This document shows, one piece after another, positions 1 to 64,000 of a DNA stretch of 64,000 nt. Position numbers and translations under genes: made by a program. Positions within the stretch are counted from its first letter, which is position 1. Each line of letters begins with the position of its first letter. This DNA is from Rhodovastum atsumiense (lineage in GTDB: Bacteria; Pseudomonadota; Alphaproteobacteria; Acetobacterales; Acetobacteraceae). The notes below the pieces were generated by a model that saw nothing but the letters and a program-made list of their open reading frames with translations, did no database searches and was not told the origin of the DNA. Location of the stretch: positions 2,444,501 to 2,508,500 of the forward strand of contig NZ_OW485601.1 of assembly GCF_937425535.1 (NCBI RefSeq), given 5' to 3'.

Positions 1-773
1 CTGTCCTCCAGCCCCACCCGCACATTGCCACCGAGGATGCCGGCCATGGTGGTGAAGGCCATCTGGTGGCGGCCGGCGGCGAGCACCGACCACACGTAGT
101 CCCGGCCGAACAGGCGGTCGGCGGTCTCGCGCATGAACAGCAGGTTGCGCGGATCGGCGCCAATGCCGCCGAGAATGCCGAAGATGCTCTGCACGAACAG
201 CGGTGGTTCCACCACCTTGCGGTCGAGCATGTGGGCCAGGTTGTAGAGGTGGCCGATGTCGTAGCATTCGAATTCAAAGCGGGTGCCATGGCCGTGGCCC
301 ATGAGCCCCACGATGCGAGCGATATCCTTGAAGGTATTGCGGAAGATGAAATCTTCCGTGCGGGTGAGGTACTCCTTCTCCCAGCCATGCTTCCATTCGC
401 TGATGCGGGCGGCGGCCGGGGAGATGTTGAAGTTCATGCTGCCCATGTTGAGGCTGCACATCTCCGGGCTCGCCTGCAGCGGGGCGGCGAGGCGTTCCTC
501 CACGGTCATGCCGAGGCCGCCGCCGGTGGTGATGTTCACCACCGCGTCGGTGTTCTGCTTGATGATGGGCAGGAAGCGCATGAACACGGCGGGATCGGGC
601 GTGGGCTCGCCGGTTTCGGGGTCGCGCGCATGCAGGTGGAGGATGGCGGCGCCTGCTTCGGCGGCGGCGATGGAGTGGGCGGCGATATCCTCGGGGGTGA
701 TCGGCAGGTGGGGGGACATGCTCGGGGTGTGGATGGCCCCGGTGACGGCACAGGAAATGATGACCTTGGACAT
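1..773 (-). CDS. 3-keto-5-aminohexanoate cleavage enzyme-like protein (BKACE/DUF849), 3' truncated by window edge
   Basis: The frame runs from an ATG at 773 off the left edge of the window, giving 257 visible residues; family members are about 270-310 aa. The N-terminus MSKVIISCAVTGAIHTPSMS followed by HLHARD (His46 and His48) is typical of the zinc-dependent beta-keto acid cleavage family, in which the two histidines bind Zn. These enzymes condense a beta-keto acid with acetyl-CoA, giving acetoacetate and a new acyl-CoA; the founding member acts in lysine fermentation. The true substrate cannot be told from sequence. It is transcribed away from the tRNA gene and has no visible partner in the window. 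Family assignment is firm, substrate is not. Confidence 0.85.
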   Translation of the reverse strand, partial: MSKVIISCAVTGAIHTPSMSPHLPITPEDIAAHSIAAAEAGAAILHLHARDPETGEPTPDPAVFMRFLPIIKQNTDAVVNITTGGGLGMTVEERLAAPLQASPEMCSLNMGSMNFNISPAAARISEWKHGWEKEYLTRTEDFIFRNTFKDIARIVGLMGHGHGTRFEFECYDIGHLYNLAHMLDRKVVEPPLFVQSIFGILGGIGADPRNLLFMRETADRLFGRDYVWSVLAAGRHQMAFTTMAGILGGNVRVGLED

Positions 774-952
774 GTTGTTTTCTCCCCGGTTGCTTGCTTG
801 TGGGGGCAACTCTGCACGGGGAGAGGCGGCAGGCCAAGCGGGTGAGGGAACAAATCCAATGCGGGCAGGGAATGGACGGGTGGGGCGCCGGCACGTCGTG
901 GCGCGGGATGGGCTGACGCGCGGGACGGGTTCGGCTATATGAGGTCTCGGCT

Positions 953-1029
953 GTCCCCGTAGCTCAGCCGGATAGAGCACAGGATTCCTAATCCTGGGGC
1001 CGTGGGTTCGAATCCCGCCGGGGACACCA
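953..1029 (+). tRNA. tRNA-Arg (anticodon CCT)
   Basis: A 77-nt cloverleaf with encoded CCA. The acceptor arms GTCCCCG (953-959) and CGGGGAC (1019-1025) pair, with discriminator A1026 and CCA at 1027-1029. The T-arm GGGTTCGAATCCC is present. The anticodon stem CAGGA/TCCTG closes the loop TTCCTAA, placing CCT at 987-989, which reads AGG. Minor tRNA-Arg genes are frequent integration sites for mobile islands, and AT-rich DNA follows a few hundred bases downstream. Confidence 0.97.
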
Positions 1030-1527
1030 ATCACCAGGTCCAGGTGCGGCATGCTGTGTTGCCTGGACCGCGCCGGGGGATGCAACCACAAGTTACCGGA
1101 TCGCGCGTATCCGGTGCTTCGCTCTTCCATGCCGCCACGAAGCAGTCGCAGTCCCGCAAGGGCATCATCTAAAACTTTACATTGCAGCCTGGGTTTTTCG
1201 GGATGCCGCTGTGCGTCTCGCGGCAGGCCAGGTCAGTCCTGGTGGTGCATCTGCGCAGATCGCAGGAGAACCGGAACCTGGGATGCTGTTGACCGACTTT
1301 CGGTCGGAACTGTGAAGTGATCGTTCAATCAACAGATCAACCGATCTGCGTGACTCCGGGCCTTGGATGTTCTTTTGTACGTTTATTTATAACATCGAAT
1401 CACATTCGATAACGAAAATCTGCATTTACAACGCATCATATCCAATGAAATAGATATGCATATCTCTGGATGTTGCGTTGATTTACTTATTTTCCCCAAA
1501 GTGATGGGCTTCGATTCGAGGTCAAGG
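1030..1527. other. non-coding, partly AT-rich stretch between tRNA-Arg and the rSAM gene
   Basis: No convincing gene is seen. Two small inverted repeats are visible: CCGAC/GTCGG at 1293-1307 and CAGATC/GATCTG at 1333-1348. From about 1320 to 1500 the base composition drops sharply below the GC-rich surroundings, suggesting acquired DNA or a promoter zone for the radical-SAM gene. I found no second copy of the tRNA 3' end nearby that would mark an attachment site. Confidence 0.5.
1452..1465. promoter_or_regulatory. perfect palindrome AGATATGCATATCT upstream of rSAM gene
   Basis: This 14-bp perfect palindrome in an AT-rich context lies about 62 bp ahead of the preferred start of the radical-SAM gene. 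It could be an operator. No cognate regulator is visible nearby, so this is inference only. Confidence 0.3.
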
Positions 1528-2625
1528 ATGTCAGAGGCTGCTGACGCCTGGGCGAAGGCCTTGGAAAACATGATCACCTGGAAGGAGCGCCAGCGTGCAG
1601 AGCATCCGCTGACCTACCTGTTCTGGGAATCGACGCTCCGTTGCAACCTGTTCTGCCGGCATTGCGGCAGCGATTGCCTGCGCGACGATTCCACCGCCGA
1701 CCGCGAACTGGCGGGTGAGGTCATCTGCGCGGAACTGGATGCGATCGCCAGGGAGTACGATCCCGGGGGCATCACCTTCGCCATCATCGGCGGCGAGCCG
1801 CTGGTGCGCCGGGACATCGATGCGGTGGGCGCGCATGCTGCCGCGCTCGGCTACAACTGGGGCATCACCACCAATGCCATGCTGCTGGACGAGAAGCGGC
1901 TGGCGTCGCTCAAGGCGGCCGGCCTGACAAGCATCGCGGTCAGCCTCGACGGGCTGGCGGCGCAGCACGATGCGTTGCGCCGCCGTCCAGGGGCGTTCCT
2001 GCGGGTCAGCGACGCCCTGCGCCGGTTGGTGGCCGATCCGTTCTGGCGTGCCTTCGACGTGATCTGCTGTGTCAGCCGGATCAACATCGACCACCTGGGG
2101 CCCTTCGTCGACTACCTGGCCGGGCTCGGCGTGCCGGGCGTGCGGCTGACGCCGGTGTTCTCGCGCGGCCGGGCCGATGCGGAATCCGGGCTGATGCTGT
2201 CGGGCGAGCAGACGCGGCAGTTGCTGGCTTTCGTTGCCACGCAACGCGCGAGCCGCAAGGACATCGACGTGACGCTGTCCGAGGAAGGCTATTGGGGACC
2301 GAACTGGGAATGCCGCATCCGCGAGAGCTTCCACTATTGCGGTTCCGGCATCAACATCGGCTCGATCCTGTATGACGGGCAGGTGACCGGTTGCCCCAGC
2401 GTTTCCCGACGGTTCGTGCAGGGACATTTGCGGGACGCGCCGTTCCTCGGGATCTGGAACAACGCCTTCACCCTGTTTCGCCAGCGCGAGACGGTGGCCC
2501 TACCACGATGCCGGGCCTGCGCCCACTGGGATCTGTGCAAGGGGGGCGGTTGCCACCTGTTCGATCCCGTCGACAGCGACGTGGAGACGTGCAGCCTGCG
2601 GAAAATCGGTGAACTCTGGGAGTAG
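1528..2625 (+). CDS. radical SAM/SPASM peptide maturase-like protein
   Basis: The protein has 365 aa from the ATG at 1528, which has a GAGG-type ribosome site just upstream; in-frame starts at 1456 and 1501 would add an unconserved AT-rich-coded stretch. The radical SAM motif CxxxCxxC is C39-N-L-F-C43-R-H-C46, and the SAM-binding 'GGEP' stretch follows (IIGGEPLVRRD). The C-terminal part carries further Cys residues (271, 289, 328, 331, 337, 342, 355) in an arrangement typical of SPASM domains that hold auxiliary 4Fe-4S clusters. SPASM radical enzymes mostly modify ribosomal peptides or proteins. The gene is followed after 4 nt by a short peptide gene with a leader-like motif, so a RiPP maturase is the best guess. 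The exact modification is unknown. Confidence 0.85.
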   Translation: MSEAADAWAKALENMITWKERQRAEHPLTYLFWESTLRCNLFCRHCGSDCLRDDSTADRELAGEVICAELDAIAREYDPGGITFAIIGGEPLVRRDIDAVGAHAAALGYNWGITTNAMLLDEKRLASLKAAGLTSIAVSLDGLAAQHDALRRRPGAFLRVSDALRRLVADPFWRAFDVICCVSRINIDHLGPFVDYLAGLGVPGVRLTPVFSRGRADAESGLMLSGEQTRQLLAFVATQRASRKDIDVTLSEEGYWGPNWECRIRESFHYCGSGINIGSILYDGQVTGCPSVSRRFVQGHLRDAPFLGIWNNAFTLFRQRETVALPRCRACAHWDLCKGGGCHLFDPVDSDVETCSLRKIGELWE

Positions 2626-2629
2626 AAAT

Positions 2630-2878
2630 ATGGATTCCGACGCCAAACGGCAGTTCCTGCGACGCTGGGCGAACATCGCCGGCGGCGTGGAGACGCCACG
2701 CGCGCTGACGGACCGGGAACTCGATGCCGTGGCGGCAGGCTGGGTCGCCAAACCTCTCTATGGGGTCATTCCCGTTCCCATCAGGCGTCATCCCGTCATC
2801 CCCGTCACGCCGCCTGCGATCCAACCCCTCTATGGCGTTCGTGTCGATCCCATCTCCTTGAATTCCGCAACGCAATAG
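2630..2878 (+). CDS. candidate RiPP precursor peptide with duplicated PLYGV motif
   Basis: An 82-aa peptide begins 4 nt after the radical-SAM stop, with GGGAG 7 nt upstream of the ATG. Residues 26-37 read LTDRELDAVAAG, closely resembling the leader end of many GG-type bacteriocin and Nif11/NHLP-like precursors (LTDEELxxVAGG). The remaining 45 residues form a proline-, valine- and arginine-rich core in which PLYGV occurs twice (residues 42-46 and 66-70). There is no cysteine, so thioether chemistry is unlikely; a C-C or C-O crosslink at tyrosine, or epimerisation, are possibilities. No protease or exporter is seen adjacent. The precursor role is inferred from size, position and leader motif, not from a recognised family. 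Confidence 0.6.
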   Translation: MDSDAKRQFLRRWANIAGGVETPRALTDRELDAVAAGWVAKPLYGVIPVPIRRHPVIPVTPPAIQPLYGVRVDPISLNSATQ

Positions 2879-3025
2879 CGCCGGTTTCCGATTGGCGTGC
2901 CGTCTTCATCCAGGGCGGGATGTTGCGGGCCCGGCGTGGCTTTCGGTTCTTCGTCCGGGGCCGATATGCTATCCGGGCCATGCGCTGCATCTGGCGCGAG
3001 GGCATGGATGGACCGGAACGGCCGC

Positions 3026-3484
3026 ATGAAGATATTCGTTGATATGGACGGTGTTCTTGCCGATTTCGATGCCGGCCACGTGCGGGTGTTCGGCTACCGG
3101 CCTGACAAACTGGCCGACAATGTCGACTGGCAGAAGGTCCGCGCCGTTCCTGGATTTTATCTGAACCTGCCGCCGATGCCGGACATGCGGGAACTCTGGG
3201 CGGCGGTCGCGCCGCATGACCCGATCGTCCTGACCGGTGTCCCGCCTTCGGTGCGGGAGGCGCCCGACAACAAGCGGGCATGGGTCCGGAAATACCTGGG
3301 AAGTCACGTCGAGGTCCGATGCTGCCGGTCGAAGGAGAAATGCCTCCATGCCGCACCGGGCGATATCCTGATCGACGACTGGGAAAAGTACAAGGCTCTC
3401 TGGATCGGCAAGGGAGGGCGCTGGATCACCCATACCAGCGCCAGCACCACCATCCGCGCGTTGCGCACTCTGGGCGTGCTGTAG
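3026..3484 (+). CDS. HAD-superfamily 5'(3')-deoxyribonucleotidase-like phosphatase
   Basis: The protein has 152 aa starting at MKIFVDMDGVLADFD. The DxDGV motif (Asp6 nucleophile, Asp8 acid/base) is the HAD catalytic signature in the form used by NT5C-type nucleotidases. 'LTGVPP' is a plausible motif II and 'DILIDDWEKY' the acidic motif IV that binds Mg2+. The ATG at 3026 is chosen because the catalytic motif starts directly after it; an earlier in-frame start at 2897 would add low-complexity residues. Related proteins dephosphorylate (deoxy)nucleoside monophosphates, but substrate is not shown here. It stands alone between the rSAM unit and the manganese exporter. Confidence 0.8.
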   Translation: MKIFVDMDGVLADFDAGHVRVFGYRPDKLADNVDWQKVRAVPGFYLNLPPMPDMRELWAAVAPHDPIVLTGVPPSVREAPDNKRAWVRKYLGSHVEVRCCRSKEKCLHAAPGDILIDDWEKYKALWIGKGGRWITHTSASTTIRALRTLGVL

Positions 3485-3711
3485 ATCGCGGCCCCGACCG
3501 GCAGCGGCAGGCCGCGGGTGGTATCGGCCGCGACGCCAGCACGAGCTGTCGGGGCTCAACCAAAAATCGAGGCCGCTTGCGGATTGTTCCCGAAATCAAA
3601 AGGTCCTGGCCTGCCATCGGCCGTTTCGGGAGGGACGGTTTCCGCTCATGCCTGCCTCCGCGATAACGACGTATGAAACGTTTTGACCTCGGCGGCGGTG
3701 GCCGCTAGTTC

Positions 3712-3825
3712 TGCCCACGTTGGGGAGTAGCCGCTGCCGGCTGGCAGGGCCGTGTCAACATCCTTGCGCAGTTGCGCATGGCACGGTCGGCGGTCCGAGT
3801 GACCGGATTGGCGAGACCAAACGTT
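3712..3825 (+). promoter_or_regulatory. yybP-ykoY manganese riboswitch
   Basis: The leader of the downstream mntP-like gene carries the hallmark blocks of the yybP-ykoY RNA in order: GGGGAGTAG at 3722-3730, GTCAACA at 3753-3759 and GCGAGACC at 3811-3818. The flanks CGTTGG and CCAAACG can close the P1 helix. This RNA class senses Mn2+ and controls Mn exporters. The aptamer ends about 60 nt before the ATG at 3886, leaving room for an expression platform. Recognised by eye from conserved blocks; covariance scoring was not possible. Confidence 0.8.
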
Positions 3826-3885
3826 CCCGGACGGCCTCGATGCAGGCCATCGCGGGGCGTGTGGATCGCTGGATGGAGACTTCGG

Positions 3886-4449
3886 ATGAGCGCGGCTGCA
3901 ATCGTTGCCCTGGCTTTCAGCATGTCCATGGATTCCTTCGCGGCCGCCCTGGGGAAGGGGGCCGCGCTGAACCGTCCCTGCCTGGCCGAGGCACTCCGCA
4001 CCGGGATGATCTTCGGTGCCGTCGAGGCGATCACGCCCATTCTCGGCTGGACTGCCGGTCTCGTCGCGGCGGCCTGGGTGGCCCGGATCGATCATTGGGC
4101 GGCCTTCATCATCCTCGGCCTGATCGGCGGCCAGATGGTGTTCAAGGCGCTCTGCGGCAAGGATGAAAGCGCGCCGGTGCCCGAGCGGCATTCGCTGGGC
4201 GTGCTGATCCTGACCGCCATCGCCACCAGCCTCGATGCCATGGCGGTCGGCATCACCCTGGCCTTCATCAACGTGGATATCGTCTCGGCCGCCCTGGCGA
4301 TCGGGCTCGCCACCTTCCTGATGGCCACGCTTGGCACGCTCGCGAGCCGCTGGATGGGGCCGGTGTTCGGACGTGCGGCGGAACTGGTCGGTGGCCTGTG
4401 CCTGATCGCCATCGGCACCCGGATCCTGATCGAGCACACGCTCGCCTGA
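3886..4449 (+). CDS. mntP: MntP-type manganese efflux pump
   Basis: A 187-aa, almost wholly hydrophobic protein with six likely membrane helices arranged as two homologous halves. Each half carries the family signature: SMSMDSFAAALGKG with Asp16 and ATSLDAMAVG with Asp117, the acidic residues known to be required for Mn2+ export in MntP. The start at 3886 fits the family length. Control by a manganese riboswitch in the leader fits the function. The gene converges on dmeF, with a shared hairpin between the two stop codons. Confidence 0.93.
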   Translation: MSAAAIVALAFSMSMDSFAAALGKGAALNRPCLAEALRTGMIFGAVEAITPILGWTAGLVAAAWVARIDHWAAFIILGLIGGQMVFKALCGKDESAPVPERHSLGVLILTAIATSLDAMAVGITLAFINVDIVSAALAIGLATFLMATLGTLASRWMGPVFGRAAELVGGLCLIAIGTRILIEHTLA

Positions 4450-4470
4450 GCCGCTCCCGCGGCTTCAGGC
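4444..4470. terminator. bidirectional hairpin between convergent mntP and dmeF
   Basis: Arms GCCTGAGCCGC (4444-4454) and GCGGCTTCAGGC (4459-4470, one bulged T) pair around a TCCC loop. The hairpin overlaps both stop codons of the convergent genes. There is no T-run, so its efficiency as an intrinsic terminator is uncertain. Confidence 0.5.
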
Positions 4471-5748
4471 GGCATCCCGCAGCGGGGCGGCGATCCGGTT
4501 GACCTCGACGGTGACGTGCGAGAGGGCGGGGAAACCGCCCAGACGCTCGCGATAGAAGCCTGGCTCGCGGGGGTGCTGCGTCGCCACCGACAGGATGGCG
4601 CCCAGATGCCCGGGGCCGAGCCGCCACAGATGCAGGTCGGTCACCCGGTCGCCGCTGGCTTCGATCGCCTTCCGGATCCGGGCGGCCGTTTCGTGGTCCG
4701 GGGTCATGTCGAGCAGCACGGCGCCGGCATCGCGCAGCAGGCCCCAGGACCAGATGGCGATCACCGTGGCGCCGACGACGCCCATCATCGGGTCCAGCCA
4801 GATCCAGCCCAGCGTGCGACCGAGCAGCAGGCCAATGATGACCAGCACCGAGACGGCGGCATCGGCCAGGACATGGACGATGGCCGCGCGCAGGTTGTTG
4901 TCGCGGTGCGATGCGGCGTGGGTGTGCTCATGCGCGGCGTGGTCGTGTTCGGCAAAAACGATGTTGTGCTCGCTGGTCCGCCCATCCGCCTCGATCCGGA
5001 CACGGGCGATGAACTCGTGCGGTTCCGGGATATCCCCGGTGCTTTCCAGGTAGGCGCCGCGATCCACCAGGGGGAAGGACTGGCGCCCGCCGTCGGGACG
5101 TTCGGTCGTGATGGCCACGCTCACCGGCCGCGGTGCATTCTCCAGGCAGAGACGGAACCGGGCCGAGATCCCGTCCTCGTGGATCCCAAGCCGCGCCGCC
5201 CCCTGCGCCAGGGCGAGGCGGTGTTCATCTTCATCCGCATGGCCATGGGAATGAGCGTGGCCGTGGTGATGGCCATGAGGGTGGTCGTGTCCGTGGCCGC
5301 CCAGCAGCCATACGCTGGCCACGTTCACCAGCAGGCCGAGCACGGCAATGGCCAGCGCCTCGTCGAAGTCGATCGCCACCGGTGCGATGGCGCGCAGCAC
5401 GGACTCATAGCCGATGAACGCGGCGATCATCGCCAGCACGATGGCGCTGGCGAAGCCGGCGAGGTCGCCGAACTTGCCGGTGCCGAAGCTGAAGCGTGCG
5501 TCGCCGTCCCATCTGCGGGCGTAGCGATAGGCCAGGGCCGCGAGCAGCAGCGCGCCCGCGTGCGTGGCCATGTGCCAGCCATCCGCTTCCAGGGCGATGG
5601 AGCCGAACACCATGCCGCCGACGATTTCGGCGACCATCATGCCGCTGCACAGCGCGATGACCGCCCAGGTCCGGCGTTCCGCCCGGGCGTGGCCGGTGCC
5701 GAGGAAATGGTGGGTGTGGACGAAGGACGCGGTCTCCTGGCCGTTCAT
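4465..5748 (-). CDS. dmeF: DmeF-like cation diffusion facilitator (Ni/Co efflux)
   Basis: A 427-aa member of the CDF family in the inner membrane, expected to export divalent cations in exchange for protons. The N-terminus has HTHHF, and the membrane domain carries the metal-site motifs ALEADGWHMATH and, in the second half, HVLADAAVSV. A long cytoplasmic loop is extremely His-rich (GHGHDHPHGHHHGHAHSHGH), and a further loop has HDHAAHEHTH. These features fit the DmeF subgroup that exports Co2+ and Ni2+. It lies 10 nt downstream of a DmeR/RcnR-type repressor gene and is evidently co-transcribed with it. The start ATG at 5748 matches family N-termini. Confidence 0.92.
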   Translation of the reverse strand: MNGQETASFVHTHHFLGTGHARAERRTWAVIALCSGMMVAEIVGGMVFGSIALEADGWHMATHAGALLLAALAYRYARRWDGDARFSFGTGKFGDLAGFASAIVLAMIAAFIGYESVLRAIAPVAIDFDEALAIAVLGLLVNVASVWLLGGHGHDHPHGHHHGHAHSHGHADEDEHRLALAQGAARLGIHEDGISARFRLCLENAPRPVSVAITTERPDGGRQSFPLVDRGAYLESTGDIPEPHEFIARVRIEADGRTSEHNIVFAEHDHAAHEHTHAASHRDNNLRAAIVHVLADAAVSVLVIIGLLLGRTLGWIWLDPMMGVVGATVIAIWSWGLLRDAGAVLLDMTPDHETAARIRKAIEASGDRVTDLHLWRLGPGHLGAILSVATQHPREPGFYRERLGGFPALSHVTVEVNRIAAPLRDAA

Positions 5749-5758
5749 GGCGACGTCC

Positions 5759-6037
5759 TCATTTCAGATAGGTGCGGATGACGTCGAGCAACTGCCCGAC
5801 GCCATCCGGGTTCAGGGCGTCCGGGTATTTTTCCGGGTCGACCAGATGCACGCGCACGTGGTCCTCGAGCACCTCGGCCATCAGCCCGGCCATGGCGGCG
5901 CGGGTGCTGGCGATGAGGTGCATGACTTTCTCGCAGCCGGCTTCGGATTCCAGGGCGCGCTCGATCGCCTCGACCTGGCCGCGGATGCGGCGCACCCGGG
6001 CGAGCAACTTGGCCTTCTCACGGATCGTGTGGGTCAT
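5759..6037 (-). CDS. dmeR: DmeR/RcnR-family Ni/Co-responsive repressor
   Basis: A 92-aa all-helical CsoR/RcnR/FrmR-family protein. It carries His3, Cys35, His60 and His64 at exactly the positions used by RcnR to bind Ni2+ or Co2+, so it should sense these metals rather than copper or formaldehyde. It is the first gene of a two-gene operon with the exporter dmeF. A GC-tract inverted repeat lies 38-54 bp upstream of its start and is the likely operator, giving autoregulation and derepression when metal binds. Confidence 0.92.
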   Translation of the reverse strand: MTHTIREKAKLLARVRRIRGQVEAIERALESEAGCEKVMHLIASTRAAMAGLMAEVLEDHVRVHLVDPEKYPDALNPDGVGQLLDVIRTYLK

Positions 6038-6074
6038 CGGCCGGTTCCCGCTCCGTCGTCATGGAAAAGGTAGA

Positions 6075-6091
6075 ATAGGGGGCTACCCTAT
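6075..6091 (-). promoter_or_regulatory. DmeR/RcnR-type operator upstream of dmeRF
   Basis: ATAGGG-N5-CCCTAT is a perfect inverted repeat with a G/C tract between AT flanks, the form recognised by RcnR/DmeR tetramers. It lies just upstream of dmeR on the minus strand. Confidence 0.7.
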
Positions 6092-6125
6092 GGCAAGCGT
6101 GTTCCGGCGGCTCCGCGGCGTGCGG

Positions 6126-7580
6126 CTATTGCGGCGGTGAGAACCGGGCCCGCGTGGCGTCCGTGGTCTGGCGACGCTCCAGCACCAGGCGATAGCCGAT
6201 ATAGTATTTGTAGATGTTGCGGACGTAGCGCACGGTTTCCTGGCCGATGCGCCGGGCGGCGATCCGCTCGACATGGTCGAACCAGAGATTGGGGTCCAGC
6301 CCTTCCTGCTCCGCTTCCCGGCGCAGCCGGGCAATCCGGTTCGGCCCGGCGTTGTAACAGGCGAAGGCGAACAGCGTCCGGTTCTGTTCGTCGAAGCTGG
6401 CATCGGAAAGATACACGTCGAGCAACTGGCGCAGGTACTTCGCCCCGGCATGCACGTTCGGGCCGGGCTCGCGGATATCGCCCACCTTCATGGCGGCCCC
6501 CGTGGCCGGCAGCAACTGCATCAGGCCGATCGCGCCGGCGGAACTGCGCAAGGTCTGGTCGAGCTTCGATTCCTGGTAGCCCTGTGCCAGCAGCATCAGC
6601 TCATCGAAGCCGTATTCCGGGGCGTAGCGCTGGAACAGGGCCAGCGTGGCGTTGAATTTCTGCAATTCGGCCGGCGTGGTGGCGGCATGCAGGTGGACCA
6701 CTTCCTGCACGATGGCGCGCTCGCGCGAATAGAGCGAGTCCAGCGAGCCGGAAACGCTCAGAAGAAAGGCATTGAGGACCTCCAGCAGCCGGGGATTGCC
6801 GGGGCGCACCGCGCAGGCCAGGCGCGCATCGGTGCGCAGCACGACCGAAGGATGCGCCATCAGGCCCGGAATGACCCGCTTCCACGCCTCGAACATCCAG
6901 GTTTCGGCGGGGATCGCCGGCAGCAGCCCGGCGGAGAGCATCTCCATCATGTCCTCGGCCTCCAGTGTGGCGGGGAGGTCGAGCAGTACCGCGGGCGCAC
7001 GTCCGGCCGTCTGCAAGCGGTCATTGAGCGCACGCACGCTTTCGTAGGGGGTGGTGCCGGGGCAGGCGGCGATGCGTCGTCCGGACAGGTCCTCGGGCGC
7101 GGCCATCGGCGTCTCGCCGGCCTGAGTGAGCACGATCTCGCGCACGCCGACGCGGGTCGGGATGCTGAAGGCGACCAGCGATTCACGCTCCGGGGTGACG
7201 GTGATCTCGCCGGCGGCGATGTCGCCATGGCCGGCGATCAGGTCGGGGAGCAACCGGTCGCGGGAGACGGGGTGAAGCGAGACGATCAACGTCTTGCGGA
7301 CAGCGGGATAGCGCTCCCGCAGCCAGTCCTCGAGCGCCTCCGCGCCGGTGGCGAGCAGGCCGTGGAAGTTGCCGCGGTCCTCGGTGAACAGGGTGCGGCT
7401 GTACGGCACCAGCAGGCGCAGGTTGCCGCGCTGCAGGACGGCCTCGAAGTCGCGCGTGTCAGGCTGGCTGCCGATGTCCAGATGCGTGACCTGTGGCCTG
7501 GCATGGGCTGCCAGCGGTGCTCCAAGCGGGCCGGCAATGGCGGCAAGCGACGCGATGGTATGGCGACGGGTCAACGGCAC
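6126..7580 (-). CDS. mltF: MltF-like membrane-bound lytic transglycosylase
   Basis: A 484-aa exported protein with a short N-terminal signal containing a twin Arg (LTRRHTIASLAAIAG). Residues about 50-270 form a periplasmic solute-binding (SBP_bac_3) fold, followed by an SLT lysozyme-like domain at about 325-460. The catalytic Glu is E337 in YQESKLDQ, with GAIGLMQLLPATG and ACYNAGPNRI as the further SLT signatures. This two-domain plan is that of MltF, which cleaves murein to 1,6-anhydromuropeptides and may use the binding domain as a peptide-sensing regulator. No lipobox cysteine is visible, so the anchor differs from lipoprotein Mlts. It has no operon partner. Confidence 0.88.
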   Translation of the reverse strand: MPLTRRHTIASLAAIAGPLGAPLAAHARPQVTHLDIGSQPDTRDFEAVLQRGNLRLLVPYSRTLFTEDRGNFHGLLATGAEALEDWLRERYPAVRKTLIVSLHPVSRDRLLPDLIAGHGDIAAGEITVTPERESLVAFSIPTRVGVREIVLTQAGETPMAAPEDLSGRRIAACPGTTPYESVRALNDRLQTAGRAPAVLLDLPATLEAEDMMEMLSAGLLPAIPAETWMFEAWKRVIPGLMAHPSVVLRTDARLACAVRPGNPRLLEVLNAFLLSVSGSLDSLYSRERAIVQEVVHLHAATTPAELQKFNATLALFQRYAPEYGFDELMLLAQGYQESKLDQTLRSSAGAIGLMQLLPATGAAMKVGDIREPGPNVHAGAKYLRQLLDVYLSDASFDEQNRTLFAFACYNAGPNRIARLRREAEQEGLDPNLWFDHVERIAARRIGQETVRYVRNIYKYYIGYRLVLERRQTTDATRARFSPPQ

Positions 7581-7597
7581 GGCGACGATCCCCGGGG

Positions 7598-7617
7598 TTG
7601 AACAGGGCCTTGTTCAA
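7598..7617. repeat. inverted repeat TTGAACA/TGTTCAA upstream of mltF
   Basis: Arms at 7598-7604 and 7611-7617 flank GGGCCT, about 20 bp ahead of the mltF start. A second pair ATGTCA/TGACAT follows at about 7622-7642. The position suggests an operator or promoter element for mltF, but the regulator is unknown. Confidence 0.35.
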
Positions 7618-7806
7618 TTTTATGTCATAATGTTGCTGACATGCATCCGGTCTGAAGCCGAAATCTTCATCCCTTCATACGGTCTTTTGACCGGCACGGG
7701 ACGGGGAAAGGGCGGATCAGGCCCCCGGCATATGGCACGGCGGCGTGCAGTCCGCCGGTCCCGTCCCCATCTGCCCGGCCACAATGATCCGATAAGGGAG
7801 GATGCA

Positions 7807-8286
7807 ATGCCGTTCGACGCGGTCGGCGTGCCGGCCGGAGCCGGCCCATGCCCGGTGGTTCCCCCGTTCCTGCCCCCGGTGCTGCAGGCGATCCGCGACC
7901 GGATCGCGCGGATGCGGCGCAATGCCTCGAACCGTCCCGAGCCGCTGGCGACGCTCACGATCCTGCGGGCCGCACGCAGCCTGATCGCCGACGAGCGGGA
8001 TTGGGCACAGGGCACCTACGTCATCGGCCATCGTCGCTGCGTCATCGCCGCGCTGGAAGCGGTGGGGGCGCGCTTCGGGCGGCGCTCCAGGCTCGATGCC
8101 GCTACCGCGCTGGCCACGCTGGCCCGGGCGCAGGGCTTCGAGTCGATCGAGCGGATGAACGATGCCGTGACCCACGCCGATCTGCTGGCGAGCTTCGATG
8201 CGGCCATCGCGCGGGCCTCCGCCGCGCTGGCGGCGGAGGCGGGCTTGCCTGCGCGCAGTCGTGCAGGTCTGCACGCAGGCGTCTGA
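7807..8286 (+). CDS. conserved hypothetical protein (DUF6197-like)
   Basis: A 159-aa soluble protein. After a proline-rich N-terminus it has LTILRAARSLIADERDWAQGTYVIGHRRCVIAALEAVG, a pattern like that of DUF6197 proteins ('LxxARxLIxDPxxWxQGxxA...CxxGAL'). Function of that family is not known. The start at 7807 is the first ATG with a purine-rich AGGGAGGATG upstream. It is a single gene converging on pspC. The family match is made from memory of the pattern and is moderate only. Confidence 0.6.
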   Translation: MPFDAVGVPAGAGPCPVVPPFLPPVLQAIRDRIARMRRNASNRPEPLATLTILRAARSLIADERDWAQGTYVIGHRRCVIAALEAVGARFGRRSRLDAATALATLARAQGFESIERMNDAVTHADLLASFDAAIARASAALAAEAGLPARSRAGLHAGV

Positions 8287-8300
8287 CCGGGCGGAACGCC

Positions 8301-8699
8301 TCAGCGCCCGAGGTCGCGGAAGCCGCGGCGCAGCTCGAACTCCTCGGATGTGACCAGGGTTTCCATCCGCATGATCCGCTCGTCGAGGTCACGGAACTTG
8401 CGGCGCAGCGCCTGCACGGTCTCTGGCGGGTCGGTCGCCACGCCCCGCCAGAACGCCTCTTCCCCCCGGTCACGGAACAGCGCCGCCGGGCGGGGGCGTA
8501 GCACCAGGGCCAGCACCACGTAGCCGAGCGCCGTGGGGACGAAGAACAGCGCCAGGCAGGCCACGGCGATCACGCGAACCAGGCCGGGCCCGACTCCCAG
8601 GTAGTCGGCGATCCCGGCGCAGACACCGGCGATCCAGCGCGTGTCCGTGTTCCGGTACAGCCGGAACGGGTTCTCCGACGAACCGTCCATCGTCGTCAT
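8301..8699 (-). CDS. pspC: phage shock protein C (PspC domain)
   Basis: A 132-aa membrane protein. Residues about 10-70 form the PspC domain (LYRNTDTRWIAGVCAGIADYLGV, then a transmembrane segment at VRVIAVACLALFFVPTALGYVVLALVL). The C-terminal part is a predicted amphipathic/coiled helix rich in Arg and Glu. PspC senses envelope damage with PspB and relieves PspA inhibition of PspF. It overlaps pspB by 4 nt and is last in the pspABC operon. Confidence 0.92.
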   Translation of the reverse strand: MTTMDGSSENPFRLYRNTDTRWIAGVCAGIADYLGVGPGLVRVIAVACLALFFVPTALGYVVLALVLRPRPAALFRDRGEEAFWRGVATDPPETVQALRRKFRDLDERIMRMETLVTSEEFELRRGFRDLGR

Positions 8700-8929
8700 T
8701 CTCCCGCCATGCGGCGCCAGCCCGGCGCCTGGGCATCGAGGATCCGCTCCAGGTTCTCGATGCGGGCCTCCATGCGGCGCGTGCTGTCCCAGATCTCGGC
8801 GAGCGCGCGCTCGTCGTCCTTCGACAGCATCCGGGCGGCGCGCCAGCGCGTGCTGTAATGCGCGAAGATCCAGATCGGCGCGACCACCACCAGGAAGATC
8901 AGGCCGAGGAACACTTCACCTCCGCTCAT
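8696..8929 (-). CDS. pspB: phage shock protein B
   Basis: A 77-aa protein with one N-terminal membrane helix (VFLGLIFLVVVAPIWIFAHY) followed by a charged coiled-coil helix, the standard PspB layout. It partners PspC in sensing inner-membrane stress. The gene lies 9 nt after pspA and overlaps pspC by ATGA. Confidence 0.92.
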   Translation of the reverse strand: MSGGEVFLGLIFLVVVAPIWIFAHYSTRWRAARMLSKDDERALAEIWDSTRRMEARIENLERILDAQAPGWRRMAGE

Positions 8930-8938
8930 CGAGGGTCC

Positions 8939-9619
8939 TTATCGTCCGGCCGGCGGCATGTGGTTGCCCAGGCGGGCCTTCAACTGCCTGAGCTCGTCGT
9001 CAACGCCCGCATCGGCCTCCAGGTCGGCGAGTTCCGTATGCAGGTCCTTCTTGCGCCCGAGGTCGAAGGCCTCGACCCGGCCTTCCATCTCGTCGAGCGT
9101 GCGCTCTACCTGCTCGAAGCGGGCGAAGGCATCGGTGATGCGTTCATCATACAGCCGCGTGCGAACTTTCAGCCGGGTGGTGGCGGTGTTGTGACGGGCC
9201 ACCAGGGTGCGCTCGCGGGCCTTGGCGTCGGCGAGCTTGGCCTGCAGCTTGGCGATGTCGTCGTTCTGCCTGGCCAGCCCCTCGACGATCTGCGGCAGTT
9301 GCTGCTCGATCGTCGCCAGCGCCTGGCCGACCCGGGCCTTGGCATGCAACGCGCCGCGGGCGAGGTCCTCGCGGTTGCGGATGAGGGCGAGTTCGGCCTT
9401 GCGCTGCCATTCCTCCTGTTCGCGCCGAAGTTGTTCGGCCCGGCGCTCCAGTTCCTTCTTTTCGGCGATGGTGCGGACGGCGGAGCTGCGCACCTCGACG
9501 AGGGTGTCCTCCATTTCCTGGATGATCAGGCGGATGATTTTCTCCGGGTCCTCGGCGCGGGCGAGGATCGCATTGATGTTGGAATTCACGATGTCGGTCA
9601 GGCGCGAGAAGATTCCCAC
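8939..9619 (-). CDS. pspA: phage shock protein A
   Basis: A 226-aa coiled-coil protein of the PspA/Vipp1/ESCRT-III family, starting GIFSRLTDIVNSNINAILARAEDPEKIIR, the amphipathic membrane-binding helix and first hairpin. I place the start at a GTG (9619) because family similarity begins there; further upstream the frame stays open only as GC-rich non-conserved sequence, with a sigma-54 promoter inside it. PspA binds stressed membrane and, when free, inhibits the activator PspF, whose gene is divergent. Confidence 0.93.
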   Translation of the reverse strand: MGIFSRLTDIVNSNINAILARAEDPEKIIRLIIQEMEDTLVEVRSSAVRTIAEKKELERRAEQLRREQEEWQRKAELALIRNREDLARGALHAKARVGQALATIEQQLPQIVEGLARQNDDIAKLQAKLADAKARERTLVARHNTATTRLKVRTRLYDERITDAFARFEQVERTLDEMEGRVEAFDLGRKKDLHTELADLEADAGVDDELRQLKARLGNHMPPAGR

Positions 9620-9674
9620 GGCATGTTTCCCCGATGGTGGCCGGGGCCCGGTGCGGACCCGTTGCGCCAGGTAT

Positions 9675-9691
9675 TGCAGGGGGCGTGCCAG
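9675..9691 (-). promoter_or_regulatory. sigma-54 promoter of pspABC
   Basis: On the minus strand the sequence reads CTGGCACGCCCCCTGCA. The GG and GC doublets are exactly 10 nt apart, matching YTGGCACGnnnnTTGCW. Transcription would start near 9664, about 45 nt ahead of the pspA GTG. The divergent sigma-54 activator gene pspF fits. Confidence 0.8.
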
Positions 9692-9762
9692 CGGCGTCGA
9701 TCGGATAACAGACTGAAAAGAGGGGTGTTTGCGAAGGGCTTGGTGGGCAGTGCTGGGGGAAG

Positions 9763-9799
9763 TTGGCAAATTTGGCCACTTAATGGCAGAATTTGCCAA
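9763..9799. promoter_or_regulatory. inverted repeat, likely PspF upstream activating site
   Basis: TTGGCAAATT (9763-9772) and AATTTGCCAA (9790-9799) form perfect arms around a 17-bp spacer that itself contains TGGCCA and TGGCA. The element lies 72-108 bp upstream of the pspA sigma-54 promoter, the usual distance for an enhancer, and overlaps the start region of pspF, which would allow autoregulation. Assignment to PspF is inference from position. Confidence 0.55.
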
Positions 9800-9801
9800 G
9801 A

Positions 9802-10830
<1,029 letters not shown>

Positions 10831-11079
10831 GACGGGCAGCGCCTGTCACAAGCAAGAGAGCTTGCCGATTTCCCGCTCTGATGCTGCGGCTTCCGCAAGT
10901 TCCGCGCATTCCCATGCCGTGCAATGCCAGCCCGGCCTGACAATCCCTGCGCGAAGCGTCAGGCTGACCTGATTGGACGGTTGCGGCCGCTTCCCTAAAG
11001 TGCAATGAAGCCCCGAGCCTGCCGGCACCACGCTGCCGTGCGGGGATTTTCGTTCATACCTGGGCCGACAGAGCACTTC

Positions 11080-12009
11080 ATGGACACTCGCGATATAAAT
11101 AAGGGCCTCGCCGCGATCCTGGTCTCCGGCATCGCGTTTCTCACCACGGGCCTGGTTGGGGATCTGCTTGTTCGCCCCAGGACCCTGAAAGAACCGGCAA
11201 TCAAGATCGAGCCGCCTGCTCCGCCACCGCCCCCGGCCGCGAAGCAGGAAGCCCAGCCTTCGCTTCCCGCCTTGCTTGCGAAAGCGAATCCAACGGCCGG
11301 CGCGATGTTCGGCAAGCTCGCCTGCGGCATCTGCCACACCTTCGACGAAGGCGGGAAGGCCGGTGTCGGCCCCAACCTGTACGACGTCGTCGGCGGCCCG
11401 CGCGCGCACATGCAGGGCTTCGCCTATTCCGACGGCCTGAAGGCCAAGGGCGGCGAGTGGACCTACGAGGCGCTCGATGCGTGGCTGGCCAAGCCGGCCG
11501 ATGTCGTGCCCGGCACCAAGATGGCCTTCGGCGGCATCTCCAAGCCGGAGCAGCGCGCCGATGTCATCGTCTGGCTGCGCAGCCTCTCGCATGACCCGAA
11601 GCCGCTGCCCGAGGTGAAGGAAGCCGCCGCCCCGGCCGACGCGGGCGGGCTGCCGCCGATCGCGCCGCTGCTGGCCACCGCCGACGCCAAGGCCGGCGAG
11701 ACCTACGCCAAGACCATCTGCACGATCTGCCACACCGTCAACGAAGGTGGCCGCGCCGTGGTCGGACCCAACCTCTATAACGTGGTCGGCGGTCCCAAGG
11801 CCCATATGACCGGCTTTGCCTATTCCGAAGGCATGAAGTCCAAGGGCGGTACCTGGACCTACGAAGACCTGAACCACTGGCTGGCCAAGCCTTCCGAATA
11901 CGTGCCGGGCAACAAGATGGCCTTCGCCGGTATCCCCGACGCCAAGCAGCGCGCCAACGTGATCGCCTGGCTGCGCAGCCTGTCGGCGAATCCGCAGCCG
12001 CTTCCGTAA
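11080..12009 (+). CDS. membrane-anchored diheme cytochrome c (two cytochrome c2/c552-like domains)
   Basis: A 309-aa protein. An uncleaved hydrophobic segment at about residues 9-28 anchors it in the inner membrane. A Pro-rich linker (residues 45-63) follows, then two homologous class I cytochrome c domains. Heme motifs are CGICH (82-86) and CTICH (214-218); each domain contains the class I signatures GPNLYxVVGG and the downstream ligand Met in PGTKMAFGG and PGNKMAFAG. Such CycM-like proteins carry electrons between the bc1 complex and an oxidase or a photosynthetic reaction centre. It lies immediately outside the photosynthesis cluster with its own terminator; a role in the cyclic chain is plausible but not shown. 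Confidence 0.9.
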   Translation: MDTRDINKGLAAILVSGIAFLTTGLVGDLLVRPRTLKEPAIKIEPPAPPPPPAAKQEAQPSLPALLAKANPTAGAMFGKLACGICHTFDEGGKAGVGPNLYDVVGGPRAHMQGFAYSDGLKAKGGEWTYEALDAWLAKPADVVPGTKMAFGGISKPEQRADVIVWLRSLSHDPKPLPEVKEAAAPADAGGLPPIAPLLATADAKAGETYAKTICTICHTVNEGGRAVVGPNLYNVVGGPKAHMTGFAYSEGMKSKGGTWTYEDLNHWLAKPSEYVPGNKMAFAGIPDAKQRANVIAWLRSLSANPQPLP

Positions 12010-12031
12010 GGGAAGGCCACACTGAACAAAG

Positions 12032-12073
12032 GGGCCTGAGAGGACGCTTCCGCGTCTTCTCAGGCCCTTTTTT
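12032..12073 (+). terminator. rho-independent terminator after diheme cytochrome gene
   Basis: The arms around a TTCC loop begin GGGCCTGAGAGGACGC and pair with GCGTCTTCTCAGGCCC, and six T residues follow directly. It is the clearest intrinsic terminator in the window and closes the flanking region before the photosynthesis cluster. Confidence 0.93.
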
Positions 12074-12089
12074 GCGGGTTCGGAAGTGT

Positions 12090-12242
12090 CGGCGGGGCGT
12101 TGCCCCGCGCCCCACCAGGAGGCTCCGCCTCCTGGACCTCTGCCAAGGGCAAAGCCCTTGGAACCCATTCCTTGCCGCGCAGCGCACTCGGGGTGCAGGG
12201 GCCTTATGGCCCCTGCCGGGTCCAGGGCAGAGCCCTGGCCTT
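12090..12242. repeat. dispersed palindromic repeat, copy A (longest)
   Basis: A chain of short palindromes: GGGGCGTTGCCCC, CCAGGAGGCTCCGCCTCCTGG, AAGGGCAAAGCCCTT, GCAGGGGCCTTATGGCCCCTGC and CCAGGGCAGAGCCCTGG. The right part (12191-12242) recurs between bchI and bchD at 36654 with a single mismatch. The central CTTGGAACCCATTC block recurs at 47090. It is non-coding and sits between the cytochrome terminator and the bchP stop. Confidence 0.8.
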
Positions 12243-12249
12243 GCTTTCT

Positions 12250-13464
12250 TCAGGCCGGCACCAGCCCCGTCAGGTGCGCGATATTCTTGAAGAAGATCCG
12301 CGCATGCGCGAACGGCCGGCTGCGCACCAGCCGCTTGTTCATGTAGGCATCCCAGGTGATCTGCTGCACGTCGCGATCGCCGCAGATCGAGACGAAGCGT
12401 TCGCGGCGCTTGTCGTTCGAGTACCAGTAGTTCTGCATCTTCTCCAGCACCCAGAACACGCGCCCGTGATCGGCCATGAAGTGCTTGCGGGCAAGTTTCA
12501 GGGACGTGGCGTCGCCGGTGACCAGGAAGGTCTGCACCGCTTCCGCCGCCACCCGTCCGCCGGTCATGGCGTAGAAGATGCCTTCGCCCGAGGCCGGTGC
12601 CACCACGCCCGCGGCATCACCGGCGAGCACGATATCGCGGCCGTTGTCCCAGCGCTTCAGCGGCCGCAGCGGGATCGGCGCGCCTTCGTGGCGCAGGGTC
12701 TCGGCGTGTTCGAGCCCGGCGGCGCGGCGCAGCTCGCCCACGGCCTCGCGCAGCGAGAAGCCCTTGTGCATGCTGCCGGTGCCGATGCTGGTGGTGTCGC
12801 CGTGCGGGAAGATCCAGCCGTAGAAATCCGGCGAGAGCGTGCCCCGGTAATAGACGTCGCAACGCGTGCCGTCGAAATTCGGCGCCTCGGCCTTGGTCGG
12901 CGTGCGGATGATCTCGTGGTAGGCGAAGACGAAGGGCGCGCGCCCGGCATCGGGCACGTGGTGCCGCGCCACCGTGGAATTGGCGCCATCCGCGCCGATA
13001 ATGGTACGGGCGCGCACGCGTTCCGGTGGGGAGTCGGGCGCGGCGCCCTTGGGCCGGTACAGCACCACGGCGGTGCCGTCGGACTCCCGCTGGATATCCT
13101 CGAAGCTGCCGCTGCGGCGCACCGCGCCGGCGTCCCGCGCGCGTTCGCGCAGCCACTCGTCGAAGACGTCGCGGTTGACCATGCCGACGAAGCCGCCGTC
13201 GATCGGCATGTCGACGTGGCGGTCGGTCGGCGAGATGATGCGCGCCGAGGTGATGTGGGCGCAGATCAGGTGATCGGGGATCTCGAAGTCCCGGATCAGC
13301 CGCGGCGGCACCGCGCCGCCGCAGGGCTTGATGCGGCCGGCCTTGTCAAGCAGCAGCACCGAGCGGCCATGGCGGGCGAGATCAGTCGCCGCCGTCGCAC
13401 CCGCGGGGCCACCACCGACCACCACGACGTCAAAGGTTTCGAGTTCAGCCATCGTTTCCACCAT
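12250..13464 (-). CDS. bchP: BchP, geranylgeranyl-bacteriochlorophyll reductase
   Basis: A 404-aa flavoprotein that saturates the geranylgeranyl tail of bacteriochlorophyll to phytyl, the last step of the pathway. The N-terminus has the FAD-binding Rossmann motif DVVVVGGGPAGATAATDLARHG, followed by KPCGGAVPPRLI typical of ChlP/BchP, and GDAAGVVAPASGEGIFYAM near the middle, the second FAD motif. ATG at 13452 (MAELETFD) is an alternative start. The gene directly follows the stop of the upstream carrier gene with no gap, in the order bchG-orf-bchP found in many purple bacteria. Confidence 0.96.
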   Translation of the reverse strand: MVETMAELETFDVVVVGGGPAGATAATDLARHGRSVLLLDKAGRIKPCGGAVPPRLIRDFEIPDHLICAHITSARIISPTDRHVDMPIDGGFVGMVNRDVFDEWLRERARDAGAVRRSGSFEDIQRESDGTAVVLYRPKGAAPDSPPERVRARTIIGADGANSTVARHHVPDAGRAPFVFAYHEIIRTPTKAEAPNFDGTRCDVYYRGTLSPDFYGWIFPHGDTTSIGTGSMHKGFSLREAVGELRRAAGLEHAETLRHEGAPIPLRPLKRWDNGRDIVLAGDAAGVVAPASGEGIFYAMTGGRVAAEAVQTFLVTGDATSLKLARKHFMADHGRVFWVLEKMQNYWYSNDKRRERFVSICGDRDVQQITWDAYMNKRLVRSRPFAHARIFFKNIAHLTGLVPA

Positions 13465-14811
13465 TTATCCGCGCGCGCGGACGACCCCGGCGTCGCCCGC
13501 GACCGACATTTCCACTTCGCCCCGGGTTGCGGAGGGTTGGCCGACCCGCATGGCCAGCAGGCCGGCGAACAGGAACAGCGCCGCCTGGGCCATGAACACC
13601 ACGCTGTAGGCGGCCAGCGGGGAGCCCAGCAGCAGCCGCGCCAGGTCAACCGCGCCGCTGCCGAACAGGCCGCCGAGGCCGAAGGCCAATGCTTGCGCCG
13701 CCCCCCACAGCCCCATCCGCACGCCTTCGCGCGATTCCCGCCCGCTGCCGGCGAGCTGCATCATCGAGCCGATGGCGGCGGCGCAGAAGAAGCCGTTGGC
13801 CACGCCGAGCAGGAAGAACGAGGTGGCGAGCGGCCAGTCAGGCCCGACCGAGCCCGCGCCCGACATCGCCAGCAGGCCGATGGCGGAGCCGAAGCAGCCG
13901 ACCGCCATCCACAGACGTAACGAGCCGACATGCCAGCGCGCCGAGGCGGCGCCGGCCAGCGCCAGCAGGATCATCCCCAGCAGCACGCCGCCATGCTGCA
14001 CGCCGACGAGCTGGGTCGATGCGCCGGGCGGCAGGTGGAACACCGCCCCGGCAAAAGGCTCGATGATCAGTTCCTGCGCGCTGTAGGCGAGCATGGAAAT
14101 GAACACCAGCATGGCGAAATGGCGGACCTGCTTCTCGGCCCAGACCTGCGCGAAGGCCACCCGGAACGGCGGCTGCGGGGCCGCCGGCGCCGCGGCCTCG
14201 ACCCGTTCGGGCGTGCCTTCCATGCCCCACACCGCCAGCGCGGTCATGACGACGGAGAGCAGGCCGACGGCGGCGGTGATTTCGACCAGCCGTTCCGCGG
14301 AAAACGGGTGCAGCAGCTTGCCGGCGACGCCGGCGGTGATGGCGATGCCGGCGATCATCATCAGCCAGACGATGGTGGCCGCGGCCGGGCGCCGTGCCGG
14401 GGCCACGCGCTTGGCCAGCAGCACCAGCAGCGAGGTGCCGGAGGCGCCCACGCCAATGCCGATCAGCGTATAGGCGAGCAACGCCAATGCGATGGCGGAA
14501 GCCGGATGCCCGCCCATCCAGGCCGTGGCGAGGGATGCCAGCACGCCGCCGCCTGCCAGCAGCACCATGCCGCCGATGATCCAGGGGGTGCGCCGCCCGC
14601 CGACATCCGAGCCGTAGCCCAGTCGCGGCCGCAGCACCTGCAGGATATAGTGCAGCGCCACCAGTGCGCCGGGCAGGATGGCGGGCAGGGCCAGTTCCAC
14701 CACCATGACCCGGTTCATGGTGGAGGTGCACAGCACCACGATGGCGCCCAGCGCGGCCTGCACGCAGCCGAGCCGGACGATGCCGAGCCAGCCGATCGGG
14801 CGCGGGCTCAT
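13465..14811 (-). CDS. PucC/LhaA-family MFS protein (ORF428/Bch2-type)
   Basis: A 448-aa polytopic membrane protein with about 12 helices, from an ATG at 14811 that overlaps the bchG stop (ATGA). It belongs to the BCD (bacteriochlorophyll delivery) branch of the MFS: CTSTMNRVMVVELALPAILPGALVALHY near the N-terminus and RPRLGYGSDVGGRRTPWIIGG are its hallmarks. Members are thought to deliver bacteriochlorophyll to, or help assemble, light-harvesting complexes. The position between bchG and bchP corresponds to ORF428 of Rhodobacter clusters. A second paralogue, lhaA, lies upstream of puhA. Confidence 0.93.
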   Translation of the reverse strand: MSPRPIGWLGIVRLGCVQAALGAIVVLCTSTMNRVMVVELALPAILPGALVALHYILQVLRPRLGYGSDVGGRRTPWIIGGMVLLAGGGVLASLATAWMGGHPASAIALALLAYTLIGIGVGASGTSLLVLLAKRVAPARRPAAATIVWLMMIAGIAITAGVAGKLLHPFSAERLVEITAAVGLLSVVMTALAVWGMEGTPERVEAAAPAAPQPPFRVAFAQVWAEKQVRHFAMLVFISMLAYSAQELIIEPFAGAVFHLPPGASTQLVGVQHGGVLLGMILLALAGAASARWHVGSLRLWMAVGCFGSAIGLLAMSGAGSVGPDWPLATSFFLLGVANGFFCAAAIGSMMQLAGSGRESREGVRMGLWGAAQALAFGLGGLFGSGAVDLARLLLGSPLAAYSVVFMAQAALFLFAGLLAMRVGQPSATRGEVEMSVAGDAGVVRARG

Positions 14812-15710
14812 GATGCGGCGGCCACCAGCGGGCCGACCGCCCAGGCGCTGATCTGCATGCCGATCACATACAGCGTCGTGCCGGTGGCGTTGTACCAGGG
14901 CGCGCGCTCGCGCGGCTGCTGCAGCCAGCGCGCCATCAGGAAGCCCTGCGCGAGCACCAGCAGGCCGACGACGGCGGCATGCACCGGGCGGTCCCAGCCG
15001 AGCAGCAGCGCGATCACCACCGCCTGCGGCACCGCCATGACCACGCAGGCGAGCTTCGCCGCGCGCTCGACGCCGAGCTGCACCGGCAGCGACGCGAGCC
15101 CCATCTTGCGGTCGCCCTCGACCGACTTGAAGTCGTTCAGCGTCATGATGCCGTGCGCGCCGGCGCTGTAGAGGAACGCCAGCAGGAACACCCGCCAGTC
15201 CGGCACGCCCCCGGCCATGACCGCCGCCCCGGTGATCCAGGGCAGGCCCTCGTAGCAGCCGCCGACCGCGGCATTGCCCCACCAGCCGTTCTGCTTCAGC
15301 CGCAGTGGCGGCGCGCTGTAGATCCAGGCAAGCACCATGCCGAGCGAGGCGGCGATCAGCACGAAGGTGCCGATCCAGGCGGCCAGCGCCAGCGAGACCG
15401 CGCTCCAGCCCAGCGCCATGTAGAAGCCCCAGTTCCCGGGAATGCGGCCGGAGGGGATCGGGCGGTTCGGCTCGTTGATCGCGTCGACGTGCCGGTCGTA
15501 CCAGTCATTGACCACCTGGCTGGTGGCCGTCATCAGCGGCCCGGCCAGCACCACGCCGGCGATGATCTCCGGCCATTTCCCCGAGGTCGACAGGCCCGAG
15601 GAGACCACGCCGCACCCGAACGCCCACATGGGCGCGAACCAGGTGATGGGATGCAGCACCTCGAGGGCTGCCGGCATGGCCGGGCGTGCTGTGACGGTTT
15701 GTTCGCTCAT
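14808..15710 (-). CDS. bchG: BchG, bacteriochlorophyll synthase
   Basis: A 300-aa UbiA-type prenyltransferase that esterifies bacteriochlorophyllide a with geranylgeranyl diphosphate. The diphosphate/Mg motif NDWYDRHVDAINEPNRPIPSG and the second Asp-rich motif NDFKSVEGDRKMGLASLPVQLG are intact, and eight to nine membrane helices are apparent. The start at 15710 overlaps the ppsR stop by 4 nt. It is followed by the MFS carrier and bchP, so the tail-attachment and tail-reduction enzymes are co-transcribed. Confidence 0.97.
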   Translation of the reverse strand: MSEQTVTARPAMPAALEVLHPITWFAPMWAFGCGVVSSGLSTSGKWPEIIAGVVLAGPLMTATSQVVNDWYDRHVDAINEPNRPIPSGRIPGNWGFYMALGWSAVSLALAAWIGTFVLIAASLGMVLAWIYSAPPLRLKQNGWWGNAAVGGCYEGLPWITGAAVMAGGVPDWRVFLLAFLYSAGAHGIMTLNDFKSVEGDRKMGLASLPVQLGVERAAKLACVVMAVPQAVVIALLLGWDRPVHAAVVGLLVLAQGFLMARWLQQPRERAPWYNATGTTLYVIGMQISAWAVGPLVAAAS

Positions 15711-17140
15711 TCTTCGTTTCCGCTCTCGGCATCGAGCTCGCCGAGACCGTACCGGCGCAGCTTCGAATACAGGCTTTGCCGGCTGAGGCCGAGCATCTCG
15801 GCCGCCGACGCACGGTTGTCGTTGGTCATCTCCAGCGCCGCTTCGATACACAGGCGCTCGATGACGTCGGTGGTCTCGCGCACCAGGTCCTTCAGCGAGA
15901 CCCGCCCGACCAGCTCGGTGAGCTGTTCGACCGAGCGTGGCAGCTCGCGGCCCGGCTTGGTATCGGCCAGGCGGTGACTGATGTTGCGGATGGCGAAGCC
16001 GTAGCAGGTGCTGCCGCCGTTCGGCACCGCGATGGCGGAGACCTCGACCTCGGAATCGGCGCCGTACTCGCCGCGCAGATGGGTGGCGAACAGGCGCACC
16101 GAGCCGTGCTGGCGCAGATTGGCCAGCAGGACTTCCGTCTCGATGCCGGGCCGTCCGAGCCAGCGCTCGAGCGGCTCGCCGCGCGCGCGGTCCTCGGTGG
16201 CGAGCTGCGCCATGTCGAGGAAGGCGGCATTGGCGGCCAGGACCCGCCCGTCGGGGGAGGTCACGACGAAGCCGTCCGGGGCGTGCTCGACCAGCGTGAG
16301 CAGGCGGGCGCGGCTGCGCGACTGCGGCGTTTCCGCCTCCTCGGCGACGAGGACGAGGCGGATCAGGAAGAAGGCGGAGCTTTCCTGGCGGAACAGGGAG
16401 GCGCGGACCAGCACGTCGCGGTCCTGCTCGCCCAGCCGCGCCTGCATCTCGTCCGCCCGGCCGGAGGCCCGCACGCCGGACAGCAGCTCGCGCACGAGCG
16501 GGCCGCTCTCGGCGTCGAACAGCTCGCCGAAGCCGCGGCCGGGCAGGCGCTTCGCCGTCTCGCCGAACAGCTCGCGCGCGGCTGGGTTGGCCTCGGTGAC
16601 CCGCTGCGACAGCGCGTCCACGATCATCACCGCTTCCGAGGACAGCTCGAAGAGCAGCCGGTAGCGCATCTCGGCATGGCGCAGGCGGGAATAGTCGCGC
16701 TCCATCGCCTGCTGGGCGTCGACCAGGCGCTGCTGCAGGTTGGAGATGGCCCGCAGGTCGCGGCCGAACGCCACCACGCGGCCCGGCTGGCCCTCGGTCC
16801 CGGTCCAGACGACGGAGTACAGGATGGGGACTGGTTCGCCCGAGGGCGCGGCATGGTTGATGTGGCGCCAACGCGGCGTCGCCCGCGCCACCGCGTCGCG
16901 CAGCGCGCTGTCCACCTTGGCGCGGCTTTCCGCCGTGACCGTCTCGCCCCAACGGCGGCCGATCCAGCTCGTGGCCCCTTCGAGCTCGCGCGCCAGATCG
17001 TCGCTGTGAAAGGCCATGTCGCGGATCACGCCGACTTCGTCCAGGATAAGCGACACGTCGGCAGCTGCCGCGATCAAGGTTGCTGCCGCCTCGGCATTGA
17101 GATTTCCAAGCGTGCTGTTCGGGGCTTTGAAAGCCTTCAC
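15707..17140 (-). CDS. ppsR: PpsR/CrtJ, aerobic repressor of photosynthesis genes
   Basis: A 477-aa regulator with an N-terminal domain and PAS domains (about residues 20-140, 155-270 and 285-390), followed by a Q-linker helix and a Fis-type helix-turn-helix at the C-terminus (EMTNDNRASAAEMLGLSRQSLYSKLRRYGL). A cysteine precedes the HTH (RLCIEAAL), at the place of the redox-active Cys of CrtJ. It represses bch, crt and puc-type promoters through TGT-N12-ACA palindromes when oxygen is present. Such sites are visible in this window upstream of bchF, crtI and bchC. It is next to its likely antirepressor ppaA. Confidence 0.96.
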   Translation of the reverse strand: MKAFKAPNSTLGNLNAEAAATLIAAAADVSLILDEVGVIRDMAFHSDDLARELEGATSWIGRRWGETVTAESRAKVDSALRDAVARATPRWRHINHAAPSGEPVPILYSVVWTGTEGQPGRVVAFGRDLRAISNLQQRLVDAQQAMERDYSRLRHAEMRYRLLFELSSEAVMIVDALSQRVTEANPAARELFGETAKRLPGRGFGELFDAESGPLVRELLSGVRASGRADEMQARLGEQDRDVLVRASLFRQESSAFFLIRLVLVAEEAETPQSRSRARLLTLVEHAPDGFVVTSPDGRVLAANAAFLDMAQLATEDRARGEPLERWLGRPGIETEVLLANLRQHGSVRLFATHLRGEYGADSEVEVSAIAVPNGGSTCYGFAIRNISHRLADTKPGRELPRSVEQLTELVGRVSLKDLVRETTDVIERLCIEAALEMTNDNRASAAEMLGLSRQSLYSKLRRYGLGELDAESGNEE

Positions 17141-17208
17141 GAGAGACCAGATCCTCTATTGATGCCGTCTCTCTCCTCGGCAGCATCTCCCCGGTGATGT
17201 CTTATTGT

Positions 17209-18114
17209 TCAATCGCCTGACCTCCGCATGGAGAGCAGGGACTCGGCTTGGTAGACCGCCTGCCGGCCGTCCCCGGCCGTGGCGTCGGCCCCGACCATGG
17301 CGACCAGGTCGGGTTTCTGCGCGAATGCCTGGCCGCCGACCATGATGCCGACGGCCTGGTTGCGGGAGGCGCGGCGCACGCGGCGGATGCTGGCGGCCAG
17401 GCTCTCCAGCCGGCTGTCGCAGCTGAGCGAGAAGCCGATCACCGAGAACCATTCGCTGCGCACGATGCCGATCAGGTCGTTGCTGGAGGCCAGCGGCTCG
17501 CTCCAGACGGTCCAGCCGGCCTGGCGGAAGAACTCGGCGACCAGGACCAGGCCAAAGGTGTGCTGCTCGCCGGGCGCAGGCACCAGCAGCACGCGGCGGC
17601 TGTGCTCCTGTTGCGCCAGTCCGTCCTGGAATGTTCCACCCAGCTCGTGCAGCACTTGTTGCAGGCGCCACACCCCCATCGTGACGTCGGCGAAATCGCA
17701 GAGGTCTTCCGTCCAGAGATCGCCCAGCCGGCGCGCGGCGGGCGCGAGCAAGTGCAGGAGTACTCCCTCGAGCGGCACGCCCCGGTCGCGCACGGATTGG
17801 ACAAAGGCCAGTGCGGCATTGGGATCGCGGGAGGTGGCGTGGCGGGCCAGCGTGGCGACATCCTCGTCCCCGATCAGGTCGCCGACGGGAACGGCGTCCG
17901 GTTTCGGGGCGGCGTTGTGCGCCAGCACCAGGCGAGGCACGATCTCCTGTTCGATCGTGCTGGTCAGCAACGTCAATCGCTGCCGCGGCCAATCGCAGCG
18001 GGCGACTTTCTGGCATTTTGTACTCGGACCGCAGAAAGGAACCGCCCAGCCTTCGCTCGCCACGACCTTGTGCCTCTCGGCCATCATGGTTTGTGCTCCC
18101 GTCACATTCACCAT
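17209..18114 (-). CDS. ppaA: PpaA/AerR, cobalamin-binding regulator
   Basis: A protein of up to 301 aa (starts at 18087/18084, MMAERHK, are likely alternatives). The middle region (RGVPLEGVLLHLLAPAARRLGDLWTEDLCDFADVTMGVWRLQ) is the four-helix cap of B12-binding photoreceptors and methyltransferases. It is followed by a Rossmann-like domain starting VLLVPAPGEQHTFGLVLVAEFFRQAGW, whose His is the expected cobalamin ligand. AerR/PpaA binds a light-altered cobalamin and modulates CrtJ/PpsR. The location just upstream of ppsR, same strand, is the canonical one. It diverges from bchF across a region with PpsR-like sites. Confidence 0.93.
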   Translation of the reverse strand: MVNVTGAQTMMAERHKVVASEGWAVPFCGPSTKCQKVARCDWPRQRLTLLTSTIEQEIVPRLVLAHNAAPKPDAVPVGDLIGDEDVATLARHATSRDPNAALAFVQSVRDRGVPLEGVLLHLLAPAARRLGDLWTEDLCDFADVTMGVWRLQQVLHELGGTFQDGLAQQEHSRRVLLVPAPGEQHTFGLVLVAEFFRQAGWTVWSEPLASSNDLIGIVRSEWFSVIGFSLSCDSRLESLAASIRRVRRASRNQAVGIMVGGQAFAQKPDLVAMVGADATAGDGRQAVYQAESLLSMRRSGD

Positions 18115-18127
18115 CCTGAGCAGGGAC

Positions 18128-18145
18128 TGTCAAGCCGCGTTGACG
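18128..18145. promoter_or_regulatory. PpsR-type operator (near-consensus) between ppaA and bchF, distal
   Basis: TGTCAAGCCGCGTTGACG fits TGT-N12-ACA with one mismatch in the last base. It lies 13 bp upstream of the longest ppaA start, in the divergent promoter region. Confidence 0.55.
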
Positions 18146-18329
18146 TTCCGTGTCCTTGACACCTGGGCGGTGGGCGATCTACGCTTCCTCTCATGGGCGT
18201 TACGCTCAAGGAGAAAGCGAGGCCGATACCGCGGCACTCGGTCTGGCGGAAATGATGTCTTTGGACGCCGGGCGAGCTTCGGTGGGGTCGCCGAACCTGC
18301 GTTTCCACGGGACGCCGAGGGCAGGACGT

Positions 18330-18347
18330 TGTCAAGCAATGTTTACC
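18330..18347. promoter_or_regulatory. PpsR-type operator (near-consensus) proximal to bchF
   Basis: TGTCAAGCAATGTTTACC matches TGT-N12-ACA except for the last base and shares the TGTCAAG half with the other operators in the window. It lies about 30 bp ahead of the preferred bchF start. A distant second copy at 18128 could permit looping between sites. Confidence 0.55.
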
Positions 18348-18377
18348 TCTAACGTATTGGACCGTTTGGTCGACGCA

Positions 18378-20224
<1,847 letters not shown>

Positions 20225-20228
20225 GATC

Positions 20229-21804
20229 ATGCAGCTCACGGTCTGGACATACGAGGGTCCTCCTCATGTCGGCGCGATGCGTGTCGCGACCGCGATGGAG
20301 GGGGTGCACTACGTTCTGCACGCACCGCAGGGCGACACCTACGCCGACCTGCTGTTCACCATGATCGAGCGGCGGTCGAAACGGCCGCCGGTCACCTATA
20401 CCACCTTCCAGGCGCGCGACCTCGGCGGCGACACCGCCGGGCTGTTCCAGGCCTCGCTGCGCGCGGCCTATGAGCGCTTCCGGCCGCAGGCCCTGCTGGT
20501 CGGTGCGTCCTGCACCGCCGAACTGATCCAGGACGACCCGGCGGGGCTCGCCCGTGCCACCGGCCTGCCGGTGCCGGTGGTGCCGCTGGAACTGCCGTCC
20601 TACCAGCGCAAGGAAAACTGGGGCGCGGCCGAAACCTTCTATCAGCTGGTGCGCGCCTTCGCCGGCGCGAAGGTGCCGCCGCCCGGCACGAAGCGGCCGG
20701 CGCGCGCGCCGGGCGAACGGGCGCGGGCCAACCTGCTCGGGCCGACCGCGCTCGGCTTCCGCCACCGCGACGACGTGCAGGAGATCACCCACCTGCTCGG
20801 GCGGCTCGGCGTCGACGTCAACGTGGTGGCCCCGCTCGGCGCCACCCCCGCCGACCTGGCGCGACTGGGCGAGGCCGATTTCAACGTCGTGCTGTATCCG
20901 GAGATCGCCGGCATCGCCGCGTCCTGGCTGCACCGCAGCTTCGGCCAGCCCGCCGTCAAGGCGGTGCCGATCGGCATCGGCGGTACCTGCGACTTCGCGC
21001 GCGAGGTGGCGGCGCTGGCCGGCACCGATCCCGAGCCCATCCTGGCCGAGATCCCGTCGCGCCTGCCTTGGTACTCGCGTTCGGTCGACTCCACTTATCT
21101 GACCGGCAAGCGGGTGTTCATCTTCGGCGACGCCATGCACGCCATCGCCGCGGCCCGCGTCGCCAGCGAGGAACTGGGCTTCCAGGTGGTAGGCCTGGGC
21201 ACCTACAGCCGCGAATTCGCCCGCGACCTGCGCGAGGCGGCCAAGCGCTACGATGTCGAGCCGCTGATCACCGACGACTATCTCGAGGTCGAGGCGAAGA
21301 TTGCGGAAGCCCATCCCGAGCTGGTGCTGGGCACCCAGATGGAGCGCCATACCGCCAAGCGCCTGGGCGTGCCCTGCGCGGTGATCTCGGCGCCGGTTCA
21401 CGTGCAGGACTTTCCGGCCCGCTACGCGCCGGTGATGGGCTTCGAAGGCGCCAACGTCCTGTTCGACACCTGGGTCCACCCGCTGATGATGGGGCTCGAG
21501 GAGCATCTGCTGACGATGTTCCGCGAAGATTTCGAGTTCCACGACGCCGCCGCGCCGTCGCATCTCGGCGGCGCCGTCGAGCGCCGGGCTGAGTCCCCGC
21601 CCATGCCTTCTCCCGCGCCGGCGGTCGCGGTCGCGGCCACGCCGGCAGCCGCGAGCCCGCCCGGCGGACCGCCCTCCTGGGCGCCCGATGCCGAGCGTGA
21701 ATTGCAGAAGATCCCGTTCTTCGTGCGTGGCAAGGCTCGCCGTAACACCGAGCGCTTCGCGCAGGAACGTGGTGTGTCACTGATCACCGTCGAGACCCTG
21801 TACG

Positions 21805-21830
<26 letters not shown>
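20229..21830 (+). CDS. bchB: BchB, dark-operative protochlorophyllide reductase subunit B
   Basis: A 533-aa NifK-like partner of BchN. Asp36 ([10 protein letters not shown]), the unusual non-Cys ligand of the NB-cluster in BchB, is conserved. The C-terminus has the PCP-red-type module ([32 protein letters not shown]) after a Pro/Ala-rich linker. It starts 5 nt after bchN and overlaps bchH by 26 nt, implying tight coupling. Confidence 0.97.
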
Positions 21831-26350
<4,520 letters not shown>

Positions 26351-26351
<1 letters not shown>

Positions 26352-27052
26352 TGCCCTCCACCACCTACCAGGAGCGGCGCGGCCAGCTCACCACCTATTT
26401 CGACCGCACCGCGTCGGAAGCGTGGAAGCGCCTGACCTCGGATGCGCCGGTTTCCGGCATCCGGGCCACCGTCCGCGCCGGGCGCGAGGAGATGCGCGCC
26501 ACCCTGCTCGACTGGCTGCCGGCCGATCTGCACGGGCGGCGGCTGCTGGATGCCGGCTGCGGCACCGGCGCGCTCGCGGTCGAGGCGGCGCGCCGTGGGG
26601 CTCATGTAGTGGCGATCGACGTCGCGGCAAGCCTCGTCGACATGGCGCGTGAACGGGCCGAAGGGCAAACCGGCGACGGCACGGTGGAGTTCAAGGTCGG
26701 CGACATGCTCGACCCCGCGCTCGGGTCCTTCGACCACGTGGTCGCCATGGACAGCCTGATCCATTACCACGCTCCGGACATCGTCAACGTTCTGGCAACC
26801 CTGGCCGACCGGACCAGGCATTCGGTGGTGTTTACCTTTGCGCCGCGGACCATCCTGCTGGCGGCCATGCACGCGGCAGGAAAGTTTTTTCCCCGCAGCG
26901 ACCGGGCCCCGGCGATCGAGCCGGTAGCCGAGAAGACCTTGCTGCGGCTGATCGACGGCAATCCCGCCCTGTCGGCCTGGCAGGCCGGGCGGACCCGCCG
27001 CATCGTGCGAGGCTTCTACACGTCCCAGGCCCTGGAGCTCGTGCCCCGATGA
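26351..27052 (+). CDS. bchM: BchM, Mg-protoporphyrin IX methyltransferase
   Basis: A 233-aa class I SAM methyltransferase that methylates the C13 propionate of Mg-protoporphyrin IX. The SAM-binding motif LLDAGCGTGALAVEAARRGAHVVAIDVA is intact, followed by the family block AMDSLIHYHAPDI and FTFAPRT. Start and stop overlap bchL and lhaA by 1 and 4 nt. Confidence 0.97.
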
Positions 27053-28464
27053 GCAGGTTGTCCTTCGCGAGGAACTGGGGGCGGATCAATCCCGCTTTCC
27101 TGCCCTTCGCCGATGCCGCCTCCGCCGAGTTGCCGCTCGGCCGTCTGCTGCGCCTGTCGCTGTTCCAGGTGACGGTCGGCATGGCGGTGGTGCTGGTGAT
27201 CGGCACCCTGAACCGCGTGATGATCGTGGAACTCGGCGTGCCGGCCTGGCTGGTGGCGGTGATGATCTCGCTGCCGCTGATCCTGGCCCCGTACCGGGCG
27301 GTGATCGGCTTCAAGTCGGATACGCACCGTTCGGTGCTGGGCTGGCGGCGCCTGCCCTATTTGTGGAAAGGCACGCTGCTGCAGTTCGGCGGGCTGGCGA
27401 TCATGCCGTTCTCGCTGATGCTGCTCTCGGGTGATACCACCGCGCCGCCGATCTTCGGGCAGGCAGCGGCGGCCCTGGCCTTCCTGCTGGTCGGCGCGGG
27501 CCTGCACACGGTGCAGACCATCGGCCTCGCGCTCGCCACCGACATCGCGCCGCAGGACAAGCATCCGCAGGTGGTCACGCTGCTCTGCGGCATGCTGCTG
27601 GTGGGCATGGTGGTCAGCGCCGTTGCCTTCGGCATCGCCCTGCACGATTTCAGCCCGTTCCGGCTGATCCAGGTGATCCAGGCCGCGGCCGTGGTCACCA
27701 TGTTCCTGAACTTCATCGCGTTGTGGAAGCAGGAGGCGCGCAACCCCGCCTACCAGCTCAACAACAAAAGCGCGCCGAAGCCGCCGGCCTTCCGTGAGGC
27801 CTGGTCGGTCTTCATGCACGAGGCGAAGTCGGTCCGTGCCCTGGTCGTGGTCGGCCTGGGCACCTTCGGCTTCCAGGCGCAGGACGTGCTGCTCGAACCC
27901 TTCGGCGGCCAGATCCTGCACCTGGCGGTCGGCACCACCACCATCCTGACCGCGCTGCTCGCGGTGGGCGGCCTGTGCGGCTTCGCCTTGTCGGCGCGGC
28001 TGCTCAACCGTGGCATGCCGCCGTACCGGCTGGCCGCCATCGGGGTGCTCGGCGGGATCGTGGCCTTCAGTTGCGTGCTGTCGGCGGCCCGGCTCTATTC
28101 GGCCATCCCGTTCGGCCTGGGCACGGCGCTGATCGGCTTCGGCAGTGCCCTGTTCATCGTCGGCACGCTGTCGGCGGCGATGGGGCAGGCGCAGGGCGGT
28201 CTGACCGGCCTTGCGCTCGGCACCTGGGGTGCCGTGCAGGCCTTCGCCGCCGGTGCGGCGATCGCCCTCGGCGGCGTCGTCCGGGACATTGTCTCGGCGC
28301 TTGCGGAACAGGGCGTATTCGGGCCTTCTCTCGCCGTCCCGGTGACGGGATACGGCGTCGTCTACGGCATCGAGATCGTCATGCTCGTTGCCACTCTCGT
28401 CGCACTCGCTCCGCTCGTCCGCCCCGCGAAGCAGCGCGTGCCGACGCTGGAACTGACCACCTGA
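27049..28464 (+). CDS. lhaA: LhaA, light-harvesting 1 assembly MFS protein
   Basis: A 471-aa twelve-helix membrane protein of the PucC/LhaA family. Signatures include TLNRVMIVELGVPAWLVAVMISLPLILAPYRAVIGFKSD and WRRLPYLWKGTLLQFGGLAIMPF. LhaA is needed for efficient LH1 assembly in Rhodobacter and always precedes puhA, as here. It is a paralogue of the carrier at 13465-14811 but longer and with the LhaA-specific HRSVLGWRRLPY motif. Confidence 0.96.
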   Translation: MSRLSFARNWGRINPAFLPFADAASAELPLGRLLRLSLFQVTVGMAVVLVIGTLNRVMIVELGVPAWLVAVMISLPLILAPYRAVIGFKSDTHRSVLGWRRLPYLWKGTLLQFGGLAIMPFSLMLLSGDTTAPPIFGQAAAALAFLLVGAGLHTVQTIGLALATDIAPQDKHPQVVTLLCGMLLVGMVVSAVAFGIALHDFSPFRLIQVIQAAAVVTMFLNFIALWKQEARNPAYQLNNKSAPKPPAFREAWSVFMHEAKSVRALVVVGLGTFGFQAQDVLLEPFGGQILHLAVGTTTILTALLAVGGLCGFALSARLLNRGMPPYRLAAIGVLGGIVAFSCVLSAARLYSAIPFGLGTALIGFGSALFIVGTLSAAMGQAQGGLTGLALGTWGAVQAFAAGAAIALGGVVRDIVSALAEQGVFGPSLAVPVTGYGVVYGIEIVMLVATLVALAPLVRPAKQRVPTLELTT

Positions 28465-28501
28465 GCCGTACTTCTTCCCACTGTTCAGCCGAGGTAAGCA
28501 C

Positions 28502-29263
28502 ATGCAAACCGGCGCAATTACTGCCTATTTCGACGTCGCACAGCTCACGCTGTGGGCGTTCATCCTCTTCTTCGCGGGGCTGGTCGTCTACCTGCGGCGC
28601 GAGGACAAGCGTGAAGGCTATCCGCTTCTGGCCGAGGGCGGCGAGACCACCCATGGCCTGTTCCCGGCGACGCCGGAGCCGAAGACCTACCTGCTGCAGG
28701 ACGGCAGCACCCTGACCCTGCCGCGCGCCGAGAAGGCCCGCACGCTGGCGCTCAGCAAGACCGACCCGGCCGAGGGCGCGCCGGCGGTTCCGACCGGCGA
28801 TCCGCTGCGTGACGCGGTCGGCCCGGCTTCCTATGCCGATCGCGCCGACGAGCCCGACACCACCTGGGAAGGCGAGCCCCGCCTGGTGCCGCTGCGCGCC
28901 GCGCCCGAGTTCTCGCTCGACCCGGAGGATCCGGATCCGCGCGGCTATCCGGTCGTTGCCACCGATGGCGTCGTGGCCGGCAAGATTACCGAGGCGTGGG
29001 TCGATCGCGCCGAACCGCAGGTCTACTACTACGACGTCAAGCTGAATGACGGTCGCACCGTGATCCTGCCGGCGCGCCTGGCCGTGGTCGACGACACCGC
29101 GCAGCGCGTGACCGTGGCCTCGATCACCGCGGCGCAGTTCGCCGGCGTTCCGGCGATCAAGAACCCCGATGTCATCACGCTGCTCGAAGAGGACAAGATT
29201 GCCGGCTACTACGCCGGTGGTCACCTCTATGCGGTCCCCGCCCGTCAGGAACCGCTGGCTTGA
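28502..29263 (+). CDS. puhA: PuhA, reaction centre H subunit
   Basis: A 253-aa protein with a single N-terminal membrane helix (LTLWAFILFFAGLVVYLRRED) and a cytoplasmic PRC-barrel domain (about residues 110-250) that caps the L/M dimer and guides protons to QB. The motif YLRREDKREGYPL directly after the helix is diagnostic. It starts 37 nt after lhaA; puhB overlaps its stop. Confidence 0.98.
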   Translation: MQTGAITAYFDVAQLTLWAFILFFAGLVVYLRREDKREGYPLLAEGGETTHGLFPATPEPKTYLLQDGSTLTLPRAEKARTLALSKTDPAEGAPAVPTGDPLRDAVGPASYADRADEPDTTWEGEPRLVPLRAAPEFSLDPEDPDPRGYPVVATDGVVAGKITEAWVDRAEPQVYYYDVKLNDGRTVILPARLAVVDDTAQRVTVASITAAQFAGVPAIKNPDVITLLEEDKIAGYYAGGHLYAVPARQEPLA

Positions 29264-29898
29264 ACGAGCAAGAGGACAAGCCGGTTCGGGGCCTCCCGGA
29301 GCGCCTCCCGGACGGTGAGAAGATCCTCTGGCAAGGGGCGCCCCGTTGGGGCGCCCTGGCCAGGTGGGGTTTCCATGTCCGCAAGATCGCGCTCTATTTC
29401 GCGCTGCTGCTGACCTGGCAGGTGGCTTCCAACATCAACGACGGCGTGCCGGCTGACGACGTCGTGGCAGCCGCGTTCTGGCTGGTGCTGGTGGCCGCGA
29501 CCGCGATCGGCTTGTTCTCGGCCTTCGCCTGGGCGATCGCACGAAGCACCACCTATACGATCACCAACCGGCGCGTGGTGCTGCGGGTCGGCGTGGCCTT
29601 CCCGGGCTCCATCAACCTGCCGTTCCGTCGTATCAAGGCGGCCGGGCTGCGCCGGCGGCGTGATGGGACCGGCGACATTCCGCTGACCCTGATGGCTGAT
29701 GACAGCGTCCCCTGGGTGCTGCTCTGGCCGCATGTGCGGCCGTGGCGCCTGCGCCGGGCCGAGCCGATGCTGCGCAGCATCCCTGACGCCGACAAGGTCG
29801 CCGCGTTGCTGGCCCGCGCCCTGTCCGATGATATGGCGACCCGTACCCCCGTGTCCGATCCCGATTCCCCGGCTTCGCCTGCCGCATCCGCGGCCTGA
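29260..29898 (+). CDS. puhB: PuhB, reaction centre assembly protein
   Basis: A 212-aa membrane protein with a PH-domain-like bacterial fold: DGEKILWQGAPRWGALARWGFHVRKIALYF, then two or three helices and TTYTITNRRVVLRVGVAF. PuhB acts as an assembly factor for the RC-LH1 complex. It appears to start at a TTG that overlaps the puhA stop (TTGA); no better in-frame start fits. It is followed by puhC after 15 nt. Confidence 0.93.
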   Translation: MNEQEDKPVRGLPERLPDGEKILWQGAPRWGALARWGFHVRKIALYFALLLTWQVASNINDGVPADDVVAAAFWLVLVAATAIGLFSAFAWAIARSTTYTITNRRVVLRVGVAFPGSINLPFRRIKAAGLRRRRDGTGDIPLTLMADDSVPWVLLWPHVRPWRLRRAEPMLRSIPDADKVAALLARALSDDMATRTPVSDPDSPASPAASAA

Positions 29899-29913
29899 GG
29901 ACGACCGACCCCG

Positions 29914-30372
29914 ATGAGTGATCCGTTCCACAACCGTCCGATCCCTCGTGGCGTCCTGATCGGGGCGGGTCTGCTCATTGCCTTCACCATCACCCTTGCC
30001 GCGGCGACGCGTCTCAGCGGCAGCACGGAAGTCTTCGCGCCGACCGCCGCGCCGGTTGCCTCCCGCGATCTGCGGTTCGAGGACCGGCCCGATGGCAGCA
30101 TCGTCGTGATCAGTGCCGAGGATGGCAGCACCGTCGAGGTGCTCGCACCCGGCACCAACGGATTTACCCGCGCCACGCTGCGCGGACTGGCGCGCGAGCG
30201 TAAGCGCGACGATCTCGGCGCGGTCGCGCCGTTCCGCCTGACCCGATGGGCGGACGGACGGCTGACGCTCGAGGATGTCGCCACCGGTCGCCGCGTCGAT
30301 CTGGAAGCCTTCGGCTCCAGCAATGTGCAGGCCTTTGGACGCCTGCTCTCCGGGAGGAGCGCCACACCATGA
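29914..30372 (+). CDS. puhC: PuhC, photosynthetic complex assembly protein
   Basis: A 152-aa protein with an N-terminal membrane helix (GVLIGAGLLIAFTITLAAATRL) and a periplasmic domain with DLRFEDRPDGSIVVISAEDGSTVEVLAPGTNGF, as in PuhC proteins, which assist LH1/RC assembly. Position after puhB and size both fit. Its stop overlaps the next ORF (ATGA). Confidence 0.92.
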   Translation: MSDPFHNRPIPRGVLIGAGLLIAFTITLAAATRLSGSTEVFAPTAAPVASRDLRFEDRPDGSIVVISAEDGSTVEVLAPGTNGFTRATLRGLARERKRDDLGAVAPFRLTRWADGRLTLEDVATGRRVDLEAFGSSNVQAFGRLLSGRSATP

Positions 30373-30653
30373 TCTTCGGCCGTCGGACCGTCGACGTGAC
30401 CTGTACGGTCGAGATCGAACAAACCCCCGAAAGCCTGCATGCCCACGCCATCCCCGACGGGATCGAGATCCGTCCGGGTGACAGCGTGATCGTGCATGGC
30501 ATTCCCACCGACATCCGCTTCGGCGACCGCGTGTCGCTGCAATGCCGCGCCACGGTCGTGCGCGCGTCATGGCTCGGGAGGCTGTGGACGAAGATCCGCG
30601 CCCCCTTCGAGCTGACGGAGCTTTACGAAGTGGGATTCCAACGGGGGAGATAA
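30369..30653 (+). CDS. small conserved ORF between puhC and acsF
   Basis: A 94-aa soluble, beta-rich-looking protein with no membrane helix or cysteine motif. It overlaps puhC by 4 nt and ends 4 nt before acsF, so it is embedded in the operon and surely translated. The short acidic domain ends '[35 protein letters not shown]', suggesting a membrane-peripheral tail. Proteins of this size occur at the same place in other purple bacteria without a known role. A part in cyclase or RC assembly is only suggested by position. Confidence 0.8.
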
Positions 30654-30657
30654 TGCG

Positions 30658-31722
30658 ATGGACGCAGCCGCGTTCCGTCCGGCACTGAACGAAACCACAC
30701 ACCAGGCGCGCCAGGACACGATCCTGACCCCGCGCTTCTACACCACCGATTTCGCGGCGATGGACCGCCTTGATATCAGTCCCGTCCGGGCCGAGTGGGA
30801 CGAGCTGATGGCCGAGTTCCGGCGCGACACCAACAAGGGCCATTTCATCCGCACTCCCGAATTCGACGTCGATCTCTCGACCCTGTCGCCGGGGCTGCGC
30901 GCGGAATTCCTGGAATTCCTGGTCAGCTCGGTGACCGCCGAATTCTCGGGCTGCGTGCTGTACGCAGAGATCAGGAAGCGCATCCACAATCCGGAGATCC
31001 GCGACTGGTTCGGCTACATGAGCCGTGACGAGGCGCGGCATGCCGGATTCATCAATGACACGCTGAAGGATTTCGGCGTCGGCGTCGATCTCGGTTTCCT
31101 GGCGCGCGCGAAGAAATACACCTATTTCCAGCCGAAATTCATCTTCTACGCGGTGTACCTGTCGGAGAAGATCGGCTACGCCCGCTACATCACCATCTAC
31201 CGCCATCTCGAACGTCACCCGGAGCGGCGCTTCCATCCGATCTTCAAGTGGTTCGAGAACTGGTGCCAGGACGAGTTCCGTCACGGCGAGGCTTTCGCGC
31301 TGGTCATGCGCGCCAACCCGCATCTGTTGACGGGGCTCAACAAACTGTGGATCAAGTTCTTCCTGCTGGCCGTGTACACAACGATGTATGTGCGCGACCA
31401 TGCCAGGCCGGACTTCCATGCCGCGCTCGGCATCGATCCCACCGACTATGATTATCGCGTCTTCCGCGTCTGCTCGGAGATCAGCCGGCAGGTGTTCCCG
31501 CTGACGCTCGATATCGATGCGCCGGCCTTCCGCAGTGGCCTCGACCGGCTGTTCCGCATCACCCGCGCGCTCTCGGCGGCGAAGGCGCAGGGCGGTGTCG
31601 TCGGGCGGGTGAAGCAGGCCGGCCTGCTCGCCGCTGCGGCGGCCACCATTGGCCGCCTCTATCTCATTCCTGCCAGGCGCAACGAATTGCCTGCGCAGAC
31701 CCGTCTCGCCGCCGCCTGGTAG
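30658..31722 (+). CDS. acsF: AcsF, aerobic Mg-protoporphyrin IX monomethyl ester cyclase
   Basis: A 354-aa di-iron oxygenase that forms the isocyclic ring E using O2. The carboxylate/histidine ligand pattern of the ferritin-like fold is clear: [28 protein letters not shown] and [13 protein letters not shown]. Its presence together with bchE means ring E can be made with or without oxygen. It lies between the small ORF and the puhE fusion in one operon. Confidence 0.97.
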
Positions 31723-31750
31723 CTCCTTCACAAGGTTCAGCGTCGCGCCG

Positions 31751-33526
31751 ATGTCGCAATATCTCTCACCAGCGCTGCATGCCTTGTTCGTCTGGTGGTT
31801 CAGCACCGGGGTGGTGATCTATCTCGACGGGCTGCCGCGGCGGACGCATCGCTGGACGATGCTCGGTTCGACGCTGGTGCTGGCGTTCTCGCTGTACGGC
31901 GTGTGGTACAGCAGCGGGGACGTCAGCGTCGGCGGCGCCTATGCCGCCTTCACCTATGGGCTGCTCGCCTGGAGCTGGATCGAGGTCAGCTTCTACCTGG
32001 GATACGTCACCGGGCCGCGCAAGGAGACCTGCGCCGACGGTTGCTCCGGTTGGCGCCATTTCGGCCACGCCATCATGGCGAGCCTCTGGCACGAACTGGC
32101 GATCCTGGCGCTGGCAGCGGTGGTGGGGGCGCTGACCTGGGAGCAGCCGAACCAGGTCGGGCTATGGATCTTCGTGGTGCTGTGGTGGATGCACCAGAGC
32201 GCCAAGCTGAATGTCTTCCTCGGGGTGCGCAACCTCAACGAGGAGTTCATCCCCGACCACGTCGCCTTCCTCAAGAGCTTCTTCACCAAGAAGCCGATGA
32301 ACCTGCTGTTCCCGTTCTCCATCACGCTGTCCACCGTGGCGGCGGTGGTGGTGTTCCAGCGGGCCTTCGCCGTGGGGGCGGACGGCTTCACGGTCACCGG
32401 CAACATGAGCGTGGGCGCGATGCTGGCGCTCGCGATCCTGGAACACTGGTTGCTGGTGCTGCCGATCCCCTCGGCGGCGCTGTGGGCCTGGGGGCTGCGC
32501 TCGCGCCCGGCCGCGCATGAATGCGATATCGAGATCGTTGCGGGCTTCCTTGGCGCGGGCAAGACGACCTTCATGCGCCGGCTGCTCGACCAGGCCAACC
32601 CGGCGCAGCGCACCGTGGTGCTGGTCAACGATTTCGGCGCCCTCGGCGTTGATGCCACGCTGCTGCGGGGGCGGGGCGCGGAGGTGGTGGAACTGCCGAA
32701 CGGATGCATCTGCTGCTCGCTGCGCAAGGACCTGTCCGCGCAACTGCTGTCGATGATCGCGCGCTATCGCCCCGCACGCGTGCTGATCGAGCCGAGCGGG
32801 GTCGCCGATCTCGCCGCGTTGCTCGGCGTGCTGCACGGGCGTGATCTCCGCGCCTGCGTGAAGACCTTGCGCGTCAGCACGGTGGTCGATGCCGGCTCGT
32901 TCCTGCGAGACTACGGCAGGATGCATGCGCTGCTCGATGCGCAGGTGCAACTTGCGCATGCGGTTGTCATCAACAAGGCCGATCTTGTCTCGGCGGCTGA
33001 GCTGCGTGCGATCGAACATACTCTGCATGGCCTGAATCCGCTTGCGCTCGTCGTGCCCGCGACCTATGGGGCCGTGCGTCCCGGCGCTCTGGATGCGCTG
33101 GCGGCGGACCCACACCGGGACGAGACGGATGCAGGGGCTTCGGAGGCGGACGAGACGGCGCACGCCCCGCATGGCCATGGCGGACACGGCAGACTGGCGG
33201 AAGCACATGTGCATGCGCATGTGCCGGCAGCCCTGGGCATGACGTCGTGGAGCATGGTGCTCTCCGGCACATGTGATCCGGCGTTGTTGGACGAAGTGCT
33301 GGAGGCGACGGCGGGTGGTGCCTTCGGCGAGGTCGAGCGGGTGAAAGGGATCGCCCGCACCCGCGACGGCTGGATCAGGTTCGATGTCGCGGGCGGCCGC
33401 CCAAGCATGGCCGCATTCGCGGCGCGAGAGGGAGAAGAGGCCCGCGTGGTCGCCATCGGGCGCCGCGTGGATCAGCATCGTCTGCAGATGGCATTTGATG
33501 CATGCGCCTCGGAAACGACGGTATGA
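31751..33526 (+). CDS. puhE: PuhE fused to a CobW/COG0523-type G3E metallochaperone GTPase
   Basis: A single 591-aa reading frame. Residues about 1-258 are PuhE (DUF3623): a polytopic membrane protein with FVWWFSTGVVIYLDGLPRRTHRW, RKETCADGCSGWRHFGHA and NVFLGVRNLNEEFIP. Residues about 259-591 are a complete G3E GTPase: Walker A GFLGAGKTTF, the metal-binding CxCC motif in NGCICCSLRKDL, IEPSGVAD, NKAD, a His-rich loop (HAPHGHGGHG...HVHAHVP) and a C-terminal CobW_C domain. No ATG, GTG or TTG lies in frame between the last PuhE helix and the P-loop, so the GTPase cannot be translated alone with an intact P-loop. PuhE tunes RC/bacteriochlorophyll formation; COG0523 proteins deliver metals. Function of the fusion is inference. 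Confidence 0.93.
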   Translation: MSQYLSPALHALFVWWFSTGVVIYLDGLPRRTHRWTMLGSTLVLAFSLYGVWYSSGDVSVGGAYAAFTYGLLAWSWIEVSFYLGYVTGPRKETCADGCSGWRHFGHAIMASLWHELAILALAAVVGALTWEQPNQVGLWIFVVLWWMHQSAKLNVFLGVRNLNEEFIPDHVAFLKSFFTKKPMNLLFPFSITLSTVAAVVVFQRAFAVGADGFTVTGNMSVGAMLALAILEHWLLVLPIPSAALWAWGLRSRPAAHECDIEIVAGFLGAGKTTFMRRLLDQANPAQRTVVLVNDFGALGVDATLLRGRGAEVVELPNGCICCSLRKDLSAQLLSMIARYRPARVLIEPSGVADLAALLGVLHGRDLRACVKTLRVSTVVDAGSFLRDYGRMHALLDAQVQLAHAVVINKADLVSAAELRAIEHTLHGLNPLALVVPATYGAVRPGALDALAADPHRDETDAGASEADETAHAPHGHGGHGRLAEAHVHAHVPAALGMTSWSMVLSGTCDPALLDEVLEATAGGAFGEVERVKGIARTRDGWIRFDVAGGRPSMAAFAAREGEEARVVAIGRRVDQHRLQMAFDACASETTV

Positions 33527-33549
33527 ACGGAAATTAACCCCGGCGAATA

Positions 33550-33572
33550 CTTGATACGGCAATAGTATCGAG
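33550..33572. promoter_or_regulatory. imperfect inverted repeat upstream of hemA
   Basis: CTTGATAC (33550-33557) and GTATCGAG (33565-33572) pair with one mismatch around a 7-nt spacer, 48 bp ahead of the hemA ATG in an AT-richer patch. It resembles neither a full FNR box nor a PpsR site. Possible hemA operator, unproven. Confidence 0.35.
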
Positions 33573-33619
33573 TAGCATCACGCAAGTGCGAACGGGAAGA
33601 AGCCCAACGGAGGCCTCGG

Positions 33620-34831
33620 ATGAACTACGATGCCATCTTCAATAAGCAGCTAGACGGCCTCCGCAAGGAGGGTCGCTATCGCGTGTTCGCCAACCTTGAG
33701 CGCCATCGCGGTGATTTCCCCCGCGCGACGCATCATCGCGAGCGCGGGACCCAGACGGTCACGGTGTGGTGCTCCAACGACTATCTCGGCATGGGCCAGC
33801 AGCCGCAGGTGCTCGCGGCGATGCACGAGGCGCTGGACAAGTGCGGTGCGGGTGCGGGCGGCACGCGCAACATTTCCGGCACCAACCACTACCACGTCCT
33901 GCTGGAGCGCGAACTGGCCGACCTGCACGGCACCGAGGCAGCGCTGCTGTTCAATTCCGGCTACATGTCCAACTGGGCATCGCTGGCCACGCTGGGCGCC
34001 CGGCTGCCGGGCTGCGTGATCCTCTCCGACGAGCTGAACCATGCCTCGATGATCGAGGGCGTGCGCCACAGCCGTGCCGAGAAGATGATCTTCCGTCACA
34101 ACGACCCGGAAGACCTGGATCGCAAGCTGGCCTCGCTCGACCCGGACCGGCCGAAGCTGGTGGCCTTCGAGTCCGTCTATTCGATGGATGGCGACATTGC
34201 CCCGATCGCGGAACTGTGCGACGTGGCCGATCGTCACCACGCCATGACCTATCTGGACGAAGTGCACGCGGTCGGCATGTACGGCAAGCGTGGCGGCGGC
34301 GTCTCGGAGCGTGACGGCGTCGCGCACCGGCTGACGGTGATCGAGGGCACGCTCGGCAAGGCGTATGGCGTCGGTGGCGGCTACATCGCCGGCTCGGCCG
34401 CCATGTGCGACTTCGTGCGCAGCTTCGCCTCGGGCTTCATCTTCACCACCTCGCTGCCGCCGGTGGTGGCGGCTGGCGCCATCGCCAGCATCCGTTACCT
34501 CAAGAACAGCCAGGCCGAGCGCGAGCGGCACCAGGAGCGGGTGCGCACCGTGCGCCGCCGGCTCGACGAGGTGGGCGTGCCGCACCTGGAGAACCCGAGC
34601 CACATCGTGCCGGTGATGGTGCGCGACCCGGTGGTGGCCAAGCAGATTACCGACCTGCTGCTCGACAATTACGGAATCTATGTGCAGCCGATCAACTATC
34701 CGACCGTGCCGCGCGGCACCGAGCGCCTGCGCATCACGCCCTCGCCGCTGCACAGCGATGCCGACATCGACCATCTGGTGCAGTCGCTCTCGGAGATCTG
34801 GTCGCAGTTCAGCCTGAAGCGGGCGGCCTGA
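33620..34831 (+). CDS. hemA: HemA, 5-aminolevulinate synthase
   Basis: A 403-aa PLP enzyme condensing glycine and succinyl-CoA, the committed step of tetrapyrrole synthesis in alphaproteobacteria. Motifs: [39 protein letters not shown], and the PLP lysine in [17 protein letters not shown]. The ATG at 33620 with an upstream GGAGGC-type site gives the standard length. It lies downstream of the puhE-cobW fusion with a separate promoter region and a strong hairpin after it. A second, housekeeping alas gene elsewhere cannot be excluded. Confidence 0.97.
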
Positions 34832-34894
34832 GCCAACGGGTCGCACCTGCACGCAGGGTCCGGATCGGAGGCCATTGGGCATGGTCTCCCCGTG

Positions 34895-34928
34895 CATTCC
34901 ACCTCCGTCACGGGACGGAGGTGGAATG
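34895..34928. terminator. perfect 15-bp hairpin after hemA
   Basis: CATTCCACCTCCGTC (34895-34909) and GACGGAGGTGGAATG (34914-34928) form a perfect stem with an ACGG loop, between hemA and the HiPIP gene. There is no T-run, so it may be a terminator aided by Rho or an mRNA-stabilising structure. Confidence 0.65.
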
Positions 34929-35005
34929 ATATTCGGTCCAGGCGTTGCCAAGACTTTACAGAAACGTTAAGTCTCCGACTGCCGACGAGAGAGGAGTGAC
35001 TAAAC

Positions 35006-35272
35006 GTGAGCAAAGATTGCAAGATGGTGGCTTCTCGCCGCTCCATGCTGCAGGCTGGCGTTGCGGTTCTGACGGCTGGCGCCGCCGTCGCCGCCACCGA
35101 GGCGAAGGCTCAGCAGAAGCTTGAGAAGTCGATCGTGATGTATCAGGACAAGCCGAAGGGCGACCAGCAGTGCGACAAGTGTCTGCACTGGCAGGCCCCG
35201 AAGTCCTGCGCCATCATCGCCGGTGACATCTCCCCGACCGGCTGGTGCGGCGCCTTCGCGCCGAAGGCCTGA
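35006..35272 (+). CDS. hip: high-potential iron-sulfur protein (HiPIP) precursor
   Basis: An 88-aa precursor from a GTG start preceded by GAGAGGAG. The first ~36 residues are a Tat signal (SRRSMLQAGVAVLTAGAAVAATEAKA). The mature part carries the four 4Fe-4S ligands as CDKC, then SCAII and GWCGAF, with spacing C-x2-C-x8-C-x12-C typical of HiPIPs. HiPIPs are periplasmic one-electron carriers that reduce the RC-bound cytochrome in several purple bacteria. Location inside the photosynthesis cluster, beside hemA and bchI, suggests it is the electron donor to PufC here. Alternative ATG start at 35024 would keep the Tat motif. Confidence 0.95.
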   Translation: MSKDCKMVASRRSMLQAGVAVLTAGAAVAATEAKAQQKLEKSIVMYQDKPKGDQQCDKCLHWQAPKSCAIIAGDISPTGWCGAFAPKA

Positions 35273-35612
35273 GGCCTACCGACTGGCCTGCGCCGTCCGG
35301 CGGTCGCCATGGGCCGGTGACCGCCGGGCGGACGTTGCGCCGACATCGTGCCATGTCGTCGCAATCATTCGGGGCCGACACTCTCCTCGTCTTCACCTTC
35401 CAAGTGGCCGAGGTCGCCCAGGACGAGCGCTGGGGGGCCGAGCCGGGGCCGGAGGGTGGCAGGGCGGCGGATGAGGGCGCAAGCGGTGCCGTGCCGGCTC
35501 GACTGTGGGTCGCGCGGCGCACTGTCCGCGACAGGTGCCACCCGGACCCCGGAACACGATCTGCAAAGCCGAAGCGGCTGCTCGCCGGGCGACCCGGGCT
35601 TCGCAGGGTGGC
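35273..35612. other. non-coding gap between HiPIP and bchI
   Basis: No gene is supported. Several overlapping open frames exist on both strands but are low-complexity and Arg/Pro-rich. A small perfect palindrome CTGTC-CGC-GACAG at 35522-35534 is the only motif noticed; it does not match TGT-N12-ACA. The bchID promoter presumably lies here. Confidence 0.5.
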
Positions 35613-36647
35613 ATGACCGTGGCTCTTACGTTTCCATTCTCCGCGATCGTCGGCCAGGAGGAGATGAAGCTCGCCCTCCTGGTCGCAGCCGTTGATGCCT
35701 CCGTCGGCGGCGTGCTCGCCTTCGGCGATCGCGGCACCGGCAAATCCACGACGGTGCGCGCGCTCGCGGCGCTGCTGCCGAAGATGAAGGTCGTGGTGGG
35801 CTGCCGCTATGGCTGTGATCCCGCCGGCGAGCGCGGCCTGTGCGAGGACTGCAAGGCGCGGCGTGACCATGGCGGCACCGCCAAGAGCGCGCAGGTGCCG
35901 GTCCCCGTCATCGACCTGCCGCTGGGCGCCACCGAGGATCGCGTGGTGGGGGCGCTGGACCTGGAGCGCGCGCTCGCCGATGGCGTGAAGGCGTTCGAGC
36001 CGGGCCTGCTGGCGCGCGCCAATCGCGGTTTCCTTTACATCGACGAAGTGAATCTGCTCGAGGATCATCTGGTCGATCTGCTGCTCGACGTCGCGGCGTC
36101 CGGCGAAAACGTGGTGGAGCGCGAAGGGTTGTCGGTGCGCCATCCCGCCCGCTTCGTGTTGATCGGCAGCGGTAATCCGGAAGAAGGCGAACTGCGCCCG
36201 CAATTGCTCGACCGTTTCGGCCTGTCGGTCGAGGTGCGCACGCCCGAGGACCTGCCCACGCGCATCGAGGTGGTGCGTCGCCGCGATGCGTTCGAACGCG
36301 ATCCGGAAGGCTTCACCGCGCACTGGAAAAAGGAAGACGAGCGCATCCGTCGCCGCATCGTCGCCGCGCGCAACCGGATCGCCGATGTGCAGGTGCCCGA
36401 TGCCACGCTTGAGCGTGCTGCCAAGCTGTGCATGGCGCTCGGCACCGATGGCCTGCGTGGTGAGCTGACCCTGGTGCGGGCTGCTCGTGCGGTGGCGGCG
36501 CTGGAAGGCGACAAGGTGGTCGGCGACGTGCATCTGCGTCGTGTCGCTCCGGCCGCGCTGCGGCATCGTCTGCGTCGCAATCCGCTCGACGAGACGGTTG
36601 CGACCACCCGGGTCGAGCGAGCCCTGCAAGAGCAGTTCGGCGCCTAA
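35613..36647 (+). CDS. bchI: BchI, magnesium chelatase ATPase subunit
   Basis: A 344-aa AAA+ protein; six copies join BchD in ATP-driven Mg insertion. Walker A FGDRGTGKSTTVRAL, Walker B RGFLYIDEVNLL and the sensor block NPEEGELRPQLLDRFGLSV are intact. The insert CRYGCDPAGERGLCEDCKA between Walker A and B is typical. The ATG at 35613 is chosen because similarity begins at ALTFPFSAIVGQEEMK. bchD follows after an 83-bp gap occupied by a dispersed repeat. Confidence 0.97.
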   Translation: MTVALTFPFSAIVGQEEMKLALLVAAVDASVGGVLAFGDRGTGKSTTVRALAALLPKMKVVVGCRYGCDPAGERGLCEDCKARRDHGGTAKSAQVPVPVIDLPLGATEDRVVGALDLERALADGVKAFEPGLLARANRGFLYIDEVNLLEDHLVDLLLDVAASGENVVEREGLSVRHPARFVLIGSGNPEEGELRPQLLDRFGLSVEVRTPEDLPTRIEVVRRRDAFERDPEGFTAHWKKEDERIRRRIVAARNRIADVQVPDATLERAAKLCMALGTDGLRGELTLVRAARAVAALEGDKVVGDVHLRRVAPAALRHRLRRNPLDETVATTRVERALQEQFGA

Positions 36648-36653
36648 CGAGTG

Positions 36654-36713
36654 GGGTGCAGGGGCCTTGTGGCCCCTGCCGGGTCCAGGGCAGAGCCCTG
36701 GCCTTTCTTCCTG
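36654..36713. repeat. dispersed palindromic repeat, copy B, between bchI and bchD
   Basis: GGGTGCAGGGGCCTTGTGGC and the following palindromes match copy A (12191-12242) with one base difference over about 52 bp. It fills nearly the whole spacer between bchI and bchD, genes that normally abut. Confidence 0.85.
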
Positions 36714-36730
36714 TGGTGGTCGTCGTGGAC

Positions 36731-38560
36731 ATGAGCGCCCCTTCATCCCCGTCCGTTGTCGCCCCGTCCCCCTGGGAGGACGTGGTGTTGGCGGCGGCGT
36801 TGTTCGCCCTGGACCCTGCCGGTGTTGGCGGTGTGTCTTTGCGCTCGCTCACGGGGCCGGTGCGCGAGCGCTGGATCGCCCTGGTGCGTGAATATTTGCC
36901 GGAAGGCGCCCCGGTGCGCCGTCTGCCGGTGCATGTCACCGATGGCCGCCTGCTTGGTGGCCTGGACCTGGCTGCCACCTTGCGTGCCGGTCGCCCGATC
37001 GCCGAGCGGGGCCTGCTGGCCGAGGCGGATGGTGGCGTGGTGATGGTTGCCACCGCCGAACGCATGCCGGGCGGCATCGCCGCGAGGCTCGCGGCCGTGC
37101 TGGATGCCGGGGAGGTGCTGGTCGAGCGTGACGGCATCGCGATGCGGCTGCGCACGGCCTTCGGCGTGGTGGCCCTCGACGAGGGCATGTCGCCCGACGA
37201 GCGTCCCCCCGCGGCGCTGCTGGACCGCCTGGCTTTCCATCTCGATTTCACCGGCATCCGGGTGGAGGACGCCGCCCGCCCGCCGCTGACTGCCGCCACC
37301 ATCGCCGCGGCGCGGGCGCGGCTGCCGGGCGTGACGGCCCCGGACAAGGTGACCGAGGCGCTCTGTTCCACCGCGATGGCGCTCGGCATCGATTCCATTC
37401 GGGCTCCGATCCTGGCCTTGCGGGTCGCCCGTGCGGCGGCGGCGTTGGGCGGGCGACCCGAGGTCGGGGAAGAGGATGCCCGTGTCGCTGCGAGGCTGGT
37501 GCTGGGGCCGCGCGCGACGATCTTGCCGGCCGATCCCGAGCAGGAGCCGCCGCCCCCCGAACCGCCGCCGCCCGAGCAGAGCGACGAGCAGAACGAGGAG
37601 CAGGAGAAGGCCGAGCCGCTGCAGGAGCAGGAACTGCAGGAACTGGTACTCGCCGCCGCCAAGGCGGCGATTCCGGCCGGGTTGCTGTCGCAGCTCAAGA
37701 TGAACGGTTCCAACCGCGCGCGCTCGCCCTCTTCGGGCAAGGCCGGCCAGCTCAAGCTGTCGCAGCAGCGTGGCCGGCCGATCGGCACGCGGGCGGGCGA
37801 TCCGCGCACCGGCGCGCGGCTGAACCTGGTGGAGACGCTGCGCGTCGCCGCCCCCTGGCAGTCGCTGCGCCGGCGCGAGGCCGCCGCGGCCGCCGCCGCC
37901 GCGCAACGGCCGGCGCACGGCCCGAAGCGGGTCGAGGTGCGGCGCGACGATTTCCGCGTCAACCGCTTCAAGCAGCGCACCGAGACCACCACGATCTTCG
38001 TGGTGGACGCCTCCGGTTCGGCGGCGCTGCACCGGCTGGGCGAGGCAAAGGGCGCGGTCAACCTGCTGCTGGCCGATTGCTACGTGCGGCGTGACAAGGT
38101 GGCGTTGCTGGCCTTCCGCGGCACCGCGGCCGAGCTGCTGCTGCCGCCCACCAATTCGCTGGTGCGGGCCAAGCGCAGCCTGGCGGCGTTGCCGGGGGGC
38201 GGCGGCACGCCGGTGGCGGCGGCGATCGACGCGGCGCTGACGCTGGCTGACGCGGTGCGCCGCAAGGGCCAGACCCCGGTGGTGATCTTCATGACCGACG
38301 GCCGCGCCAATATCGCCCGCGACGGCAAGCCCGACCGTCCCCGCGCCGAGGCCGACGCCATGACCGCGGCCCGGGTGCTGCGGGCGGAGCGGATCACCGT
38401 GCTGCTGGTCGACACCTCGCCGCGGCCGCAGCCGCTGGCGGCGAAGCTCGCGGCCGAGATGGGCGCGCGCTACCTGCCGCTGCCGTACGCCAATGCCGAC
38501 ACGCTCTCGCGCGCGGTGAAGTCGGCCGCGCAGTCCGAACAGGGACTTGCACGCCCCTGA
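36731..38560 (+). CDS. bchD: BchD, magnesium chelatase subunit D
   Basis: A 609-aa protein. The N-terminal AAA+ domain (about 1-265) has a degenerate Walker A, as is usual for BchD. A Pro/Glu/Gln-rich linker follows at about 270-310 (PPPPEPPPPEQSDEQNEEQEK). The C-terminal von Willebrand A domain carries the MIDAS motif DASGSAA (about 425) and FMTDGRANI. It forms a platform for BchI and bridges to BchH. The ATG at 36731 lies just downstream of repeat copy B. Confidence 0.96.
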   Translation: MSAPSSPSVVAPSPWEDVVLAAALFALDPAGVGGVSLRSLTGPVRERWIALVREYLPEGAPVRRLPVHVTDGRLLGGLDLAATLRAGRPIAERGLLAEADGGVVMVATAERMPGGIAARLAAVLDAGEVLVERDGIAMRLRTAFGVVALDEGMSPDERPPAALLDRLAFHLDFTGIRVEDAARPPLTAATIAAARARLPGVTAPDKVTEALCSTAMALGIDSIRAPILALRVARAAAALGGRPEVGEEDARVAARLVLGPRATILPADPEQEPPPPEPPPPEQSDEQNEEQEKAEPLQEQELQELVLAAAKAAIPAGLLSQLKMNGSNRARSPSSGKAGQLKLSQQRGRPIGTRAGDPRTGARLNLVETLRVAAPWQSLRRREAAAAAAAAQRPAHGPKRVEVRRDDFRVNRFKQRTETTTIFVVDASGSAALHRLGEAKGAVNLLLADCYVRRDKVALLAFRGTAAELLLPPTNSLVRAKRSLAALPGGGGTPVAAAIDAALTLADAVRRKGQTPVVIFMTDGRANIARDGKPDRPRAEADAMTAARVLRAERITVLLVDTSPRPQPLAAKLAAEMGARYLPLPYANADTLSRAVKSAAQSEQGLARP

Positions 38561-38653
38561 TAAGGGGATACCTGTGAACCGGCGTCGCCTGCCCCGCGCG
38601 CGGATCCGCTGACGGGAGGGCGAGGCGTGGTGTTCACCTGTGCGGCGGATGTG

Positions 38654-39568
38654 ATGGCAGACAGACCGGTTTGGGAGCGGGACGGGCGGGATTGGCCGAA
38701 CCGGGAGGCGAGCCGCTTCGTGCGCGCGGGCGGCCTGCGGTGGCATGTGCAGGAGCTGGGGCAGGGGCCGTTGCTGCTGCTGCTGCATGGCACCGGCGCC
38801 GCCACCCATTCCTGGCGCGGGCTGGCCCCCTTGCTGGCGCGGCAATTCCGGGTGATCGCGCCGGACCTGCCCGGCCATGGCTTCACCGAGGCGCCGGCGC
38901 CGCAGCGCCTGTCGCTGCCCGGCATGGCCGGGCTGGTCACCGAACTGCTGCACACGCTGGGCGCCGGGCCGGTGGTCGCCGCGGGCCATTCGGCGGGCGC
39001 GGCGATCCTGGCGCGCATGGCGCTGGACGGGCATCTGCCGGCGCGGCTGCTGGTCAGCCTCAACGGCGCGCTGCTGCCTTTGCGCGGCATTCCCGGCCAT
39101 GTGTTCTCACCGATCGCGCGGCTGCTGACGGCGACCTCGCTGGCGCCGAGGCTGTTCGCCTGGCGGGCGGCCAATGATCGCAAGGTGGTCGAGCAGTTGC
39201 TGCGTGCCACCGGCTCGAACCTGGAGCCGGTGCAGGTGGATTTCTATCGAAGGTTGATTCGTAGCCCCGGTCATGCCGCCGCGGGGCTGGCGATGATGGC
39301 CAACTGGGACCTGCGCCCGCTGGAGCGCGATCTGCCCCGGCTGGCGGTGCCGCTGGTGCTGGTGGCGGCGCATAACGACCGCACCATCCCGGCATCGGAT
39401 GCGCAGCGCGTGCAGGCCCTGCTATCCTCGGCGCGTGTCGTCCCCATCCCGAGGCTCGGCCATCTCGCGCACGAGGAGGACCCCGAGCAGATCGCCGCAC
39501 TGATCCTGCGACTGGCCACCGAGAGCGGCCTGTTGCCGGCGCCGCATACGGAGAGCTCCCATGCCTGA
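38654..39568 (+). CDS. bchO: BchO, alpha/beta hydrolase of the Mg chelatase operon
   Basis: About 304 aa (313 aa if the GTG at 38627 is used). The alpha/beta hydrolase fold shows the oxyanion motif LLLHGTGAATHSW, the nucleophile elbow AAGHSAGAAI and the catalytic His in LGHLAHEE. BchO follows bchID in most purple bacteria; its role in Mg insertion is not settled. The 8-nt overlap with the next gene shows an operon. Confidence 0.93.
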   Translation: MADRPVWERDGRDWPNREASRFVRAGGLRWHVQELGQGPLLLLLHGTGAATHSWRGLAPLLARQFRVIAPDLPGHGFTEAPAPQRLSLPGMAGLVTELLHTLGAGPVVAAGHSAGAAILARMALDGHLPARLLVSLNGALLPLRGIPGHVFSPIARLLTATSLAPRLFAWRAANDRKVVEQLLRATGSNLEPVQVDFYRRLIRSPGHAAAGLAMMANWDLRPLERDLPRLAVPLVLVAAHNDRTIPASDAQRVQALLSSARVVPIPRLGHLAHEEDPEQIAALILRLATESGLLPAPHTESSHA

Positions 39569-40874
39569 CACCCTGCTGGAACGCATTGCCCTCCCCTCCG
39601 ACCATCCGCAGCGCCGCGAGCTGAATGACGAGGTGCATGCCCGCCCGCCGGAGGCGCTGCGCCCGCCGCTGCGGCTGTCCTACATGGCGCTGTTTTCCGA
39701 GGGGATGTCGCGCGAGGAGGGCTGGCGGCCGATCCGCGACTTGTGCGAGCGGCTCGACGTCGAGCCGCCGCCGCTTGGGTCGACCTATTTCAGCACCGAC
39801 CTGGGTAACTTCCGGGTGCGCTGGGAGCAGCATACCGAGTTCACCCGCTATCTGTTCAGCACGCCCGGGGCGAACGAGCAGGATCCCTTCGCCGAGCCGG
39901 CGATCGCGGCGGTGCCGCCGGACTGGATCGCCACGCTGTCCGGGCAGGTGATGACCGCGACCCATGTGGCGCTGGTTTCCGGCAAGCGCGGGCCGCTCGA
40001 CACCGACGGGATCGCCACGAAGCTGTTCGGCGGCAACGTGCTGGTCGGGTCCCAGCTCGCGGACGGGGCGGCGACGGCGCTGACCGATTTCCGCATCCAC
40101 GCGGACGGGTTCGGCCGCATCCTGGTGCTGGACCGCAGCACCACCCATCGCCAGGCCGGCCGCATGGTGCAGCGGCTGCTGGAGATCGACACCTACCGCA
40201 TGCTGGCGCTGCTGGCTTTCCCGGTGGCCCGGGAACTGGCGCCCTATCTGGCCGCGCGCGAGCGCGAGCTGGCCGGGATCGCGGCCTCGCTGATCGATGT
40301 CGCCTCCGAGGATGAGGCGGAGATGCTCGACCGGCTGACCCGGCTGGCGGCGGCGATCGAGAGCCGGGAAGCGGACAACCTGTACCGCTTCAGCGCCGCC
40401 GCGGCCTATTACGAGCTGGTGCAGCGCCGCATCGAGGAACTGCGTGAGCAGCGCATCGAGGGGCTGCAGACCTTCCGGGAGTTCACGGAACGGCGACTGG
40501 CCCCGGCGATGAATACCTGTGCGGCGGTGGCGGCACGGCAGGAATCCTTGTCACTTCGCGTGGCGCGGGCGACCGGGCTGCTGTCGACGCGGGTGGATGT
40601 CACGCTGGAGCGACAGAACCAGGCCGTGCTGGAATCGATGAACCGGCGCGTGAAGATCCAGCTCCGCCTGCAGACCACGGTGGAGGGGTTGTCGGTGGCG
40701 GCCCTGACCTATTACGTGGTCGGGCTGGTGGGCTATGCGGCCAAGGGCGCGAAGGCGGCCGGCCTGTACGTGGATCCCGAGCTGGCGATGGGGGTCGCGG
40801 TGCCGATCGTGGCCGGACTGGCGGCGCTGGGCCTGCGCACCATCCGCCGCATGGTCACGCGCATGGCGACGTGA
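39561..40874 (+). CDS. DUF3422 family membrane protein
   Basis: A 437-aa protein starting MPDTLLERIALPSDHPQRRELNDEVHARPPEALRPP, the signature of DUF3422 ('HPxRxxLxxEVHARPPxxL'). The central part is a soluble domain with a long helical coiled section (about 230-370), and the C-terminus has two membrane segments (VAALTYYVVGLVGYAAKG and GVAVPIVAGLAALGL). No function is known for the family, which is found widely outside phototrophs. It overlaps bchO by 8 nt, so it is co-expressed with bchID-O; presence here may be a local insertion. Confidence 0.88.
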   Translation: MPDTLLERIALPSDHPQRRELNDEVHARPPEALRPPLRLSYMALFSEGMSREEGWRPIRDLCERLDVEPPPLGSTYFSTDLGNFRVRWEQHTEFTRYLFSTPGANEQDPFAEPAIAAVPPDWIATLSGQVMTATHVALVSGKRGPLDTDGIATKLFGGNVLVGSQLADGAATALTDFRIHADGFGRILVLDRSTTHRQAGRMVQRLLEIDTYRMLALLAFPVARELAPYLAARERELAGIAASLIDVASEDEAEMLDRLTRLAAAIESREADNLYRFSAAAAYYELVQRRIEELREQRIEGLQTFREFTERRLAPAMNTCAAVAARQESLSLRVARATGLLSTRVDVTLERQNQAVLESMNRRVKIQLRLQTTVEGLSVAALTYYVVGLVGYAAKGAKAAGLYVDPELAMGVAVPIVAGLAALGLRTIRRMVTRMAT

Positions 40875-40976
40875 TGTCGCCTCGCGCGCATTCCATGAGG
40901 CGGTTCTCAGCCCTGGCGCCGTGGGGGCGATATTGCTGCGGCATTACCAAAAAGCCACGCCGGCACTGGCGGGGGG

Positions 40977-40994
40977 TGTCAAGTTGGTGTTACA
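40977..40994. promoter_or_regulatory. PpsR/CrtJ operator upstream of crtI (perfect TGT-N12-ACA)
   Basis: TGTCAAGTTGGTGTTACA is a perfect match to TGT-N12-ACA and lies 10 bp ahead of the crtI ATG, within the 130-bp gap after the DUF3422 gene. It should confer aerobic repression on crtIB. Confidence 0.75.
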
Positions 40995-41004
40995 CTCGTC
41001 CCGC

Positions 41005-42540
41005 ATGCTCGACCTGACACACGCATCCGCGCTGACGGGCGCGGGACACGCCGGCCCGGCCCCCCACGCGGTGGTCATCGGCAGCGGATTCGGTGGCCTC
41101 GCGGCGGCTGTGCGCCTGGGTGCGCGCGGCTATCGCGTGACCGTGCTCGAACGCCTCGATGCGCCGGGCGGGCGCGCCTATGTGCACCGGATCGATGGTT
41201 TCTCCTTCGATGCCGGGCCCACCATCATCACCGTGCCCTGGCTGCTGGAGGAACTCTGGCAGCTTGCCGGGCGCAAGCTCGAAGACGATGTCGACCTGCG
41301 GCTGCTCGACCCGTTCTACCGGCTGCGCTTCGACGACGGGACGCTGTTCGATGTCTGCGGCGACCCGGCGAAGGTGCGGGCGGAAGTGGCGCGCATCTCG
41401 CCCGAGGACGTCGAGGGCTACGACCGCTTCATGCAGCTCAGCCGCAAGCTGTGCCGCGTCGGTTTCGAGGAACTCGGCCACGTCCCGTTCGGCGCGCTGA
41501 CCGACATGGCGCGGGTGGCGCCGGCGTTGATCGGCGTGCAGGCCTGGCGCAGCGTGTTCTCGATCGTCTCGGGCTATGTGAAGCACCCCCATCTGCGCAT
41601 CGCGCTGAGCTTCCACCCGCTGCTGATCGGCGGCAATCCGCTGCGGGTCAGCTCGATCTACGGCATGATCGAATCGCTGCAGCAGCGCTGGGGCATCCAC
41701 TGGGCGATCGGCGGTACCGGCGCGCTGGTGCGCGGCCTGGTCAAGCTGATCGAGACGCAGGGCAACGCCATCCGCTACGGCGCGGAGGTGTCGCAGATCA
41801 TGACCAAGGATGGCCGGGCCGTTGGCGTGCGGCTGTCCACGGGCGAGGAGATCGCGGCGCATATCGTCGTCTCCAACGCCGATTCCGCCTGGACCTACCG
41901 GCACCTGCTGCCGCCCGACGTGCGGCGCCGCTGGACCGACCGCAAGGTCGAGCGGATGAGCTACTCGACCGGGCTGTTCGTCTGGTATTTCGGCACCAAC
42001 CGCCGCTACGACGACGTGCCGCACCACACGATCATGCTGGGCCCGCGCTACGAGGGCCTGCTGAAGGACATCTTCGATCGCAAGGTGCTGGCGAAGGATT
42101 TCAGCCTCTACATCCACCGGCCGACGGCGACCGATCCGTCGCTGGCGCCGGAGGGCTGCGACACCTGGTACGCGCTGTCGCCGGTGCCGCATTTGGATGC
42201 CGACATCGACTGGGCGAAGCAGGCCGAACCCTACCGGCAGGCGATCGCCCGCTATCTCGACGCCAACCTGATCCCGGGCTTCGAGCAGCACGTCGTCGCT
42301 TCCCGCGTCACCACGCCGCAGGATTTCCGCGACCGGCTGCTCTCCTTCAAAGGCGCGGGCTTCGGCATGGAACCGGTGCTGCTGCAGAGCGCCTATTTCC
42401 GGCCGCATAACAAAAGCGAAGACGTCGAGAACCTCTTCCTCGTCGGTGCCGGAACGCATCCCGGAGCTGGGGTGCCCGGCGTTTTGTCCTCCGCGCGGGT
42501 TCTCGACAGGGTGGTCCCGGATGTACGTGTCTTCACCTGA
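41005..42540 (+). CDS. crtI: CrtI, phytoene desaturase
   Basis: A 511-aa FAD enzyme that desaturates phytoene to neurosporene or lycopene. The Rossmann motif HAVVIGSGFGGLAAAVRLGARGYRVTVLERLDAPGGRAYV lies at residues 22-61, and the C-terminal bacterial desaturase signature NLFLVGAGTHPGAGVPGVLSSARV is intact. The start ATG at 41005 is the only one near the conserved N-terminus. crtB overlaps its end by 20 nt. Number of desaturation steps cannot be read from sequence. Confidence 0.97.
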   Translation: MLDLTHASALTGAGHAGPAPHAVVIGSGFGGLAAAVRLGARGYRVTVLERLDAPGGRAYVHRIDGFSFDAGPTIITVPWLLEELWQLAGRKLEDDVDLRLLDPFYRLRFDDGTLFDVCGDPAKVRAEVARISPEDVEGYDRFMQLSRKLCRVGFEELGHVPFGALTDMARVAPALIGVQAWRSVFSIVSGYVKHPHLRIALSFHPLLIGGNPLRVSSIYGMIESLQQRWGIHWAIGGTGALVRGLVKLIETQGNAIRYGAEVSQIMTKDGRAVGVRLSTGEEIAAHIVVSNADSAWTYRHLLPPDVRRRWTDRKVERMSYSTGLFVWYFGTNRRYDDVPHHTIMLGPRYEGLLKDIFDRKVLAKDFSLYIHRPTATDPSLAPEGCDTWYALSPVPHLDADIDWAKQAEPYRQAIARYLDANLIPGFEQHVVASRVTTPQDFRDRLLSFKGAGFGMEPVLLQSAYFRPHNKSEDVENLFLVGAGTHPGAGVPGVLSSARVLDRVVPDVRVFT

Positions 42541-43618
42541 ACGTTCCCCGGCCACCGCGGCCGATCTTGCCGCCTGCCGCGCCTTGCTGCGCGGCGGTTC
42601 GCGGTCCTTCTTCGCGGCATCCTTCCTGCTGCCGGGCAGCGTGCGCGACCCGGCCATCGCGCTCTATGCGTTCTGTCGCGTCGCCGACGACGCGATCGAT
42701 ATCGACGGCCACCTGCCTGGTGCGCTGGCGCGGCTGTACGAACGGCTCGACCGCGCCTATGTCGGCCGGCCCGTGCCGATCGCCGCCGACCGCGCCTTCG
42801 CCGAGATCGTCGCGCGCTTCGGCATCCCCAAGGAAATTCCCGCGGCCCTGCTGGAAGGTTTCGCCTGGGACGCCGAGGGGCGGATCTACGAGGATTTCTC
42901 CGGCGTCACCGCCTATTCGGTGCGCGTGGCCGGCACCGTCGGCGCGATGATGGCGATGCTGATGGGGGTGCGCGACCCGGACGTGGTGGCGCGTGCCTGC
43001 GATCTCGGCATCGCCATGCAGTTTTCCAACATCGCCCGTGACGTCGGCGAGGATGCGCGCAACGGCCGTCTTTATCTGCCGCGGCAATGGCTGCGCGAGG
43101 CCGGCATCGACCCGGATGCGTTCCTGGCGCGGCCGGTCTTCACCGAGGCGCTCGGCGGCGTGGTGAAGCGCCTGCTCGATGCCGCCGACGAATTCTACGC
43201 CCGCGCTGGTGCCGGCATTGCCTGCCTGCCGCTCGCCTGCCAGCCCGGCATCTGGGCAGCGCGTTACCTGTATGCGGAGATCGGCCGCGAGGTGGCGCGG
43301 GCCGGCTACGATTCCGTCTCCCGCCGCGCCGTGGTGTCGGGCAGCCGCAAGGCGCGGCTGCTCGCGCGCGCGCTCGCCGGCCCGGTCGGCGTCTCGCGCA
43401 ACGCGAAGCGGCCGGCGGTGGAAGAGGCGCGTTTCCTGGTGGATGCGATCATCAACGCACCGCCGCCGCGCGAAAGCGGGCCGTTGTTTCCCGAAGTGCC
43501 CGAGCCGTCCGTTGGCCACAAGGTCGCGTGGGTGCTGCAGCTCTTCGACAAGCTCGAACGTCTCGAACGCATGGAGCAGCCGGAACAGCGGCGACGGGCG
43601 GTGGAAATCGCCCAGTAA
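42521..43618 (+). CDS. crtB: CrtB, phytoene synthase
   Basis: A 365-aa head-to-head prenyl synthase joining two GGPP. Both Asp-rich motifs are present: YAFCRVADDAIDIDG and GIAMQFSNIARDVGEDARNGRLYLP. The start at 42521 (MYVSSPERSPATAADL) overlaps crtI, matching the arrangement in other purple bacteria. The C-terminal tail (LFPEVPEPSVGHKVAWVLQLFDKLERLERMEQ) is typical of the phototroph CrtB group. Confidence 0.96.
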   Translation: MYVSSPERSPATAADLAACRALLRGGSRSFFAASFLLPGSVRDPAIALYAFCRVADDAIDIDGHLPGALARLYERLDRAYVGRPVPIAADRAFAEIVARFGIPKEIPAALLEGFAWDAEGRIYEDFSGVTAYSVRVAGTVGAMMAMLMGVRDPDVVARACDLGIAMQFSNIARDVGEDARNGRLYLPRQWLREAGIDPDAFLARPVFTEALGGVVKRLLDAADEFYARAGAGIACLPLACQPGIWAARYLYAEIGREVARAGYDSVSRRAVVSGSRKARLLARALAGPVGVSRNAKRPAVEEARFLVDAIINAPPPRESGPLFPEVPEPSVGHKVAWVLQLFDKLERLERMEQPEQRRRAVEIAQ

Positions 43619-43661
43619 GGGCGCACCCTGCCCCGGCGCCGCATCAGAAAGGGGAAAAGCG

Positions 43662-44003
43662 ATGCGGTACTGGGCCGGAGCCATCCTGTTTGCAGCCGGG
43701 GCGTGGATGATCTTCTCCGCGCTGCGCAAGCGTCGTGCGGCGATCGCCTCTTGGCATGCGGCTGTGGCGGCGGGCGTGACGCCGAAGATGTCCTCGCTCG
43801 CGGGCTTTGCCCTGGCGATGCGGCCGATCATCCAGATCGTCCTGGTGCTGGCGGCACTTGAGGTGACCGCGTCCTACATGGCTGTCGATGGCGGCCGTCA
43901 TTTCTCCTTCTTCGATCTGGGCGGCTTCCTGTTCATGCTGCTCGGCTACGGCGTGTGGTTCTCGATCAACACCCGCTACCGCATCATCCCGCTGCCACGC
44001 TGA
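43662..44003 (+). CDS. small membrane protein of unknown function between crtB and bchE
   Basis: A 113-aa protein with three likely membrane segments (residues 3-21, 52-73 and 85-104) and a basic cytoplasmic loop (ALRKRRAAIASWHAA). A good ribosome site (AAAGGGGAAAAG) precedes the ATG at 43662. I do not recognise the family. It is 43 nt downstream of crtB and may be in the crtIB operon; a helper role in carotenoid or complex assembly would be a guess. Confidence 0.75.
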   Translation: MRYWAGAILFAAGAWMIFSALRKRRAAIASWHAAVAAGVTPKMSSLAGFALAMRPIIQIVLVLAALEVTASYMAVDGGRHFSFFDLGGFLFMLLGYGVWFSINTRYRIIPLPR

Positions 44004-44080
44004 GCCGTTGCGCTTCACCGAAGTTCGCAGTCGCCGCATGGAGAATTCTTAACCCGCCTCGCGGTCCGATGCGGAACAGC

Positions 44081-44094
44081 TTGACCTGGATCAA
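44081..44094. promoter_or_regulatory. FNR/FnrL-like box upstream of bchE
   Basis: TTGACCTGGATCAA matches TTGAT-N4-ATCAA with one substitution, 67 bp before the bchE ATG. It fits anaerobic induction of the oxygen-independent cyclase. Confidence 0.65.
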
Positions 44095-44161
44095 GGAAGG
44101 CGAGGCGGGGAGCGGTTAGTTCCCGCCAATTCCATTGTAGAAGCCCGGCGGGAGGTCGCTC

Positions 44162-45883
44162 ATGCGCGTGCTGATGATCCAGCCAAACTATCACGCAGGC
44201 GGCGCCGAGATCGCCGGAAACTGGCCGCCGGGCTGGGTGGCGTATGTCGGTGGCGCGCTGAAGGCAGCGGGTATCGAAAATATCCGTTTCGTCGACGCGA
44301 TGACCAACTACATCGACGACGACCGCCTGCGCGAGATCATCCGGCAGAACCAGCCGGACGTGGTGATGGCCACCGCCATCACGCCGATGATCTACCAGGC
44401 GCAGACGACCCTGAAGATCGCCAAGGAAGCGGCGCCGAACGCGGTCACCGTGCTCGGCGGCATCCACCCGACCTTCATGTATGCGCAGGTGCTCAGCGAG
44501 GCGCCGTGGATCGACTACATCGTCCGCGGCGAGGGCGAGGAGATCTGCGTCAACCTGATGCGCGCGATCAAGGACGGCACGCATCTGGCGCAGCGGCGCG
44601 AGATCAAGGGGCTCGCCTTCCTCGAGGACGGGCAACTGGTCGCGACGCCGGCGCATCCGGTGATCAAGGACCTCGACAGCCTGACGCCGGACTGGTCCCT
44701 GCTTGAATGGGACAAATACATCTACGTGCCGCTGAACTGCCGCGTGGCGGTGCCGAACTTCGCGCGCGGCTGCCCCTTTACCTGCCGGTTCTGCAGCCAG
44801 TGGAAGTTCTGGCGCCAGTACCGCACCCGCGATCCGAAGAAGTTCGTCGACGAGATCGAGGTACTGGTCAAGGAGCACAAGGTCGGCTTCTTCATCCTCG
44901 CGGATGAGGAACCCACCATCAACCGCAAGAAGTTCATCCGCCTGTGCGAGGCGCTGATCGAGCGCAACCTGCCGGTGCAGTGGGGCATCAACACCCGCGT
45001 CACCGACATCCTGCGCGACCGCGACCTGCTGCCGATGTTCCGCAAGGCGGGGCTGGTGCATGTCTCGCTCGGCACCGAGGCGGCGGCGCAGCTCAAGCTT
45101 GACCTGTTCCGCAAGGAAACCACGGTCGAGCAGAACAAGCTCGCGGTGAAGCTGCTCAAGGACGCCGGCATCGTCGCCGAGGTCCAGTTCATCATGGGGC
45201 TCGAGAACGAGACCCCGGAGACCATCGAGGAAACCTACCGGCTGGCGCTGGACTGGGCCCCCGACATGGTCAACTGGAACTGCTACACGCCCTGGCCCTT
45301 CGCCGAATTGTTCGAGGATCTCGGCGACAAGGTCGAGGTGCGCGACTACTCGAAGTACAACTTCGTCACGCCCATCATGAAGCCCGAGGGGATGACCCGC
45401 GAGCAGGTGCTGAAGGGCGTGCTGAAGAACTATGCGCGCTTCTACATGCGCAAGACCTTCTTCAGCTATCCGTGGATCCGCGACAAGTACAAGCGGAAAT
45501 ACATGCTCGGCTGCCTGAAGGCCTTCGCCAAGACCACCTGGGAGAAGCGCTTCTACGATCTCGAGCGTATCAAGTACAAGGGTATGTCGGCTGAGGTCGA
45601 TCTCGGCTTCGACGAGACCAGGGTGCTGACCCGCGAGCAGATCGCCGAGCTGAAGACGGCGCGTCCGGAACTGGCCGCCGACATCGACTTCAAGGGCACG
45701 CCCAAGGTGGCGATCTCCGCCTGCGGCGCGCCGAACGACCTCGTCTACCAGGAAAAGCCGCAGCGGCGGATCAAGGAAGTCCCGGTCTCCGCCTGCGGCG
45801 CGCCGAACGACCTGGTCTACGAGGAACCCGAGGAAGCGGCTGCGGCGCCGAAGGCCGCGCCGCAGCAAGCGGCCCAGCCCTGA
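44162..45883 (+). CDS. bchE: BchE, anaerobic Mg-protoporphyrin IX monomethyl ester cyclase
   Basis: A 573-aa radical SAM enzyme that forms ring E with water as oxygen source, using cobalamin. The N-terminal B12-binding domain ([14 protein letters not shown] ... [16 protein letters not shown]) is followed by the radical SAM motif [11 protein letters not shown] at about residues 204-214. The C-terminus is odd: the segment [11 protein letters not shown] occurs twice, 24 residues apart (DNA 45714-45748 and 45786-45820), before an Ala/Pro-rich tail. It is the first gene of bchE-bchJ and has an FNR-like box upstream. Confidence 0.97.
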
Positions 45884-45899
45884 GCCGGGGCGGCGTCGC

Positions 45900-46520
45900 G
45901 TGACGCTGCATGCCGATGCGCCGGCCCATGACGGGCCGGCGCGGATCGGGCCCAACGCCATCATCCGGGTGGCCGAGGTGTTGCGTGCGGAAGCGGGGGA
46001 GGCGGCCACGGCCGATCTCTTCCGCGCCGCCGGACTGGACCATTACCTCGCCGCCATGCCCGAGCGCATGGTCGACGAAACCGAGGTTACGGCGTTGCAA
46101 CAGGCGTTGCGCGCCACTCTCGGGCTGCCGCGGGCACACGAGATCGCCTTCGCGGCAGGGGTGCGCACCGCCGATTACCTGCTGGCACATCGCATCCCGC
46201 GACCGGTGCAATGGCTGCTGCACATCCTGCCGCCGTTACTGGCCGCGCGCGTGCTGCTCAATGCCATCAGCCGCCACGCCTGGACCTTCGCGGGCAGCGG
46301 CAGCTTTACCGCCGAAACCGGCCGGCCGGTGCGCGTGACGATCGCGCGCTGCCCGATCTGCCGCGGCGCCACGGCGCAGGAGCCGCTCTGCGACTTCTAC
46401 GCCGGCACGTTTGAACGACTCTTCCGCGTGCTGGTGCATCGGCGTTCCCGTGTGACGGAAACCAGTTGCGAGGCGAAGGGCGGCCACGCCTGCGTCTTCG
46501 AGATCGCCTGGTCGCGCTGA
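45900..46520 (+). CDS. bchJ: BchJ, bacteriochlorophyll biosynthesis V4R-domain protein
   Basis: A 206-aa protein from a GTG 16 nt after bchE. The C-terminal V4R/4-vinyl-reductase-like domain contains CPICRGATAQEPLCDFYAGTFERLFRVL and ETSCEAKGGHACVFEI, with conserved cysteines that may bind a metal or small ligand. BchJ was first thought to be the 8-vinyl reductase; later work assigned that activity to BciA/BciB and BchXYZ, so BchJ is now seen as a substrate-handling accessory. Neither bciA nor bciB is seen in this window. Confidence 0.92.
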   Translation: MTLHADAPAHDGPARIGPNAIIRVAEVLRAEAGEAATADLFRAAGLDHYLAAMPERMVDETEVTALQQALRATLGLPRAHEIAFAAGVRTADYLLAHRIPRPVQWLLHILPPLLAARVLLNAISRHAWTFAGSGSFTAETGRPVRVTIARCPICRGATAQEPLCDFYAGTFERLFRVLVHRRSRVTETSCEAKGGHACVFEIAWSR

Positions 46521-46532
46521 TCTTCCCCCGTG

Positions 46533-46560
46533 CGCGCGTTGATCCAGATCAACGCGCGCC
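46533..46560. promoter_or_regulatory. perfect FNR box within a 28-bp palindrome upstream of ferredoxin
   Basis: TTGATCCAGATCAA (46539-46552) matches TTGAT-N4-ATCAA perfectly. GCGCGC flanks extend it into a 28-bp near-perfect palindrome. It lies 115 bp ahead of the ferredoxin ATG and 13 bp after the bchJ stop. It may both terminate bchEJ transcripts and control the ferredoxin under low oxygen. Confidence 0.7.
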
Positions 46561-46666
46561 GGCCGGAAGTACTTGGAACATTTCCGTACAAAAAGAAGGC
46601 ACGTAAAGCCAGGAAGGCAAAGCCTTCACTTGGGACGCCGGCGCACACCCTCCACAGGAGAGTAAA

Positions 46667-47035
46667 ATGCCAGTCGTGACTTTCACGTCCCCCACCCTGC
46701 ACCGCGATGTGCGCGCCTATGCGACCGCCGGCGATACCCATACCTTGTTGAGCGTCGCCGAGAAGAACGGCGTCAAACTGCCGCATGACTGCCGCGACGG
46801 CGAGTGTGGCTCCTGTCTGATCAAGGTCGATTACGTCGAGGGCAAGCCCAAGATGGGAATGGCCCTGACCGAGAAGGAAAAGGACAGGCTGAAGGAAATG
46901 GGCCGGATCACCCAGGCCCAGATCGAGGACGCGGAAGTGCGCGACATCCCGCCGCCGTACCGGCTGGCCTGCCAGTTCGTGGTGCGCGACGAGGAAATCA
47001 TCGTTACCTTCAGCGGTCAGCCGGGAGAAGGCTGA
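46667..47035 (+). CDS. 2Fe-2S ferredoxin in the photosynthesis cluster
   Basis: A 122-aa plant/bacterial-type 2Fe-2S ferredoxin. The cluster ligands are C-x4-C-x2-C in HDCRDGECGSCLIKV (about residues 42-50) and a fourth Cys in YRLACQFVV. An extra helical insert (GMALTEKEKDRLKEMGRITQAQIEDAEV) between the ligands is characteristic of a subgroup near FdIV/FdxE-type ferredoxins. A ribosome site (CAGGAGAG) precedes the ATG. With an FNR box upstream and bchE/bchJ next door it may supply electrons to BchE, BchL or BchX; this is inference. Confidence 0.92.
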   Translation: MPVVTFTSPTLHRDVRAYATAGDTHTLLSVAEKNGVKLPHDCRDGECGSCLIKVDYVEGKPKMGMALTEKEKDRLKEMGRITQAQIEDAEVRDIPPPYRLACQFVVRDEEIIVTFSGQPGEG

Positions 47036-47044
47036 CCGGAAGCA

Positions 47045-47117
47045 AGGCGAGGGGCTTTGCCCCTCGACCCCACCAAGGGCCACAAGGCCCTTGGAACCCA
47101 TTCGCGCTGCGCGGCGT
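47045..47117. repeat. dispersed palindromic repeat, copy C, after ferredoxin
   Basis: GAGGGGCTTTGCCCCTC and AAGGGCCACAAGGCCCTT are palindromes followed by GGAACCCATTC, the block also present in copy A. It lies between the ferredoxin and the convergent crtC, where it could act as a terminator for both. Confidence 0.7.
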
Positions 47118-48046
47118 CAGCGCAAGGCACGCGGCATCCGGAAGGGCAGCAGGGCCTGCACCCAGGTTGAACGGAAGCGGTCCAGGCACAGGCTTTCATG
47201 CACCGCCGTGGCGGTTTCGCCCAACAAGTGCGTTTCCAGCACCGAGCGCGCGTAGAAGGGTGTATCCTCCAGCGTCTCCACCACGCGGGCGCCGCGCCCG
47301 GCATCGGCCCGCGTGCCGCGCTGCACCCGCCAGGACGTGCCGGGCAGCGTCACGAAAGGCGGGGGATCGAAGGGTTCGACCCCACCCGACGGATCGAAGC
47401 GCAGGCCCATCAGCGGGCCGGCACCGTCGCGGCGGGTGACGTCGTACAGCACCGCCGTGCCACGTCGCAGCGCCGCGCGTGACCAGTCCCAGCGCTTGAA
47501 GGCGGCCTCCAGCGGCTCGTCGCCCTTGTTGGAGTCCAGGTAGCCGTTGCCGCTCCAGCGCAGGGACGGCCGGTCCAGCGCCACCTCGACCCGGGCGCAG
47601 GGCGCGATCGGCGTCCAGTGATGCCGGCCGGCGGCATCCAGCCGGTACGGCTGGCCGGCGAGCGCCTGCGGATGCACCCGCACCGTGCCGCGGATGCGCA
47701 CCGGCAGCGGCACCGCCACCTCGTCGATGCGGATGGTGAGGCTGGTGCCGTCCCATTCCAGCGCGCTCGGGCCGATCTGCAGCGTCGTGGCATCGCGCTG
47801 CACCGCGCCACGGCCGCGCTCGGTCATGCTCCAGTGCTTGCCGCCGCTGCCGTACAGCGCCACGTTCACCGCGGCATGCTGCAGCGGATCGCCGCCGCCG
47901 CGCCGCCGCGCCCAGGCGTAATAGGGCGAGAACACCGTGCCGATGAAGGCGATCAGCGTGAGCCCGTGCCGCCCGTCATCGCTGAGCGCATCGACATACC
48001 ACCAGGCATAGCCACCCGGTGCAACCGCTGCATCGAAGCGAGGTCC
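47117..48046 (-). CDS. crtC: CrtC, acyclic carotenoid 1,2-hydratase; start codon not identifiable
   Basis: About 310 aa that hydrate the psi-end of neurosporene/lycopene derivatives (C-1 hydroxylation) towards spheroidene or spirilloxanthin. Conserved blocks: GPRFDAAVAPGGYAWWYVDALSDDG, HGLTLIAFIGTVFSPYYAWARR and MTERGRGAVQRD. The end given (48046) marks the first codon of conserved GPRFD. No ATG, GTG or TTG occurs in this frame for over 50 codons upstream; the first internal one (GTG at IGTVFSPYY) would remove conserved residues. The frame overlaps the crtD end by 94 bp in the -1 frame. A -1 frameshift from crtD, a rare start codon or a sequence error are all possible. Confidence 0.88.
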   Translation of the reverse strand, partial: GPRFDAAVAPGGYAWWYVDALSDDGRHGLTLIAFIGTVFSPYYAWARRRGGGDPLQHAAVNVALYGSGGKHWSMTERGRGAVQRDATTLQIGPSALEWDGTSLTIRIDEVAVPLPVRIRGTVRVHPQALAGQPYRLDAAGRHHWTPIAPCARVEVALDRPSLRWSGNGYLDSNKGDEPLEAAFKRWDWSRAALRRGTAVLYDVTRRDGAGPLMGLRFDPSGGVEPFDPPPFVTLPGTSWRVQRGTRADAGRGARVVETLEDTPFYARSVLETHLLGETATAVHESLCLDRFRSTWVQALLPFRMPRALR

Positions 48047-49569
48047 GCGAGCAGGCTGGCCACCGCCAGCCGGCCCGACATCGCGGCCATCGGCACGCCC
48101 GGGCCCGGATGCACGCTGCCCCCCGTCAGGTAAAGCCCCGGCACCTGGCTGCGCGCCGCCGGCCGCTGGAACGAGGTCGTCGAGCCGTGCACCGCCCGCC
48201 CGTACAGCGCCCCGCCCGTGCGTGGGAACAGACGCTCGAACCCCGCCGGCGTCGTCACCACCGTCGCTTCCGGGCGCCGGTGCACGGTCAGGCCGCAACG
48301 CCGAAGGTGGGTGAAAGTCCGCTCCTCGCATAGCGCGATCTCCGATGCGGTGAAGGGCCGCGTATCGCCGACGGCCGGCGCGTTGACCAGACAGAGCAGC
48401 CGCTCCGGGCCACGGAGGGCGCCGCCGGCGGCGTCGCGGTCCTGCGCGCAGACATAGACGGTGGGGCCGGCGGGCAGCCGGGCACGCCGCAGGTCGTCGA
48501 ATTCGCGGGTATAGTCGGACGAAAAGAATACGTTGTGGCGCATCAGCGGGAAGCCCGCGGTTTCGGCCACCATCGACCAGGTGACCGCCGAGAAGGACCG
48601 CTCCGCCCGGTCCGCGCCCGGCGCCGCCGCGGCCGCGCCACGGCCGAGCAACCCGGCGGCGATGGCGGCGGCATCGGCATTGGCGATCACCGCGTCGGCC
48701 TCGATGCGCTCGCCGCCGGCCAGGCGCACGCCGCAGGCGCGCCCCCCCGCGACCAGCACCTCGGTGACCTCCGCGCCGGTGCGCACCGTCGCGCCGCGGG
48801 CGGTGGCCAGGTCGGCCAGGGTGGTGACGATGCGCTGCATGCCGCCCTGCACCAGCCAGACGCCTTCCTGCTCGACATGCGCGATCAGCATCAGCGTCGC
48901 CGGGGCCTGGAAGGGCGAGGAGCCGGAATAGGTGGAATAGCGCCCGAACAATTGCCGCAGCCGCGGGTCGCGGAAATGATCGGACAGGGCTTTCCACAGA
49001 GTGGTGTAGGGTGACAGCCGCCACAGATCGCCGATGCCGCGGATGCCCGCCGCCGCGGTCAATTGCGGCAGGGTCGGCCGCTGCACACGGATGAAGGAAT
49101 GCTCGAGCGTGGCGTAGGTCCGTTGCGCCCGGGCGCAGAAATCGCGGTAGCCGCGCGCCTCGGCCGCGCCGGCGAACGTGCCGATGGCCTCGGCCGAGCG
49201 GTCGATATCGGCATGGAGGTCGAGCCTTGCGTGCCCGTCCCAGGCGTGTCGGGCCAGCACGTCGACCGGTTGCAGGTCCAGGTGCGCCGGGAGGGTTTCG
49301 CCGATGGCATCGAAGATTTCCTCGAACACCCAACGCATGGTAAAGACGGTCGGGCCGGAATCGATGCGGGCATTGCCGACCGCAAGCTCCCGCAGCTTGC
49401 CGCCCGGTGTCGGTGCGCGCTCCAGCACGATCACCTCGATGCCTTGGGCGGCGAGTTCGAGGGCGGCGACGAGGCCCCCCACCCCAGCCCCGATTACAGC
49501 GACGCGGCTGGTGCGCAAGGTCTGATTGCCCCCGAAAGAATGTCGTTGACTCGCTTGTCCATACGGCAT
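47953..49569 (-). CDS. crtD: CrtD, methoxyneurosporene / 1-hydroxycarotenoid 3,4-desaturase
   Basis: A 538-aa CrtI-family FAD desaturase acting on 1-hydroxylated acyclic carotenoids. The FAD motif SRVAVIGAGVGGLVAALELAAQGIEVIVLERAPTPGGKLREL starts at about residue 20, and GLYLTGGSVHPGPGVPMAAMSGRLA is the C-terminal signature. The ATG at 49569 is preferred; the frame extends to a TTG at 49587. The last ~30 codons overlap crtC. It is divergent from crtE across a 60-bp region with PpsR-like repeats. Confidence 0.95.
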   Translation of the reverse strand: MPYGQASQRHSFGGNQTLRTSRVAVIGAGVGGLVAALELAAQGIEVIVLERAPTPGGKLRELAVGNARIDSGPTVFTMRWVFEEIFDAIGETLPAHLDLQPVDVLARHAWDGHARLDLHADIDRSAEAIGTFAGAAEARGYRDFCARAQRTYATLEHSFIRVQRPTLPQLTAAAGIRGIGDLWRLSPYTTLWKALSDHFRDPRLRQLFGRYSTYSGSSPFQAPATLMLIAHVEQEGVWLVQGGMQRIVTTLADLATARGATVRTGAEVTEVLVAGGRACGVRLAGGERIEADAVIANADAAAIAAGLLGRGAAAAAPGADRAERSFSAVTWSMVAETAGFPLMRHNVFFSSDYTREFDDLRRARLPAGPTVYVCAQDRDAAGGALRGPERLLCLVNAPAVGDTRPFTASEIALCEERTFTHLRRCGLTVHRRPEATVVTTPAGFERLFPRTGGALYGRAVHGSTTSFQRPAARSQVPGLYLTGGSVHPGPGVPMAAMSGRLAVASLLADLASMQRLHRVAMPGGMSMRSAMTGGTGSR

Positions 49570-49599
49570 GACACTTGTAACTGACAACCCAACTTGACA
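49569..49599. promoter_or_regulatory. overlapping PpsR-like repeats between crtD and crtE
   Basis: Two overlapping TGA-N12-ACA elements, TGACACTTGTAACTGACA (49569-49586) and TGACAACCCAACTTGACA (49582-49599), each differ from TGT-N12-ACA by one base. Read on the minus strand, TGTCA occurs three times at 13-bp spacing. This is the divergent crtD/crtE control region. Confidence 0.5.
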
Positions 49600-49629
49600 G
49601 TCCTACGCACCGGCGGGAGGCGCGCTTCC

Positions 49630-50499
49630 ATGGATGCGACTTCGCGAATCGAACGGGCCCTGGCGGCTGCCGTGGCACGAGCCGAGGGCCTGGGCGGTCC
49701 GCCGAAGCTGGCCGAGGCCATGCATTACTCCGTGTTCCCGCGCGGCGCACGCATCCGTCCGCGGCTTTGCCTGGCCGTTGCGCGCGCCTGCGGCGACGAC
49801 GAGCCGGCGATCACCGATGCCGCCGCGGCTTCGATCGAGTTGATGCATTGCGGTTCGCTGGTGCACGACGACCTCCCCTGCTTCGACGACGCCGACATAC
49901 GTCGGGGGAAACCCGCCGTTCACAAGGCTTTCGGGGAACAGATTGCGGTATTGGCCGGTGACGCGCTGATCGTCATGGCGTTCCAGGTGCTTGCCTGGGC
50001 CACGGTCAGCCGGCCGGAGCGGTTGTCTCACCTGATGCTGACGCTCGGCCGCGCCGTCGGCGCGCCCTCCGGCATCATCGCCGGCCAGGCCTGGGAATGC
50101 GAGCCGGTGATCGACCTTGCCGAATACCAGCAGGAAAAGACCGGCGCGCTGTTCGCCGCCGCGACCGTGATGGGGGCGGCGGCCGCGGGCATGGAGGCGG
50201 AACCCTGGCGCCTGCTCGGCGAGCGGCTCGGCGAGGCGTATCAGGTCGCCGACGACATCCGCGACGTCGCTTCCAGCCGTGAGGACCTTGGCAAGCCGAT
50301 CGGCCAGGACGCGGCGCTGGGGCGGCCGAGCGCGGTGGCACAGCTTGGCATGCAGGGCGCGCTGGCGCGGCTGAAGGATCTCGCTGCCGGCGCCGTCGCC
50401 GCGATCCCGGATTGCCCGGGGGCGGCCGAACTGCGCGCCCATATCCTCAGCGAATCGCAGCGGCTGGTGCCGCCGAAGCTGGCGGCCGCGGCCGCCTGA
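49630..50499 (+). CDS. crtE: CrtE, geranylgeranyl diphosphate synthase
   Basis: A 289-aa trans-prenyl synthase that makes GGPP for carotenoids and for the bacteriochlorophyll tail. First Asp-rich motif: LVHDDLPCFDDADIRRGKPAVHKAFGE; second: YQVADDIRDVASSREDLGKPIGQD. The ATG at 49630 is chosen; a TTG at 49594 would extend into the operator. Followed by crtF after about 190 bp. Confidence 0.96.
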   Translation: MDATSRIERALAAAVARAEGLGGPPKLAEAMHYSVFPRGARIRPRLCLAVARACGDDEPAITDAAAASIELMHCGSLVHDDLPCFDDADIRRGKPAVHKAFGEQIAVLAGDALIVMAFQVLAWATVSRPERLSHLMLTLGRAVGAPSGIIAGQAWECEPVIDLAEYQQEKTGALFAAATVMGAAAAGMEAEPWRLLGERLGEAYQVADDIRDVASSREDLGKPIGQDAALGRPSAVAQLGMQGALARLKDLAAGAVAAIPDCPGAAELRAHILSESQRLVPPKLAAAAA

Positions 50500-50688
50500 G
50501 CCTGCGCCGCGCCGGACGCGATCCGGGCGCGGCAGGGCTGATCCCGTCACGCCCGGCCGATGCCGGTCACCCGCGTCCTCGGTAGGGTCCGAGGCCGCGG
50601 CAAGGCCGCGTTGGGTTCGGTTGTGTTGCCGTGGTCGGCACTCGCGCGTCCTGGCATCCGGACTGGCCCGGTAGGGAAGTCCCTGCGC

Positions 50689-51843
50689 ATGCCATTTTCC
50701 ACGAACCTGCGTGACCGGCTGCTTGGCTGGCGCGACCGCGTGCTCGGCGATCCGCGGTTCCAGCGTTGGGCGGCCGGGTTCCCGCTGACCCGCCGCATCG
50801 CCCGCCGTGACGCGCAGGCGCTGTTCGATCTCGTGGCGGGCTTTGTCTATTCGCAGATCCTGTATGCCTGCGTGCGGCTGCGCGTGTTCGACATGCTGCA
50901 GGGGGCGCCGCAGGAGCTGGATGTCCTGGCGTCACGGATGGGGATGCCGCCGGAGGCGGCGGCGCGGTTGCTGGACGGGGCGGTGGCGCTGCGGCTGCTG
51001 TCGCGGCGCGGCGTGGGCCGCTACGGGCTCGGCCGGCTCGGCGCTGCCCTGGTGGGCAATGCCGGCATTGCCGCCATGGTGGAGCATCACGCCATGCTCT
51101 ATGCCGATCTTGCCGATCCGGTGGCATTGCTGCGCGGCGAGCGCCCGACGACGGAACTTGGCCGTTACTGGCCTTATGCGGGCAGCGATGCCGCCGTCGC
51201 CCGCGATCCGGAAGCGGTGGCCGGCTATACCGCGTTGATGGCGGCTTCCCAGCCGATGATCGCGGCCGAGGTGCTGGACGCCTATCCGCTGCAGCGCCAT
51301 CGCTGCCTGCTCGATGTCGGCGGCGGCAATGGTACCTTCCTGATTGCCGCCGCTGCCCGGGCGCCCGCGCTGCAATTGACGCTGTTTGATCTGCCGCCGG
51401 TCGCCGCCAGCGCCGCCACACGGTTCGCCGCGGCGGGGCTGGAGGGGCGGGCACGCGCCGTCGCGGGGGATTTCCGCCTCGATCCGCTGCCTGCGGGGGC
51501 CGATATCGTTTCGCTGGTGCGCATCATCCACGATCATGACGATGCCACCGTGCTGACCCTGCTGCGGGCGGTGCATCGTGCCCTGCCGCCGGGGGGCACG
51601 CTGCTGATCGCCGAGCCGATGTCCGGCACGCCGGGCGCCGAGGCGGTGGGCGACGCCTATTTCGGGCTTTATTTGTTCGCCATGGGGCGCGGCCGGCCGC
51701 GAACGCCGGCCGCGATTGAAACCTTGCTGAAATCCGCAGGCTTTTCGGTGATCCGCAGAATCCCGACACGCAGCCCGATGCTGACCAGCGTCATGGTTGC
51801 AACAATGTCAGGTTCCGGTCAGGTTGCTGTAAATCCGCCTTGA
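50689..51843 (+). CDS. crtF: CrtF, demethylspheroidene O-methyltransferase
   Basis: A 384-aa SAM methyltransferase that methylates the C-1 hydroxyl of acyclic carotenoids. It has an N-terminal dimerisation winged-helix region (about 60-150) and the SAM motif LLDVGGGNGTFLIAAAARAP, followed by the O-methyltransferase blocks LFDLPPVA and LVRIIHDHDD. The start at 50689 suits family length; a longer frame from 50560 is not conserved. Its stop lies inside a PpsR operator of the bchC promoter, so bchC can be read from its own promoter or through crtF (superoperon). Confidence 0.94.
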   Translation: MPFSTNLRDRLLGWRDRVLGDPRFQRWAAGFPLTRRIARRDAQALFDLVAGFVYSQILYACVRLRVFDMLQGAPQELDVLASRMGMPPEAAARLLDGAVALRLLSRRGVGRYGLGRLGAALVGNAGIAAMVEHHAMLYADLADPVALLRGERPTTELGRYWPYAGSDAAVARDPEAVAGYTALMAASQPMIAAEVLDAYPLQRHRCLLDVGGGNGTFLIAAAARAPALQLTLFDLPPVAASAATRFAAAGLEGRARAVAGDFRLDPLPAGADIVSLVRIIHDHDDATVLTLLRAVHRALPPGGTLLIAEPMSGTPGAEAVGDAYFGLYLFAMGRGRPRTPAAIETLLKSAGFSVIRRIPTRSPMLTSVMVATMSGSGQVAVNPP

Positions 51844-51871
51844 CATTACCGAACGTCAATGTAGGCTGACA
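51828..51871. promoter_or_regulatory. tandem PpsR/CrtJ operators and promoter of bchC
   Basis: TGTAAATCCGCCTTGACA (51828-51845) is a perfect TGT-N12-ACA; CGTCAATGTAGGCTGACA (51854-51871) differs by one base. They are separated by exactly 8 bp, the arrangement known for CrtJ at the Rhodobacter capsulatus bchC promoter. TTGACA at 51840-51845 is a good -35 element inside the first operator, with TAGGCT 16 bp further as a possible -10. Confidence 0.8.
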
Positions 51872-51913
51872 TCGACGCCGGAAGCAGACCGGGACTGGGA
51901 ATTTGGAGTCCTC

Positions 51914-52855
51914 ATGGACACCATCGCCGTGGTGCTGAACGCCCCGGAGCGCCTCTCACTGAGCCGTATCGACCTGACTCCCCCCACCGAGGAGGACGTG
52001 GTCGTCGACATCGAGTGGAGCGGCATCAGCACGGGGACTGAGCGCCTTCTTTACACCGGACGGATGCCGAGTTTTCCCGGGCTCGGTTACCCGCTCGTGC
52101 CTGGTTATGAATCCGTTGGCCGGATCAGCCAAGTGGGTGCGCGCGCGGGGCTGCGGCCCGGCCAGCGCGTGTTCGTCCCCGGCGCGAAATGCTACGGCGA
52201 GATCCGTGGCCTGTTCGGCGGCGCCGCCTCCCGCCTGGTTGTGCCGGCGGCGCGGGTGATCCCGATCGATGACACGCTCGGCGAGCAGGGCGTGCTGCTG
52301 GCGCTCGCCGCCACCGCTTATCATGCCGTCGCCGCTCCCGGGGCGGCACTGCCCGACCTCGTCATCGGCCATGGCGTGCTGGGCCGCCTGGTGGCGCGGG
52401 TCGTGGTGGCCCTGGGCGGCAGCCCGGTGGTGTGGGAGCGCAACAAGGACCGCATGGCCGGGGCTGACGGCTACACCGTTCTCGAACCCGATGCCGACCT
52501 GCGCCGCGACTACCGGTCGATCATCGACGTCAGCGGCGATTCCGCCATTCTCGACAGCCTGATCGCGCGCCTTGCCCCCGGTGGCGAGGTCGTGCTGGCG
52601 GGTTTCTACAGCCAACCCCTCTCCTTTGCCTTCCCGCCCGCGTTCATGCGGGAAGCACGCCTTCGTATCGCCGCGGAATGGCGCGAGCCGGACCTGCGGG
52701 CGACCAAAGAGCTGGTCGAGGCCGGGCGGCTTTCGCTCGACGGCCTCATCACGCACCGGCGGGACGCGACCCAGGCGGAGACCGCCTACAAGACGGCCTT
52801 CGGCGATCCCGCTTGCCTGAAAATGGTCCTGGACTGGAGGGGGGTCCAAGCATGA
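51914..52855 (+). CDS. bchC: BchC, 3-hydroxyethyl bacteriochlorophyllide a dehydrogenase
   Basis: A 313-aa zinc-type alcohol-dehydrogenase-like enzyme that oxidises the 3-hydroxyethyl group to acetyl. The GroES-like N-domain contains EWSGISTGTERLLYTGRMPSFPGLGYPLVPGYESVG, and the NAD-binding part DLVIGHGVLGRLVARVVVALGG. Head of the bchCXYZ-puf superoperon. Stop overlaps the bchX start. Confidence 0.97.
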   Translation: MDTIAVVLNAPERLSLSRIDLTPPTEEDVVVDIEWSGISTGTERLLYTGRMPSFPGLGYPLVPGYESVGRISQVGARAGLRPGQRVFVPGAKCYGEIRGLFGGAASRLVVPAARVIPIDDTLGEQGVLLALAATAYHAVAAPGAALPDLVIGHGVLGRLVARVVVALGGSPVVWERNKDRMAGADGYTVLEPDADLRRDYRSIIDVSGDSAILDSLIARLAPGGEVVLAGFYSQPLSFAFPPAFMREARLRIAAEWREPDLRATKELVEAGRLSLDGLITHRRDATQAETAYKTAFGDPACLKMVLDWRGVQA

Positions 52856-53871
52856 ACGCACCATTCACCGTACCCGGCTCTGCGCGGCCGCACGAGAAAA
52901 TGCACGACGAACTGAAAGCGGAAGCGTCCATCGAGCCGGAGGCACCGGCCAGCGGCGAGCCCACCAAGAAGACCCAGATCATCGCCATCTACGGCAAGGG
53001 CGGCATCGGCAAGAGCTTCACGCTCGCCAACCTGTCCTACATGCTGGCGCAGCAGGGCAAGCGCGTGCTGCTGATCGGCTGCGACCCCAAGAGCGACACC
53101 ACCTCGCTGCTGTTCGGCGGGCGCAGCACCCCCACCATCATCGAGACCTCGGCGAAGAAGAAGGCGGCCGGCGAGAAGCTGACCATCGGCGACGTCTGCT
53201 TCAAGCGCGACGGCGTGTTCGCCATGGAACTCGGCGGCCCGGAAGTGGGCCGCGGCTGCGGCGGGCGCGGCATCATCCACGGCTTCGAGACGCTGGATAA
53301 GCTCGGCTTCCAGGACTGGGACTTCGACTTCGTGCTGCTCGATTTCCTCGGTGACGTGGTGTGCGGCGGCTTCGGCCTGCCGATCGCCCGCGACATGTGC
53401 CAGAAGGTGATCGTGGTCGGCTCGAACGACCTGCAGTCGCTCTATGTCGCCAACAATGTCTGCTCGGCGGTGGATTATTTCCGCAAGCTCGGCGGCAATG
53501 TCGGCGTGGCCGGCATGGTGATCAACAAGGACGACCACACCGGGGAAGCGCAGGCCTTCGCCGCCAAGGCCGGCATTCCCGTGCTCGCCGCCATTCCCGC
53601 CAACGAGGATATCCGCCGCAAGAGCGCCGCCTACGAGATCGTCGGCCGGCCCGGCGGCCCGTGGGGCGCGATGTTCGAGGCGCTGGCCATCCAGGTGGCC
53701 GAGGCACCGCCGGTGCGCCCGCACCCGCTGTCGCAGGAAGACCTGCTCGGCCTGTTCAAGGGCGAGACCGTCGGCCGTGACGTCGTGCTGGACCCGGCCT
53801 CGGACGAGGACATGCGCGGTGCGCCGGTGGTGGCGAAGCCGTCGCTCGAAGTCGTCTACGAGGGTTCGTAG
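52852..53871 (+). CDS. bchX: BchX, chlorophyllide oxidoreductase iron protein
   Basis: A 339-aa NifH-like ATPase for ring B reduction (COR). A 40-residue N-terminal extension precedes [22 protein letters not shown]; the Ser-Phe after the P-loop Lys distinguishes BchX from BchL. The two bridging Cys lie in EVGRGCGGRGII and DVVCGGFGLP. The ATG at 52852 overlaps bchC. Confidence 0.98.
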   Translation: MNAPFTVPGSARPHEKMHDELKAEASIEPEAPASGEPTKKTQIIAIYGKGGIGKSFTLANLSYMLAQQGKRVLLIGCDPKSDTTSLLFGGRSTPTIIETSAKKKAAGEKLTIGDVCFKRDGVFAMELGGPEVGRGCGGRGIIHGFETLDKLGFQDWDFDFVLLDFLGDVVCGGFGLPIARDMCQKVIVVGSNDLQSLYVANNVCSAVDYFRKLGGNVGVAGMVINKDDHTGEAQAFAAKAGIPVLAAIPANEDIRRKSAAYEIVGRPGGPWGAMFEALAIQVAEAPPVRPHPLSQEDLLGLFKGETVGRDVVLDPASDEDMRGAPVVAKPSLEVVYEGS

Positions 53872-53886
53872 CGGGGCGATGCGGTC

Positions 53887-55419
53887 ATGACCTCCGGCAA
53901 CGCAACCATGGATCGGCCTCCGGCCCCGCCCGCAGCGGATGGGTCCGGCTGTCACGCCGGCCGCGACACCATGCTCGAAGCCGCCCGCGCGGCGGGCAAG
54001 GGCGAGGCGATGGCGCGGCTGATGGCGGATTATCCGCGCGGCCCGCACGACCAGCCGCAATCGATGTGCCCGGCCTTCGGCGCGCTGCGCATCGGGCTGC
54101 GCATGCGTCGCACCGCGACCATCCTTTCCGGCTCGGCCTGCTGCGTCTATGGCCTGAGCTTCACCTCGCATTTCTACGGCGCGCGCCGCAGCGTCGGCTA
54201 CGTGCCGTTCAGCTCGGAGACCCTGGTTACCGGCCAGCTCTTCGAGGACATCCGGAAGGCCGTCTATGACAGTGCCAATCCGGACCAATACGACACGGTC
54301 GTCGTCATCAATCTCTGCGTGCCGACCGCGTCCGGCGTGCCGCTCGACCTGCTGCCGAAGCAGATCAACGGCGTGCGCATCATCGGTATCGACGTGCCGG
54401 GCTTCGGCGTACCGACCCATGCCGAGGCGAAGGACGTGCTGGCGGGCGCCATGCTGCGCTACGCCCGGCTGGAAGCCGAGGCCGGCCCGGTCGCGCGCCC
54501 GCGCGACCTGGTCGAGGAAGAACGCCGCGTCACCCTGATCGGCGAGCTGTTCCCGGCCGATCCGGTCGGCATCGGCGCGCTGCTGGCACCGCTCGGCCTG
54601 ACCGTCGCCCCGCAATTGCCTTCCCGCGAGTGGCGCGACCTGTATGGCGCGCTCGACTGCGTGGCCGCGGCCGCGGTGCATCCGTTCTACACGGCAACGA
54701 CGCGCGAGTTCCAGGCAGCCGGCCGTCCGGTCGTGGGCTCCGGCCCGGTCGGCGTGGACGGCACCGCCGCCTGGCTGGAGGCGATCGCGCGGGTTGCCGA
54801 CGTGCCGGCCGATAAGCTGGACGCGGCCAAGGCACGGCTGCTGCCGGCCATTCGCGGCGCACTGGAAGCCAATCCGATCAGCGCGCGCATCACGGTATCG
54901 GGCTATGAGGGCTCCGAGCTGCTGGTGGCGCGCCTGCTGATCGAGGCGGGCGCGGTGGTGCCCTATGTGGGCACCGCCGCCCCGCGCACCGATTGGAGCG
55001 ATCCGGACCGCGAATGGCTGCAGGCGCGCGGCGTGCACGTGCAGTACCGCGCCTCGCTCGAGCAGGACGTGGCGGCGATGCAGGACGTGCGTCCCGATCT
55101 CGCGCTCGGCACCACGCCGCTGGTGCAGAAGGCCAAGTCGCTCGGCATTCCAGCCCTTTATTTCACCAATATGGTTTCGGCACGACCACTCTTCGGACCC
55201 GCCGGCGCCGGTGCCCTCGCAGGTATCGTGGCCGCGCAGACAAGGGGCACCTCGCGGTTCGCGCGCATGGTCGAGTTCTTCGGCGATGTGGGATCCGGCG
55301 AGGGTGCCGGCTACGGTTGGTCCGATGTGCCGAAAGAGCCCGCCGGTGCGCGTGATCGCGCCCGGCGGGCTCGTGAAGCCCGCGCCCGGGCTGCCGCCAA
55401 CCAGGCCATGGGAGGCTAG
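53887..55419 (+). CDS. bchY: BchY, chlorophyllide oxidoreductase subunit Y
   Basis: A 510-aa NifD-like subunit of COR, reducing the C7=C8 bond (and able to reduce the 8-vinyl group in some species). Conserved Cys lie in [28 protein letters not shown] and [12 protein letters not shown]. It starts 15 nt after bchX. The start at ATG 53887 gives normal length with a short low-complexity N-terminus. Confidence 0.97.
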
Positions 55420-55423
55420 CGCC

Positions 55424-56875
55424 ATGCTCGTCCTCGACCATGACCGTGCCGGCGGCTACTGGGGCGCCATCTACGCCTTCGCGGCGGTGCGCGGCCTGCG
55501 CGTGGTGATCGACGGCCCGGTGGGCTGCGAGAACCTGCCGGTGACGGCGGTGCTGCACTACACCGACGCGCTGCCGCCGCACGAATTGCCGGTGGTGGTG
55601 ACCGGGCTTTCCGAAGAGCAGCTCACCATGAGCGGCACCGAGGGGGCGCTGAAGCGCGCGGCCGACACGCAGGACCCGGACCTGCCGGCCGTGGTGGTGA
55701 CCGGCAGCATCGCCGAGATGATCGGCGGTGGCGTCACCCCCGAAGGCTCGAACATGCGGCGCTTCCTCTCGCGCACCATCGACGAGGACCAGTGGCAGGC
55801 CGCCGACCGGGCGATCTACTGGCTGTGGTCCGAGTTCGGTGCGAAGCAGGCGCGCAAGGCGCAGCCGCGGCCGGCCGGCGCCAGGCCGCGCGTCAACATC
55901 ATCGGGCCGATCTACGGCACCTTCAACATGCCTTCGGACCTCGCCGAGATCCGTCGCCTGGTGGAAGGGATCGGCTGCGAGGTGAACCTGGTGTTCCCGC
56001 TCGGCTCGCATGTCGAGGACATCCCCCGACTTGCCGATGCCGACGTCAACATCTGCATGTATCGCGAGTTCGGCCGCCAGCTTTGCGAAGAACTCGGCAA
56101 GCCCTATCTGCAGGCGCCGATCGGCCTGTTCGCGACCACCAACTTCCTGCGCAAGCTGGGTGAACTGACCGGCCTGGATCCCGAGCCGTTCATCACCCGC
56201 GAGAAGCACACCACGATCAAGCCGATCTGGGACCTGTGGCGCAGCGTCACCCAGGATTTCTTCGGCAGCGCCGCCTTCGCGGTGGTCGCCACGGAAACCT
56301 ATGTGCGCGGCCTGCGGCGCTTCCTGGAAGAGGAGATGGGCGTTCCCTGCGCCTATTCGTTCAGCCGCAAGCCCGGTGCGAAGCCCGACAACGCGGCGGT
56401 GCGCGAGGCGGTGCGCGGCAAGCCGGTGCTGGCGCTGTTCGGATCCTACAACGAGCGGATGTACGCCGCCGAATGTGGCAGCCGCGCCACTTACATCCCG
56501 GCCTCGTTCCCAGGAGCCATCATTCGCCGCTCGACCGGCACCCCCTTCATGGGCTATGCCGGTGCCACCTACATCGTGCAGGAATATTGCAACGCCCTGT
56601 TCGATGCGCTGTTCCACATCCTGCCCCTCGGCACCGACCTCGATCGGATCGATCCGACCCCGGCGCGCGCCCGTGACGTGACGCCCTGGGACGACGACGC
56701 AGTGGCGATGCTGGACGCCTATGTGGAAAGCGAGCCGTTCCTGGTGCGCATCTCGGCGGCCAAGCGCGTGCGCGACCGCGCCGAGCGGGACGCGCGCACG
56801 GCCGGCGAGGCGCGGGTGACGACGGCGCGGGTGGCGGCGACGCTGGCCGCGTTGCGGGTGGGGCAGGTCGCATGA
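55424..56875 (+). CDS. bchZ: BchZ, chlorophyllide oxidoreductase subunit Z
   Basis: A 483-aa NifK-like subunit of COR. The N-terminus [66 protein letters not shown] is highly characteristic, including the cluster Cys in GPVGCENLP. It begins 4 nt after bchY. The next gene is pufB, with no pufQ-like ORF between. Confidence 0.97.
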
Positions 56876-57030
56876 GTGACCGGTTCGCTCGCGCACAGAC
56901 AGAATTCCCCTGGCCGTTCCGGTCGGGGCACCGAGTCGATCGGGTCGGGCTCTGCCCGCCCGGCGATCCCCGCCGCGCGGGAGTTGCGCGGTAATTTGGC
57001 CGCAAGGCCGTCATCTGAAGGGCACTAAAG

Positions 57031-57228
57031 ATGGCTGAAAAGTCCCTGTCGGGGCTGACCGAGGAAGAGGCGAAGGAATTCCATCGCATCTACCGGGCGA
57101 GCTTCCTGACCTTCGTCGTCATCGCTGTCGTGGCTCACGTCCTCGTTTGGTCGTGGCGTCCGTGGCTGCCGTCGGTGCAGGGCTACACCACCAGCCTGCT
57201 CGACACCGTCACCGCGTTCCTGGCGTAA
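57031..57228 (+). CDS. pufB: PufB, light-harvesting 1 beta polypeptide
   Basis: A 65-aa single-span membrane polypeptide. [36 protein letters not shown] is the LH1 beta signature: the acidic N-terminal patch, the bacteriochlorophyll-ligating His in AHVLVW, and Trp/Arg-Pro-Trp after the helix that tune absorption. It lies 155 bp after bchZ, with pufA 18 nt downstream. Confidence 0.97.
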
Positions 57229-57246
57229 GACAGAGGAGAATCGACG

Positions 57247-57447
57247 ATGGCCGAATTTCCTGGCGAGCCCGACGTTTGGCGTTTCTGGCTGCTCTTCGAC
57301 CCGCGCCGCGTGCTCGTTGCGGTTAGCGTGTTCCTGTTCGTGCTGGCCCTGCTGATCCACTTCATCCTGCTGAGCACCAGCCGCTTCAACTGGCTCGAGG
57401 GCCCGGTGCGTCCGGCCGCGGTCCAGACTGCTCCGGCTGCGAAGTAA
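57247..57447 (+). CDS. pufA: PufA, light-harvesting 1 alpha polypeptide
   Basis: A 66-aa polypeptide starting with [39 protein letters not shown](L)LFDPRR and the ligand His in LIHFILL are diagnostic of LH1 alpha. A short Pro/Ala-rich C-terminal tail follows. With PufB it builds the ring around the reaction centre. Confidence 0.97.
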
Positions 57448-57470
57448 GTAGCGCCACTGACGACGGCAGC

Positions 57471-57549
57471 GGACGAGGCCGGGCCCGCGCGCATCGGCCT
57501 CGTCCGTAGCCAACTGTGCTGAAAGGAGGCAGGTTGCCAAGCTGCCTCC
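57471..57549 (+). promoter_or_regulatory. two stem-loops in the pufA-pufL spacer (segmental mRNA stability)
   Basis: Stem 1 pairs GGACGAGGCC (57471-57480) with GGCCTCGTCC (57496-57505). Stem 2 pairs GGAGGCA (57525-57531) with TGCCTCC (57543-57549). Such hairpins between pufA and pufL protect the pufBA segment from 3' decay and raise LH1 over RC. The pufL ribosome site GGAGGAG (57555-57561) lies just after stem 2. Confidence 0.75.
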
Positions 57550-57568
57550 CGGGCGGAGGAGCCGATAG

Positions 57569-58393
57569 ATGGCGATGCTCAGCTTTGAAAAAAAATACCG
57601 TGTGCGCGGGGGTACTTTAGTTGGAGGAGATCTGTTTGACTTCTGGGTGGGGCCTCTTTACGTCGGCTTCTTCGGAATTCTGACGGTCTTCTTCGCATCC
57701 CTCGGCACGGCCTTGATCTTCTGGGGCGCCTTTCAGAATGGCGACCTCAATTTCTGGCGGGTCAACATTGCGCCGCCGGATCTGCGCTATGGCTTGTCGC
57801 CGGCTCCCCTGGCAGAGGGTGGCCTGTGGCAGCTGATCACGATCTGCGCCCTCGGGGCGTTCGTGTCGTGGGCTCTGCGTCAGGTGGAGATTTCGCGCAA
57901 GCTCGGGATCGGCCTGCACGTTCCCTTTGCGTTTTCCTTCGCGATCTTTGCCTATGTCGCGCTGGTGGTGATTCGTCCCGTCCTGATGGGTGCGTGGGGC
58001 CATGGCTTCCCGTACGGCTTCATGAGCCATCTCGACTGGGTGTCGAACGTCGGCTACCAGCACCTGCACTTCCACTACAATCCGGCACACTGCCTGGCCA
58101 TCACGTTCTTCTTCACGAACGCCCTGGCCCTGGCGATGCACGGCTCGCTGATCCTCTCGGCCGCCAACCCCCCGAAGGGTGAGCCGGTGAAGTTCGCCGA
58201 GCACGAGAACACCTTCTTCCGCGACATCGTCGGCTATTCGATGGGCACCCTCGGCATTCATCGCCTCGGCGTGTTCCTCGCCTGCTCCGCCGCGTTCTGG
58301 AGCGCCGTCTGCATCGTGCTGAGCGGCCCGTTCTGGACCCGTGGCTGGCCGGAGTGGTGGAACTGGTGGCTCAACCTGCCGATCTGGTCGTAG
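57569..58393 (+). CDS. pufL: PufL, reaction centre L subunit
   Basis: A 274-aa protein with five transmembrane helices. It begins [36 protein letters not shown] and contains [39 protein letters not shown] (accessory and special-pair environment) and [21 protein letters not shown] (QB and Fe side). With PufM it binds the bacteriochlorophyll, bacteriopheophytin and quinone cofactors. Confidence 0.98.
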
Positions 58394-58408
58394 TGGGAGC
58401 GCACCGAC

Positions 58409-59368
58409 ATGGCTGAATACCAAGTTGTTTTCAACCGCGTGCAGGTGAAAGGACCGGCCTATGCCGGGGTCCCGCTGCCCGCCGGTGATGAGCCGCGCCT
58501 TCCGCAGACGACCTTCTCGCGCCTGGCCGGCCTGTTCGGCGACGCCCAGATCGGGCCGATCTATCTCGGCCGGCTTGGCTTGCTGTCGATCGCGTGCTTC
58601 TTCGTGGCCTTCGAGATCATCGGCCTGAACATGCTGGCCTCGGTGAACTGGAACCCGGTCCAGTTCGTCCGTCAGCTGTTCTGGCTCGCGCTCGAGCCGC
58701 CGCCGCCGGCCTATGGCCTGCGCATCCCGCCGCTGAACCAGGGCGGCTGGTGGCTGATGGCCGGCTTCTTCCTGACCACTTCGATCCTGCTGTGGTGGGC
58801 CCGCGTCTATCGTCGTGCGCAGCAGCTCGGCATGGGCACCCACATGGCGTGGGCCTTTGCCTCGGCGATCTTCCTGTACCTGTCGCTCGGCTTCATCCGG
58901 CCGATCCTGATGGGGAACTGGGGTGAAGCACCGCCGTTCGGCATCTTCCCGCACCTCGACTGGACCGCGGCGTTCTCGATCCGCTACGGCAACCTGTTCT
59001 ACAACCCGTTCCACATGCTCTCGATCGCGTTCCTGTACGGCTCGGCCGTGCTGTTCGCGATGCATGGCGGCACGGTGCTCGCGGTCAGCCGTTTCGGCGG
59101 CGAGCGCGAGGTGGAGCAGATCGTCGACCGCGGCACCGCCTATGAGCGCGGCGCGCTGCTGTGGCGCTGGTGCATGGGCTTCAACGCGACCGCCGAGTCG
59201 ATCCATCGCTGGGCCTGGTGGTTCGCAGTGCTTGTCACCCTGACCGGTGGCATCGGCATCCTCCTGACCGGCACCGTGGTGGACAACTGGTATCTGTGGG
59301 GCGTGAAGCACGGTATTGCGCCGCACTATCCGGTGATCTTCCCCGGCGTGACCGACCCGACGCTGTAG
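58409..59368 (+). CDS. pufM: PufM, reaction centre M subunit
   Basis: A 319-aa five-helix partner of PufL. The block [16 protein letters not shown] near residue 45, [35 protein letters not shown] and [22 protein letters not shown] (Fe/QA side) identify it. It starts 15 nt after pufL and is followed by pufC after 10 nt. Confidence 0.98.
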
Positions 59369-59378
59369 GAGATCAGTC

Positions 59379-60413
59379 ATGAAGCTGAACCTTACAACCG
59401 GCCTCGGGCTGTTCGCCGCTGCTGCTATTGGCGTCGGGCTGCTGTTCACCATCGAGTACCCGCCGGTCGATGTCGTGCAGCGCGGCTTCCGCGGCCTTGG
59501 GATGAACCAGCTGTTCCATCCCGCCACGGTGGCCAAGGCCGTCCCGAACAACACCGTCCCGCCCGCGCTGATCCAGGTGCCGGCGATCGGTGGCAAGGCC
59601 GGCGACGTCTACAAGAACGTGCAGGTGCTCAAGGACCTGCCGGTCGCGCAGTTCACCCGCCTGATGGCGGCGGTGACGGACTGGGTGGCGCCGCAGCAGG
59701 GCTGCACGTACTGCCACGTTGATGCGAACAACCTGGCGTCCGACGACATCTACACCAAGGTGGTGTCGCGCCGGATGTTCCAGATGACCATCGACATCAA
59801 CAAGAACTACAAGAACCACGTCGCCGCGACCGGTCCGGAAGGCGCGAACGGCGTGACCTGCTACACCTGCCACCGTGGCCAGCCGATTCCGGCGAACATC
59901 TGGTTCACGGATCCGGCGTCGCAGACGGTGAACATCGGCGGTCTGGGTGACCGCGCCGGCAAGAACATCGCTTCGCCGGCGGCTGGTTACACCTCGCTGC
60001 CGACCGATCCGTTCACGCCGTTCCTGCTGAAGGCCGACTCGCTGCGCGTCGAGACTCCCGACCCGCTGCCGATCGGCTACCCGGCGACCATCAAGAACAC
60101 GGAATGGACCTATGGGTTCATGTTCCATCTCTCGGCGGCGCTGGGCGTAAACTGCACCTACTGCCACAACAGCCGGCAGTTCGCGGACTGGAGCCAGAGC
60201 ACGCCGCAGCGCGTGACCGCGTTCCAGGGCATCGCCATGACGCGGGCGCTGAACGTGAACTACCTGGCTCCGCTGCAGAACGTCTTCCCGGCCTCGCGCC
60301 TTGGACCTGGCGGCGACAGCCCGAAGGTCAACTGCGCCACCTGCCACCAGGGCACCTACAAGCCGCTCTATGGGGCAAACATGGTGAAGGACTACCCGGA
60401 GCTGACGCGCTGA
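59379..60413 (+). CDS. pufC: PufC, tetraheme cytochrome subunit of the reaction centre
   Basis: A 344-aa periplasmic electron donor to the special pair. Four CxxCH heme motifs: CTYCH, CYTCH, CTYCH and CATCH, in two pairs, with Met ligands in the intervening helices (RLMAAVTDW, RMFQMTIDI, GFMFHLSAA, GIAMTRALN). The N-terminus is a hydrophobic helix (LGLFAAAAIGVGLLFTIEYPP) with no lipobox Cys, so it is held by an uncleaved anchor rather than lipid. HiPIP or a soluble/anchored cytochrome c would reduce it. Last gene of the puf operon. Confidence 0.97.
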   Translation: MKLNLTTGLGLFAAAAIGVGLLFTIEYPPVDVVQRGFRGLGMNQLFHPATVAKAVPNNTVPPALIQVPAIGGKAGDVYKNVQVLKDLPVAQFTRLMAAVTDWVAPQQGCTYCHVDANNLASDDIYTKVVSRRMFQMTIDINKNYKNHVAATGPEGANGVTCYTCHRGQPIPANIWFTDPASQTVNIGGLGDRAGKNIASPAAGYTSLPTDPFTPFLLKADSLRVETPDPLPIGYPATIKNTEWTYGFMFHLSAALGVNCTYCHNSRQFADWSQSTPQRVTAFQGIAMTRALNVNYLAPLQNVFPASRLGPGGDSPKVNCATCHQGTYKPLYGANMVKDYPELTR

Positions 60414-60484
60414 CGTCACTTCCCTGATCCGGTCCCGGGTGACATGCCGGATGTCGCCCGAAGGCCGGATCCGGTCGGGACAAT

Positions 60485-60528
60485 GTGGGCCGGGATCGTT
60501 CTCCGTCAGGGGAATGGTCCCGGCCCAC
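60485..60528 (+). terminator. hairpin downstream of the puf operon
   Basis: GTGGGCCGGGA (60485-60495) and TCCCGGCCCAC (60518-60528) form an 11-bp perfect stem with a 22-nt loop, 72 nt after pufC. No strong T-run follows. It probably ends or protects the puf transcript. Confidence 0.55.
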
Positions 60529-60619
60529 AGCGTTTCGGCCCCGACCCTTTGCTTGTCACACTGGCGCGGCGCCTGTCCGCGTAGTCTCCTCGCGTCGCCC
60601 CGGACAGAAAGGCGCCTCG

Positions 60620-63600
60620 ATGAGCCTCGCCGCCCCGCCATCCCCCGGCCATTCCGCGAAGCTGCTGCGGGCCCGCCGCTTCCTGCCGCTGTTTGTCACC
60701 CAGATGCTGGGGGCGCTGAACGACAACCTGTTCAAGAACGCGCTGGGCGTGCTGGCCCTGTTCGCCTCCGCCGCCTGGGGCAAGGAACTGGTGGCGATCG
60801 GCCTGGGCGTCTTCATCCTGCCCTATGTCCTGTTCTCCTCCCTGGCCGGCGAACTGGCCGATCGCGGCGACAAGGCGCGGCTGATCCGGCTGACCAAGCT
60901 GTGGGAACTCGGCCTGATGCTGCTGGGCGTGGTCGGCTTCCTGCTCGGCAGCATCCCGTTGCTGATGGCGGTGCTGTTCGGGCTCGGCGTGCAGGCGACG
61001 TTCTTCAGCCCGCTGAAATACGGCATCCTGCCCGACCACCTGCCCGGGCATGACCTGGTTGCCGGCAACGGGCTGATCGAGGCGGGCACCTTCCTCGGCA
61101 TCCTGGCCGGCACGATCGCCGGCAGCGCCCTGGTCCGGGCGCCGCACGGGCCGGAGATCGTGGCGGGGCTCGGCGTGGTGATCTCACTGGCGGGCATCGC
61201 CTCGGCATGGGCGATCCCGCCGGCGCCGCCGGCTGCGCCACGCCTGCCGATCGGATGGAACCTGCCGCGCGAGACACTGGCGCTGCTGCGCCTGGCCCGT
61301 GGCAATCGCGAGGTCTGGATCTCCGCCCTCGGCATCTCCTGGTTCTGGGCGGTCGGCGCCATCGTGCTGTCGGAACTGCCGGTGGCGGCCAAGGACGTGC
61401 TCGGCGGGGATGCCGGCCTGATCACGCTGCTGCTGGCGGTGTTCTCGGTGGGGGTCGGCGTCGGCTCGGTCGGCTGCGCGCGCCTGCTGCATGGCGAGGT
61501 CTCGCCGCGGCTGGTGCCGCTGGCGGCACTTGGCATCTCATTGTTCACCGCGGACTTTGCCCATGCCTGCACGCTGCCCGGCGCGGTCGGGCGCCTCGCC
61601 ACGCCGATGGATGTGCTGGCCGCGCCGGTCGGCTGGCGGCTGCTGGCCGACCTGTTCCTGCTGGCGTTGTGCGGCGGCGTCTATTCCGTCTCGCTCTATG
61701 CCTTCATCCAGCAGCGGGCCGATCCGGCGCAGCGGTCGCGCATGATCGCCATGAACAACGTGCTGAACGCGGCCTTCATGGTGGTGGCCTCCGGCGTGGC
61801 CGCGGGGCTGACCGCCGCCCATGTCGGTGTCCCGCAGATCCTGCTGCTGACCGCGGCGGCCAACCTGCTGGTGGCGATGTGGCTGCTGCGCCTGTTGCCG
61901 CCGGCCACGCTGCGCGCCCTGTATCGCCCGCTGCTCCGGTGGCTCTGCCGCGCCGAGGTCACCGGGCTCGAGCATTACCGCGCCGCCGGCGACCGCGTCG
62001 TGATCGTGGTCAACCACCTCTCGCTGGCCGATGGTCCCCTCGTCGCCGCCTTCCTGCCGGACGCGCCCGCCTTCGCCGTCAATCTGGGGATGGCGCGGAA
62101 ATGGTGGGTGCGGCCGGTGCTGGCCGCAGTGGAGACCTTCCTGGTCGATCCTGCCAATCCCTTGGCCCTGCGCGGGATCATCGGCTGGGTGAAACAGGAC
62201 CGGAAGCTGGTGGTGTTCCCGGAAGGTCGGCTGACGCGGACCGGCGCGCTGATGAAGGTCTATGACGGCGCCGGGTTGGTCGCCGACCGGGCGGGGGCGA
62301 TGGTGCTGCCGATCCATATCGACGGGACGCAGTTCACGCCGTTCGCGCGCATGCCGGGGCGGATGAGGCGGCGCCTGGTGCCGCGGCTGCGGATGCACAT
62401 CCATCCGCCGCTGCGCCTCGCCGTCGATCCGGCCCTTACCGGGCGAGCCCGCCGCCGTGCGCTCGGCAATGCGCTGCAGGACGTGATGGTGGGGGCGGCC
62501 TTCGCCAGCGCGGCGACCGACCGCACCCTGTTCGGCGCCCTGCTCGCGGCGCGCGACCGCTTCGGCGCTGGCCTGCCGATCGCCGAGGACATCGCCCGCC
62601 AGCCGATCAGCTATCGCCGCCTGGTGACCGGGGCCGTCGTGCTCGGCCGTCACCTCGACGCGCGCGTGCCGGCGGGCGAGCGCATCGGCGTGCTGCTGCC
62701 GACCTCCATCCCTGCGGTGGTGAGCTTCTTCGCCCTGCAGGCCTTCGGCCGGGTCCCGGCCATGCTCAATTTCTCGGCCGGCGCCGAAGCCCTGCTGCAT
62801 GCCTGCGCCGCCGCCGAAATCACCACCATCGTCACGGCGCGGGCCTTCGTCGCGCGGGCGCGGCTCGACGCCGTGGTCGCCCGCCTGCAGGAGCGGCACC
62901 GCATTCTCTGGCTCGAGGATCTGCGCGCCGGCATCGGCCGGGGCGCCCGCCTGCGCGGGATGCTGGACGCGTTGCGCGCCGACCGCCTGCCGGGCGCGCG
63001 CGGGGCCGCCGGCGATCCGGCGGTAGTGCTGTTCACCAGTGGCTCGGAGGGCACGCCGAAGGGGGTGGTGCTCAGCCACCGCAACCTGCTGTCCAACTGC
63101 GCGCAGCTCCTCGCGGTCGCCGATGTCGGTCCCTCCGACCGCATGCTGAACGCCATGCCGCTGTTCCACGCCTTCGGGCTGACCGGGGGGACCCTGCTGC
63201 CGCTGCTGCACGGCGTGTCCACCGTTCTCTACCCGTCGCCGCTGCATTACCGGGTCATCCCGGAACTGCTGTACGATACCGATTCCACCATTGTCATCGG
63301 CACCGACACCTTTCTTGCGGGATGGACGCGCTTCGCCCATCCCTACGATTTCCGCTCCATCCGCTTCGTCGTCGCCGGCGCCGAGAAACTGCGCGAGGAA
63401 ACCCGCCGGACCTATGCCGACTGCTTCGGCGTCCGCATTCTCGAGGGGTATGGCATCACCGAGGCTGCCCCGGTCCTGGCAGTGAACGCGCCCATGGAGC
63501 ACCGCCCCGGCACGGCGGGCCGGCTGCTGCCCGGCATCGAGCACCGCCTGCTGCCGGTCGAGGGCATGCCGCAGGGGGGACGGCTGCTGGTGCGCGGGCC

Positions 63601-64000
63601 GAATGTCATGCTCGGCTATTTCCGCACCACCGCGCCCGGGGTGCTGGAGCCGCCACCCGATGGCTGGGCGGATACCGGCGATATCGTCACGGTCGATGCC
63701 GACGGCTTCATCACCATCCGCGGCCGCGCCGGCCGCTTCGCCAAGGTCGCCGGCGAGATGGTGTCCATGGCAGCGGCCGAGGAACTCGTCGCCGCGCTCT
63801 GGCCCGATGACGTGCACGCGGTGCTCGCCGAGCCCGATCCGCGCAAGGGCGAGCGCCTGGTGCTGGTCACCACCCGGCGCGACGCCGAGACCCGTGCGCT
63901 GGTGGTCCATGCCGCGGCGCGGGGCGTGGCGGAGATGATGGTGCCGCGGGTGATCGTGCCGGTTGATGCGATCCCGCGGCTGGGCAGCGGCAAGATCGAT
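60620..64000 (+). CDS. trifunctional MFS / PlsC acyltransferase / acyl-ACP synthetase (Aas-like), 3' truncated by window edge
   Basis: The frame stays open from the ATG at 60620 to the window end (1127 codons). Residues about 15-435 form an MFS transporter of the LplT type (LPLFVTQMLGALNDNLFKNALGV). About 440-610 is a PlsC acyltransferase with NHLSLADG and FPEGRLT motifs. About 640 onward is an AMP-binding synthetase with LFTSGSEGTPKGVVLSH and GITEAAPVLAVN. In E. coli LplT and Aas are separate proteins that import and re-acylate lysophospholipid; here they are joined, as in many alphaproteobacteria. A few residues of the C-terminus are missing (it ends at RLGSGKID). It is not part of the photosynthesis operons. 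Confidence 0.93.
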   Translation, partial: MSLAAPPSPGHSAKLLRARRFLPLFVTQMLGALNDNLFKNALGVLALFASAAWGKELVAIGLGVFILPYVLFSSLAGELADRGDKARLIRLTKLWELGLMLLGVVGFLLGSIPLLMAVLFGLGVQATFFSPLKYGILPDHLPGHDLVAGNGLIEAGTFLGILAGTIAGSALVRAPHGPEIVAGLGVVISLAGIASAWAIPPAPPAAPRLPIGWNLPRETLALLRLARGNREVWISALGISWFWAVGAIVLSELPVAAKDVLGGDAGLITLLLAVFSVGVGVGSVGCARLLHGEVSPRLVPLAALGISLFTADFAHACTLPGAVGRLATPMDVLAAPVGWRLLADLFLLALCGGVYSVSLYAFIQQRADPAQRSRMIAMNNVLNAAFMVVASGVAAGLTAAHVGVPQILLLTAAANLLVAMWLLRLLPPATLRALYRPLLRWLCRAEVTGLEHYRAAGDRVVIVVNHLSLADGPLVAAFLPDAPAFAVNLGMARKWWVRPVLAAVETFLVDPANPLALRGIIGWVKQDRKLVVFPEGRLTRTGALMKVYDGAGLVADRAGAMVLPIHIDGTQFTPFARMPGRMRRRLVPRLRMHIHPPLRLAVDPALTGRARRRALGNALQDVMVGAAFASAATDRTLFGALLAARDRFGAGLPIAEDIARQPISYRRLVTGAVVLGRHLDARVPAGERIGVLLPTSIPAVVSFFALQAFGRVPAMLNFSAGAEALLHACAAAEITTIVTARAFVARARLDAVVARLQERHRILWLEDLRAGIGRGARLRGMLDALRADRLPGARGAAGDPAVVLFTSGSEGTPKGVVLSHRNLLSNCAQLLAVADVGPSDRMLNAMPLFHAFGLTGGTLLPLLHGVSTVLYPSPLHYRVIPELLYDTDSTIVIGTDTFLAGWTRFAHPYDFRSIRFVVAGAEKLREETRRTYADCFGVRILEGYGITEAAPVLAVNAPMEHRPGTAGRLLPGIEHRLLPVEGMPQGGRLLVRGPNVMLGYFRTTAPGVLEPPPDGWADTGDIVTVDADGFITIRGRAGRFAKVAGEMVSMAAAEELVAALWPDDVHAVLAEPDPRKGERLVLVTTRRDAETRALVVHAAARGVAEMMVPRVIVPVDAIPRLGSGKID

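What the first reader, a model, noticed from the sequence alone, without database searches (positions are those of the whole stretch)
31751..33526. PuhE covalently fused to a CobW/COG0523 metallochaperone GTPase
The sequence shows one uninterrupted frame that joins a full-length membrane PuhE to a full G3E GTPase (Walker A GFLGAGKTTF, CxCC motif GCICC, NKAD, His-rich loop, CobW_C). The junction has no in-frame ATG/GTG/TTG before the P-loop, so separate translation of an intact GTPase is unlikely. PuhE is an assembly/quantity-control factor for the reaction centre; COG0523 proteins hand metals to client proteins. Tethering such a GTPase to the membrane beside acsF (di-iron), hemA and the Mg-porphyrin pathway suggests metal delivery (Fe to AcsF, Mg/Zn control, or Co for BchE). 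I know of no described PuhE-GTPase fusion.
Basis: partly seen in the sequence, partly recalled or inferred. Interest (0 to 1): 0.82.

Follow-up and report, generated by a model that had tools for sequence, protein, structure and literature searches.

The report
PuhE fused to a metallochaperone GTPase
A membrane protein that tunes bacterial photosynthesis is joined, in many species and even in one group with a different kind of photosystem, to a GTPase of the metal-delivering family, and its membrane part carries metal-binding-type residues found almost only when the GTPase is attached, which suggests a built-in metal hand-over step in bacteriochlorophyll metabolism.

Summary
One frame (31751-33526, 591 aa) encodes complete PuhE plus a complete COG0523/G3E GTPase with CobW_C. 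It is no artefact: 62 distinct ORFs carry the same fusion, in Acetobacteraceae, Aurantimonas/Fulvimarina/Jiella, Rhodovibrio, Caenispirillum, Lichenibacterium, chloracidobacteria and others. In the stretches read, only a frameshifted copy is split.

New: (1) PuhE occurs in three states: with GTPase (A), with only a CobW_C remnant (B, 15 rows), or alone (C). The window's two PuhE-bearing congeners and one other genome keep a GTPase without its CxCC motif. (2) PuhE residues C98, H103, H106 and H148 are fixed in 62 of 62 A rows, absent in 15 B rows and rare in C, where Arg mostly replaces H103 and H148. (3) Seven of ten genomes of the chloracidobacterial family carry the fusion; none of the ten has a type II reaction-centre match. 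(4) Of 21 near-complete fusion genomes of the family, 14 lack BchE, against cobalt for BchE as the general job.

Most likely: a membrane-tethered metallochaperone that loads a metal, probably zinc, onto its own PuhE domain to control bacteriochlorophyll synthesis. Metal, transfer and client are inferred; the tree-aware test is underpowered.

The parts
31751..33526 (+). puhE-GTPase fusion gene, 591 aa plus stop
31751..32509 (+). PuhE (DUF3623) domain, residues 1-253, seven predicted TM helices
32030..32068 (+). C94-x3-C98-x4-H103-x2-H106 of the signature that tracks the GTPase (cytoplasmic loop 3 and start of TM4 by prediction)
32192..32194 (+). codon of H148 (TM5), Arg in most PuhE without GTPase
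32531..33052 (+). G3E (cobW) nucleotide-binding domain, residues 261-434
32543..32566 (+). P-loop GFLGAGKT
32705..32716 (+). CxCC metal motif (C319-I-C-C322)
32972..32983 (+). NKAD
33134..33226 (+). disordered His-containing loop, residues 462-492 (pLDDT under 50)
33242..33505 (+). CobW_C domain, residues 498-585
30658..31722 (+). acsF, upstream neighbour
33620..34831 (+). hemA (5-aminolevulinate synthase), downstream neighbour

Best explanation
The protein is a membrane-tethered metallochaperone with its acceptor attached. The C-terminal, cytoplasmic G3E GTPase binds a metal ion (most likely Zn2+) through CxCC and, where present, the His loop. Under control of its GTP cycle it passes the ion to a Cys/His site on the cytoplasmic side of the PuhE membrane domain (C98, H103, H106, H148, perhaps C94). 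The metal state of PuhE sets how PuhE acts on bacteriochlorophyll production. Where the GTPase is lost, H103 and H148 mostly become Arg and PuhE works without the metal. Shown: fusion, intact motifs, co-occurrence of GTPase and Cys/His residues, degenerate and remnant forms, presence in genomes without a type II reaction-centre match. Inferred: metal binding, metal identity, transfer in cis, effect on pigment.
For: 62 distinct fused ORFs; P-loop and NKxD 62/62, CxCC 59/62, at least 3 His in the loop region 49/62. H148: H in 62/62 rows with GTPase, 9/129 without; H103: 62/62 and 19/129; the full C94-C98-H103-H106-H148 set: 62/62 with GTPase, 0/15 B, 7/114 C. On the neighbour-gene tree's 179 scored rows none has GTPase without H148 (52 both, 9 H148 only, 118 neither). 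Of 7 PuhE columns fixed with GTPase and at most 25% without, 4 are Cys/His (hypergeometric p 0.007 against columns conserved with GTPase). Loops 1, 3, 5 and the C-terminus are the positively charged ones, which puts the loop with C94-C98 on the GTPase side. Six stand-alone Bacillota GTPases score 200-217 bits to the fused G-domain profile, a seventh 172, all other stand-alone ones at most 146; the one operon scanned by Pfam (L101) holds two B12-binding proteins, MtaB and a RACo-like protein, and Haas 2009 (PMC2770081, passages) calls MtaA and MtaB Zn-dependent. 7 of 10 genomes of the chloracidobacterial family have the fusion, 7 of 7 with CxCC and the signature, and 0 of the 10 a Photo_RC match.
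Against: Three degenerate fusions without CxCC keep the PuhE signature, and 7 rows keep it with no GTPase. Two rows (L099, L237) keep H148 alone or with C94. Signature and fusion share descent: only 5 independent pairs on starred branches, 3.7-4.0 the expected way, 0 the other, median p 0.125. 13 of 62 fusions have fewer than 3 His in the loop region, chloracidobacterial rows L089, L090 and L098 none. In the GTPase tree the chloracidobacterial fused GTPases join the Bacillota ones (SH-aLRT 82), not the other fused ones, so one origin of the fusion is not shown. The residues' distances in space were not measured, as model coordinates are not given. I saw no biochemistry for any member.
Confidence: 0.5

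Rival explanations
1. The GTPase delivers iron (or zinc) to a separate client next door, chiefly the di-iron cyclase AcsF; PuhE is only the membrane anchor.
For: acsF is the direct neighbour in the window; AcsF over cut-off in 78 of 79 PuhE genomes.
Against: AcsF is as universal without the GTPase as with it, so AcsF does not need it. It does not explain the Cys/His residues in PuhE that track the GTPase. In some fusion loci (L047, L049) no acsF was found in the stretch beside puhE, though L049's genome has AcsF elsewhere.
Confidence: 0.14
2. The GTPase serves cobalt or cobalamin to BchE, the B12-dependent anaerobic cyclase.
For: Nearest stand-alone relatives found lie beside corrinoid proteins in the one operon scanned; the window's genome has BchE.
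Against: 14 of 21 near-complete family genomes with a fusion lack BchE; of 20 fusion genomes reached through named contigs 3 have it over the cut-off, 4 in fragments below it, 13 not.
Confidence: 0.04
3. The tail is mainly a docking or regulatory module: CobW_C binds a partner, the GTPase is a switch, metal matters little.
For: 15 genomes keep only CobW_C behind PuhE; in the window's congeners CxCC is lost and the G domain is 50-53% identical to the window's while CobW_C is 57-58%, against 57-62% and 54-59% for three intact rows.
Against: CxCC is kept in 59 of 62 fusions; the residues that track the GTPase are Cys and His in 4 of 7 columns.
Confidence: 0.2
4. Special case of the best reading: the protein handles the zinc of Zn-bacteriochlorophyll.
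For: Acidiphilium rubrum has an intact fusion with the signature (L057) and so do chloracidobacteria; a review says it is unknown how Zn replaces Mg in A. rubrum and C. thermophilum (PMC7242693, passage).
Against: Rhodopila, called a sister genus of Acidiphilium, apparently makes no detectable Zn pigment (PMC12542754, passage; its PuhE was not identified here); the fusion also occurs in many genera for which I know of no Zn pigment (recalled). C. thermophilum itself was not identified among the genomes.
Confidence: 0.12

Closest known systems
PuhE (DUF3623, TIGR03055)
   Same: over both cut-offs; seven predicted TM helices; between acsF and hemA; H114, E115, E231 and H232 invariant in a 103-row alignment
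   Different: has a C-terminal GTPase; H103 and H148 where the annotated, unfused PuhE of Roseobacter litoralis, Novosphingobium capsulatum and Candidatus Thiodictyon syntrophicum have Arg
COG0523 / G3E nucleotide-dependent metallochaperones (YjiA, CobW, ZNG1)
   Same: P-loop, CxCC, NKxD, CobW_C; E. coli YjiA is the best PDB match by sequence and by fold
   Different: joined to a polytopic membrane protein; far below the equivalog cut-offs of CobW (99.4 of 332.1 bits) and ZigA (98.5 of 600)
COG0523 GTPases of corrinoid methyltransferase operons (Haas 2009, subfamily 13)
   Same: nearest stand-alone GTPases found; L101 lies with B12-binding proteins, MtaB and a RACo-like protein
   Different: stand-alone; 29-34% identity in the best segment to the window's protein; membership of subfamily 13 not tested with a reference sequence

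Membership tests
PuhE (TIGR03055 / PF12291) | profile score over the curated cut-off | tested here: met
   311.7 of 164.05 bits; 353.8 of 27 bits
PuhE (TIGR03055 / PF12291) | place in a puh - acsF - hemA neighbourhood | tested here: met
   a conserved puhABC-hyp-acsF-puhE order is described in PMC3176799 (passage)
PuhE (TIGR03055 / PF12291) | modulates bacteriochlorophyll production | not testable with these tools
   known here from the title of a cited paper only (Aklujkar 2005, reference entry)
COG0523 / G3E metallochaperone | P-loop and NKxD | tested here: met
COG0523 / G3E metallochaperone | CxCC between switch I and Walker B | tested here: met
   C319-x-C-C322; definition from PMC10642216, passages
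COG0523 / G3E metallochaperone | CobW_C domain (often present) | tested here: met
   39.9 of 22 bits
COG0523 / G3E metallochaperone | binds metal and hydrolyses GTP | not testable with these tools
   needs purified protein
CobW of cobalamin synthesis (TIGR02475) | score over the equivalog cut-off | tested here: not met
   99.4 of 332.1 bits
ZigA zinc metallochaperone (NF038288) | score over the equivalog cut-off | tested here: not met
   98.5 of 600 bits
COG0523 subfamily 13 of Haas 2009 | clade membership with the mta-operon GTPases | tested here: inconclusive
   fused and six Bacillota GTPases group at SH-aLRT 90, sampling limited, no subfamily 13 reference used

The most novel reading that the evidence does not exclude
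The PuhE-GTPase fusion is the missing zinc-handling factor of Zn-bacteriochlorophyll organisms: a GTP-driven zinc transferase that acts through a Cys/His membrane site of PuhE on the central metal of bacteriochlorophyll in Acidiphilium and chloracidobacteria, and in other carriers makes a minor or conditional zinc pigment or guards against the wrong metal.
Probability: 0.12. Interest if true: 0.93.

Novelty: new variant of a known kind. Interest (0 to 1): 0.7.

Why it matters
I found no biochemical activity stated for PuhE in the passages seen, and its predicted fold has no PDB match with E <= 0.001. A natural fusion to a metallochaperone, with Cys/His residues in PuhE that track the GTPase, gives a testable proposal for what PuhE does: metal-dependent control of bacteriochlorophyll. 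Its presence in chloracidobacteria without a type II reaction-centre match separates it from type II reaction-centre assembly. It also offers a candidate gene for a question that a 2020 review calls unknown, how Zn replaces Mg in the bacteriochlorophyll of Acidiphilium and Chloracidobacterium (PMC7242693, passage).

Tried and rejected
Frameshift or mis-joined genes: rejected (62 fused relatives; in the stretches read only L086 is split, by a frameshift). Internal start for a separate GTPase: not conserved, 30 of 62 fused loci have any in-frame ATG/GTG/TTG there. Fusion private to this genome: rejected. BchE as general client: disfavoured. AcsF as client: not discriminating. Known fold for PuhE: 0 PDB matches with E <= 0.001 of 230 with E <= 10; best PDB sequence match E 0.73. 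Membership of the transmembrane acyltransferase clan: PMC12423673 (passages) says DUF3623 is not supported there and has been removed. Literature: 10 searches showed no account of the fusion in their listings; one search's four hits for puhE + CobW are off-subject by title. Only passages were read of PMC12423673, PMC4263372, PMC3176799, PMC12542754, PMC11762602, PMC8245765, PMC7242693, PMC10642216 and PMC2770081; all others were seen as listings.

Rows and sets: of 199 distinct PuhE ORFs, five with under 240 aligned positions (L079, L083, L092, L100, L155) and three cut by contig ends (L033, L095, L159) are not in the signature counts. The 62 of the motif count and the 62 of the signature count differ by three rows each: L079, L083, L092 only in the first; L013, L085, L086 only in the second. 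Of 122 family genomes with DUF3623, 117 were read; G018, G026, G178, G309 and G381, partial matches, were not fetched. The seven chloracidobacterial ORFs overlap L089, L090 and L098. G494 and G1081 show the same places and seem to be one genome counted twice. In one search L006 is the window's own GTPase, mislabelled stand-alone, so 48, not 49, are stand-alone. The PuhE tree includes the signature columns; the neighbour-gene tree does not use PuhE. The labels lhaA and puhA used for that tree are recalled from gene order, not from a profile.

Full report
WHAT IS THERE. The frame at 31751-33526 encodes 591 aa: DUF3623/PuhE over residues 1-253, cobW over 261-434, CobW_C over 498-585, each over its Pfam cut-off; PuhE is also over the NCBIfam cut-off. 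It is the only DUF3623 gene of the 7.42 Mb genome, which has 12 cobW-domain matches, this one included. NCBIfam names puhB, puhC, acsF, hemA, bchO, bchE and bchJ among ten frames of the neighbourhood; a 95-aa frame between puhC and acsF has no family. No in-frame start codon lies between PuhE and the P-loop. AlphaFold2 gives pLDDT 88.7 and pTM 0.79 for the whole protein, with a stretch under 50 at 462-492, and 96.2 and 0.91 for PuhE alone: seven TM helices, a short helix 241-249, then the first GTPase strand 258-265.

SHARED, NOT AN ARTEFACT. A scan of named genome contigs kept 80 of 242 matches, 76 loci; 57 of the 76 have PuhE and GTPase in one frame, among them Lichenicoccus, Acidiphilium, Aurantimonas, Fulvimarina, Jiella, Rhodovibrio, Caenispirillum, Lichenibacterium, Pararhizobium mangrovi and Chloracidobacterium. 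DUF3623 matches: 122 of 397 genomes of the window's family, 29 of 385 of its class (27 over the cut-off), 21 of 329 of its phylum; the samples overlap. Over 199 distinct PuhE ORFs: PuhE + G domain + CobW_C 62; PuhE + part of the GTPase 3 (contig-cut L013 and L085, frameshifted L086); PuhE + CobW_C only 15; PuhE alone 119, four of these cut by contig ends (L033, L095, L100, L159). In the 117 family genomes read: 21 intact fusions, 1 cut, 3 with CxCC lost, 15 CobW_C only, 77 without tail, of which G074 and G209 are contig-cut.

A DECAY SERIES. All 62 motif-scored fusions keep P-loop and NKxD, 59 keep CxCC; the three without are the window's two PuhE-bearing congeners (L034, L037) and L193; four other congeners have no DUF3623. 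The congeners against the window: PuhE 70%, G domain 50-53%, CobW_C 57-58%; the window against three intact rows (L010, L012, L049): PuhE 65-66%, G domain 57-62%, CobW_C 54-59%; 423 intact pairs of PuhE identity 68-78% average 62% and 46%. So the G domain looks relaxed and CobW_C does not. In the 15 CobW_C-only rows the tail scores 67-89 bits to the fused CobW_C profile in ten and 48-53 in five; fused rows reach 73 or more, stand-alone COG0523 proteins at most 55, so for the five weak rows descent from the fusion rests mainly on position. On the PuhE tree fused rows lie mostly in one cluster with losses nested inside, and CobW_C-only rows outside it in several places. On a tree of neighbouring genes (182 rows, 1249 columns) GTPase presence needs 11 changes. 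An early fusion with repeated loss fits both; transfer of puhE is not excluded, and unrooted trees do not separate gain from loss.

A CYS/HIS SIGNATURE THAT TRACKS THE GTPASE. At PuhE positions 94/98/103/106/148 all 62 rows with GTPase read C-C-H-H-H; 0 of 15 CobW_C-only rows and 7 of 114 PuhE-alone rows do. Position 148: H 62/62 with GTPase; R 115, H 9, N 5 of 129 without. Position 103: H 62/62; R 106, H 19, K 3, L 1 without. Nine rows read C-C-H-H-R, as if H148 went first, but L099 and L237 keep H148 and not H103/H106. The seven full-signature rows (L039, L178, L179, L186, L195, L202, L235) group with degenerate L193 beside the window's clade on the PuhE tree, but fall in three places on the neighbour-gene tree. 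There, of 179 scored rows none has GTPase without H148. Annotated unfused PuhE of Roseobacter litoralis, Novosphingobium capsulatum and Candidatus Thiodictyon syntrophicum have R103 and R148. H114, E115, E231 and H232 do not vary in the 103-row alignment. Loops 1, 3, 5 and the C-terminus are rich in Lys/Arg, the others poor, which puts the C94-C98 loop on the GTPase side. Distances in space could not be measured. The tree-aware test is underpowered: 5 independent pairs on starred branches (11 on all), 3.7-4.0 as expected, none against, median p 0.125. Four of the seven most group-specific columns are Cys/His (p 0.007; not corrected for descent).

WITHOUT A TYPE II REACTION CENTRE. In the family of Chloracidobacterium sp. 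CP2_5A 7 of 10 genomes have DUF3623, in frames of 600-615 aa, 7 of 7 with CxCC and the C-C-H-H-H signature. None of the 10 has a Photo_RC match, while the window's genome has two. In CP2_5A a nitrogenase-type reductase gene with a PCP_red domain (bchB-like) lies near it upstream. So the fused protein is not tied to type II reaction-centre assembly; pigment metabolism is the common ground. [quoted passage not shown]

WHICH METAL AND CLIENT. CxCC is the mark of nucleotide-dependent metallochaperones, of which ZNG1 is a zinc-delivery protein (PMC10642216, passages). Six stand-alone Bacillota GTPases (L101-L106) are nearest in profile score (200-217 bits; L107, also Bacillota, 172; the rest at most 146) and group with the fused ones at SH-aLRT 90. 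This search was partly steered by peptide patterns of the query. Within that group the chloracidobacterial fused GTPases sit with the Bacillota ones (82), so a second fusion event or a long-branch effect is open. The operon of L101 holds B12-binding proteins, MtaB and a RACo-like protein; Haas 2009 places such COG0523 genes with mtaA and mtaB, both Zn-dependent (PMC2770081, passages). BchE: of 21 at least 90% complete family genomes with fusion and CxCC not lost (G132 contig-cut before that motif is shown intact), 7 have it over the cut-off, 14 not; of 20 fusion genomes reached through named contigs 3 have it, 4 in fragments below the cut-off, 13 not. AcsF: 78 of 79 genomes, fused or not; the miss is the draft of L085. 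A review says it is unknown how Zn replaces Mg in Acidiphilium rubrum and Chloracidobacterium thermophilum (PMC7242693, passage). A. rubrum carries an intact fusion with the signature (L057), and chloracidobacteria do. This is a lead, not proof: Rhodopila reportedly makes no detectable Zn pigment (PMC12542754, passage), and most carriers are not known to me to make one (recalled).

VERDICT. A real, conserved fusion of two known families, not described in anything my 10 searches listed. Best reading: a tethered metallochaperone that charges its own PuhE domain. Shown: fusion, motifs, signature, degenerate and remnant forms, distribution. Inferred: metal, transfer, effect on pigment.

Noticed in passing
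G000:C1:5405249-5406742 (own genome, outside the window) and window 44162-45883: The window's genome has two BchE matches over the curated cut-off, 800 and 822 bits.
   Followed up: no
L027, L029/L057, L032, L036; L052, L061, L062, L063: The His-rich loop of the GTPase holds an added Cys pair in the Acidiphilium group (for example CTDTGC before HPDH) and another in Acidocella rows.
   Followed up: no
L086 5950-8149 (Jiella pelagia): The fused gene is split over two overlapping frames; the BchE match of the same genome is also split in two: assembly error or decay.
   Followed up: partly
L101 434-8638; L103 359-8831: L101: a COG0523 GTPase in an operon with a sigma-54 activator, two B12-binding proteins, MtaB and a RACo-like protein. 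L103 shows look-alike neighbours by their first residues only.
   Followed up: partly
window 30366-30653: A 95-aa frame without an NCBIfam match lies between puhC and acsF; hypothetical genes lie at the same place in Roseobacter litoralis and Novosphingobium. It may be bciE (recalled, not tested).
   Followed up: no
L127, L148, L149, L150, L151: Unfused PuhE with Asn at position 148 instead of Arg or His.
   Followed up: no
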